A stretch of 47,793 bases of DNA, taken from Nitrospira sp. GTDB lineage: Bacteria > Nitrospirota > Nitrospiria > Nitrospirales > Nitrospiraceae. A program made the position numbers and the translations under genes. How positions within the stretch are numbered: the stretch's first letter is position 1; each line of letters opens with the position of its first letter. The notes beneath the pieces were generated by a model that saw nothing but the letters and a program-made list of their open reading frames with translations, was not told where the DNA came from and did not search any database. This document shows, in pieces, positions 1 through 47,793 of this stretch. The stretch is from positions 1-47,793 of the forward strand of contig JARDZZ010000011.1 of NCBI GenBank assembly GCA_029240595.1, read 5' to 3'.

Positions 1-2
1 CG

Positions 3-530
3 GCGAGGTATTTGGGGCGGCTGGCACGGAGCGTGAGGGCCGCGATGCCGGTTGTCGGCCTCATGACAGCTGTGCCCATGACACAGCTTGTCGTCGACCG
101 TGAACAATCAGGCCCGCTACTGCTGGAATGTTTTTGTACCGTCGGGGTCACCAACGCCGTTCGGGCAGGCGAACCGGTTCGTTCCAGGCTGGAAAGACCG
201 CTGGACCGCGATCAGGCAGGCACGATCAATATTATCCTGGTGACGAACGCAACCTTGACGATTCCTGCTTTGATCGGAGCCGTGCAAGTCGCCACAGAAA
301 GCAAGACCGCAACACTCATCAAACACAAGGTCCCAAGTGCCTATGAAAAAGCCGCCCTGGCGACAGGGACCGGTACCGATGCGGTGGTGCTTGCGAGCAG
401 CTTGGCAGGTGACCATAAGTTGCAGTACAGCGGGACGCATACCGAGATGGGAGCGCTGATTGGGCGGCTCGTCGGCCGTTGTGTGGAACGAGGGCTCCGT
501 CGCTTCGCTGGACGGAACAAGGCCCTGTAA
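3..530 (+). CDS. cbiZ: Adenosylcobinamide amidohydrolase (CbiZ-like), 5' end truncated by window
   Basis: Frame is open from position 3 (ARYLGRL...); motifs GTINIILVTNATLT, ESKTATL, ATGTGTDAVVLAS typical of CbiZ family. Confidence 0.8.
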   Translation, partial: ARYLGRLARSVRAAMPVVGLMTAVPMTQLVVDREQSGPLLLECFCTVGVTNAVRAGEPVRSRLERPLDRDQAGTINIILVTNATLTIPALIGAVQVATESKTATLIKHKVPSAYEKAALATGTGTDAVVLASSLAGDHKLQYSGTHTEMGALIGRLVGRCVERGLRRFAGRNKAL

Positions 531-970
531 GAGAATAAAGACGTCGTCAGATTCCTTCCTCAGGTTTGATTTTCCCTAAGTGGAATCCGTTCATACGCTT
601 CGCCCGACTTTCCGGTGCTGATCCTGGCGCCACGAATGGAGGCGAGTGGTCAATTTTTGCACAAACGGCATCATTTTGTCGCAACCTGAACAGTCGTGCG
701 GCGGACGAGTCTGAATGATGCTCATGTGTAGAGTACGTAAACCGCTGATCCGTCAGGCGTTTGTATTCCGTATTTACGTCGGCGCTGTTTGTAGGCGAAT
801 AAGCACAACCTTTGCACAGTGAGCCGAAGCTTCGAGCGGTTCGCCGCGGCGTCATGCGCGGGTGCATCGGCGACATCTTGTAGAAAAACAGGAATTGCTA
901 GGTGCTGCGCGCGAAGAATGAGAAAAGAAACGAAGCATCCGGACGAGTGACTTCACGAAGGAGGATAGGT

Positions 971-1708
971 ATGAAGGCGACATGGTTCAATTGGCGGATG
1001 GCGGGCGGAATCGCGGCGGTGGCGCTGATGTTCAATGCCAGCACGGTCCTGGCGGCCGGCGAGGCCGAAGTGGCGGAACATCTCATCGATCTGGTCAAGA
1101 TCGGCCGTGGAGTCATGTCGGAGCAGATGGGGAATATCAACGACGCCTCCAAAACCAACAAGGGCTTCACCGGCGACTACATGGCCGCTCAGGTCATCGA
1201 GCGGTTCAAAAAGAAGACCAAAATCGACCTCAGAATTCCCAACGCCGTTCCCCAAGCCGGTCTGTATCTCGCGCTGGTCGAGGCGGAAAAAGATGTCGTC
1301 GATGAAGCCCAACCGGTGATCAACCGTGCCGGCATCGGCTTCAAAGGATTCATCCCTGCGGTATTTGCCCGGAAGACCGGAGAAAACTTTTATAAAAAGA
1401 CAGGGGTGAAGTTAAAGCTGACGGGAATTGATTATCGCAACGTCAACAACAGACCGGATGATTTCGAGGCCGAAGTGCTTCGGATGTTCAGTGATCCGCG
1501 TCATCCGAAGGGTCAAACCTACGTCCGCAATACGATGCTGGACGGCCGGCCGGTGCTCCGCATGATGGACCCTGAGTACGCGGCGGCGTCTTGTTTGTCA
1601 TGCCACGGCGCGCCCAAGGGCGGCAAAGATATTACGGGTGGTCATAAAGAAGGCTGGAAAGAAGGGGATTTGGCCGGGGCGATCAGCGTCGTGCTGCCCC
1701 TGAAGTAG
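971..1708 (+). CDS. Periplasmic DUF3365 (Tll0287-like) single-heme protein
   Basis: ATG at 971 after AGGAGGATAGGT; signal peptide MKATWFNWRMAGGIAAVALMFNASTVLAA; one CXXCH (CLSCHG) near C-terminus with DUF3365-like context (VRNTMLDGRPVLRMMDPEYAAASCLSCHG). Track ORF starts upstream at 902. Confidence 0.8.
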   Translation: MKATWFNWRMAGGIAAVALMFNASTVLAAGEAEVAEHLIDLVKIGRGVMSEQMGNINDASKTNKGFTGDYMAAQVIERFKKKTKIDLRIPNAVPQAGLYLALVEAEKDVVDEAQPVINRAGIGFKGFIPAVFARKTGENFYKKTGVKLKLTGIDYRNVNNRPDDFEAEVLRMFSDPRHPKGQTYVRNTMLDGRPVLRMMDPEYAAASCLSCHGAPKGGKDITGGHKEGWKEGDLAGAISVVLPLK

Positions 1709-1754
1709 TGGTGGAATCCGGACGTCATTCATAACCAGAACAAGGAGAGAACCG

Positions 1755-2117
1755 ATGAGCAAGATTCTTGTCGTTGACGATTCGTACGCCGAGCTCCAGG
1801 TGATTGAGGGAGTGTTGAAAGGGGCAAATCATACCGTCGTGTCCTTCCCCAACACGGAGAAGCTCGAAGACAAGGTGGTTGGTGAGAAGCCGGATTTGAT
1901 CGTCATGGACGTCGTCATGCCGGGCCGTAACGGTTTTCAGGCCTGCCGCGATCTCAAGAACGACGACCGGACGAAGAATATCCCCATCATCCTCTGCACC
2001 TCCAAAGGCAATGAAAGTGACAAATTCTGGGGTCAGCAGCAGGGTGCCAATGCCCACGTCGTCAAGCCGTTCAAGGGTGACGAATTACTGGCGGCCGTGA
2101 AACGGGTGTTGGGATAA
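1755..2117 (+). CDS. CheY-like response regulator (PilG/PilH type)
   Basis: KILVVDDS, VMDVVMPGRNG, CTSKGNESDKFWGQQQGANAHVVKPF. Confidence 0.9.
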   Translation: MSKILVVDDSYAELQVIEGVLKGANHTVVSFPNTEKLEDKVVGEKPDLIVMDVVMPGRNGFQACRDLKNDDRTKNIPIILCTSKGNESDKFWGQQQGANAHVVKPFKGDELLAAVKRVLG

Positions 2118-2122
2118 CCGCC

Positions 2123-2644
2123 ATGAGTGCTCCGCAGGGCGCCACCTCGGTCGCGACCTCCCACGCCGATGCCATCGTTGCCTCGCAAGGGAGTGCTGCC
2201 CAAACTTCCGGCACATCGACCATACGGGCGGCCATCGTCTCGTTAGGGGGCGAGATGTTCTCGATCGACCTGCAAAACGTACGGGAAGTGTTTGTGGTCG
2301 AATCGGTGACGCCGGTTCCGGGCATGCCGTCCGGATTGATCGGTGTCACGAACCTGCGAGGATCCGTCGTCCCCTTGATCGATCTCAGGCAGATGATCGG
2401 CGTGGCCGCTGAGACCGCTCTCAAGTATGCCGTGGTCGTTAAGCACGGCAACTGGCAGGTCGGGGTCCTGGTGGATACGGTTCCCGAAATTCGCACCTTG
2501 TCGAAGGATCAGTTTTTACCGGCTCCGGTCGGCACGGGAGACGGAGTCAATCCCTTCGTGTCGACGGTCGTGAAGCTGGAAGACCGGCTTCGCGGGGTCT
2601 TGGAGACATCGGCCATACTTTCTCATTTCGAAGGCACAGGATAG
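2123..2644 (+). CDS. CheW-like scaffold protein (PilI type)
   Basis: VREVFVVESVTPVPGMPSGLIGVTNLRGSVVPLIDLRQMIG is a canonical CheW core. Confidence 0.9.
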   Translation: MSAPQGATSVATSHADAIVASQGSAAQTSGTSTIRAAIVSLGGEMFSIDLQNVREVFVVESVTPVPGMPSGLIGVTNLRGSVVPLIDLRQMIGVAAETALKYAVVVKHGNWQVGVLVDTVPEIRTLSKDQFLPAPVGTGDGVNPFVSTVVKLEDRLRGVLETSAILSHFEGTG

Positions 2645-2715
2645 TCGGAAGATCATCAGGACAGGGTGTGATGCTCATGGTGCGATCGGATCGCTAGGAG
2701 AAGGAGGAGGTTCCC

Positions 2716-4590
2716 ATGTTGAGGCTCAACTTTCTGAAATGGTTTGAAAACTTAAAGACACAGGCCAAACTGCTGACGGTGTTCGGCTTGGTCGGCGTCA
2801 TCATCGCCGCAATGGCCGGCGTCGGTATCGTGACCAACGGCCGCTTGGCGACGCAAGCGGAAACCGTGTACATCGATTACACGGTTCCGTTGACCGAATT
2901 CAACCAGCTGTTGTTCAACGTGAACCGGTACCACGAAGCGTTGGTCGACGTCTCCCGCACGCCGCGCGCCTCCGACTTCGAAATCGAGTTGAAGGACATT
3001 GCTCCGTACCGCGCAGAAGTCGAACGGCTCCTCGCGAGCTATGAAAAGACGACGTTACGAACATCCAGCAGCGGCCGAGATGAAGCCAAAGACCTGGCTG
3101 AACTGAAGGCCGCGGTCACCCAGTTCTTCAATGAGGGCGATGCCGCAGTCACAACCATCAAGGAAAGTTTCGAGAACAAGGGGCTGACATCATCCCAGGC
3201 TCTGGCCATGCGGGAATTGGGCGCCCTGGCCATCACGGTGAGCATGAGCCCTGCCTATGAAAAGGTGACCCAACGCCATGCCGAACAGATCAAGACCATG
3301 TCGGAAGTGGCGAAAGACCTCTCCGAAGAAGCCAAGGGCATGGCTGCCAACGCGACCATGATCCTGGTGGTCGGCGGTATCGCGGCCGTGCTGTTGGGTT
3401 TGGCCCTCGGATATTGGGTGGCACACAAGCTCTCATTGGGTATCGGGCAGGTCGCCAGCGTCGCGCAGCAAGCGGCGAGCGGCAATTACCAAGCCCGCGC
3501 GAAGATCGCGTCCAAGGACGAATTGGGCCAGATGGCCACCTCGTTCAACACCATGTTGGACCGTATTACGGCGCTGGTGACGTCGGAAGGCGAACGCGAC
3601 GAGATGCAAAAGCGTTTGATGAACTTCCTTGTCCTCGTGTCGGATGTCGGTAAAGGAGACCTCACGAAGCGCGGTGAAGTGACGGCCGACATGTTCGGCA
3701 ACCTGGCGGACGGATTCAACCTCATGATCGCCCGGTTCGGACAGCTGCTCAAACAGGTCCGTGAGGCGGCCGAACGTGTCAACAAGTCAGCCGGCACGCT
3801 CCGTGACAGCGCCGGTCAGATGGCCGGAACCGCCAAACACCAAGCGGACGAGTCGGCTAAGACGCTCAGCGCGGTCGAGCAGCTCGCTTCGCAAATGCGT
3901 CAGGTAGCCGAAACGGCAGGCGCCTCTTCGGAATCCGCCAAACAAGTGTTGCAAGCCACGGAGCGCGGGCGTGTCGCGGTGCAGGAAACCGTGCAGGACA
4001 TGCAGAGCATTCGTTCAGCGGTGCAACGCATGTCGAAGCAGGTGAAGGGACTCGGCGACCGGTCGCTGGAAATTTCACAGATCGTGTCGACGATTCGAGA
4101 CATTGCGAATCAGACCAACCTGCTGGCGCTCAACGCCGCCATCGAGGCGGCAGGCGCCGGAGAAGCCGGAGCACGGTTCGCGGTCGTCGCCGACCAGGTC
4201 CGGAAACTGGCCGAAAGCTCCACGCAAGCGACGCGCGAAATCGCGGATCTCGTGAAAGTGATTCAATCGGAAACACAGGACGCGGTCGTCGCCATGGAAC
4301 AAGAAACCCAGGCGGTGGAAGCTGGATCGGCTTCCGCGCTGCGTACCGGTGAAGTGTTCAACGAGATTTCAGGCATCGCCCAACGGTCCGCCGAATTGGC
4401 CCAGACCATCGCCAGTTCCGCTGCCACCCAGACAGCGTCTACGGACCAGGTGGGTCGCTCGATCAAGGACTTCACCGGCGGTGCGGTGGCGACGCAGAAA
4501 GCCACCGATGCGGCACGATTGACCGTCGAAGACATGGCCAAACTCGCCGACGGTCTGACGGCGTCGGTCGCGCAGTTCAAGCTGGCCTAA
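2716..4590 (+). CDS. Methyl-accepting chemotaxis protein (PilJ-like), 4-helix-bundle input, tandem HAMP
   Basis: N-terminal TM, second TM ([24 protein letters not shown]), two HAMP-like regions, signalling tip [36 protein letters not shown]. Confidence 0.92.
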
Positions 4591-4599
4591 GGTCTGGTA

Positions 4600-4626
4600 C
4601 CCGGAGCGCCGTACCGGCGCTCCGGG
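4600..4626 (+). other. Perfect 12-bp GC-rich hairpin between mcp and cheA
   Basis: CCCGGAGCGCCG-TAC-CGGCGCTCCGGG; no T-tract follows. Confidence 0.8.
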
Positions 4627-4641
4627 TCAGAAAGGATAGGG

Positions 4642-7600
4642 ATGAGCTCCGAACTGGACCGTCAGGGCCTCCTCGACATCTTTATAATGGAAGCCGCAGA
4701 AGCGCTCGCTGCGCTCTCGGCGGCCGTGAATCCTCCCGGCGACAGCGTGCCGAGCGCCTCAGAGCTCCAGGATCAGTATGTATGGGCGCACAAAGTTCGA
4801 GGGGCTTCCGGCATCTACGGCTTTACGGGCCTCTCGCTGTTGGGCGAGCTCCTCGAATCGACACTCGAACAGTCTACGTCCATCGACCCGGCTCTGTGGC
4901 TCAAGACGGTCGGTGCGTTGCGCGGCATGGTCGAAGCGTTTCAATCGCAACTGGATGTCATCAAGCAGGGCGGCCAGGAGGACCCATCGGTGAGTGCCCA
5001 TTGGAAGAAAGAGGTCATGACCCTGTTGCCGGCTTCCTCAGATGCGTCCTCCGAGGATGGTTCGAAAGAGCTGGGCACGGACTACCTGGTTCCGACCATC
5101 GATGCCGAAGTGCTGTCCTATTTCGCCCCTGAAGCCGATGAATATCTCCAGACATTGGAGGTCCTGACCAACCGTCTCAAAGAAAATCCGGGGGACGCAG
5201 AGACCATCCAGGCGCTGTACCGGACCGCCCATACGCTCAAAGGGTCTGCACACACCATCGGGTTCAAGGTCATCGGCGACATTGCGCATCCGATTGAATC
5301 CTGCATGATCGCGGTGCGCGATGGACACATCCCCGTGTCGACAGCGCTCCTGGCGACGATCGGAGATGCTGCGGCTCTCATTCGCCTGGTGATGCGCCGG
5401 GACGAAAGCCATCTCGCACAATTGCGCCAGGGCGTCCCGGGTGTCACCCAGACCTTGCAACAGATCCAGAGCGGTCAGCCCGTTGGTGCACCGGCGCCGG
5501 CCATCGCGCATGCACAGGAACCACCCGTCGCCCAGGTTGCGACGGCTGTGTTAGAGCCGTCGGTTGTCACGGATCAGCCCGCCGCTGCGGTGCCTGCTCC
5601 CTCATTGACCGATGAGTATCTCATGCCGCAGCTCGACCCGGAGGTCTTGTCCTATTTCGCGCCCGAAGCACAGGAGTATTTGGAGTCCTTGGAAGCGCAA
5701 CTGCTTCGCCTTGAAAAAGAACCGCAGAATCCGGATTTGATCAATCAATTGTTCCGCACCGCCCATACGCTGAAAGGGTCTGCCTATACCGTCGGCTTCC
5801 AATCGATCGGCGACCTGACGCATTACATCGAAGATTTTATGGGTGCCGTGCGGGAAAGCCGGATCAAGGTCCTGCCGGGGCATACCGACGTCCTCCTGCG
5901 ATCGGTGGATGTCGTGCGCCTATTGATGCGCCGTGATCCCACGCTGACGGGAACCGTTCGTCAGCGGTTTGCCGCGGCGATGACCGCGCTCAAACAACTT
6001 GAACAGACGAAAACGGTCGAGACCGTTGTCAAAGCGGCTCCTGTTCAGCCGATGCCCGAGCCGGTCGTCGAACAGGCTGCTCAGCAACCCGAGCCTGAGC
6101 AGGGCAAGGTGAGGGATGCGGCCGTTGAGGAACGGGAAGTCATTCGCGTCAGCCGTGATCGGCTGGAACGGCTGCTCAACCTCGTCGGCGAATTGGTCAT
6201 CGGTCGTGGGCGGCTCGAGCAGCGTCTCAGTGTCTTGGAGCAGCTGTCGCAGCAAGTCTTGGCTTGCAAAGTGCGATTGACAGATTCTGTTCGCTCGTTC
6301 GAAGAGAAACACACCTTTACACTTCCCACCTCCGCCGGCGGGACAGCGGATCAGGCAAGGACGGGTAGTGCCGCGGCGGCCTTCCAGGGACTGAGCGATT
6401 TTGGCAGCCTCGAATTCGACAAGTACGACGACTTCAACATTCTGGCCCGGCGCATCAGCGAAGTCACGGCGGACATCTCCGAGTCCATGACGCAGTTGAG
6501 CGGATCCATCCGGCGGTCGCATGAGGACATGAGCCAACTGCAGCAACTCACACTCGGCATGCGGGATGAGATCGCCCGCGCGCGTATGGTGCCGATCGGC
6601 ACGCCGTTCACACGCTTCCGCCGGGCGACTCGGGAAATGGCAAGGGCGACGGGTAAGGAAGTCACCCTGGTCACCTCCGGAGAACACACGGAAGTGGACA
6701 CCGGCGTCGTCGAGCGTCTCGTCGATCCGTTGGTCCATCTGGTTCGCAATGCCGTCTACCATGGGATTGAGCCGGCGGCGTTGCGCGTCTCCAAGGGAAA
6801 GCCCGCGGCCGGCACGATCTATCTCCACGCCTCTCATCGAGGCAATGCCGTTCTGATCGAAGTGGAAGACGATGGGGCCGGTCTCGATATCGACAAAATC
6901 CGCGCGAAGGCGGTCGAGCGCGGCCTTGTGCGTTCTGACATCGCCAAAAACCTTCCCGAAGGCGAGGCCATCAAGTTCATCTTTCTTCCCGGCTTCTCGA
7001 CCGCCGAGCAGGTGGGTGATCAGGCGGGCCGCGGCGTCGGCATGGATGTCGTCAAACGGGTCATCGAGAGCATGAATGGCCATATCGACGTCGAATCCAT
7101 CCGCGGTGTCGGTACCAAATTTACGCTCCATTTGCCGCTGACGCTGCTCATCGCGACTGCTCTGATGGTCCGTTCCGGAGAGGAACGTTACGGGATTCCG
7201 CTGCCGAGCGTCCGTGAGGTGACGATGCTCACGGCCGGTTCCCTCCAACAGATGGGCGAGCGGTCGATGCTGCATCTCGGAGACGAAGCCGTGGACGTGC
7301 AGCCTCTGCAGCAGCTGATGTATCGGAACGGCTCGGCCCGGGTGGAAGTGGGAAAACCGGTCGTCATTGTGCGCACCGGCACGGGGCCTGTCGGCTTGGC
7401 CGTGGACGAGTTGCTCGGCCGGCAGGAAATCGTCATTAAGCCGATCGGTGCGCTTAAATCATTGGAGCGGTCCTGTTTCGGCGGGGCCACCATCGATCCC
7501 GAAGGGCGCGTGGTGCTCGTGCTCGATCCTGCACGGCTGATCTCGGGTGGCGAGCAAGCCGGCTCGCAGTTGGAAACACTGAATGAGACGACCGCAGGTA

Positions 7601-8034
7601 CCGACACGGAGACGCCGTTCCAAGAACCGATGCCTCAGCCGACCGTCGAGCAAAAGATTCTCCTGATCGACGACTCGTTAAGCATCCGAAAGTTCGTGGG
7701 GCGCATGCTGGAAACCGCAGGCTATGAGGTCGATACCGCCGTGGACGGCGAGGAAGGACTTCGCAAGGCGTCCGCGAAGAATTACCGGCTGATCCTGACC
7801 GATCTCGAGATGCCGAAGCTGAACGGATATGAAGTGATTCAGGCGCTACGCAGCAGATCGCAGACGCAACAGACGCCGATTATCGTCATGACGACGCGTG
7901 CCGGTGACAAACACCGCCAGATGGCGCTGAACGTCGGCGCGAGTTCGTATATCGCCAAGCCGGTTGAAGAGCGGGCGCTGATCCAGGAGCTGGAACGCTG
8001 GATCGGACAAGAGTCGCCCGCACGGAAAGCCTAG
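4642..8034 (+). CDS. Hybrid chemotaxis histidine kinase CheA (ChpA/PilL type): three Hpt, H-ATPase, CheW-like, C-terminal receiver
   Basis: Hpt motifs AHKVRGASG, AHTLKGSAHTIG, AHTLKGSAYTVG; HLVRNAVYHGIE; EVEDDGAGLD; GRGVGMDVV; C-terminal ILLIDDSLSIRKF...LTDLEMP. Confidence 0.95.
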   Translation: MSSELDRQGLLDIFIMEAAEALAALSAAVNPPGDSVPSASELQDQYVWAHKVRGASGIYGFTGLSLLGELLESTLEQSTSIDPALWLKTVGALRGMVEAFQSQLDVIKQGGQEDPSVSAHWKKEVMTLLPASSDASSEDGSKELGTDYLVPTIDAEVLSYFAPEADEYLQTLEVLTNRLKENPGDAETIQALYRTAHTLKGSAHTIGFKVIGDIAHPIESCMIAVRDGHIPVSTALLATIGDAAALIRLVMRRDESHLAQLRQGVPGVTQTLQQIQSGQPVGAPAPAIAHAQEPPVAQVATAVLEPSVVTDQPAAAVPAPSLTDEYLMPQLDPEVLSYFAPEAQEYLESLEAQLLRLEKEPQNPDLINQLFRTAHTLKGSAYTVGFQSIGDLTHYIEDFMGAVRESRIKVLPGHTDVLLRSVDVVRLLMRRDPTLTGTVRQRFAAAMTALKQLEQTKTVETVVKAAPVQPMPEPVVEQAAQQPEPEQGKVRDAAVEEREVIRVSRDRLERLLNLVGELVIGRGRLEQRLSVLEQLSQQVLACKVRLTDSVRSFEEKHTFTLPTSAGGTADQARTGSAAAAFQGLSDFGSLEFDKYDDFNILARRISEVTADISESMTQLSGSIRRSHEDMSQLQQLTLGMRDEIARARMVPIGTPFTRFRRATREMARATGKEVTLVTSGEHTEVDTGVVERLVDPLVHLVRNAVYHGIEPAALRVSKGKPAAGTIYLHASHRGNAVLIEVEDDGAGLDIDKIRAKAVERGLVRSDIAKNLPEGEAIKFIFLPGFSTAEQVGDQAGRGVGMDVVKRVIESMNGHIDVESIRGVGTKFTLHLPLTLLIATALMVRSGEERYGIPLPSVREVTMLTAGSLQQMGERSMLHLGDEAVDVQPLQQLMYRNGSARVEVGKPVVIVRTGTGPVGLAVDELLGRQEIVIKPIGALKSLERSCFGGATIDPEGRVVLVLDPARLISGGEQAGSQLETLNETTAGTDTETPFQEPMPQPTVEQKILLIDDSLSIRKFVGRMLETAGYEVDTAVDGEEGLRKASAKNYRLILTDLEMPKLNGYEVIQALRSRSQTQQTPIIVMTTRAGDKHRQMALNVGASSYIAKPVEERALIQELERWIGQESPARKA

Positions 8035-8085
8035 GACCTCCCGGCGGCCTGGCCGCAAGGATGGAGGGAGGACAGTGACACAGTC

Positions 8086-8574
8086 ATGAGTTTGCGTGGC
8101 CATCATATCGCGACCACGGCCGTGGTGCAGACGGCCAGATTTCTGGTCGTGCGCTTCGACAGGATACTCTGCGCCCTGCCGTCGCAAGGCGTCCGGGGCG
8201 TCCTCACGCCGGCTGAGGCCGGTACCGGAAGCCAGGTCACGGCTGTCGGCATCACCTATCAGGATATAGATCTGGCAAGCCGGCTCGGGGTCACGCTCGA
8301 TCCGGCCAATTCCGACATGCGCGTCGTCCTCTATTCCAACGGTCAGACGAATGGGGCGATGCGTGTCGAGGCTGTCATTGGCATGATCGAAGTCGAGCGG
8401 GAGGAGTGCCGGCCGTTGCCCTCGCACTTCCAACACGAAGAACGCACCTGGATATCAGGGACGACGATGTGCAAGGACGAGCTCGTGTTGATCCTGACTC
8501 CGGAATGGGTGCTGGGTGAACTGGGGGAAGTTGTGGCGGGAGCCACCGGACAACGAGTCCTCTCCGCCTCATAG
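8086..8574 (+). CDS. CheW-like domain protein
   Basis: FLVVRFDRILCALPSQGVRGVLTPAEA and position in the che operon; divergent CheW fold inferred. Confidence 0.65.
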   Translation: MSLRGHHIATTAVVQTARFLVVRFDRILCALPSQGVRGVLTPAEAGTGSQVTAVGITYQDIDLASRLGVTLDPANSDMRVVLYSNGQTNGAMRVEAVIGMIEVEREECRPLPSHFQHEERTWISGTTMCKDELVLILTPEWVLGELGEVVAGATGQRVLSAS

Positions 8575-8581
8575 GTGACGG

Positions 8582-9046
8582 ATGTTACGAGCAGCGCAAA
8601 AACATGACCAGGTTAGCGCCAAACGATGGTGGAACGTCGTCGTGTTTTCCGTCGGCGGGAAAAAGCTGGCGGCTAGAACTGAGGATGTCGGCGGTATCGC
8701 GCCGTGGATCGAGCCCTTGCCGGTCCCCAGCCGTACGCCGTTTGTGGGAGCCATGCTGAAACGGGATAAAGACGTGATGCCCGTTTATGATCTTGGAGGC
8801 CGGCTTAGCCGGCATCCGGAAGGCGATACGCTACTGTGTCTGGTGGCCCGCCACGTCGACGGGCCGATGGCGATTTGTATCGACGGCGTGATCCCATCGC
8901 TGCACAATGTGGATGTCGCTCAGATCCTTCCCAGCAAGCGCCTGGATCTCGAAACCCTCGGGAGTTTTAGCGAAGAAGGACAGGATATCGAGATCGTGGC
9001 GCTTCAAAGGCTGGGCCGCAATCGCCAGGACTACGTAGGGTCGTAA
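8582..9046 (+). CDS. CheW-like domain protein
   Basis: VVFSVGGKKLAARTEDVGGIAPWIEPLPVPSRTPFVGAMLKRDKDVMPVYDLGGRL resembles CheW core. Confidence 0.75.
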   Translation: MLRAAQKHDQVSAKRWWNVVVFSVGGKKLAARTEDVGGIAPWIEPLPVPSRTPFVGAMLKRDKDVMPVYDLGGRLSRHPEGDTLLCLVARHVDGPMAICIDGVIPSLHNVDVAQILPSKRLDLETLGSFSEEGQDIEIVALQRLGRNRQDYVGS

Positions 9047-9070
9047 GTTGAACAGCGAAAGGACTGATAC

Positions 9071-10387
9071 ATGCCGAAGATCCTGGTCGCAGATGATAGC
9101 ATCGCCGTTCGCAAGGTCGCCGAACGGCTGCTGACGGAGGCCGGGCTAGGTGTGACATTGGCTGCCAACGGTGAAGAAGCGTTGGCGTTGCTCGCGCGAG
9201 AAGTGCCCGATCTCATCGTATCCGACGTCATCATGCCCGACAAAAGCGGGTATGAGGTCTGTGCGTTCGTCCGCGGGCAGGCCGCCCTGGCCAATACACC
9301 GGTCCTGCTGATCTCCGGCATCGTCAACGACGAAGTGACGAAGCAGGCGGAGTCCTGTCACGCCGATGGCGTGCTCAAGAAGCCGTTCCAGGGCACCTCC
9401 CTCAAAGACCGGGTCCTCGAACTTCTCGGCAAGAAGCAGAGCGCACCTGCGCCGGCTCCGGCCAAAGCCGCCGCCACATCCGCAGCGCCCACCGCACCAG
9501 CCAACGCTCAAGTTCTTGACGAGCAGGGGCCTGCGGCGCGCCAGGCGATTGAGAAGCTGAAGCAAATTGAAGAGGAGCTTCAAAACGAGCGCCGGCAGAC
9601 GTCGCTGCTGACGCAGCGGATCTCGCAACTCGAGACCCAGACAGGACGGATCAAAGAGCTGGAAGCGCAGTCTGGCCGCCTGAAAGAGCTCGAGGTCCAA
9701 GCGGCACGCATGAAGGAACTGGAGGTGCAGTCGGGCCGCATGCGGGAGCTCGAAGCCATGCTCGTCGCCGAGCGTGAGCAGACCGCCCAGGCGAAGAAAG
9801 CCGTTACGGAATTGACGGCGAACCTGCAACGTTTGAAAGAGCTCGAACCCTTGTTGAAGCATGAACGTGAACAGAGTGCACAATTCAAGAAACAAGTTGC
9901 CGATCTGCAAAGTCAGGCCGCCCGAGTCTCGGAGCTGGAAGGGGCGCTCCAGAAAGAGCGCGCGCTGGCCGCCCAGCAGACGCAGCGCATCACTGAAATG
10001 CAAAAATCCGTCGGTCGGGTTCAAGAGCTCGAGGCCGCGTTGAATGCCGAGCGTCAAGCCGCGACGCAGCTTGTCCAACAGATGACGACCATGGAGAAGG
10101 CCGTGAATCGTTCCCAAGAGCTCGCTCAGCAATTCGCACGGGAACAGCAGCGCGTCGAAGAACTCACCCGCCGGCTAGCCGATCAGGAAACGGGAGGGAC
10201 CAAAGCGAAAGAAGTTCAGCAGCTCTTGGAGACCGAGCGAGAGCGCAATGCAGTGTTGGCCCGCCGCGTCTCAGAGACGGAAATGGCCGCTCAGCAGGCG
10301 ACCAGACGTTTTGAAGAAATGGCCAAGAAGTTGGGCGAGATCGCGGGCTTGGCTTCCCAGCTGGGGAGTGGATCCAAGCGCGCGTGA
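9071..10387 (+). CDS. Response regulator receiver fused to a long repetitive coiled coil
   Basis: KILVADDSIAVRKVAERLL...IVSDVIMPDKSGYEV...LKKPF, Ala/Pro-rich linker, then repeated R.KELE...-type coiled coil. Confidence 0.88.
   Translation: MPKILVADDSIAVRKVAERLLTEAGLGVTLAANGEEALALLAREVPDLIVSDVIMPDKSGYEVCAFVRGQAALANTPVLLISGIVNDEVTKQAESCHADGVLKKPFQGTSLKDRVLELLGKKQSAPAPAPAKAAATSAAPTAPANAQVLDEQGPAARQAIEKLKQIEEELQNERRQTSLLTQRISQLETQTGRIKELEAQSGRLKELEVQAARMKELEVQSGRMRELEAMLVAEREQTAQAKKAVTELTANLQRLKELEPLLKHEREQSAQFKKQVADLQSQAARVSELEGALQKERALAAQQTQRITEMQKSVGRVQELEAALNAERQAATQLVQQMTTMEKAVNRSQELAQQFAREQQRVEELTRRLADQETGGTKAKEVQQLLETERERNAVLARRVSETEMAAQQATRRFEEMAKKLGEIAGLASQLGSGSKRA
9647..10108 (+). repeat. 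In-gene tandem repeats: four 10-aa units (last overlaps next array) then four 31-aa units
   Basis: RIKELEAQSG/RLKELEVQAA/RMKELEVQSG/RMRELEAMLV then RMRELEAMLV..31../RLKELEPLLK..31../RVSELEGALQ..31../RVQELEAALN..31.. Confidence 0.8.
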
Positions 10388-10533
10388 GGCGTCTGCCCGT
10401 CTTTACCCAGCAGGCCGAGGTACGAATGCGACAAGCTGTCCGATTTTTCCTCGAACATCCGCAGGTGACGCCCGTGACTCCCCGATGTTCCGGCTGCTCC
10501 GGCTGGTCGCTGTATAGGTGAGGGAGTGCATCC

Positions 10534-11463
10534 ATGTCGGGCGATACATCAGATGAATTTCAAAATGAACTCGTCGAATTGTTCGTTCAAGAGGCGCATG
10601 AATGGTTGCAGAACATTCACGTCGCCCTCGACGAGATACAGCAGGGGCCCCCGCCTGAGCGTCACGCCGTCTTGATCAATACGCTGACCGCCGGCGTGAC
10701 CAATCTCGGCGGATCCGCTGCCACAATCAATCTTCCGAATGTCGAACAGGCGAGTTTTGCCGCGCTGCCTTTTATTGAGGCCATTAAAGATCCAACCAAA
10801 TCGTTTTCCGTGCAGGATTTTCTCTCACTGTGCAAACAGCTCGGGCAGATCCACACGGCATTGACCAACGCCACCGGCGTGTCCTTCGACGCGGAGGCTG
10901 AAAGCGAAACGGTCGAGGCGGTTCCAGGATTGTCGCCGACCGAGTTCGTTGAGACGTTGCGGAAGCTCCAGTCGACACAGGAGACGACGGGACCATTGGA
11001 GCGAAATCTTATTAAGACCATGATCGATCAGATGGAAGGACAGGTACAGGCTGGTGTACAGCACGTCGGCGTCGATGTCATTCAAGGCTATCTCGACCGG
11101 ATGTCGGAGTCGGAAGAGGCGTTTGTCCAGGTCGTGGACGAGCAGCTGCCGACCTTGACGGCTCAATTGTCTTCACTTGCCGATCCAGCAAGCCTGCCCG
11201 GCGGCGTGCTTGAGGCATCCATTCGAGAAGTCACCCAATTGAGAGCCGAAGCCCAACAGGTCAACGTCACTCCGGCCATGACCTTTTTCAGTGGGTTGCA
11301 CAGCCTCTTATCGGTCCTCGCACAACATCACATGAACCTGGCGGCACCGCGGGTGCAGGCCATTACCGACAGACTGGGCGTCGTCCGGAAGCTGATTCAT
11401 CAGTGGGTCGAACGAGGCAGAAGCGAACGGGCGGCGATAGGCCAGGCGCTGCCAGCGAGATGA
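10534..11463 (+). CDS. Hpt-like (His-less) domain protein, chemosensory-locus associated
   Basis: FVQEAHEWLQNI...VTNLGGSAATINLPNVE aligns by eye with the CheA Hpt (FAPEADEYLQTL...AHTLKGSAHTIGFKVIG); His replaced. Confidence 0.65.
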   Translation: MSGDTSDEFQNELVELFVQEAHEWLQNIHVALDEIQQGPPPERHAVLINTLTAGVTNLGGSAATINLPNVEQASFAALPFIEAIKDPTKSFSVQDFLSLCKQLGQIHTALTNATGVSFDAEAESETVEAVPGLSPTEFVETLRKLQSTQETTGPLERNLIKTMIDQMEGQVQAGVQHVGVDVIQGYLDRMSESEEAFVQVVDEQLPTLTAQLSSLADPASLPGGVLEASIREVTQLRAEAQQVNVTPAMTFFSGLHSLLSVLAQHHMNLAAPRVQAITDRLGVVRKLIHQWVERGRSERAAIGQALPAR

Positions 11464-11487
11464 CCTTCGTCGTCTGCTTGTCTTGAC

Positions 11488-13608
11488 ATGCCCCACGGCC
11501 GATTGCATCCTGAATTGATCCGTCATGAACCAGGTGGGCGGGCCTCAATCCGCCGCATTGAGATGGAAGAACGACGAGCGACAGATCTGTACCGCCGGAC
11601 AGAGCACACGCTGACGTCCGTGGCCTCGGCGATTCAACGCCAAGATCCGCTTGACCTCAAGGAGTTGTCTGCACTGGCCCGGGAGATTGCAGAGTCGATC
11701 GCCCGCAACGATCAGCTGGTCGTGCAGGCGTTGGCGGGACCGAGCGGCTCCACGTTGATCACCAATCTGATCAACGTGAGCATCCTGGCGACGAAGGTGG
11801 GATCCGGCCTCGGATACTATGGGGAAGAACTGCAACGCCTCACGTTGGCCGGACTGGTTCATGACATCGGGTTGTTTGCCGTCCCGCAATCCGTGGTGAC
11901 GAAGTCGGGGAAGCTGACCCCCGAGGAACGCACGCTGATCGAGCAGCACCCGGAATTGGGCCATCAGTTGGTCAAAAAGCTCGGCGGAGAATGGCAGTGG
12001 CTCGCTCTGGTCGTTCGGCAGGCTCATGAACGCTCCAATGGACGGGGCTATCCGAACCGGTTAAAAGCCCGCGACATCCATGAGTTTGCTCAGATCATCG
12101 GCGCCGTCGATGTGTTCGATGCTCTCGTCACGCCCCGTCCGTATCGTCGCCGGTTTTTTCCGCATGAGGCCGTGCGCGAGTTACTGGTCGTCGAGCGGTC
12201 GGCCTTTCCGCGTGAAATCATCAAGGCGCTGGTCGAACAGCTTTCGGCCTATCCGCTCGGCACGCTGGTGCAGCTCACGACGGGTGAAGTGGGATCGGTC
12301 GTGGGAATCAACGTGCAGTTTCCCCTGCGTCCCATCGTCGAGGTTGTGGCCGATTCCACTCCCGGAAACGGAGCGGATAAACGCGAGATCGACCTCAGTC
12401 TGTCGCCGCTGGTATCCATCATCGAAACGGTCGAGTCCCCCGACGTTGGACGGGTGTCGTTTCGCTCCGACGCGCTGGCTGACCGACGGTCTAAAACGCT
12501 TCCCACGGTCTCCGATCAATTTACGTCCCTGCTCGAGAATCTGGATGCGCTGGCCAGCGCCATTCAGGGCGTAGTCGAGTCACGCACCTCGTCGGCATCC
12601 GACACGGGGCCGCCCGAGACGCGGGCCGACAATGGGTCTATCGGTCGTTCAACCGAGCAGGATGTCTTGGATGCCAGCTTTGAGAAAGAAGTGATCGGTC
12701 TTTTCGCGCTCGAGGCACATGAGTGGCTGGCTCAGATACACTCGGCCTTGAAGCGGCTCAGCGAAGGTTCGAGCGGAACGACGAGATCTAAGCTCTCCGG
12801 CATTATGCTGCAGGGATTGAGTAATCTGGCCCGATCCGCAGCCACCGTGCATTTGACCGGCATCGAGGACATGGCCTTGGGGCTCCTTCCCGTCCTTCAT
12901 GATGTGGGACGCCACGAACCCCGGGCCATGGCTGCCGGGTTCGCCTCGCTCAAGTCTGGCCTCGATCGGATCGCCGCTGCGGTTCGTCAGGCCGAAGGAA
13001 GGCCGCCGGCCGATGAGCGTCCCGAATTCAGTGGAACGGAAGTGACCAAGACTTCCTCTCCCGTCGCCCCCCTGCGAATGACCACTGGCGCATCATTATT
13101 GAGCGCATTGCGTGACCTTCAGCATGTTCGATCCCGATCGGTCCAGCCGACTCGTGATGTGCTGGATGGGGTCATCCGTCGGGCGGAACAGGAAGACGGG
13201 GAGGTGACGGTCGACGGCATCCGTCGCATTTTGGAAGAGCTGGATCGGATGGATGAACGATTCGTGGACGAAGTCGGCCGACGGATTCCTGTCGTGACCC
13301 GCATTCTGGCCGAGTTGCAGAAAGATGACAGCGATTTTGTCACGTCTTCGCAGCTCACACCCATCCTCGACCAGGTTGAAGCCCTCCATGATGCGTCAGA
13401 AACGGTACAAGCCGGCATGATCACGATGTTCCTGCAAGGCCTTCGAGCATTTCTGATGGTGGCGGCATACCGGAAAACTCCGACGCTGGCGAAACGGCTT
13501 GCAGCGGTTGAGTCAAGAATCCAGGCGTTGGTGCCCATGGCTGAGCAATGGGTGAGTATCGGGCGCGTGGAAAGAGCGGTGATTGCAGAGATCTTACCAG
13601 TCGGCTAG
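11488..13608 (+). CDS. HD-GYP-like domain protein fused to His-less Hpt-like module (start may be ATG 11563)
   Basis: GLVHDIGLFAVPQSVVTKSGKLTPEERTLIEQHPELG, HERSNGRGYPNRL, VDVFDALVTPRPYRR; C-terminal half resembles the 10534-11463 product. Confidence 0.8.
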   Translation: MPHGRLHPELIRHEPGGRASIRRIEMEERRATDLYRRTEHTLTSVASAIQRQDPLDLKELSALAREIAESIARNDQLVVQALAGPSGSTLITNLINVSILATKVGSGLGYYGEELQRLTLAGLVHDIGLFAVPQSVVTKSGKLTPEERTLIEQHPELGHQLVKKLGGEWQWLALVVRQAHERSNGRGYPNRLKARDIHEFAQIIGAVDVFDALVTPRPYRRRFFPHEAVRELLVVERSAFPREIIKALVEQLSAYPLGTLVQLTTGEVGSVVGINVQFPLRPIVEVVADSTPGNGADKREIDLSLSPLVSIIETVESPDVGRVSFRSDALADRRSKTLPTVSDQFTSLLENLDALASAIQGVVESRTSSASDTGPPETRADNGSIGRSTEQDVLDASFEKEVIGLFALEAHEWLAQIHSALKRLSEGSSGTTRSKLSGIMLQGLSNLARSAATVHLTGIEDMALGLLPVLHDVGRHEPRAMAAGFASLKSGLDRIAAAVRQAEGRPPADERPEFSGTEVTKTSSPVAPLRMTTGASLLSALRDLQHVRSRSVQPTRDVLDGVIRRAEQEDGEVTVDGIRRILEELDRMDERFVDEVGRRIPVVTRILAELQKDDSDFVTSSQLTPILDQVEALHDASETVQAGMITMFLQGLRAFLMVAAYRKTPTLAKRLAAVESRIQALVPMAEQWVSIGRVERAVIAEILPVG

Positions 13609-13860
13609 TCCGCGCTCCGTCCCGTTCAGCGGTTAGCGTTCCTGTCTTTGATCTGCTCTTCCCGGATCCTTCACAAACCAAACTTTTTGTATCCCGTGAA
13701 GACGCATCTCCATTGAACTGACGTGAGATGGCCTGCGCAGGAGTTGTGGCGTATCCGCACTGCAGATCCCTTTGTGGACTACGTGAGCGTCGGCGATGTC
13801 TGCTTCACTCTCCGAAGAATGCTATGATGCAACTCCAAGCGGTCTCTACGGCGAGTCACG

Positions 13861-14382
13861 ATGTCAAAACTGGTGAAGGGCTGGCGCAATGAGGACATTC
13901 ATGCCCAAGCCCGACATTACGTCCGGACCTATATTCTTCTCCCTTCAGGGTTCCTTGGACTGATGTGCGTGCTGGGGGGAATCGGGACGCTTGGTTATCA
14001 GCTCATTGCATCGGCCACCTATACAATGATGACGTTCATGACGAGCTCCGCGCTTCTGTTGCTCGGCGGACTCTGCGGGTGGTTGCAGACACGCTACCAT
14101 CGATATCTCTTGGAGACGGTTCCCGATGTGTTCGCCGCTCGGATGCGCAGCGCAGTCCAGCGATCACACCGAAAGGCCAAAGCCGGCTCCACCATTCCTC
14201 CCATCGTCCATCGGGGCCGCAGCCTTATCCCGGTGGCCTATGTGTTGGGATGCGGGCTGCTGTTGTCCGCGTCAGGCTGGGCCATCATGCAGGGGGCGAT
14301 GGACGCAGTGCCGGCGATCCTGATGCCCTGGGCCGGATTCTATTGGAGCAAACTGTTTTTTTGGCGGGGAATCGTCAACTAG
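13861..14382 (+). CDS. Hypothetical multi-pass membrane protein
   Basis: Complete ORF with several hydrophobic segments; no family recognised. Confidence 0.6.
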   Translation: MSKLVKGWRNEDIHAQARHYVRTYILLPSGFLGLMCVLGGIGTLGYQLIASATYTMMTFMTSSALLLLGGLCGWLQTRYHRYLLETVPDVFAARMRSAVQRSHRKAKAGSTIPPIVHRGRSLIPVAYVLGCGLLLSASGWAIMQGAMDAVPAILMPWAGFYWSKLFFWRGIVN

Positions 14383-14396
14383 GGGGAAGATCCCTC

Positions 14397-15491
14397 TCAT
14401 GCCCGGCCGCGTTTGGACCGTTTGCCTTTCGGCGCTGCCTTGCTCTTGATGCGGGATTCGATCTTCTCCATCCGTTGTTCCAGGTTCCTGACCAGGTGCC
14501 GCAGCTCAGGAAGGCGGGGAATGACCGCCTGGGCTTTCATCCACGTCTCATGCGGCATGATGGGCGCCCCTGACACGATCTGATTCGGCTCGATATTGCG
14601 GTTGACACCTGCCCGGGCCGCAATCATCACCTGGTCTCCGATCGTCAAATGATCCGCGAGTCCGGCCTGCCCTCCGATCATGACGTGATGGCCGATTGTC
14701 GTACTGCCTGCAATCCCGACTTGAGCCACGATGATGTCGTGCTCGCCCACCGTGACGTTGTGTGCAATCTGGACGAGATTGTCGATCTTCGTGCCCTGTT
14801 TGATGATCGTACGGCCGAGCGTCGCGCGATCGATCGTGACGTTGGCGCCGACTTCCACGTCATCTTCGATGGTCACGCCCCCGAGCTGTGGAATCTTCTG
14901 ATGTCGGCCCTCATGCTGAACATATCCAAAGCCATCCGCTCCTATGACCGTTCCACTGTGAATGATGGCTCTGGCGCCGATCGAACAGCCTTCCCGGACG
15001 ACCACATTGGGATAGAGCACGCTGTCGTCGCCCACCGTGCAATCGGCCCCGACGAAGACCCCGGGATACAGCGTCACCCTCGCGCCGATGGTCACGCGGT
15101 CTCCCAACGTGACGAAGGGCCAGATGGAGGGGTCGGTCCCGATCGTGACGCCGGTTCCCTTCGAGACGTCTGCTGCAATGCCTCGCGGAGCGGAAGGCCG
15201 GATAAAAAACGTTTGGGCCACCTGCGCAAAGGCGAGGAGTGGATTGGGAACGACGATTTGCGGAACATCGATTTCTGATAAGTGGCGGTGCACGAGTAAT
15301 CCGCCGGCCTTAATCCCGCCCGGGACCTTGGCGGCTTTGTCGTTGGAGATGAAAGCCAACGCTTGCGGGGTGGCGTCATCCAGACTGGCCAGCGATGACA
15401 GCACCGAGGCGCCGTTTCCATGGAGGGTGCCGCCGACCAGGTCATGAATCTGGGACAGCGTCAGCGTCGTAGGCGTAGACAAGGATCCCAT
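14397..15491 (-). CDS. lpxD: UDP-3-O-(3-hydroxyacyl)glucosamine N-acyltransferase
   Basis: Hexapeptide left-handed beta helix repeats; [38 protein letters not shown]. Confidence 0.93.
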
Positions 15492-15496
15492 GGGAA

Positions 15497-15793
15497 CTAG
15501 TTCTTTTTCCTACTCTTGGCTGCACGGCTGCGAGCCGCCGGCCGCTTGGCCGGTGCCAGACGGTGCTCTACGTACTGGCAGACGGCTCCGACGGTCGACA
15601 GGCGCACCAGGTCTTCGTCCGGTATTTGGATGTCGAAGGCCTCTTCAATCTTATAGAGCAACTCGATGACGGCCATGGAGTCGAGACCCAGGTCGTCCCG
15701 CAAATGATGTTTGGGATCGATGGACTCCGGATTCCGTCGCAAATAGTCGGCGAGGGCTTGGATGATTTTCTCGGTGATTGCGCGGTCGCTCAT
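15497..15793 (-). CDS. Acyl carrier protein
   Basis: [32 protein letters not shown] carries the phosphopantetheine DSM motif. Confidence 0.88.
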
Positions 15794-15823
15794 CCGGCTC
15801 TGTCCTTTACGGCGGGCATGCTC

Positions 15824-17080
15824 TCAGGCGGCATAACGCTTGATGACGACGGCGGCATTATTGCTGCCGAAGCCGAATGCGTTGAGCAGCGCCGCCTTGA
15901 CCTTCCGTTCCTGCACCGATGAGCTAAGGCCTCGCAATGCGCAGGCGGGATCCGGCTCCTCGTAGTTGGCGGTTGGATGGATCTGCCCCGTGTGAATGGC
16001 CAGAACGGTTGCGATGCCGCCGATGGCGCCAGCGGCTCCCAAGGTGTGGCCGACCAGGGACTTCGTGGCATTGATGGCGAGTTTGTCCGCGCGTGTGCGA
16101 AAGACTTGCCGAAGAGCCTTTGTCTCAACCGCGTCCCCGATCGTGGTCGACGTGGCGTGCGCGTTGATGTAATCGATATTCGCAGGTGTGAGCCCTGCGT
16201 CGGCCATGGCCAAGCGCATGGTCGTGGCGATCTCTTCCCCATCTTCGCGGGGAATGACCATGTGATAGGCCTCGCTGGTGGCCGCATACCCAGCCACCTC
16301 GGCGTAGATTCTCGCGCGGCGTTTTTTGGCATGAACGGAGGATTCCAAGACGAGTGCGCCGGCGCCTTCACCCATCACGAATCCGTCTCGAAGCCGGTCA
16401 AAGGGACGCGAGGCGCGTTCCGGCTGATCGTTGTACTTGGTGGAAAGGGCTCGAAGGGAGCAAAATCCTGCGAAGACCAGCGGCGTGATGCTGGCATCAG
16501 CGCCGACGGTAATGACGACGTCTGCACGGCCTTCCTTGATACATTGCATGGCCTGCCCCAGCGCATGGGCGCTCGATGAGCAGGCGGTTGACACGGTGTA
16601 ATTGGGCCCCTTGGCTCCATGCGCCATGGCCACGATGCCCGACGCCGAGTTGAGGGTGATCACCGGAATAAAATTGGGATGGACGCGGTGAGGACGCTGG
16701 TGTTGGTAGAGTTGGGTGATCTCCCGTTCTCCCATGACCATGCCACCCATGCCGGCGCCCACAATGACGCCGACCCGACGCGGATCCTCGCGAGCCATCT
16801 GGAGGCCGGAGTCCGCCAGGGCTTCCTTCGCGGCGACCAGCGCAAACTGTGCGTACCGATCCACTCGTTCGGCTTGCACGCTGTCGAGATACCGTTCAGG
16901 GGAAAAGCCGCGCACTTGGCCGGCAACCTTTGAGCGGTACCCGTCCATGGGAAAAGGGTCGAAACTCGTGATCGTGGAGACGCCGGAATGACCCGCGAGT
17001 GCGGCTTTCCAAAATTCGCTCACCCCGATCCCGATCGGGCTGACGATACCCAATCCGGTCACAACGACCTGTCCCGGCAT
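15824..17080 (-). CDS. fabF: 3-oxoacyl-[acyl-carrier-protein] synthase II (KASII)
   Basis: VVTGLGIVSPIG, STACSSSAHALGQA, INAHATSTTIGD, KSLVGHTLGAAGAI (Cys-His-His). Confidence 0.93.
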   Translation of the reverse strand: MPGQVVVTGLGIVSPIGIGVSEFWKAALAGHSGVSTITSFDPFPMDGYRSKVAGQVRGFSPERYLDSVQAERVDRYAQFALVAAKEALADSGLQMAREDPRRVGVIVGAGMGGMVMGEREITQLYQHQRPHRVHPNFIPVITLNSASGIVAMAHGAKGPNYTVSTACSSSAHALGQAMQCIKEGRADVVITVGADASITPLVFAGFCSLRALSTKYNDQPERASRPFDRLRDGFVMGEGAGALVLESSVHAKKRRARIYAEVAGYAATSEAYHMVIPREDGEEIATTMRLAMADAGLTPANIDYINAHATSTTIGDAVETKALRQVFRTRADKLAINATKSLVGHTLGAAGAIGGIATVLAIHTGQIHPTANYEEPDPACALRGLSSSVQERKVKAALLNAFGFGSNNAAVVIKRYAA

Positions 17081-17186
17081 TCTGTCATCCCTCTTGTGCG
17101 TTGTGTCTTTACTTACCGGAAGCGACGACGTGCGTCAACCGAGTCGCGTTGAGCCGACGCCTCGGCAACCGTGAGTTCCGCGTCGC

Positions 17187-18278
17187 TCAATACTTGAGTT
17201 TCAACATGAGATACAGGCCATAGCTGGTAAACAAGACGTTCGTCAACCAGCCGGCGATTACCGGTGGAAGCGCGCCCCCACGTCCGAATGCAATGGCAAT
17301 TGAGTGAGCAGCCCAATAGGAGAAGCCGACCAGCAAGGCTTGTCCGATCCCGATCGCCATGCTGCCACCGCGGGTGCCGCTTCGGCGAAGACTGAGCGCG
17401 ATGCCGACCAAGACCATGATGATCGTGACCAACGGAAACGCGATACGCCCGTAGTAGTCGGTCAGCAACCGGGCAAATTGCGATCCGTTCTGATACAGGC
17501 GTCCGCGGGATTCACGGATGTCCTGAAACGTCATCATTTCAGAATCTCCGGCAAGTCCGCTGCTGAAGTCCGAGGGAATCATCGCAAGTTGAATCGGTTT
17601 CCGGTCGAATTCCATGAGGGTCACGGAGCCGTCGCGATTGAAGCGGCGCTGAAACCCGCGGTGTAACGTCCAGGTGTGGTCGGCATAATGAGCTTCCTGC
17701 GCTTCCGTCATATCGATGAGTCGAAACGCTGGATCAAAATGGAAGAGCTGAATGCCGCCTAACGTGGCTCCACCGGGAGCAAGACTGCTGACGTGCAGCA
17801 GGCTGTCCTCGTCGACTCGTGTCCATGGCTGCGAGAGCGTCAGCACCGCAGAGGGCGGTTTCTTTTCAATGCGGATCACACGAATTTCTTCGGCCTTGTT
17901 CGTCGCGAGCGGGATCACCGTCGAGCTGAACAGCAACAGCACCAAGGACATGAGGACGGCGAACGTCAGGAAGGGTGAGGCAATCCAGGGGAGGCTGATT
18001 CCGCAGCTGCGGATGGCGGTAATCTCATTGTTGCGCGAGAGCAAGCCGAGCGTCAGCAGCGTGGCCATCAGGACGGCGAGTGGAACGATTTGGTAGGACA
18101 CACCGGGAATCTTGAGTGCAAAGTAGCTCAGCACATCCAGCCACGTCGCATCGAAGCTCAAGAAGCGGCGGACTTTTTCAAAGAAATCGATGACCAGATA
18201 AATGGTCATCAGGCCCGCAAAACACATCAGGAAAATCTTCGCGTATTCGCGCAGCAGGTATCGAAAGAGAATGGGCAT
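17187..18278 (-). CDS. lptG: LPS export ABC transporter permease LptG
   Basis: YjgP/YjgQ family: N-terminal LFRYLLREYAKIF, NEITAIRSCGISL, C-terminal TM helices; adjacent to lptF. Confidence 0.85.
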   Translation of the reverse strand: MPILFRYLLREYAKIFLMCFAGLMTIYLVIDFFEKVRRFLSFDATWLDVLSYFALKIPGVSYQIVPLAVLMATLLTLGLLSRNNEITAIRSCGISLPWIASPFLTFAVLMSLVLLLFSSTVIPLATNKAEEIRVIRIEKKPPSAVLTLSQPWTRVDEDSLLHVSSLAPGGATLGGIQLFHFDPAFRLIDMTEAQEAHYADHTWTLHRGFQRRFNRDGSVTLMEFDRKPIQLAMIPSDFSSGLAGDSEMMTFQDIRESRGRLYQNGSQFARLLTDYYGRIAFPLVTIIMVLVGIALSLRRSGTRGGSMAIGIGQALLVGFSYWAAHSIAIAFGRGGALPPVIAGWLTNVLFTSYGLYLMLKLKY

Positions 18279-18284
18279 ACGCGG

Positions 18285-19373
18285 CTATTGCTTGCTCATG
18301 CGATAGAAGCTCACGAGCGTAATGACCAAGAAGACGCTGTTCGGGAGCCAGGCGCCGGCGAACGGAGGGATGGCCGTCGCTGTGACCAGAAACTCACAAG
18401 CCACATTCAACACGTAGTAGGCGATGATCACGAGCACCCCTACGGCGAACCCGCCGATACGGCCCGACCGTTTCGAGACGATTCCGACCGGAAGACCGAG
18501 CATGCACAGGATGAGCGAAGCCGTCGGAAAGGCCATGTCCTTATAGTACTCGGTGAGGCGCCGGAGGGCCCATGGGTCGCGCCACTGTGAGGCGTTCAAC
18601 CGGGCTACCAATTGATCGTACGACGGCCGTTCCTCCGTCGATGCATATCCGCTTTGGTTAAGGGAAAGCTTGAGGTCATAGCTGGAAAAGGAGGCCAGTT
18701 GGTACTCATCGATTTCATCCGGCTTGGTATGAATCACGCCGTCCTGCAGCCGTAAGGCCACTTGGTCGCTGGCGCTGTCGATCAGCACGCGGTAGTCCTG
18801 GGCGACAATCACGCGAGGCTCTGAGGCAATTCGTCCGTCCGAAATAAAGATGCCGCCGGAAGGCTGTTCGCCTTTGTCCGAGACGTAAATCGTCATGCCC
18901 GGAATCGGTTCGGTGAACGATCCGCGTTCCAGCGCCAACACGAGTTGATCCCGCAGCAAACTCAGCGCCACCTTTTTCAGATTGATCGAACTCCAGGGCT
19001 GCCCCCATTGCGCGAGCCAGAGCGTCATACCGCACACCAGCAGCGCGAACAGCATCACAGGGCGTGCCAGCCGCAACAGGCTCAAGCCGGCGGCGCGCAT
19101 GGCCACCAGCTCCTTGTCCAGCGACAGTCTGCCAAAGGCGGTGATGGACGCGATGATCCCGGCAATCGGGAGGGTCAGCACGAGAAACGACGGAAGCAGG
19201 TGGGCAAACACGTTGAGGACGGCCCATAATCCTACGCCCTTGGTGACGAGAAGCTCGACCAGCCGAAGCAGCTCGCGGGTCAGCATGATGAAGCACAGCA
19301 TGCCGAGGCTGACGCTGAAGGGATAGAGCAACTCGGTGAAAATATAGCGGTCTAGCAGCGTACGAAGCGTCAT
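18285..19373 (-). CDS. lptF: LPS export ABC transporter permease LptF
   Basis: MTLRTLLDRYIFTELLYPFSVSLGML, SLDKELVAMRAAGLSLLRLARPVM; track ORF extends to 19520 but ATG at 19373 fits the family. Confidence 0.85.
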   Translation of the reverse strand: MTLRTLLDRYIFTELLYPFSVSLGMLCFIMLTRELLRLVELLVTKGVGLWAVLNVFAHLLPSFLVLTLPIAGIIASITAFGRLSLDKELVAMRAAGLSLLRLARPVMLFALLVCGMTLWLAQWGQPWSSINLKKVALSLLRDQLVLALERGSFTEPIPGMTIYVSDKGEQPSGGIFISDGRIASEPRVIVAQDYRVLIDSASDQVALRLQDGVIHTKPDEIDEYQLASFSSYDLKLSLNQSGYASTEERPSYDQLVARLNASQWRDPWALRRLTEYYKDMAFPTASLILCMLGLPVGIVSKRSGRIGGFAVGVLVIIAYYVLNVACEFLVTATAIPPFAGAWLPNSVFLVITLVSFYRMSKQ

Positions 19374-19680
19374 GAGCGGCGGCTCGCTCCCGATGTCGGA
19401 CACTATAGGGGACTGGTACGGGCTTGTCCACACGGGCGGGCAGGACCCCTTCGGTGCTGAGAGCGGCTTGACAAGATTAGAATGCGCATGGTACATGCTG
19501 CGCGCGCGATTTGTAACCAAGATGGGTCTCGTGAGTACGTCTTTTCTTCTGCACAGAGCCCGCCCATCCGTCCCCGGTTCTCATATTCCATTGTTCATTC
19601 ATTATTCATGTAGCGTGCGTTAACTGGGTTCGGGCCCGGCTCACGCAGGAGTGCGTGGCCGTTGAGGAAAGGAGGGTTTT

Positions 19681-19899
19681 GTGAAGACAAAAGGTACGGT
19701 GAAGTGGTTCAACGATCGGAAAGGGTTTGGATTCATCCGTCTGGATAGCGGAGAGGATGTCTTCGTGCATTACTCCGCGCTTCAGGGGGAAGGATTCAAG
19801 TCGTTGAAGGAGGGAGAAAACGTCGAATTTGATATCGTGCAAGGCGCCAAGGGACCACAGGCTGCCAATGTCATGAAAATGTCGATCGCCGCGTCCTAA
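19681..19899 (+). CDS. Cold-shock domain protein (CspA family)
   Basis: GTG start after [39 protein letters not shown]. Confidence 0.95.
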
Positions 19900-19928
19900 C
19901 CGTCTACGACTCCAAGCTGCATCATGAG

Positions 19929-19970
19929 AAAGGCCTGCCGGAAACACTCCGGCAGGCCTTTCGTGTTTGA
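19929..19970 (+). terminator. Putative intrinsic terminator downstream of the csp gene
   Basis: AAAGGCCTGCCGGA-AACAC-TCCGGCAGGCCTTT (14-bp perfect stem) followed by short T-rich TCGTGTTT. Confidence 0.75.
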
Positions 19971-20002
19971 CCCGGATTGATGCGACCGTTTAGGGCAATT
20001 CG

Positions 20003-20031
20003 TTGACAAAAACTATTGATACTGTTAGCGT
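20003..20031 (+). promoter_or_regulatory. Putative sigma70-type promoter upstream of the TPR gene
   Basis: TTGACA (20003-20008), 17-nt spacer, TAGCGT (20026-20031), then GGAGG at 20044. Confidence 0.4.
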
Positions 20032-20053
20032 TTGTTCACTATTGGAGGTTCTC

Positions 20054-22222
20054 TTGGGCATCGACCGCAGTAAGGTCCTGCACAGCGCCCAGCTCTTTGC
20101 TTCAAAAGGTCAGTTCGACGCCGCGATCAGCGAATGGAAGAAACTCTCGGCCGAGTCACCGGGCGACGGGAGTATTCATAATTCCATCGGCGAACTGCAT
20201 CTGAAACGCAACTCGACCGCTGATGCCGTCGCGTCCTTTATCCAAGCCGCCAATGCCTTTCGTGCCGAAGGAGCGACCCTCAAGGCGATCGCGACCTTTA
20301 AGAAAGTCCTCAAACTCGATCCGTCGCGGTACGACATGTACCGGTTTCTCGGCGATTTAAACGCTGAGAGAGGGCTGCTGAGCAGCGCAGTCCAGGATTA
20401 CTTGACGTTGGGCAAACACTACCTCAAGGAACGCAAAACCAAAGAAGCCCTCGATATCTACAAGAAAATCGTGAGCCAGGATCCGTCGAATCTCGACGCC
20501 CAGCAGCGCGTTGCCGAACTGTGCGTGCAGGAGAACATGCAGGATGAGGCCACGAGAGTCTATCTGCAGCTTGGGCGAGAGCGCTCCGGTCAACAACGGT
20601 ATGCCGAAGCCAAAGAAGCCTACGAATCCGTGTTGCGCATCGATCCTTCGAACAGCGAGGCGCAGCAGTTCATCGAACATTACAAAAAAACCGGCGGGAC
20701 GGCCCCACCGCGAACGACGAAGCCGGGATCGACGCCGGCGGCCCATACCGGAGAGCCGACGGATTTGTTGGCGGAAGCCAGCCGGCGGATCGAAGAGAAA
20801 CAATATGCCGGTGCCGAGGCCATCCTCAATCAGATGCTGACGAAAGAACCGGGCAATCCGCAGGTATGCCAGCTCCTGGCGCGCTTGCACCTCCAGCAAG
20901 GACAGTTGCAGGTCGCCCTTGGTGAATACCGGTTTCTCGCAGGGGCGGCGTTGCGCGCGCAGGACTATCCGCAGGCCGAGACGTTGATCCGAGAGTTTTT
21001 GACGGTTGAGCCCAACTCCGTGCCGCTTCTCGAATTGCAGGGTGAGCTGTACGAAGAAAAGGGCGAGATCGAGTCGGCGATCCAGCACTACGGGAAAGCG
21101 ATCGAAGTGCTCTTGAAGACTCCTGAACCGGGCATGCCCACGTTGCACGAGGAAATTTTCGAGAAGGTGCAGACGCTGGCGCCCGATAGTCCCACGGCCA
21201 AGCGGTTGGCAGCGTTGATGCGGGGCGAGGCGACCGTGGAGCCCGCCGGGGCAGCCGCTCCTGCGACGACGAACGGTGGCTTTTCGATCGAAGGGGCGAC
21301 TCCCGACGATGCCTGGAACATGACCTCGGCCATCAAGCCGACCCAGGACCGACATCTGACGGGGCAGGCCGTACCCGTTGGGTTGCCGCCATCGGCACCG
21401 AGCGCGCCGGAAGTGTTTTCCGTTGAGAATGCCACCCCGGATGATCTGCCGAGTCTTTCGGCCGAGGCTCCTGAGCCGGTCGCATCAGGCCAAGCGGCTC
21501 TTTCGATCTCGGAGCAGTTTCAGGCCTACACAGAGTCGGGGCAGTGGGCGCAAGCCGAACAGTGGCTCGGCACGGTCGTCAGCGCGCAGCCGGCAGATCC
21601 GCACCCGCGGGAACTCCTCGGTCAGGTGCTCGAGCGAAAAGGCGATGGGGCCGGAGCGGCCCTTCAATATGCCCGAGCCCTCGAACTCATGTCAGCGGGG
21701 CAAGACTCGGTCGTGAACGACCCGATTCGTCACCTCTACGACAAAGTGAAAGACCTGGCGCCGGCCAGTCCGATTGTCGCAAAACTGTCGGCATTGATGG
21801 CGCCGGCTGCTCCGGTTGATGAGGTCGATGCCGAAACCCACTACACGCTCGGCGTGGCCTATAAGAACATGGGACTCATCGAGGAGGCGAAAGAGGAGTT
21901 CGCGTTCGCCATGAAAGGTCCCGAGGTATTTCTCGATGCGTGCCTGATGACGGCGGTCTGCTTGAAGGAACAGGAACGATACGATTCGGCAAGCGCACAA
22001 CTCGAGCGGCTCCTGACCGATCCACGTTGTCAGGGTGCCAAGGCTCAGGCCATACGCTATGAGCTGGGGTTGCTCTACGAGCAGCAGCAGCAGTGGCAGC
22101 TTGCCGCAACGATGTTCGAGGCAATTCCGGCCTTTCACGACGTGCCACAACGCCTGGCGGCCATCCGAACGGTCCCGAAACCAGCCGCTGCTTCCGCGCA
22201 AGCCTTTCGTTACGCGACGTAG
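20054..22222 (+). CDS. TPR-repeat protein (start proposed at TTG 20054; track starts at 20003)
   Basis: Multiple TPR-like units (AVASFIQAANAFRAEGATLKAIATFKKVLKLDP, EAKEAYESVLRIDPSNSEA); GGAGG 5 nt before TTG 20054. Confidence 0.85.
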   Translation: MGIDRSKVLHSAQLFASKGQFDAAISEWKKLSAESPGDGSIHNSIGELHLKRNSTADAVASFIQAANAFRAEGATLKAIATFKKVLKLDPSRYDMYRFLGDLNAERGLLSSAVQDYLTLGKHYLKERKTKEALDIYKKIVSQDPSNLDAQQRVAELCVQENMQDEATRVYLQLGRERSGQQRYAEAKEAYESVLRIDPSNSEAQQFIEHYKKTGGTAPPRTTKPGSTPAAHTGEPTDLLAEASRRIEEKQYAGAEAILNQMLTKEPGNPQVCQLLARLHLQQGQLQVALGEYRFLAGAALRAQDYPQAETLIREFLTVEPNSVPLLELQGELYEEKGEIESAIQHYGKAIEVLLKTPEPGMPTLHEEIFEKVQTLAPDSPTAKRLAALMRGEATVEPAGAAAPATTNGGFSIEGATPDDAWNMTSAIKPTQDRHLTGQAVPVGLPPSAPSAPEVFSVENATPDDLPSLSAEAPEPVASGQAALSISEQFQAYTESGQWAQAEQWLGTVVSAQPADPHPRELLGQVLERKGDGAGAALQYARALELMSAGQDSVVNDPIRHLYDKVKDLAPASPIVAKLSALMAPAAPVDEVDAETHYTLGVAYKNMGLIEEAKEEFAFAMKGPEVFLDACLMTAVCLKEQERYDSASAQLERLLTDPRCQGAKAQAIRYELGLLYEQQQQWQLAATMFEAIPAFHDVPQRLAAIRTVPKPAAASAQAFRYAT

Positions 22223-22265
22223 GTTGCGACGCCCCTTCCCTTGATCCGCGACAAATTGTGCTCTC

Positions 22266-23228
22266 TTACGCCACGCGGTTGGGCGCCGGCCGTCCAGCCA
22301 GAATCGCCTCGATGTTCTTGAGGCAGATCATGCCCATCTCCACCCTTGTGGCCAAGGTTGCGGAACCAAGATGCGGCAATAGCACGACCTGCGGCAGGGA
22401 CGCGAGATGCGGATGGATCTTCGGCTCGTCCTCAAAGACATCCAGCCCGGCTCCGGCAATGGTCCCCTCTTGCAGGGCGGTGACGAGGGCCGATTCATCG
22501 ACGATCGGCCCTCTTGCGGTATTGATCAAGATGGCCGTACGGCGCATGAGTGCGAATTCTGGAGCGCCGATCAGATGTCGCGTCTCAGGCGTCAAGGGCA
22601 CGTGGATTGTGACGATGTCAGACTCGCGGAGGAGATCCGGAAGATCACGAGACGCCCAGTGGGCGCCTGGTGGCGTGTCAACCGCGCGATGCGAGTAATA
22701 GATCACCGGCATCCGGAAGCCGGCGGCCCGCCGCGCGACCGCCTGACCGATCCGCCCCATTCCCACAATGCCCACGATGCTCCCGGCGACGGCGGCGCCC
22801 AGTAGTTGGGTTGGTGTCCATCCGGTCCACTGTCCGCTGCGCACCAGTCGGTCGCCTTCGACAAGCCGTCGCGCAGCCGCCAACAGCAAGGCCCAGGTGA
22901 GGTCGGCGGTCGCGTCCGTGAGCACATCAGGGGTGTTGGTGACCGCGATGCCCCGCCGCTGAGCCGCGTTCAGGTCAATGTTATTGTAGCCGACGGCATA
23001 GTTGGCCAGGACCTTCAACTCGCGCGCCGATGCCAAGGTGTCGGCGTCAATTCGATCCGTGAGTGTGACGATAGCGGCAACGGCCTTCGACAGGCCCTGT
23101 CTCAACGCGGCTGGCGCAGCCGGGCCGTTCGACGGTTCGTGCAAGAGGTCGTACTGCGCTCGGACGGCGGCCATCACGGGATCCGGCAGGAGTCGGGAGA
23201 CATAGAGGAGAGGTTTTGCGCTGGCCAT
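22266..23228 (-). CDS. D-2-hydroxyacid dehydrogenase (glyoxylate/hydroxypyruvate reductase type)
   Basis: GIVGMGRIGQAVARRAAGF, TRHLIGAPEFALMRRTAILINTARGPIVDESAL, LDVFEDEP, LLPHLGSAT. Confidence 0.93.
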   Translation of the reverse strand: MASAKPLLYVSRLLPDPVMAAVRAQYDLLHEPSNGPAAPAALRQGLSKAVAAIVTLTDRIDADTLASARELKVLANYAVGYNNIDLNAAQRRGIAVTNTPDVLTDATADLTWALLLAAARRLVEGDRLVRSGQWTGWTPTQLLGAAVAGSIVGIVGMGRIGQAVARRAAGFRMPVIYYSHRAVDTPPGAHWASRDLPDLLRESDIVTIHVPLTPETRHLIGAPEFALMRRTAILINTARGPIVDESALVTALQEGTIAGAGLDVFEDEPKIHPHLASLPQVVLLPHLGSATLATRVEMGMICLKNIEAILAGRPAPNRVA

Positions 23229-23311
23229 GGCGCGCTATCTTAACGAGTTGTTCGAGAATCCGAAACCAATGAGTAGCAGAACTTTTCTCCTCCCTGTTAG
23301 AATGCCGCGCA

Positions 23312-26140
23312 ATGCTGGTCATGCCTGATACTTCCCGCGCGATCGGGGCCGATCTCCGCCGACTTCTGAAGCCGGGCCAAATTAAGGACGACGCGCCAAC
23401 CAAGACGGCCTATGCGGTCGATGCGAGCATCTATCGCATGGAACCCCAGGCCATTGCCTTGGTGGAGTCGGAAGACGATATACAGCGTGTTGTGACCTAT
23501 GCGATGAGCCGCAGTGTTCCGCTCACGGCCCGCGCCGCCGGGACCAACTTAACCGGCTCCGCCATCGGATCGGGCATCATTCTCGATGTGTCCCGCCTGC
23601 ACAGAATCTTGGAGGTCAACCGAGAAGAACGATGGGCCCGTGTTCAACCAGGGATTATCCTCGCCGAGCTCAACAAGCAGCTGGCTCGCGAGGGACTGAT
23701 GTTCGGTCCTGATCCGTCCAGCGGTGACATGTGCAAGCTCGGCGGCATGTTGGCCAACAACTCGGCCGGTCCCCACACCTTGCGGTACGGAGCGGTGAAG
23801 GACAATGTGCGGAGCCTGCGCGTGTGTCTGGCATCCGGCTCATGGCTGGATGCGAGAAACTTCGATCTCGATGATCCGGCGCTTGCCGGCGTGCTGTCGT
23901 CTCATGCCGCCATCCGGGAAACCTTGTCCCTAATCCGAGCCCATGCGGACCTGCTCGCGCGAAAACGGCCGGCCGTGAGTAAAAACAGCTGCGGGTATAA
24001 CCTCTTCGGACTGGCCGACGGCTTGCCTCAGGGCCGCCTGCATCTGCCGCACCTCTTCGTCGGCAGCGAAGGGACATTGGGCATATTCAGCGAGGCCACG
24101 ATCAATCTCGTGCCCAAGCCGCGCGCCACGCTGACAGCCTTGATTCATTTCAAGCGCCTCGAGGATGTCGGCGATGCCGTTCCGAGGCTGCTCACACTTA
24201 ACCCCAGCGCTCTGGAAGTGATGGATGCCAACACGCTCGATCTTATCGGCCGATCGACGCATGGGATACCGGCTGCGGCGGCCGCCACGCTGCTGGCCGA
24301 GCTCGATGCGGGAAGCGGGGCGGTTGACCTTCGGGAAGCCGCCGAACGGATGGCGACGATCTGTGGTGATTACCCGCTCGCCTCCGAGATTGTCGTGGCC
24401 TACGATCCCGAGCGCCGCGAGCAACTGTGGAAGGCTCGCAAGGCCCTGTACCCGACCTTGTATCGATTCGATCCCCGCAAGAAGCCGATCAACTTCGTCG
24501 ACGATGTGGTGGTGCGTGCGGAACGGATCAGCGAGTTGATCCGGTATCTGGAGGAATTTTTCGGCAGCCAGCGCGTGCCGGTCGCGATTTTCGGTCATAT
24601 CGGCAACGGGAATGCGCATATCGTGCCGCTGCTCGACGTCAACGACAAGCGGGACTTCGACAAGATGGTGCAGGGCTATCATGAAATTCACCAGACCGTC
24701 CTGGACCGGTTTGAAGGGTCCATCTGCGGAGAGCATGGGGACGGTCGGGTGCGTGCCGAGTATGTGCGGGCGATGTTCGGACCGGAGCTGTACGACTTGT
24801 TCGTGAAGGTCAAACGAAGTTTTGACCCGTCCGGCATGTTGAATCCCGGCGTGAAGATCAGCGACAGGCCGTTTACCGACCACATCGACTATACGAGGTT
24901 GTCCAAATCCTGCGCGACCTGTGCGAAGTGCAATGCCGTTTGTCCCGTGTATGATGTCTTCCGCTCCGAGGATATGAGTTCGCGGGGTTGGTTCGAGATC
25001 GTGACGGATGCCCAATACAGTTACCTAAACTCGAAACGGGTGGTGGAAGCCTGTTTGAACTGTAAATCCTGTCGAACCGCCTGCCCGGCCGGCGTCGACG
25101 TCTCCCAGTTGATTCTGGACAAGCGCGCGGAGCACCCGAATAAACTTGCGGGAGTCATCTTCCGGTTCCAAGCCAAGACGAGTCAGTTCGCAGCGTTCCT
25201 CAAGTGGGTGGCGAGGTTCCAACCTCTCTGGGATCGGCCGCTGATCAGGCGACTTTTGGACCGCGTGAGCCGGCCGATTCTCAGCCGATTGGCGGAGAGC
25301 GCCAGATTCTCGCCGGCCATCGCCATGCCCAAATTTGCCAGTCGGCACTTGCGCGACCGATATCCCCAGTTGGCGCTGGAACCGGAGCAGCGCCGCCGCT
25401 CAGCCGTGGCCTATTTCCATGGTTGCGCGGCCAATTATTTCGACGACGGCGTCGGGGATGCCGTCATCGCGGTCCTACGCAAGCATGGCGTCGAGCCGGA
25501 TCTGCCTGCGCAACGATGCTCCGGAACGCCGATTGAAACCTACGGGCATCGGGAACTGGCGAAAGATGGCGCGCGGATTAATTTGCGATCGTTCACCGGC
25601 TACGAGACGATCGTTACCGGCTGCGCCTCTTGTACGTTGATGCTCAAAGACTACCCCAAACTTTTTGCGGGCGAACCGGAACAGTCTGCTGCCGAGGCCA
25701 TAGCCCGTCGAGTGAGGCACATTTCTGAATTCGTCGCGCAATCACCGGTCCGGCCGCCCATGGCTGCCGCCGGCGCCGCGCGCACCGTGACGTACCATTC
25801 CTCCTGTCACCTTCGAGCGGCGGGGGTGACGAAAGAACCTCGCGCGATTTTACAGAATCTTCCAGGCGTGCAGTATGTCGAGATGCCGGATGCAGACCGC
25901 TGTGCGGGCGGAGCCGGGACCTACCTGGTCAAGGATTTCGAGACATCGCAGCGGATTGTGTCCCGCAAACGGCAAGCGGTCGCTCAGAGCGGCGCCGGCG
26001 TCGTGGCGACCAGTTGTCCGGCCTGCATGATTCAGCTCAAGACCGGCTTGCCGGCAGACGTGGAAGTGAAGCACGTGGCGCAAGTCCTGCGCGAGAGTTA
26101 TGAGGCAGGGGAGTCGCAAACCGGCGAGTCTCATCCATGA
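23312..26140 (+). CDS. FAD-linked oxidase / Fe-S oxidoreductase fusion (GlcD+GlcF / Dld-like D-2-hydroxyacid dehydrogenase)
   Basis: PLTARAAGTNLTGSAIGSGIILD, PDPSSGDMCKLGGMLANNSAG, IFGHIGNGNAHIVPLLD, CATCAKCNAVCP, CLNCKSCRTACPAGVDV, CCG-like C-terminal regions. Confidence 0.92.
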   Translation: MLVMPDTSRAIGADLRRLLKPGQIKDDAPTKTAYAVDASIYRMEPQAIALVESEDDIQRVVTYAMSRSVPLTARAAGTNLTGSAIGSGIILDVSRLHRILEVNREERWARVQPGIILAELNKQLAREGLMFGPDPSSGDMCKLGGMLANNSAGPHTLRYGAVKDNVRSLRVCLASGSWLDARNFDLDDPALAGVLSSHAAIRETLSLIRAHADLLARKRPAVSKNSCGYNLFGLADGLPQGRLHLPHLFVGSEGTLGIFSEATINLVPKPRATLTALIHFKRLEDVGDAVPRLLTLNPSALEVMDANTLDLIGRSTHGIPAAAAATLLAELDAGSGAVDLREAAERMATICGDYPLASEIVVAYDPERREQLWKARKALYPTLYRFDPRKKPINFVDDVVVRAERISELIRYLEEFFGSQRVPVAIFGHIGNGNAHIVPLLDVNDKRDFDKMVQGYHEIHQTVLDRFEGSICGEHGDGRVRAEYVRAMFGPELYDLFVKVKRSFDPSGMLNPGVKISDRPFTDHIDYTRLSKSCATCAKCNAVCPVYDVFRSEDMSSRGWFEIVTDAQYSYLNSKRVVEACLNCKSCRTACPAGVDVSQLILDKRAEHPNKLAGVIFRFQAKTSQFAAFLKWVARFQPLWDRPLIRRLLDRVSRPILSRLAESARFSPAIAMPKFASRHLRDRYPQLALEPEQRRRSAVAYFHGCAANYFDDGVGDAVIAVLRKHGVEPDLPAQRCSGTPIETYGHRELAKDGARINLRSFTGYETIVTGCASCTLMLKDYPKLFAGEPEQSAAEAIARRVRHISEFVAQSPVRPPMAAAGAARTVTYHSSCHLRAAGVTKEPRAILQNLPGVQYVEMPDADRCAGGAGTYLVKDFETSQRIVSRKRQAVAQSGAGVVATSCPACMIQLKTGLPADVEVKHVAQVLRESYEAGESQTGESHP

Positions 26141-26376
26141 GATTGCGGAGGGCTGATTGGCTGTTCGTCGTATTCGCCGTCACGGTGGTGGCTGGCGTCT
26201 CCTTTCTGCCGACGCCGAAAGACCGCAATCCGATGGTCCCTCGGACTGCGGAGCATCAGGCAGCCAAATCGGAGCAACAGTGTGTCGGGTGTCACAAGAG
26301 CGACGGCGTGAAGCCCTTGCCGGCGCGCCATCCCAAGCGGCCGGATTGTCTGCGCTGTCACGCGCGGCAAGCGTGA
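26137..26376 (+). CDS. Small membrane-anchored di-heme cytochrome c-like protein
   Basis: ATGA overlap with upstream stop; N-terminal TM LFVVFAVTVVAGVSFL; two CXXCH (CVGCH, CLRCH). Confidence 0.75.
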   Translation: MRLRRADWLFVVFAVTVVAGVSFLPTPKDRNPMVPRTAEHQAAKSEQQCVGCHKSDGVKPLPARHPKRPDCLRCHARQA

Positions 26377-26452
26377 GCGAACACGCTGGAGTTCAACTTA
26401 TGATACTCGGGGACCACGGACAACGAGAAGTCGATCAAGGAGTGTACGCCGC

Positions 26453-26731
26453 ATGGTAAAAGTGCTCGTATTTGGTTTGACGTTGCGTGACGCCGTTGGC
26501 ACGCATGAGGTTGAGCTTGATGTGCCTCAGGTGACGACGGTCAAGAAGCTGATCGATGCGTATCCAACTGAATTAGGCGCCGTCGCTCCTTTCATGCAAC
26601 AGCGTGAAGTGCTTGTGGCGGTGAACAAGAAGGTTGGGAGCGAAGACTCTCCCGTGAAGGACGGCGACGTCGTCAAGCTGACCCACCAATCGAAAACTTC
26701 GTATGACGGTGTCCGCGACATTCCCACCTAG
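26453..26731 (+). CDS. MoaD/ThiS-like beta-grasp protein lacking C-terminal GG
   Basis: KVLVFGLTLRDAVG...TTVKKLIDAYP...QREVLVAVNKKVGSEDSPVKDGDVVKL; ends ...TSYDGVRDIPT. Confidence 0.6.
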   Translation: MVKVLVFGLTLRDAVGTHEVELDVPQVTTVKKLIDAYPTELGAVAPFMQQREVLVAVNKKVGSEDSPVKDGDVVKLTHQSKTSYDGVRDIPT

Positions 26732-26767
26732 CAGGTGGCTGAAAAAGCCGGCCTTTTTCAAAACCTG
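26732..26767. repeat. Inverted repeat between convergent genes (possible bidirectional terminator)
   Basis: CAGGT-GGC-TGAAAAAG-CCGGC-CTTTTTCA-AA-ACCTG. Confidence 0.7.
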
Positions 26768-26776
26768 TTACGACGG

Positions 26777-27430
26777 CTAAGTTTGGGCTTCGTCACGCGT
26801 GGTGCAGGATTCCAGCGAGAGTCTGCTATGGCGGTTCCCCGTCAGTTCCAGTGCAATCGTCCCGTCAACTGTGTTCCAGGACGCATGGAATCTGAGGTGG
26901 CCGATCATCACGGCAACGCCCCAATAGTCGGGAAGCGGTCGGTACAAATCATTGTCCCAGACGACTCGATCGAATTCAGGGTCTCCATACTTCGAATGCA
27001 AGGCTCCCTTGAGTGAAGCATAGTAGCCGATGAATTCGTTCAAGCCGTTGAGCGGGCGTTGCACCATCACATAACGACCACACGTCAGCGACCCCTTCCG
27101 GAACTGATAGCCCTCGAGCACGCCATGATCGCGAAAATTGCGCAGGTAGATGAGCGTGCCCTCTTGATCGCGTTCGATGGTGCCCGCGATGAGCGTCCTC
27201 ACCCGGTCTGCACTCTCCCCCCAATGCCGTTGCAGTCTGGTGAGAAAGGCGAGTGCCTGCTGGGTGACTTCGGCCTGCACCGTGATGTCGTCCACATCGT
27301 CGAAGGACGCTGAGGGTGGAGGAGGCGCAAGCGCCGGGACGTCGGCCAGGGCGATCGTTGGACCGATCGCGATGGGAACGATCACGGCCAGGGACAGGAG
27401 AAAAGGGAGGCATTGGACCATGCCTCGCAC
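26777..27430 (-). CDS. Hypothetical exported protein (start 27430 or 27421)
   Basis: N-terminal signal-like CLPFLLSLAVIVPIAIGPTIALA; no family recognised. Confidence 0.6.
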   Translation of the reverse strand: MRGMVQCLPFLLSLAVIVPIAIGPTIALADVPALAPPPPSASFDDVDDITVQAEVTQQALAFLTRLQRHWGESADRVRTLIAGTIERDQEGTLIYLRNFRDHGVLEGYQFRKGSLTCGRYVMVQRPLNGLNEFIGYYASLKGALHSKYGDPEFDRVVWDNDLYRPLPDYWGVAVMIGHLRFHASWNTVDGTIALELTGNRHSRLSLESCTTRDEAQT

Positions 27431-27476
27431 GATAAGATGCCACAGCGTCCTGGGTCTATCCTACGAAAGGGCGATG

Positions 27477-29867
27477 CTACGTGCGCCGCTTTGTTTTGGC
27501 TGTCGGAACTGCGATAAGCGGATCATCGGGCCAATGATGTTTGGGATAACGGCCGCGCAGTTCTTTGCGGACTGCGGGATAGCCGTTGACCCAGAAACTG
27601 GCGAGATCACGTGTCACCTGCACCGGCCTCTTTGCAGGCGACAAGAGATGCAGGAGCACGGGAACCGTATTGTTCGCGATCCGAGGTGTCTCTCTACAGC
27701 CGAACATTTCCTGGAGGCGGACGGCCAGGACAGGAAGATCCGGCGTCTCGTAGTCGAGCCTGATTGTCGATCCGCTGGGAACGGTGAGATGCGAAGGCGC
27801 TAAACGGTCTAAGTCGCGCTGTTGATTCCAGGTCAGGAGCGCATGGAGCGGTTGCGTCAGATCCATGCGTTGCACGCGCTCCAACGTGGTAATCCCGTGA
27901 AGATACGGACCCAGCCAGTCTTCCAGTGTGTTGAGCAATCGCTCGTCCGACAAATCCGGCCATGTCAGATTCGCACCCTTTCCTTCCCTCCTCGACGGGA
28001 TGTCGCTGTCCGTTTCACTCTCCCGCCCGCGCGACGCCGGGACGTCGCGGTGGCCAATCTCACCCTCCCGCCCTCGCGACGCCGGGACGTCGCGGTGGCC
28101 CAGGCCACGCAAGAACTGGATTCTCCTGCGCCATTCCTGGAGTTCCGGCGTCCACGCGAGCGTTGCCAGGCCAGCACGGCGAAGGCCGTCGAGCAAGGCC
28201 TTGGTGATCAAGGCAGGATCCGCCTTCGAGAGCGCCTCCTCAGACAATCGGGCTTCATGGCCCGGTTGCCGTTGGGCAATCCGATCGGGATAGGCGAGAG
28301 CAAGCAGCGGGCCGACGGCGTCCGTTCCCGAAGGCCCGCCTACCGGTAGCCGGTGCAACCGAGCAAGCTGCGTGCTCCAGTGGCGGGCGGTACGTGTGAT
28401 CCGCTCGATCGTTCCTCGATCGATCGTGCCGCTGGCGACATGCTTCTTGATGTCGTGAAGTACATCGATCCGTAGCCGAACGTCTGTCTGTCGGGTGGCC
28501 GAGGGTCCTCGTAGGAAGTCACGTTCGCTCAAGAGAGCCGCCAACTCGCACGCCAGGTTTGAACAGCCCAGCGTCAGGGACTTGAGCAGCATGTGTGAGA
28601 GCCGGGGATGCAGCGGCAGGCCGGCCATTTGCCTGCCATGAGGCGTCAGTCGGCCACTGATGTCCAGTGCGCCCAGACGAATCAACAAGTCCTTCGCTTG
28701 TGCGACCGCACCGGAAGGAGGCAGGGTGAGCCAGCGTAAGCGGGAAGGGTCGGTCTCTCCCCATTGAGCGAGGTCCAGGACCATCGGAGCGAGATCGGCC
28801 TCCAAGATGTCGGGAGTTCTTCGTGGTGCGAGTGACAGGTGTTCTCGTTCCGTCCACAGGCGATAACAGATGCCCGACTCCAGCCGGCCGGCCCTGCCTT
28901 TGCGCTGGTCGGCCGAATCCTGCGTCACGCGGACGGTCTCCAACCGCGTCAATCCCGAACGAGGGTCGAACCGGGGGACTCGCAATTGACCGGCATCGAT
29001 CACGACTCGGACGCCGTCGATCGTCAAGCTGGTTTCGGCGATAGACGTCGCTAATACGACTTTTCTCGTGCCGGACTCCGCCGGCACAATCGCCTTGTCC
29101 TGCGCAGATTGTGGCAAATCGCCGTGGAGCGGGGCGATCACGACGCCTGGTCCGGGATTGGAATCAAGCAGCTGTCGTTCGACGCGGCGAATTTCCGCCA
29201 TCCCCGGTAGGAAGACGAGGACGCTGCCCTGGTCCTGAGTGAGGGATCGACGGATGGCCTGAGTCACTGCCGCCTCGAGCGGGCCGGTGTGCGGGCGGGT
29301 GAGATAGCGCGTTTCCACGGCGAACATCCGGCCCTCCGAAATGATGATCGGTGCATCGCCAAGGAGCTCGCTCACGGGCCCGCAATCCAAGGTCGCGGAC
29401 ATCACCAGCAGCCGGAGATCCGGACGAACAAGCCGCTGGGTTTCAAGGCAGAGCGCCAGACCAACATCGGCCTGCAGGCTCCGTTCGTGGAACTCATCGA
29501 AGAGAATCGCGCCATACCGGTCAAGTTCCGGCTGGTCGAGCAAGAGCCGCGTGAGAATGCCTTCGGTGACCACCTCAATACGAGTGACCGGTCCAATTTT
29601 GCTGTCCAGTCTCATCCGATAACCGACGGTCGAGCCAACCGATTCTCCCAATAAGGAGGCCATGCGATGGGCGGCGGCTCTGGCCGCGAGCCGTCTCGGC
29701 TCCAGCATGAGGATGGTTTTTCCGGTCAGCCACGGCGCATCCAGCAAGGCTAAGGGCACGCGGGTGGTTTTGCCGGCACCCGGTGGCGCGCTCAAGACGG
29801 CATTGCTGCCCTGCGTCAACGTATCGCGCAAGACCGGCAGCACATCTTCTATTGGCAGTCGGTTCAT
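27477..29867 (-). CDS. hrpB: ATP-dependent RNA helicase HrpB
   Basis: LSAPPGAGKTTRVPLALL, LEPRRLAARAAAHRMA, LFDEFHERSLQADVGLAL, SATLD, QRKGRAGRLESGICYRLW; ATG 29867 gives MNRLPIEDVLPVL. Confidence 0.92.
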   Translation of the reverse strand: MNRLPIEDVLPVLRDTLTQGSNAVLSAPPGAGKTTRVPLALLDAPWLTGKTILMLEPRRLAARAAAHRMASLLGESVGSTVGYRMRLDSKIGPVTRIEVVTEGILTRLLLDQPELDRYGAILFDEFHERSLQADVGLALCLETQRLVRPDLRLLVMSATLDCGPVSELLGDAPIIISEGRMFAVETRYLTRPHTGPLEAAVTQAIRRSLTQDQGSVLVFLPGMAEIRRVERQLLDSNPGPGVVIAPLHGDLPQSAQDKAIVPAESGTRKVVLATSIAETSLTIDGVRVVIDAGQLRVPRFDPRSGLTRLETVRVTQDSADQRKGRAGRLESGICYRLWTEREHLSLAPRRTPDILEADLAPMVLDLAQWGETDPSRLRWLTLPPSGAVAQAKDLLIRLGALDISGRLTPHGRQMAGLPLHPRLSHMLLKSLTLGCSNLACELAALLSERDFLRGPSATRQTDVRLRIDVLHDIKKHVASGTIDRGTIERITRTARHWSTQLARLHRLPVGGPSGTDAVGPLLALAYPDRIAQRQPGHEARLSEEALSKADPALITKALLDGLRRAGLATLAWTPELQEWRRRIQFLRGLGHRDVPASRGREGEIGHRDVPASRGRESETDSDIPSRREGKGANLTWPDLSDERLLNTLEDWLGPYLHGITTLERVQRMDLTQPLHALLTWNQQRDLDRLAPSHLTVPSGSTIRLDYETPDLPVLAVRLQEMFGCRETPRIANNTVPVLLHLLSPAKRPVQVTRDLASFWVNGYPAVRKELRGRYPKHHWPDDPLIAVPTAKTKRRT
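28016..28100. repeat. Two near-identical 40-bp palindromic direct repeats, period 45 bp, inside hrpB
   Basis: 28016-28055 and 28061-28100 match at 38/40; each contains CGCGACG-CCGGGA-CGTCGCG. Confidence 0.88.
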
Positions 29868-29974
29868 GCTAGGGTTCGTCACGGTCGGACTGTAACAGAT
29901 GCCTGCGGTGAGAAGGAACGTACTGTCCCCGCAGGACGAGTGTGTGGACAAGCGGCGCGTAAGGATGGAACTCG

Positions 29975-30172
29975 ATGACGGTGTATCAATGGACGAAGAC
30001 CAAGCCACTGGGAGCAGGATGGTATTGGTTCCGTGGTGAGGCCCATGAGGCCGATCCCTTCATCGTGCAAGTCGATGAGGCGGGACAATTCCAGTGGCCT
30101 GACGGCGGGTATCAAGAGGTCCGATTGGCCAAGGGCGAGTGGGCGGGGCCGATTGAGGAACCAGCAGAATGA
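29975..30172 (+). CDS. Small hypothetical protein
   Basis: 65-aa ORF MTVYQWTKTKPLGAGWYWFRGEA...; plausible composition, no family recognised. Confidence 0.55.
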   Translation: MTVYQWTKTKPLGAGWYWFRGEAHEADPFIVQVDEAGQFQWPDGGYQEVRLAKGEWAGPIEEPAE

Positions 30173-30182
30173 ATCGGTAGAC

Positions 30183-30280
30183 AGGTGCTCCCTGTGCTCG
30201 CGGCACGCGGCACACGGGAACCAATCATATTTTTCACATTGCGGGAGGTGCTCGTTCACGCGCGCACGATGGGAGCAACC
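30183..30280. repeat. Structured intergenic repeat, copy R1
   Basis: Outer TGCTCCC (30186-30192)/GGGAGCA (30271-30277); inner GTGCTCGTTCACGCGCGCAC shared with R2. Confidence 0.6.
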
Positions 30281-30393
30281 AGTCTCCCACCTCAACAACG
30301 GATCTCAATCGACCCTGGAGGAAAAAGCGAACGAGCGAGGTTGGAAGGAGCATTGCGCGGACAGGCAAACAGGAAACGGAGAAAAAAACTCCT

Positions 30394-30864
30394 GTGACCG
30401 CTCACATTGATCTCGCTCGGCCGGAAGACGCCGAGGTCATCGCGGCCATGGTTGGAGAGCTTCTCCAGGAAATCATGTCAGCCGTGAGTGAGAAGGCGTT
30501 CAACTTTCATCACCAGGACACGGAAGCGCGCGCTCGTGGCTGGCTCATTGACGGCTCCTATCTCGTCTTGCTTGCAAGACAGGGTGGTGCTGCCGTGGGA
30601 TTCCTGGCTCTGTATCAAAGTTATGCGTTATACACGGAGGGAGCGTACGGCACGATTCCGGAATTCTATGTCCGTCCGCCTTATCGTTCGCGCGGAATAG
30701 GGACGGCCTTAATTGAAGAATCAAAAAAAGTGGGACAAGCCAGAGGATGGCGACGCCTCGAAGTCACCACGCCTCCCTTGCCGCAGTTCGAACGGACGCT
30801 GGCATTCTACCAACGCCATGGATTCCACATCTCGGGCGGTCGCAAGCTAAAGGTACTCTTGTGA
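30394..30864 (+). CDS. GNAT family N-acetyltransferase (GTG start)
   Basis: EFYVRPPYRSRGIGTALIEESKKVGQARGWRRLEVTTP...TLAFYQRHGF. Confidence 0.88.
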   Translation: MTAHIDLARPEDAEVIAAMVGELLQEIMSAVSEKAFNFHHQDTEARARGWLIDGSYLVLLARQGGAAVGFLALYQSYALYTEGAYGTIPEFYVRPPYRSRGIGTALIEESKKVGQARGWRRLEVTTPPLPQFERTLAFYQRHGFHISGGRKLKVLL

Positions 30865-31298
30865 TGAAGCCGGTCATCCAGCTGGAGCGAACGGGCTGTG
30901 GAATCGCCAGCGTGGCGGCGCTGGCCGGTGTGAGTTACCAGGCGGCACGGGAAGCAGCGGGTCGTTTGGGCATTCGCGCCGAAGATCACCGCCTCTGGTC
31001 CGAGACCACTCCTGTGCGCCGGTTGCTGAAGCGGTATCGTCTGCGCGGCTCTTCCAAAGAGCAGCCTTTCCGGTCCTGGGCGGCGTTGCCCAAGCGGTCT
31101 CTCCTTGCGATCAAGTGGCGTCGCATCAGAGGAAGAGCCTGCTGGCATTGGGTGGTGTGTGTGAAGGACGGCTCGACGTATGTCCTCGACTCGAGCCCGT
31201 TGCTCAAGCGTCACATGAGGACGGACTTCCGACGCATGAAGCCAAAATGGTTTATCGCCGTTCAGAGATTGCCTTCGCGAAGCGTTCTCGCACCTTGA
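30864..31298 (+). CDS. Peptidase C39-like protein
   Basis: ATG overlaps GNAT stop by 1 nt; QLERTGCGIASVAALAG (QxxxxxC), CWHWVVCVKDGSTYVLDSS (His, Asp). Confidence 0.7.
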   Translation: MKPVIQLERTGCGIASVAALAGVSYQAAREAAGRLGIRAEDHRLWSETTPVRRLLKRYRLRGSSKEQPFRSWAALPKRSLLAIKWRRIRGRACWHWVVCVKDGSTYVLDSSPLLKRHMRTDFRRMKPKWFIAVQRLPSRSVLAP

Positions 31299-31310
31299 GG
31301 GGAGGAATTG

Positions 31311-31991
31311 ATGGCGCGTTCTCTGGGGGATCCGATTCAACGGTTGATGGGTCTGATGTTCAAGGCGCATCCCTGGCATGGAGTGTCGATCGGGGAGAAG
31401 GCGCCGGACGTCGTGACGGCGTACATCGAGATCGTGCCGACGGATACCGTGAAGTATGAAGTTGATAAGGACAGCGGATTCTTAAAGGTGGATCGCCCGC
31501 AACGGTTTTCCAACTATTGTCCCGTCTATTATGGTCTCGTTCCCCAAACCTTCTGCGGGAACAAAGTCGCCGCCATCTTTTCCAAACGAGCCAAGCGAAA
31601 AGGAATGGTCGGCGACGGTGATCCGCTGGATATCTGTGTGCTGACGGAAAAGACCATTCCTCACAGCGACATTTTGCTGACCGCGATTCCCATCGGCGGA
31701 TTCAGCTTGGCAGACGGCGGCGAAGCGGACGACAAGATCATCGCCGTCATGAAGGACGATGCGGCCTACGGAAGTTTTACGGACATCGGTGATTGTCCTG
31801 CGCCATTGATGGAGCGGCTCCAACATTATTTCCTTACCTACAAGCAGGCGCCGGGGTCCCTGCAACATAAAGTGGAGATCACCGGCATCTATGGACGTGA
31901 CGAGGCGCTCAAAGTGCTGCGGGCCAGCCATGCCGACTACCGGGAAAAGTTCCCCGAATTGGAGTCGCTCTGGCCCAAGCAACTGGGATGA
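31311..31991 (+). CDS. ppa: Inorganic pyrophosphatase
   Basis: AGGGGAGGAATTG then ATG; YIEIVPTDTVKYEVDKDSGFLKVDRPQRFSNYCPVYYGLVPQTFC, GDGDPLDICVL. Confidence 0.92.
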   Translation: MARSLGDPIQRLMGLMFKAHPWHGVSIGEKAPDVVTAYIEIVPTDTVKYEVDKDSGFLKVDRPQRFSNYCPVYYGLVPQTFCGNKVAAIFSKRAKRKGMVGDGDPLDICVLTEKTIPHSDILLTAIPIGGFSLADGGEADDKIIAVMKDDAAYGSFTDIGDCPAPLMERLQHYFLTYKQAPGSLQHKVEITGIYGRDEALKVLRASHADYREKFPELESLWPKQLG

Positions 31992-32003
31992 AGAGAGTGC
32001 GCG

Positions 32004-32110
32004 TTGCCCGTCGGTCTCTTGTGCTCGCGCAACGCGCACACCAGAATGATCTAATATTAGACTGCGGGAGGTGCTCGTCGACGCGCGCACGTTTGAGACC
32101 GATCGGGCAA
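32004..32110. repeat. Structured intergenic repeat, copy R2
   Basis: Outer TTGCCCGTCGGTCTC (32004-32018)/GAGACCGATCGGGCAA (32095-32110); inner GTGCTCGCGCAACGCGCAC and GTGCTCGTCGACGCGCGCAC. Confidence 0.7.
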
Positions 32111-32162
32111 CCCTCATGAGAAGCGTGAAAAAGCCCCCTCTTGTCGTGAAAAGAGATTTTTG

Positions 32163-33908
32163 ATGAAACATGACCACACCCATGCGCCGGAGGCGACGGC
32201 CGTTCACGGCTTTTCTCCCGGCTTTGCGGCGCTCGGGCTCGAAGCGAGGTTGCTCGCAACACTGGAGGCCTTAGGCTACGAGGAGCCGACGCCGATTCAA
32301 CGGGAAGCGATCCCCCCTTTACTTGCGGGCAAAGACGTGTTGGGACAGGCAGCCACCGGGACGGGCAAGACCGCCGCCTTTACACTGCCCTTGCTGCAAC
32401 GCATTGCTCACAGTCCAAAAACAAAGCCGTCGGCGATCATTCTGGTGCCCACCCGAGAACTGGCGATTCAGGTCGGCGAGGCCGTCGGGCGGTATGGGAA
32501 AGAACTCCGGACCAGTGTCCTGCCGCTCTACGGGGGGCAAGCGATTGGTCCCCAAATGCATGCACTCAAACGCGGCGTCGATGTGATCGTTGCCACACCA
32601 GGCCGCGCGCTCGATCATATTCGACGCCACACGTTAAAGCTCGAAGGCGTGCAGATCGTTGTGCTGGATGAAGCGGACGAGATGCTCGACATGGGATTTG
32701 CGGAAGATCTCGACGCGATCCTCGAGCACACGCCTGCGGCCAAACAGACCGCGTTGTTTTCAGCCACGATGCCGCCGCGAATCCAATCGATCGCGCACCG
32801 GCACCTGCAGCAGCCGGTAGAAATTACGATCGCGAAGGAAGCCGTCAAAGCGGGTTCGGCACCGCGGGTGCAGCAGGCCGCCTACATCGTCACACGACCA
32901 TATCGAGGGGCGACGCTCGCACGCATCATTGAGACGGCCGCGCCCAAGTCGGCGCTGGTGTTTTGCCGCACCCGTGTCGAAGTCGACGAGGTCACGCTGA
33001 TGCTGAGCGCCCGTGGACACCGGGTGGAAGCAATCCATGGGGGGTTGAGCCAGGTCCAGCGGGATCGGGTGATGCAGGCCTTCCGGACTGGGCAAACCGA
33101 GCTGCTCGTGGCAACGGATGTCGCCGCCCGCGGACTCGACATCCCGCAGGTCTCACACGTGATCAACTATGATCTGCCCTCATCAGCGGAAGTCTATGTG
33201 CACCGCATCGGACGGACGGGACGGGCAGGACGCGAAGGGACTGCGATTACGATTCTCGATCCGCGGGAACAACGGCTGTTGCGAAGCATCGAACAACATA
33301 CGAAGGGAAAAGTGGTCGTGACACCGGTGCCGTCGGTGGCCGATGTCGTGGCGAAACGATTGGAGCGTACGCGAGGCGCCGTTCAGGAGGCGATCCGGGC
33401 GGGAGATCTCGACGGCTTTCGCGGAGTCGTCAAGGCCATGGCGGAGACGACGGATCTGGCCACGATCGGGGCGGCCGCAATGAAATTGCTGTTCCGCGCC
33501 GAGGGAGGAGAGCGGCCTGAGCAGGAGATTCCAGCTTTGCCGATGCGGCAGGCGGAGTGGCATCCCTCAGCGCAGCGTGAGGGCCTCCATCGGGATGGCG
33601 CATCCCGGAACCGACATGGCCGACAGGCCATGCCTCCCGCGAAGAACCGAACACCTCGTGGCCGTGAAGCCGGCATGACGCGCCTCTACGTGGGAGCGGG
33701 GCGCGACGCCGGCATCAGGGCCGGTGATCTGGTCGGGGCCATCGCCAACGAAGCGCACATCAATTCGAACCTCATCGGTGCGATTCAGATCGAAGAGCGA
33801 TTTTCGCTCGTCGATGTGCCTGAATCCCTCGCGAAGGGCATTGTCGAGGTGCTGGGGCGATCGAGAATCAAAGGGCGCAAGGTCGGGGTGCGGGTGTTTC
33901 GCGAGTAA
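32163..33908 (+). CDS. DEAD-box ATP-dependent RNA helicase with DbpA-like RNA-binding domain (DeaD/CsdA type)
   Basis: QAATGTGKTAAF, PTRELAIQ, LDEADEMLDMGF, SATMP, HRIGRTGRAGREG; C-terminal MTRLYVGAGRDAGIRAGDLVGAIANEAHI. Confidence 0.93.
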   Translation: MKHDHTHAPEATAVHGFSPGFAALGLEARLLATLEALGYEEPTPIQREAIPPLLAGKDVLGQAATGTGKTAAFTLPLLQRIAHSPKTKPSAIILVPTRELAIQVGEAVGRYGKELRTSVLPLYGGQAIGPQMHALKRGVDVIVATPGRALDHIRRHTLKLEGVQIVVLDEADEMLDMGFAEDLDAILEHTPAAKQTALFSATMPPRIQSIAHRHLQQPVEITIAKEAVKAGSAPRVQQAAYIVTRPYRGATLARIIETAAPKSALVFCRTRVEVDEVTLMLSARGHRVEAIHGGLSQVQRDRVMQAFRTGQTELLVATDVAARGLDIPQVSHVINYDLPSSAEVYVHRIGRTGRAGREGTAITILDPREQRLLRSIEQHTKGKVVVTPVPSVADVVAKRLERTRGAVQEAIRAGDLDGFRGVVKAMAETTDLATIGAAAMKLLFRAEGGERPEQEIPALPMRQAEWHPSAQREGLHRDGASRNRHGRQAMPPAKNRTPRGREAGMTRLYVGAGRDAGIRAGDLVGAIANEAHINSNLIGAIQIEERFSLVDVPESLAKGIVEVLGRSRIKGRKVGVRVFRE

Positions 33909-34176
33909 CAAGATGATGCAGATGAACGAGAGAACGCTGGATCGATCGCTGGCACGCTCGCGTGTCTCGCCTCGACCGTACAATGCTTCGCCTTCGCTCG
34001 GCTGTGCAACTCGGTCCGACGGCTCCGGGAAACGGACCGTCGAACAGTGCTCGCCGTCGTGCCGCACGACCGCGTCGGCTTAGCCGTACCGTGTCCGAGG
34101 CTTAGCACAGGTCGCGTGCAGGTGTTCCAGCCTTGCGCAATCGGAGGGAAGGAAGAAGAAGACGTAGGTGTTCCCC

Positions 34177-34641
34177 ATGCGTGTGTTAGTCACATCGTTG
34201 TGGATTCTCTGCCTGTGGTCAGGCTGCGGGATCATCATGGTCGGAGAGCCGGTTCAGAAACTGGATCTTTCGTCGGAGGACGATGTTGAGGAGACTCTCA
34301 AGGCAGTTCGCGCCATCCTGGCGGATCAGGAAACCCGCAAGACTCCATCGGTGGCGAAGCCGTCCGATCTTTCGTCTCGGGCGGCGCCTGCGTCTGAATC
34401 CGGACCGGCCGGCGAGCCGTTGTTCCATCCGACTCCTGCTCCGTCCTCATCGGCCATTGTCACGGGGCATCTCGATGCGCCAGCCAAATTTCCTTGGTCT
34501 CCGTCGCCTGCTCAGAGGCCGGAAGTTCCGGACCGTCCCGTGCCGGCCTATACCGTGCCTGCGCCGGTGGCGCCGGAGTATTCCGGCTCCGTCCGCTGTG
34601 CGCCAGACGGTCTCGGAGGTCAGCGGTGTGCGGGCCGCTAG
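34177..34641 (+). CDS. Hypothetical Pro/Ala/Ser-rich (lipo)protein
   Basis: MRVLVTSLWILCLWSGCG signal with possible lipobox; rest low complexity. Confidence 0.45.
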   Translation: MRVLVTSLWILCLWSGCGIIMVGEPVQKLDLSSEDDVEETLKAVRAILADQETRKTPSVAKPSDLSSRAAPASESGPAGEPLFHPTPAPSSSAIVTGHLDAPAKFPWSPSPAQRPEVPDRPVPAYTVPAPVAPEYSGSVRCAPDGLGGQRCAGR

Positions 34642-34729
34642 GCAATCGACCGATGAATTCGCGGCTTGCCTCCGCTGAGCGGGTACAGGTAAGATTCGAT
34701 TCCTCGCCCCTTAATCGATTGGAGATGCC

Positions 34730-35503
34730 ATGGCGTCGACACGCATCGCTTCCAAGAAACCGCGACTGTCCCTTGACCGTAGCATCGAGCGCATGCGCAA
34801 ACACCTCGGGGAGCTCGCCGTCTATGTCAAGAAGGGCAAGGCCAGCCGCACGCTTGAAGAATTCGATGCGGATTCTGAACGGTTGATTGCCGAATTGCTC
34901 GGCGAAACGTCTGCACTCCTCGATGCCTACCAGTATGCACAGTTGGGCGAGGCCGCGGGGCTCGTCAACATGACAGAGGAAGCACCGGAAAGCATCGGCC
35001 TCGATAGCGAGCGCCAAAGTCTTCTCCAGCGCACTCGCGTCCTGGAAAGCTGCGTCTCAGAACTGGAAGCTCGCCGCGCCGACGAACCGAAGAAACTCCA
35101 ATCAGGCAGACACATGCTGACTGGTCCTCAGGTTGCCGAGCACATGTCATCGGATTTGCGTAGTGTCCCGCAAACCGCCACCTTGCGGGAAGCCGGCCGT
35201 CTGATGCAGAAATGGAAAACCGGCTCGCTCCTCGTGACTGACAGCCAAACTTACGTCGGATTCATCACCGACTCCGCGTTGGCGCGTGACGTCGTCGCGA
35301 ATGGCCTAGACGCCAACACCACGTCAGTACAGTCCTGTGTGCGGAAGCCGCTCGTGGCGATTCATGGAGACCGGCCGCTCATCGAGGCGGTGCGGTTGAT
35401 GAAGGAACAGGCCACGAGACATCTCGCTGTCGCCCAGGACGGGGAGATCATCGGCGTGATTTCCGTGTCCAACATTCTGCGGTATTACTCCGGCGTCGTG
35501 TGA
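34730..35503 (+). CDS. CBS-domain pair protein with N-terminal helical region
   Basis: VAEHMSSDLRSVPQTATLREAGRLMQKWKTGSLLV...VGFITDSALARDVV...HLAVAQDGEIIGVISVSNILRYY. Confidence 0.85.
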   Translation: MASTRIASKKPRLSLDRSIERMRKHLGELAVYVKKGKASRTLEEFDADSERLIAELLGETSALLDAYQYAQLGEAAGLVNMTEEAPESIGLDSERQSLLQRTRVLESCVSELEARRADEPKKLQSGRHMLTGPQVAEHMSSDLRSVPQTATLREAGRLMQKWKTGSLLVTDSQTYVGFITDSALARDVVANGLDANTTSVQSCVRKPLVAIHGDRPLIEAVRLMKEQATRHLAVAQDGEIIGVISVSNILRYYSGVV

Positions 35504-35597
35504 CCTCGTGCCCGTGGTTGGAACGAGGTTCGACGCGTTCGGCACAAAGACATGGACGACAGAAGAGCAAGCACTCTTTGAAGGAGGAGGAAAGCTC

Positions 35598-35957
35598 ATG
35601 GGACCGACCAAAGCAATCATTAAGGATCAGGCTTTGTATGAAGCGGCGACGGAAAAATTAATCAAGGATGGATTCGCGAGCCGGCGGGACATCGAAGACT
35701 ACGTCAACCATCACTACCTGGCGCTCCCCGTCGTCGATAACGCGGGGAATGCGTGGCTCTTGGACGGGAAACCCATCTATTGTTTCCGCGGCAGTCAGTA
35801 CGAAACACTCGACGACCAACGTGTGCATCTGGCCCGCTGTCCTGACTGCGGAGGCATGGGGATCCGGTCGGATGAATTTACGGTCGAATCCGATTGCATT
35901 CGTTGCATCGCGTGCGGACACGAGTTCGATGCACGGTTGGAGATGATGGAAACGTAG
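35598..35957 (+). CDS. Hypothetical protein with C-terminal zinc-ribbon-like Cys pairs
   Basis: AAGGAGGAGG before ATG 35598; CPDCGG...CIRCIACG. Confidence 0.7.
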   Translation: MGPTKAIIKDQALYEAATEKLIKDGFASRRDIEDYVNHHYLALPVVDNAGNAWLLDGKPIYCFRGSQYETLDDQRVHLARCPDCGGMGIRSDEFTVESDCIRCIACGHEFDARLEMMET

Positions 35958-35962
35958 AGGAA

Positions 35963-36092
35963 CCCGTGCTGGTCCCTTGCTCCCCGAGCGCCCCGCCCTG
36001 TGAAGGGCCTCGCTCAAGGGCGCAGTCGGACCAGCATCGGGCGCCCTTCCCGACGTGGACTGTGGGAACAGGTGCTCGGTCAAGCGCGCAGT
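35963..36092. repeat. Structured intergenic repeat, copy R3 (divergent)
   Basis: CCCGTGCTGGTCC (35963-35975)/GGACCAGCATCGGG (36028-36041); downstream GTGCTCGGTCAAGCGCGCAGTG resembles R1/R2 core. Confidence 0.5.
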
Positions 36093-36223
36093 GAGGGATA
36101 GATTCAGACCGCGTCTGGCTAACGCCTGCGAATCCAGCACACCTCAGTACTCGTTCATTGGCGTCGGGTCTTCTTCAGACACCCGCTTGTCTACGATCAT
36201 GCGCTGGTCAAGGGGTGAATGGA

Positions 36224-36622
36224 ATGGCGGAACATTTCCAGGTCAAGACGGGAAGTCTGAAAGAAGTCGTCGATCTCACCGATCGGCTCCAAGCGCTGAT
36301 CGGTCGTGCAAAAATGCGGGACGGTTTGTGTACCGTTTTTGTCACCCACACCACCGCCGCCTTGACGACAGGGGAAATTGGCGAGGGGACGGAGCAGGAT
36401 TTGCTCGAGGTAGTGCAACAGGTGATACCTTCCATCCGCTTCCGTCATGCGCATGATCCGTCGCATGCCTGGTCTCACATGGCCGCGTCGATTCTTGGTC
36501 CTTCGCTCGTGATTCCTGTGTCGGACGGACAATTGACTTTGGGCACCTGGCAATCCGTGCTGTTGGTCGAGTTGGACGGCCCACGTGAACGGACCGTCTA
36601 TGTGACGTTACTCGCCTCGTGA
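36224..36622 (+). CDS. YjbQ/UPF0047 family protein (secondary thiamine-phosphate synthase annotation)
   Basis: FVTHTTAALTTGEIGEGTEQDLL...HAHDPSHAWSHMAASILGPSLVIPVSDGQLTLGTWQSVLLVELDGPRERTVYV. Confidence 0.9.
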   Translation: MAEHFQVKTGSLKEVVDLTDRLQALIGRAKMRDGLCTVFVTHTTAALTTGEIGEGTEQDLLEVVQQVIPSIRFRHAHDPSHAWSHMAASILGPSLVIPVSDGQLTLGTWQSVLLVELDGPRERTVYVTLLAS

Positions 36623-36731
36623 TTGCTCGGCGACATCCTGTTGGTTAGGTCTCCACCACATACGCGCTCTACTCCCTCCATTGGCCCGGTTCCCTTGGTC
36701 AGAGCCATCCTGGACGCTCAGGGGTTTGGTG

Positions 36732-36748
36732 GGTTGACCTGGTCAACC
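36732..36748. promoter_or_regulatory. Perfect 8-bp dyad upstream of zwf, candidate operator
   Basis: GGTTGACC-T-GGTCAACC, about 45 bp before zwf ATG. Confidence 0.45.
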
Positions 36749-36793
36749 ACTAAATCGTACGGTCAGAGAGACCATAGATGAGAAAGGGAGACG

Positions 36794-38260
36794 ATGGCGG
36801 AACCTTCGCTTGAACCGCATCTGTTTATCATTCTCGGCGCGACCGGCGATCTGACGAGGCGCAAACTGTTGCCGGCCTTATTTCATCTTCGCACCTACGG
36901 GGAATTAGAAAAACAAAACACCGTGATTGTCGGGGCCGCACAGCCCGAAATGAGCGAGGAGGCTTTTCGCCTCTGGGCTTACGAAGGCCTCAACAATTCC
37001 GTCGCTCGGCACGCGCCGGATCTGCGTAAATGGTGCAACGAATATCTTCACTATCAGACCGTCCGCCGCGGTGGGCCCGAAGATTACCAGCACCTCGCCC
37101 AATACATCCGACAATTGGAAGTGGCCCGCAATCTCCCGGAAAATCGGGTCTTCTACCTGGCGCTGCCACCGACGGCGGTGCCGCCAACGGTCGAATTACT
37201 CGATCAAGCGGGGCTCTTAAAAAGTCGGGGGTGGGTGCGGGTGGTATTCGAGAAGCCGTTCGGTCACGACTTTCACTCTGCCCGCGCATTGAATACGCTC
37301 CTGCATCGTTATCTCGATGAATCTCAGATTTATCGGATCGACCACTATTTAGGCAAAGAGACCGTCCAGAATCTGTTGGCGTTTCGTTTCGCCAATCCCA
37401 TTTTCGAATCGCTGTGGAATCGGGATTCTGTGGAGAACGTGCAGGTGACGGTCGCCGAGGATATCGGAGTCGAACATCGCGGCGCGTACTATCAAGAGGC
37501 GGGTGCCTTGCGCGACATGGTGCAAAATCATCTCACGCAATTGGTCACCGTGGTCGCCATGGAAGTGCCGGTGTCGTTTGAGGCCGGCGCGATCCAAGCG
37601 GAGAAACTCAAGGTCCTGCATTCGATTTCTCCCATTCCATTAAGCGAGGTCGTCTTCGGTCAATACCAGGCCTGGCAGATCGCCGATCAGAGGATTCCCG
37701 GCTATCGAGAAGAGAAAGGAGTGCTGCCGGACTCGATGACGGAAACGTTTGTGGCTTTGCGAATGGAAATCCACAACTGGCGCTGGCGCGGCGTCCCCTT
37801 TTACCTTCGAACCGGAAAGCGGCTGCCCCGCAAAATCACGCAAGTCGGCGTCACGTTTCGACCGGCACCCATTCAGGTCTTCCGCTCTCTGGAGCCGGGC
37901 AGTCTGGATCCCAATAAGCTGGTGATTACGCTTCAACCCAGTGAAGGATTCGCACTCGGGTTTTCCGTCAAGACTCCTGGGCGTCCCTTCACGTTCACAA
38001 GCCGCGCGCTGCAGTTCGATTACAAGCAGGCGTTCGGGGGAGAATTACCTGAGGCCTACGAGACGTTGCTGCGGGACATCATGATCGGCGATCAAACCTT
38101 ATTCGTGACGGCCGATTTCACGGAAACGGCTTGGCGACTATACGACCCGCTGTTGGCCGGCAAGCGCGAGGTGCATCCCTACACGGCTGGGACGTGGGGG
38201 CCGGTCGAGGCGGACCAACTGCTGGAACGATACGGCCATCGCTGGCAATTGGGATGGTGA
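36794..38260 (+). CDS. zwf: Glucose-6-phosphate 1-dehydrogenase
   Basis: ILGATGDLTRRKLLPALF, RIDHYLGKETVQNLLAFRFAN, FEKPFGHD, YYQEAGALRDMVQNHLTQ. Confidence 0.95.
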   Translation: MAEPSLEPHLFIILGATGDLTRRKLLPALFHLRTYGELEKQNTVIVGAAQPEMSEEAFRLWAYEGLNNSVARHAPDLRKWCNEYLHYQTVRRGGPEDYQHLAQYIRQLEVARNLPENRVFYLALPPTAVPPTVELLDQAGLLKSRGWVRVVFEKPFGHDFHSARALNTLLHRYLDESQIYRIDHYLGKETVQNLLAFRFANPIFESLWNRDSVENVQVTVAEDIGVEHRGAYYQEAGALRDMVQNHLTQLVTVVAMEVPVSFEAGAIQAEKLKVLHSISPIPLSEVVFGQYQAWQIADQRIPGYREEKGVLPDSMTETFVALRMEIHNWRWRGVPFYLRTGKRLPRKITQVGVTFRPAPIQVFRSLEPGSLDPNKLVITLQPSEGFALGFSVKTPGRPFTFTSRALQFDYKQAFGGELPEAYETLLRDIMIGDQTLFVTADFTETAWRLYDPLLAGKREVHPYTAGTWGPVEADQLLERYGHRWQLGW

Positions 38261-38263
38261 CGG

Positions 38264-39727
38264 ATGGTCGAACCGCCTCCCTTCATTGTGACCGATATTC
38301 CACAGCGGATGGATCGCCTGCCTTGGTCGAACTGGCATTGGCTTGTCGTGTCGGCTCTGGGGATTACCTGGCTGCTCGATGGACTCGAGGTCTCGATCGT
38401 GGCGGCGCTCGGTCCGATATTGACGCATGACTCCACGTTGGGATTGACGGAATCACAGGTGGGATTGGCCGCCTCCGCCTATCTGACCGGTTCGGTTGTC
38501 GGGGCGCTGGTCTTTTCTTATTTAACGGATCGGCAAGGCCGAAAAAAGTGGTTCATGATTACGCTGCTCCTGTACCTCGCGGCGACCATTTTGACCGCCC
38601 TCGCCTGGGACCTGCCAAGCTTGATGTTCTTTCGATTTCTGACCGGGGCAGGCATCGGCGGCGAGTATGCCGCGATTAATTCCGCGATTGACGAGTTAAT
38701 CCCGGCCCGCCGTCGAGGGCACACTGATCTGGCGATTAACGGGAGCTGGTGGCTCGGATCCGCGACGGGAGCATTGCTCTCACTCGTGCTGCTGAATCCC
38801 CGTATGTTTCCCGAGTCAGTGGGGTGGCGGCTGTGCTTCATCTTCGGAGCAGTCCTCGGTATTGCCATTGTGCTTGTCCGACGTTTCGTTCCTGAGAGTC
38901 CTCGCTGGCTGATGACACATAGCCGGATTCCAGAAGCCGAGGAGGTGGTTGCCCGCATTGAACGGCAAGTGACGCAAGATGAGCGCTTCAAAGTGCTGCC
39001 CCCGCCGAGAGGATCGATTACGATCCGGACCCGGCCGCACGGGACGACCATCAGCACCGTTGCACGCGAACTGTTTCGGTCCTACCCGCGTCGAACGGCG
39101 CTTGGATTGGCCCTCATGGTGACGCAATCGTTCATGTACAATGCGGTGTCCTTCACATTCCCCTTTGTCCTGACAAAGTATTACGACGCGCCGACCAGCA
39201 CCATCGGCCTCTATCTCCTGCCGTTCGCACTCGGCAATTTCCTGGGACCCCTGCTCCTCGGGCGCTTCTTCGATACGATTGGCCGTAAGCCCATGATCAC
39301 CTCCACCTATGCCATAGCCGGGGTGCTTCTCGCCGTCACCGGCTACTTATTTTGGACGGAGGCCTTTACGATCACGACCCATCTGCTAGCCTGGTCGTCG
39401 ATTTTCTTTTTCGCCTCGGCCGGCGCCAGCGCCGCTTATCTGACAGTGAGTGAAGTGTTTCCCATGGAGATCAGAGCCATGGCAATCGCCTTCTTCTTTA
39501 TGGTGGCCCAAGGGGCGGGGATTGTCGCGCCCTGGCTCTATGGCAGGATGATCGAGACCTCAGTGACCAGCGTCTATTATGGCTATCTGCTCGGAGCAGG
39601 CTTGATGCTGCTGGGCGCGCTCGCTGAGCTGGTGTTAGGCGTCAAAGCTGAGGGACGCTCGTTGGAACAGCTTGCCGCTCCTTTATCTGCCCAGCACATC
39701 AGCGAAGACACGTCCTCCGCCGCCTGA
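38264..39727 (+). CDS. MFS transporter (sugar/metabolite symporter type)
   Basis: Multiple TM helices; SYLTDRQGRKKWF, RFLTGAGIGGEYAAINSAIDELIPARRRG, FVPESPRWL, GRFFDTIGRKPMI. Confidence 0.92.
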   Translation: MVEPPPFIVTDIPQRMDRLPWSNWHWLVVSALGITWLLDGLEVSIVAALGPILTHDSTLGLTESQVGLAASAYLTGSVVGALVFSYLTDRQGRKKWFMITLLLYLAATILTALAWDLPSLMFFRFLTGAGIGGEYAAINSAIDELIPARRRGHTDLAINGSWWLGSATGALLSLVLLNPRMFPESVGWRLCFIFGAVLGIAIVLVRRFVPESPRWLMTHSRIPEAEEVVARIERQVTQDERFKVLPPPRGSITIRTRPHGTTISTVARELFRSYPRRTALGLALMVTQSFMYNAVSFTFPFVLTKYYDAPTSTIGLYLLPFALGNFLGPLLLGRFFDTIGRKPMITSTYAIAGVLLAVTGYLFWTEAFTITTHLLAWSSIFFFASAGASAAYLTVSEVFPMEIRAMAIAFFFMVAQGAGIVAPWLYGRMIETSVTSVYYGYLLGAGLMLLGALAELVLGVKAEGRSLEQLAAPLSAQHISEDTSSAA

Positions 39728-39885
39728 GGCAAGCCTCCACCGCCAGAAATCGACCCGTACACCCCCCGCGACAATCTCAGTCCCTCAAGCTGAAAACGAT
39801 GGCAGTCATCCCCCCGCTGTACGAGGGGCTTGACGGAGGCTTCGCCACCTGCTAGTAGAAAGGAATCCTAAGTAATGGAGGTCGC

Positions 39886-40140
39886 ATGCAGACTGTTCGT
39901 GTATTCGATACGTGGGTCACAACCCCTGATTCCACTCTGCACTTTGACGTCATGACCGCCGACCAATCCACGGCTCTCCGGCTCGCCAATGCTTACCTTG
40001 CGGCCCAAGGCCACACGACGATCTCGGTGACAGTAGAGGAGTGCCGGTTTTGCCATGCCGAGCCGTTGGTCCTGTTCAGTGAACAACAGCAGCGTGAGTT
40101 TCGTGATTGCGGGGGATTTATTGTGCCGTTATCCGCCTGA
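39886..40140 (+). CDS. DUF2024-family protein
   Basis: VRVFDTWVTTPDSTLHFDVMTADQS...VTVEECRFCHAEP. Confidence 0.75.
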   Translation: MQTVRVFDTWVTTPDSTLHFDVMTADQSTALRLANAYLAAQGHTTISVTVEECRFCHAEPLVLFSEQQQREFRDCGGFIVPLSA

Positions 40141-40192
40141 AGGCGGAACGGTGTCGGGCTCGATCAGTATCACCACTACAAGGAGGGCAGCT

Positions 40193-40636
40193 ATGGGCAA
40201 GGGCATCGTCAGTGCGTTCGTGCTGTGTCTCATCGTCTCAACGGGAACCACCGCCTGGGCTGAGGGTGGCTCCAAGGGGAAGTCCCTCTACGAACGACTC
40301 GGAGGCAAGGGTGCGATTACGGCGGTCGTCGATACCTTCGTTGGCAAGGTCGGTGCCGATACGCGTATCAACGGGTATTTTGCGAGCACTGATCTGGTGA
40401 AGTTAAAAACCCACCTGGTTAACCAAATATGCGAAGCCAGCGGGGGGCCATGCCAGTACACGGGACGCACGATGAAGCAGACCCACGCCGGGATGGGGGT
40501 CACTGACGCCGCGTTCGGAGCCCTCGTGGAAGATCTCGTTGCCGCTCTCGATCACCACAAGGTCGGCAAGGCGGAGAAGGATGAATTGCTCGGCGTGCTC
40601 GGGCCTATGAAAAAGGACATCGTCGAGAAGCCCTAG
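40193..40636 (+). CDS. Truncated hemoglobin (group I-like) with N-terminal signal peptide
   Basis: AAGGAGGGC then ATG 40193; signal MGKGIVSAFVLCLIVSTGTTAWA; SLYERLGGKGAITAVVDTFVGKV...LVNQICEASGGPCQYTGRTMKQTHAGMGV. Confidence 0.9.
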   Translation: MGKGIVSAFVLCLIVSTGTTAWAEGGSKGKSLYERLGGKGAITAVVDTFVGKVGADTRINGYFASTDLVKLKTHLVNQICEASGGPCQYTGRTMKQTHAGMGVTDAAFGALVEDLVAALDHHKVGKAEKDELLGVLGPMKKDIVEKP

Positions 40637-40648
40637 ACCATCATGCGG

Positions 40649-40670
40649 CCGGGAGGTCTCGACCTCCCGG
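40649..40670 (+). terminator. Putative hairpin terminator downstream of truncated hemoglobin gene
   Basis: CCGGGAGGTC-TC-GACCTCCCGG then TTATCGTAT; weak T-tract. Confidence 0.55.
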
Positions 40671-40801
40671 TTATCGTATCGTCTAGGTCGACCAAGGTGT
40701 CTCGGATTCCTCTGCAGATTTATCGTGGTCATCCCTACCTGTTGACAGCCAGCCGGGCGGTGCGTAGCCTGTCTCTATTTTTTGCAGAAAAAGGGACGAC
40801 T

Positions 40802-41812
40802 ATGGCCAGACGCCTTTCTCCCGCAAAAATCATGCAACTCGGCATCGGGTTTTGGGGATCCAAGGCGTTGCTGAGCGCCATCGAACTGGGACTCTTCACC
40901 GAATTGGCCAAGGGACCGCGCGATGCGGATACGTTGAGACAACAGCTGGGACTTCACCCGAGAAGCTCGCGCGACTTCTTCGATGCGCTTGTCGCCTTGG
41001 GCATGCTCAAGCGGTCTGGACAGCGGTATGCGAACACACCGGAGACTGCCTGGTTCCTCGACCGCAACAAGGCTTCTTATGTCGGCGGCATGCTGGAAAT
41101 GGCCAACGCGCGGCTCTATCGTTTTTGGGGCTCGTTGACAGAGGGCTTACAAACCGGTAAGGCGCAAAACGAAGTGAAGACGGGCGAGGACTTTTTCGGC
41201 ACCTTGTACTCCGATCCGCAGCGGCTTGAGGGATTCCTCAAGGCCATGACGGGGCTCAGCATCGGGTCGGCGCGGATTATCGCCAAAAAGTTTCCCTGGA
41301 AGCAGTACCGGACGTTTGTCGATGTCGGGTGTGCGCAAGGCGGTGTGGCTGTCGAGATTGCACTGGCGCACAAGCACCTCACCGGCTTCGGGATGGATCT
41401 GCCCGTCGTGCAACCGGTGTTCGAGGCTTATGCCAAGGCGAGAGGCGTCGCCTCACGCCTGCGTTTCACCGCCGGAGATTTCTTCAAAGACCCGCTCCCG
41501 CATGCCGACGTCATCGTCATGGGCCACATCCTGCACGATTGGGATCTCCCCGACAAAATGATGCTCCTACATAAAGCGTATGAGGCCCTTCCCGCCAAGG
41601 GCGCCCTGATCGTGCACGAAGCCTTGATCGACGACGAGCGGAGAACGAATGCCTTTGGCCTGCTCATGAGTCTGAACATGCTCATCGAGACGCATGGCGG
41701 GTTCGACTTTACGGGGGCCGACTGTCGGAAGTGGATGAAGCAAGCCGGTTTCAGCCGGACTCACGTCGCGTCATTGGCGGGACCGGACGGCATGGTGATC
41801 GGATTCAAGTAA
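40802..41812 (+). CDS. SAM-dependent O-methyltransferase-like protein
   Basis: N-terminal winged-helix-like region; [43 protein letters not shown]. Confidence 0.88.
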
Positions 41813-41854
41813 GCGCCAACGACCGTTGGTCCATCATCAGAAAGGAGAACTCCG

Positions 41855-43111
41855 GTGGACACAGACCGCGCGGAGGAGTCTGGCCGACACGACGGCTCCA
41901 CGAGTGCGCCCTTGGTCGACCGCCGTCGCTTTCTAGCCGGAAGCGCAGCGCTCATCGCTCAAGGATCCGCCACGCTTGTCTTTGGGGCGGCGCCTGCCGA
42001 TGTCACCGAGGGCGATCCGATGCGGACACCAGGCTCGCCTGCCCGACGGTATGGCGACCGGTCTCCGTTCGAAGCCCCGGTCAGATTGAGCGGAGGCTCT
42101 CACTCACTCACCCCGTTGGAGCACTTGCACGGTATCGTGACGCCATCGTCCTTGCATTTTGAGCGGCACCATAATGGCGTACCGGCTATCGACCCCTTGC
42201 GTCATCGATTATTGATTCACGGATTGGTGGACCGGCCGCTGATCTTTACGATTCACGAGTTGCAGCGCTTTCCCTCGGTCTCGCGGCACGCATTCATCGA
42301 ATGTGCCGGAAATAGCCGGTCGGGTTGGCAGGGCGCACAAGATCTGACGCTTCAAGAGCTCCATGGGCTGACGAGCACGAGTGAGTGGACGGGGGTCAAG
42401 CTCTCGACACTGCTGGAGGCGACGGGTGTCCGGCCTGAAGCGGCCTGGATGCTTGCCGAAGGGAGCGATGCGGCAGGGCTTACCAGAAGCGTGCCACTTA
42501 CCGGGGATGTCCTGTCCGAGGCGGTAGTGTGTTACGGCCAAAACGGTGAAGCCCTGAGGCCGGAACAGGGTTATCCCCTCCGTTTACTGCTTCCGGGATT
42601 GGAGGGCAATATCAACGTGAAATGGTTGCGACGCTTGAAGCTCGGAACCGCCCCATTCATGACCCGCTGGGAGACGTCGAAATACACAGACCTCATGCCT
42701 GATGGGTCGGCCTACCAATTCAGTCTCGTCATGGAAGCGAAGTCAGTCATCACGAATCCGTGCGGCCGGCAGCAGATTCACCCGGGCTTTCATGAGATCC
42801 GCGGGCTCGCGTGGAGTGGAAGAGGACGCGTCAGGAAGGTTGAGGTCAGCCTGGATGCGGGTGGTACCTGGCAGGAGGCTCAGCTCCAGGAGCCGGTCAT
42901 CTCCAAGTGCCACACGCGCTTTCGTTTCCCCTGGCGATGGAACGGTCAGGAGGTCATCCTGCAAAGCCGCTGCGTCGATGACACCGGATACCGACAGCCG
43001 TCACGCGAGGCGCTCGTCAAGGTGAGGGGAGTTCATTCGAACTATCACTATAATGGCATTCAAAGTTGGAAGATCGATCGGGATGGCCTGGTGCGAAACG
43101 TCGATGCCTAA
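41855..43111 (+). CDS. Sulfite oxidase-type molybdoenzyme (SoxC/SorA-like), Tat-exported
   Basis: Tat-like DRRRFLAGSAALIA; FIECAGNSRSGW; GYPLRLLLPGLEGNINVKWLRRLKL; GTG start. Confidence 0.88.
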   Translation: MDTDRAEESGRHDGSTSAPLVDRRRFLAGSAALIAQGSATLVFGAAPADVTEGDPMRTPGSPARRYGDRSPFEAPVRLSGGSHSLTPLEHLHGIVTPSSLHFERHHNGVPAIDPLRHRLLIHGLVDRPLIFTIHELQRFPSVSRHAFIECAGNSRSGWQGAQDLTLQELHGLTSTSEWTGVKLSTLLEATGVRPEAAWMLAEGSDAAGLTRSVPLTGDVLSEAVVCYGQNGEALRPEQGYPLRLLLPGLEGNINVKWLRRLKLGTAPFMTRWETSKYTDLMPDGSAYQFSLVMEAKSVITNPCGRQQIHPGFHEIRGLAWSGRGRVRKVEVSLDAGGTWQEAQLQEPVISKCHTRFRFPWRWNGQEVILQSRCVDDTGYRQPSREALVKVRGVHSNYHYNGIQSWKIDRDGLVRNVDA

Positions 43112-43658
43112 ACGGTGGCTACTCGGCGTCGTCCTGCTGCTCATGGCCAGTTGTGTTGTGCCAGGCCGCTCGAATCACGAACAGGCCGGAGCGCTGGGAC
43201 TCGGTCGGCCGGCAACTGCTGATGACATTCGTGCGTGGAATATTGATGCCAACCCCAGCGGGGAGGGATTGCCTGTGGGGCAAGGCACCGCCGCAGGGGG
43301 CGCGGCGGTCTACGCCTCGAAATGCGCGCGGTGTCATGGGCCCACCGGCGTCGAAGGACCGATGGACCGCTTGGTGGGCGGTCGGGACACGTTGGCGTCG
43401 ACGTCGCCGGTGAAAACCGTCGGTAGCTATTGGCCTTATGCGACAACCCTCTACGATTACATTTACCGGGCGATGCCGTTTGATGCCCCGCAATCCTTGA
43501 CCGTGGATGAGGTGTATGCGGTCACCGCTTGGCTGTTGCATGAGAATGGAATCACGGAGGCGGACACGGTCATCGACGCGCGCACACTGCCGCAAATACC
43601 CATGCCCAACCGGCACGGGTTTGTCCCAGACCCGCGACCGGATGTGCCTGGTCCATAA
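43104..43658 (+). CDS. Cytochrome c lipoprotein, probable electron acceptor of sulfite dehydrogenase
   Basis: ATGCCTAA overlap with upstream stop; lipobox LLLMASC; CARCHG; distal Met candidates MPFDAPQSLT. Confidence 0.82.
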   Translation: MPKRWLLGVVLLLMASCVVPGRSNHEQAGALGLGRPATADDIRAWNIDANPSGEGLPVGQGTAAGGAAVYASKCARCHGPTGVEGPMDRLVGGRDTLASTSPVKTVGSYWPYATTLYDYIYRAMPFDAPQSLTVDEVYAVTAWLLHENGITEADTVIDARTLPQIPMPNRHGFVPDPRPDVPGP

Positions 43659-43725
43659 TACCACCCGCAGCACGGGAAGGCATGATCATGACCGGCTCAG
43701 CGGTCATCCTACAAAGGAGGTTCTA

Positions 43726-44151
43726 ATGAAGCGTTCAGGATCCGCAATTTGGGAAGGTGATTTAAAGAATGGAAAGGGTACCGTGTCGACTGACAGCGGT
43801 GTCTTGACGAACCAGCAATATTCGTTCGGGACGCGGTTTGAAAACGGCAAGGGCACCAATCCTGAAGAGTTGATTGCTGCCGCCCACGCCGGTTGCTTTA
43901 CCATGGCACTGTCGGCCCAGTTGGGAAACGCGGGCTTGACTCCGGACAAGTTGCAAACGACGGCGACGGTAACCTTCGACAAACTCGAGGCAGGATGGAC
44001 GATCACGAACATTGTGCTTGATGTCCAGGGACGCGTGCCCAAGGCAGACCAGGCTGCGTGGGACAAAGCCACGCAGGCGGCCAAAACTGGTTGCCCCATC
44101 TCCCGGTTGCTCAACACGACGATCACGATGAACGCCAAATTGGAAGCCTAG
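43726..44151 (+). CDS. OsmC/Ohr-family protein
   Basis: AAAGGAGG before ATG; GTNPEELIAAAHAGCFTMALSAQL; GCPISRLLNTTITMNAKLE. Confidence 0.92.
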   Translation: MKRSGSAIWEGDLKNGKGTVSTDSGVLTNQQYSFGTRFENGKGTNPEELIAAAHAGCFTMALSAQLGNAGLTPDKLQTTATVTFDKLEAGWTITNIVLDVQGRVPKADQAAWDKATQAAKTGCPISRLLNTTITMNAKLEA

Positions 44152-44158
44152 CCATGCC

Positions 44159-44857
44159 ATGAGTGCGCCGGCGTCCGCTGCAGTAGCGTTCTTGTTTGAT
44201 CTGGACGGCACGTTGATCGACAGCGTCTATCAGCATGTGCTGGCCTGGCGGGAAGCCACTCAGGCGGCGGGGATCGAGCTGCCGGTCTGGCGTATTCACC
44301 GCCAGATCGGCATGAGCGGGGGGCTGATGCTCAACGCGCTCCTGCGCGAAACAGGCCGGCCTGTTTCCAAAAAGGAAGCGGAACATATTCAAGCGGTGCA
44401 TGCGAAAGCGTTCGCAGAACAGGCCTCCTCTCTCCGCATCCTGCCTGGTGCACAAGAGCTGCTCGATACGCTGGCCGCAGAAGGCGTCGCTCATGCCATC
44501 GCAACGAGTGGACGTCTGCACAATGCCCGTCATGCGTTGAAGCTGCTGAAGCTCCATCACGATGTGCCGATCGTCACGCGTGACGACGTCCGTTTTGCGA
44601 AGCCGGATCCTGACTTGTTTCTTGCTGCGGGTCAGCGGCTCAACGTGCCAATGAGTCGGTGCGTGATCGTCGGTGACAGCGTCTGGGACCTGCTGGCGGC
44701 CCGCCGGGCGTTTGGCCTTGGAATCGGGTTGCTCTCGGGTGGGTATGGACGCGAAGAATTGGAACGGGCCGGCGCGTATAGGGTGTACCAGGATCCGGCG
44801 GAATTGTTGAGGCATTTGGACGAAGTGGGGGTGAGGTTGGATAGAAGAGGAGAGTAG
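44159..44857 (+). CDS. HAD-superfamily hydrolase (phosphoglycolate phosphatase-like)
   Basis: FLFDLDGTLIDSVYQHVLAWREA...ATSGR...KPDPDLFLAAGQRL...CVIVGDSVWDLLAARRA. Confidence 0.92.
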   Translation: MSAPASAAVAFLFDLDGTLIDSVYQHVLAWREATQAAGIELPVWRIHRQIGMSGGLMLNALLRETGRPVSKKEAEHIQAVHAKAFAEQASSLRILPGAQELLDTLAAEGVAHAIATSGRLHNARHALKLLKLHHDVPIVTRDDVRFAKPDPDLFLAAGQRLNVPMSRCVIVGDSVWDLLAARRAFGLGIGLLSGGYGREELERAGAYRVYQDPAELLRHLDEVGVRLDRRGE

Positions 44858-44893
44858 GCGTATCAAGGACTCTTGAGGAGAACGCCAGCATCC

Positions 44894-45364
44894 ATGCCGA
44901 AAAAGCTGAGCGCGGGGATTGTGTTCTATCGCAGAGGTGAGAAAGGGATCGAAGTCTTGTTGGTCCATCCCGGCGGACCGTTCTGGGCTCACAAGGATGA
45001 CGGAGCCTGGTCGATCCCGAAAGGTGAGTATCTGGAAGGTGAAGACCCGCTGACCGTTGCGAAACGGGAATTCTATGAGGAGACGGGGACAGAAGCGAGC
45101 GGACCCTGTGTGGCTTTAACCCCGGCAAAGCAGCCGAGCGGGAAAGTCATTACGGCCTGGGCGGTGGAAGGAGACCTCGATCCGACTGCGGTTCGAAGCA
45201 ACACATTCTCAATGGAGTGGCCGTCAAAGTCGGGTCGTGTCCAGAGCTTTCCGGAAGTGGACCGCGCACTTTGGTGCGACCTTGCGTTGGCGAGAAAGAA
45301 GCTGCTCAAAGGGCAACGCGTCCTATTGGACGAGCTGGATCAGCTGGTGAGATCATCGAGGTGA
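44894..45364 (+). CDS. NUDIX hydrolase
   Basis: SIPKGEYLEGEDPLTVAKREFYEETGTEA Nudix-type box; ATG 44894. Confidence 0.92.
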   Translation: MPKKLSAGIVFYRRGEKGIEVLLVHPGGPFWAHKDDGAWSIPKGEYLEGEDPLTVAKREFYEETGTEASGPCVALTPAKQPSGKVITAWAVEGDLDPTAVRSNTFSMEWPSKSGRVQSFPEVDRALWCDLALARKKLLKGQRVLLDELDQLVRSSR

Positions 45365-45371
45365 CCGTCAC

Positions 45372-46235
45372 ATGATGAGCAGATGTCTGATAACGGTTCT
45401 CCTCTGTCTGCTATCGGGCGCTCCGCTGACGGCGCAGGCCGAGGGGAGCGATGAAACAGTGACCGCCGGCGCACCGGTTGTGTATTTGGACCTGGAAGCC
45501 ACGACCTGGCGTCCCCGCGGCAGGATCTCCTTCGGGATTCCATCTGTCCTTAAAATGAAGCTGACATCGGCAGGCTTTGCGGTGACCCAGGACCCGCAGC
45601 GCATGCATGATCTGACCGTCCGGGTGCAATATCGCGAAGATCGCGGCAAGCCGATCGGGGTCAATGCATATGGGACCGACATCAGCTGTCTGGTTCTCTT
45701 CGATTCGCCAGGACATGGAGTGCAGTCGGTCGCGATTCACGAGTCGCCTTCCTACACCGATCTGGTGACGGCTCCCTACGTCGAAGTCGTGCAGAAGTTG
45801 GAAACGAACCCGTACTTCTACTTCATCGGCGACATCGTCCGGGGGTGGCACAACGGAATTGACACCACGGGAGGTTTGATTGAGGCGCTCACTCGTCAAT
45901 TTGACGAGGAACGTCACAGGCCGCCGCCCACGCCGCTCGACACTTTGATCTCGCCTGCCGAGACCTTTCCTGATCTAGATGCGCACTTTGCGCCTTCGGC
46001 GCAGGAAAACGCCGTGGACGAGCTCGGTCGTCTCGGGGATGCTCGCGCGATTGAGGTGTTGAAAAAGATGATGTTTGGAGCCGACCGCAACACGCGGCTT
46101 CATGCGGTCATGGCGCTGGGACAGTTCGATGCTCCGTCCGTCACACCGGTCTTGACCAGTGTTGCGCAAGCCGACAGCGATCGTACGGTACGGGATGCGG
46201 CATCCCGTGTCCTCGCCACGAAAACAACACACTAA
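45372..46235 (+). CDS. Exported protein with C-terminal HEAT repeats
   Basis: Signal MMSRCLITVLLCLLSGAPLTAQA; NAVDELGRLGDARAIEVLKKMMFGADRNTRLHAVMALGQF. Confidence 0.75.
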   Translation: MMSRCLITVLLCLLSGAPLTAQAEGSDETVTAGAPVVYLDLEATTWRPRGRISFGIPSVLKMKLTSAGFAVTQDPQRMHDLTVRVQYREDRGKPIGVNAYGTDISCLVLFDSPGHGVQSVAIHESPSYTDLVTAPYVEVVQKLETNPYFYFIGDIVRGWHNGIDTTGGLIEALTRQFDEERHRPPPTPLDTLISPAETFPDLDAHFAPSAQENAVDELGRLGDARAIEVLKKMMFGADRNTRLHAVMALGQFDAPSVTPVLTSVAQADSDRTVRDAASRVLATKTTH

Positions 46236-46287
46236 CCGGTGCCGAGTCAGGGTCGTGAACTCACTCGCGATTCTGAACGGATTTCAA

Positions 46288-46635
46288 TCAGCTGGAAACC
46301 GACGAATCGCACTTGTGCTTCTCGCACAAAGGATGAGTCGTGTTGTGCAATTCTTTCGCGTAATAGGAAAGAATGTCACACTCTTCTGCAGACAACTCGC
46401 CGCTCTGGAGAGCCAAGCCCATGAGTCGTTCACACATCCGCATAAAATCCTTAATTTCGGTTCGCATGGCCGCGGAAATGTACAAGACCAGGGTTTGCTC
46501 CAGTACTGGGAACACCCCTAGTTCTTCTGAAATAGCCTCGCGGGAAAATGGCAGTGATGGCCGACTGGCACTCGGGCGCTGGTCATGTGTGGTTAATGTA
46601 TCGGGAAGCAACGACGAGAGGTGAGGTTGGGGCAC
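46288..46635 (-). CDS. Hypothetical protein (start uncertain)
   Basis: C-terminal part AMRTEIKDFMRMCERLMGLALQSGELSAEECDILSYYAKELHNTT looks like a folded helical domain. Confidence 0.45.
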   Translation of the reverse strand: MPQPHLSSLLPDTLTTHDQRPSASRPSLPFSREAISEELGVFPVLEQTLVLYISAAMRTEIKDFMRMCERLMGLALQSGELSAEECDILSYYAKELHNTTHPLCEKHKCDSSVSS

Positions 46636-46660
46636 CGGCAGCTTGCGCGCGAGTGAAACT

Positions 46661-47515
46661 CTAGGCAGCTTGTAAACGTCGGATGGTCGCTGCCAGGTCG
46701 TCGACCTTGGCGAAAAAGTGCTGGCGCTGTGCCGGCGTAGCGGAACGATCGAGACTCAGGATCAAGCCCGTAATGTGCCGACGCAGTTGTTTCGTCATCT
46801 CGGCGAAATGCGGATCGGAGTCATCGTCCTGGTTCACCAACCAGTTGTGCAGGCGCGCGGAGGTCTGGTCACTGCTGCGAGATTCGATCAGCGCGAGCAA
46901 TTGGTCATGGCGGCGCTTCTGATGGGCATACCAGGCAGGCAAGCTATCAGGAAAATGCATGGTCAGGCGGGTAATCTCCTGCTCCTGCTGTGGGGTAAGC
47001 GGGCCTAGCCATTCTCTCACCAACCCGAGAATCCGCTCCGTCCGCTTGGCGAGCCGTTTGCTGGGATCGTCCTGAAGCAAGGCTTCCTGACGTGCCAGCC
47101 GGCTCTGTAACGCGCTCTTGAGTCGGTTGACTTGGGAGTCGTTGACCTGCCGGACAAATTCTGTTCCATCTGACACGAAGCGCCCGAAGAGATCTGCCCG
47201 TAGCTGATCATATTGGACGAAGGCCCAATCGAGGTCGTCCGTCGACACCCCGTCCTGTACACGTACAGTGGCCTGGTGCAGCACGGATTCATAGCGGGGC
47301 AAAGCTTCATGCCGATGGTGCGATAAAATGCCGGTCAGCCTTGATGATACGAACGTCTTCTGTGGGCGAGTGAGATCGAAGTACCCGTCAATCTGACGTG
47401 CGATCAACCAATCGGCGTGATTGTAGAGCAGTGTTGTGGCAACGCAGCCGGCGAACGTCAGCGATACCAACAAGAGGGGAATGAGCAGGAGGCGTCCTGC
47501 ACGAATGTTCTTCAT
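46661..47515 (-). CDS. DUF6279-like lipoprotein
   Basis: MKNIRAGRLLLIPLLLVSLTFAGCVATTLLYNHADWLIARQIDGYFDLTRPQK; lipobox FAGC. Confidence 0.7.
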   Translation of the reverse strand: MKNIRAGRLLLIPLLLVSLTFAGCVATTLLYNHADWLIARQIDGYFDLTRPQKTFVSSRLTGILSHHRHEALPRYESVLHQATVRVQDGVSTDDLDWAFVQYDQLRADLFGRFVSDGTEFVRQVNDSQVNRLKSALQSRLARQEALLQDDPSKRLAKRTERILGLVREWLGPLTPQQEQEITRLTMHFPDSLPAWYAHQKRRHDQLLALIESRSSDQTSARLHNWLVNQDDDSDPHFAEMTKQLRRHITGLILSLDRSATPAQRQHFFAKVDDLAATIRRLQAA

Positions 47516-47643
47516 CGGTTGCGATTGCCTAACGATCGGAAGCGGTGAGTGTACTGTCACGGTAACACAAGACCCTGCCCCGCTGCTAGTCTTGCAATGA
47601 TCGAGAATTTCTCATTCCTCCGCAAGTATTTACAGGACAATCA

Positions 47644-47793
47644 TCACTTCCATGTTGCAGTTTGTGTCCGTGCGGCCAGGCGAGCGAATTCCTGTTTGGC
47701 AGCGGTGACTTTCCGGAGGTAGGCTCGTACCTCGTGCTCGCCGCACTGCTGCCTTTGGAGCAGCCGAAATCCGCGTGACACGTACGCTTGTCC
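47644..47793 (-). CDS. C-terminal fragment of an unidentified protein cut by window end
   Basis: Open minus frame from 47793 to TGA at 47644: GQAYVSRGFRLLQRQQCGEHEVRAYLRKVTAAKQEFARLAARTQTATWK. Confidence 0.3.
   Translation of the reverse strand, partial: GQAYVSRGFRLLQRQQCGEHEVRAYLRKVTAAKQEFARLAARTQTATWK

Follow-up and report, generated by a model that had tools for sequence, protein, structure and literature searches.

Two paralogous Hpt-like proteins without the phospho-accepting histidine, one fused to a degenerate HD-GYP domain, in a conserved Nitrospira chemosensory operon

Results

A chemosensory locus that closes with two related proteins

The window analysed here is the whole stretch of 47,793 nucleotides that makes up positions 1-47,793, forward strand, of contig JARDZZ010000011.1 of Nitrospira sp. 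assembly GCA_029240595.1. Within it two adjacent open reading frames, at 10534..11463 and 11488..13608, encode proteins of 309 and 706 amino acids that we term A and B; these genes and their parts, like the CheA and receiver genes below, lie on the + strand. A consists of a His-less Hpt domain followed by a C-terminal helical domain; B comprises a degenerate HD-GYP domain, a beta domain, a linker, a pseudo-Hpt domain and a C-terminal helical domain. Upstream lies a CheA (4642..8034) in which sequence and domain scan reveal three His-bearing Hpt domains and a receiver; the presence of several Hpt domains together with a C-terminal receiver (Pfam scan) is a trait of Pil-Chp-like systems. The domain scan also finds a CheY/PilG-like single-domain receiver (1755..2117) and a receiver (9071..10387) whose long tail is repetitive, rich in Glu and Gln and, as read from the sequence, likely to form a coiled coil. 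The three receivers listed in an earlier, sequence-only reading of this DNA are thus real, and the two encoded outside CheA are candidate partners for A and B.

Nearly all loci that are long enough to display the full set have the gene order Tll0287-like - receiver - CheW - MCP - CheA - CheW - CheW - receiver - A - B - small protein; save for the small protein downstream, A and B are the closing genes of an operon that is syntenic across Nitrospira. The Tll0287-like protein (PF11845; 902-1708 in the window) has a CxxCH haem motif and is encoded directly upstream of the receiver, a place that such a gene occupies in many loci; it is possibly a sensor for the MCP. The small protein (13861-14382), which has a weak Tetraspanin match and a sequence that reads as membrane-spanning, has counterparts downstream of B in most loci that reach this far.

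An Hpt fold in A, repeated in the tail of B

Residues 12-73 of A match Pfam Hpt with an E-value of 1.3e-4 and a score of 22.5 bits, which falls slightly short of the 24.6-bit cut-off, and besides this sub-threshold match Pfam and NCBIfam returned no named family for A. Profiles of A and B were built from many orthologues. Compared profile to profile by hhalign, the N-terminal region of A pairs with both Hpt2 and Hpt3 of the neighbouring CheA at 96.6% probability (E ~5.6e-10), and the A profile matches the P1 domain of T. maritima CheA (1TQG, E 6.7e-7; 2LD6, E 2.5e-7), the P1 phospho-His aligning with T56. The AF2 model of A (mean pLDDT 85, pTM 0.55) places four helices, at 4-36, 41-64, 68-83 and 93-114, in this pseudo-Hpt domain (residues 4-115; 10543..10878). 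When the whole A model was compared with the PDB by Foldseek, nothing matched at E <= 0.001; the TM-score to rice HPt was 0.60.

The remainder of A, residues 130-309 (10921..11460), is a second conserved helical domain whose profile matches designed four-helix bundles (OR38, E 7.5e-4; BRIC2, E 5.2e-6). No significant hhalign match was obtained between this domain and the Hpt domains of the local CheA; it is possibly a second, very degenerate Hpt-like bundle.

A is 29% identical to residues 398-704 of B over 311 columns (99.8 bits, E 3e-28), and the homology between A and the C-terminal half of B that had been read from the two open reading frames is thereby borne out: A and the last ~310 residues of B are paralogues. 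The relationship extends over both domains. The pseudo-Hpt domain of B (residues 396-505; 12673..13002) matches that of A with an hhalign probability of 99.9% and CheA Hpt3 with 94.8% (range for Hpt2 and Hpt3, 94-95%), and the C-terminal helical domain of B (residues 530-706; 13075..13605) matches A 130-309 at 100% (E 2.8e-47). The AF2 model of B superposes on 1tqg over 105 columns with a TM-score of 0.77 (by target), at an E-value of 0.51 that is weak for this whole-chain search, the structure-match table printing no query residues for the hit. With T. maritima CheA P1 matched in both sequence and fold, and helices placed by AF2, the four-helix Hpt fold proposed for these modules holds, as does their likeness to CheA Hpt2 and Hpt3 (profile-profile probability 94-97%).

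A tree of the modules sets the A proteins apart from the majority of B tails, the pattern that an old duplication should leave, and deeper lineages carry one module, with no HD-GYP fused to it; this is consistent with a single ancestral module having been duplicated. The two copies in genomes G213 and G219 group with each other (support 80/93), where a second duplication or gene conversion is possible.

Loss of the phospho-accepting histidine

The His of the CheA motif AHTLKGSA aligns with T56 of A (codon 10699..10701) and S445 of B (12820..12822), and the Lys that follows it with G59 and A448 respectively, so that the replacement of the one and the loss of the other, both claimed in the sequence-only reading, stand. 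His occurs at the acceptor position in 0/158 aligned A and B modules. The 116 A proteins have T (99), A (8), M (4), S (3), I (1) or N (1) there, and the 42 B tails T (31), S (8), N (2) or A (1). As a control from the same loci, His is present in 97/97 CheA Hpt3 and 80/82 Hpt2 domains, and all three CheA Hpt domains of the source genome retain it. The loss of His from the A and B modules is permanent and fixed among orthologues.

Conservation in A is highest at the former active-site helix and at helix 1, not at the C-terminal domain, and the 10-residue window of lowest entropy, VTNLGGSAAT, is exactly the former active site. The site is thus constrained for something other than His phosphotransfer, which argues for a retained binding surface and not for decay. 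The two copies may differ in their binding: where A has G60, the Gly of HxxKG immediately ahead of the conserved Ser-Ala, 40/42 B modules carry Lys or Arg, a substitution that may hinder docking of a receiver on B.

A degenerate HD-GYP domain in B

Residues 35-251 of B (11590..12240) form an HD-GYP domain (Pfam HD_5, E 6.8e-28; PmGH, 4mcw, E 1.9e-16) which a tally of its ligands reveals to be degenerate; AF2 strands mark a beta domain just after it (residues 255-316; 12250..12435). The PmGH metal ligand H189 is replaced by N93 (11764..11766), with N in 99/99 homologues that have a residue there; K225 by L129 (11872..11874), with L, I or V in 99/99 such homologues; and the metal ligand H276 by A179 (12022..12024), with A in 93 and V in 6 of 99 homologues. 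Substituting alanine for H189, H276 or K225 leaves PmGH with essentially no PDE activity (PMC4159591). H221, D222, H250, H277, D305, the GYP and R314 (PmGH numbering) are kept, the retained set thus including the HD pair, the GYP and the c-di-GMP-contact residues. With five of these, H221, D222, H250, H277 and D305, some metal could still be bound. B is probably a c-di-GMP-binding protein that does not hydrolyse its ligand.

Two other HD-GYP proteins of the source genome carry HDIGK and HHE, so the catalytic loss, fixed among homologues, is specific. Among stand-alone relatives of this domain from deeper lineages, H189 is already Asn or Ser and H276 mostly Glu, which places the catalytic loss, probably, before the fusion to the pseudo-Hpt; in that comparison the H189 column of the canonical HD-GYPs is out of register, and for these the motifs just given are relied on.

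In locus L080 (10921-14004) the B orthologue is 1027 residues long; its HD-GYP and pseudo-Hpt parts are preceded by an N-terminal extension whose sequence resembles that of an AAA ATPase (Walker-A-like GEIGCGKT). In the source genome a second copy of the degenerate HD-GYP (L190, contig C141, 7901-10239), ended by the contig edge, comes after another Tll0287-like gene and an AAA_22 ATPase, with pilT/pilU ~10 kb off on the same contig. In L193 (4420-11297) a stand-alone degenerate HD-GYP (9221-10486), adjoined by an AAA_22 ATPase, lies amid polysaccharide export genes (Poly_export, Wzz-type kinase, O-antigen ligase).

Distribution and likely output

A is present in 43/47 sampled genomes of the family. 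Nearly all of the 80 loci listed by a genome-collection search as carrying A are titled Nitrospira or Nitrospirae; among them single exceptions are titled Omnitrophota and Nitrosospira, and may be misbinned. In one Nitrospira subclade B stops after its HD-GYP part and A is kept.

One CheA match, the operon CheA, was obtained from the source draft (85% complete) and from each of two close relatives with near-complete assemblies, G149 (one contig) and G155 (five contigs, 99% complete), and no flagellin match was found in any of these three. Flagellin appears in only 1/7 congeners, G189, a genome with a second CheA as well, and PilT and PilU-like ATPases are present in 8/8 genomes examined. From a single CheA, no flagellin and PilT/PilU we infer that the chemosensory system most probably controls type IV pili.

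Discussion

What had been described from the letters of the sequence as a duplicated, His-less Hpt is just that, but the account was incomplete, both the HD-GYP half of B and residues 130-309 of A having been overlooked; and since B carries, in addition, an HD-GYP domain with degenerate catalytic residues, the functional reading changes. We propose, at about even confidence, that A and B together make a non-enzymatic docking and sensing hub of a type-IV-pilus-type array, A holding a receiver and B sensing c-di-GMP. A would retain the Hpt fold and active-site helix of a CheA-derived ancestor, with Thr in place of His, and through them would bind at least one receiver of the locus, most likely the stand-alone one at 1755, without exchange of phosphate; it would keep the bound receiver close to the array, in the way that FimL holds PilG. 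B, an A-like module on a catalytically dead HD-GYP domain whose nucleotide contacts are kept, would bind c-di-GMP unhydrolysed and couple that signal to the array. A more specific version, which we put forward tentatively and think rather doubtful, is that the dead HD-GYP senses c-di-GMP and relays this through the dead Hpt to the array receivers, the level of the messenger gating output with neither phosphotransfer nor hydrolysis.

Such a module might instead serve to obstruct. A could occupy the surface of a receiver or of the kinase and block phosphotransfer, in the manner of AHP6, which lacks the His and inhibits a phosphorelay (PMC5853337); the strict conservation of the pseudo-active-site helix of A would suit such an inhibitor, but two His-less modules and a fused HD-GYP in a conserved operon look more structural or integrating, and we regard this as unlikely. 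A phosphate sink requires an acceptor residue; with no His, that version of a receiver-binding role is the least likely. The acceptor could be T56 itself, given Thr in 99/116 A proteins, Thr or Ser in 39/42 B tails and the Thr/Ser Xpt domains known in ChpA (PMC12632253), yet some orthologues have Ala, Met, Ile or Asn at the site and the Lys after the His position is lost, making such a 'Tpt' highly improbable.

Alternatively, the modules might make no contact with receivers and shape the array by dimerising or by binding CheA, CheW or an MCP. Strict operon linkage and the second conserved domain beside the pseudo-Hpt speak for such a structural component; a peak of conservation at the former active-site helix and helix 1, and not in the C-terminal domain, speaks against it, and we judge it improbable. 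That A and B are decaying relics without function we scarcely credit: catalytic residues have indeed been lost from both types of domain, but the proteins are intact in many species, in a conserved operon and with a strongly conserved active-site segment, and A is kept even where the B tail has gone.

Nitrospira are nitrite oxidisers of soils and wastewater. If the docking and sensing hub proposed above is correct, their chemosensory locus would be a meeting point of surface sensing and c-di-GMP, and FimL, the best-described His-less bacterial Hpt scaffold, would gain a counterpart in a second phylum and in a more elaborate form. The arrangement also makes testable a general question, whether degenerate Hpt domains still bind receivers after phosphotransfer has been lost.

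Our literature searches found no description of a His-less Hpt in Nitrospira; the earlier opinion that the architecture belongs to no described family is nonetheless mistaken insofar as FimL (PMC3019171) and the Xpt domains of ChpA (PMC12632253) are precedents. The FimL protein of P. aeruginosa carries Gln at the acceptor site of each of its two Hpt-like domains (PMC3019171); together with ChpA it recruits PilG to the pole (PMC10519157). Like A and B it is, by its description, a stand-alone, CheA-related, Hpt-like chemosensory protein without the acceptor His; its partner is a CheY-type regulator (PMC3019171, PMC10519157), as is proposed for A. By analogy, FimL is the closest functional model for A. 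FimL has Gln and works with FimV and CyaB, whereas A and B have Thr/Ser, lie inside a che operon and are duplicated, one copy being fused to an HD-GYP. The FimV core (TIGR03505) gave no match in 8 genomes, implying that the route by which FimL is anchored is missing there or takes another form. For that reason, and with its second domain only suggestively Hpt-like, A was not filed as a FimL.

The ChpA Xpt domains, part of a type-IV-pilus chemosensory system, are Hpt-type domains whose acceptor residue is Thr or Ser (PMC12632253), as in A and B; they lie in cis in the kinase, whereas A and B are separate proteins and the local CheA has His in all three Hpt domains. AHP6 of Arabidopsis is likewise a phosphotransfer protein without the His, but it is an inhibitor in the plant cytokinin relay, an unrelated context. 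For the other half of B the nearest solved non-hydrolysing HD-GYP is DvhD of Desulfovibrio, a c-di-GMP-binding sensor without PDE activity (PMC13090378) to which the AF2 model of B is similar in fold and which makes binding of c-di-GMP by B plausible. DvhD has lost the HD pair (SQ) and both His of HHE, whereas B keeps the HD and the second His; and DvhD is a membrane protein with PAS, whereas B lacks such domains and has a pseudo-Hpt tail. Precedents thus exist for an Hpt without its His, and what is notable in addition in A and B is the fusion to a degenerate HD-GYP.
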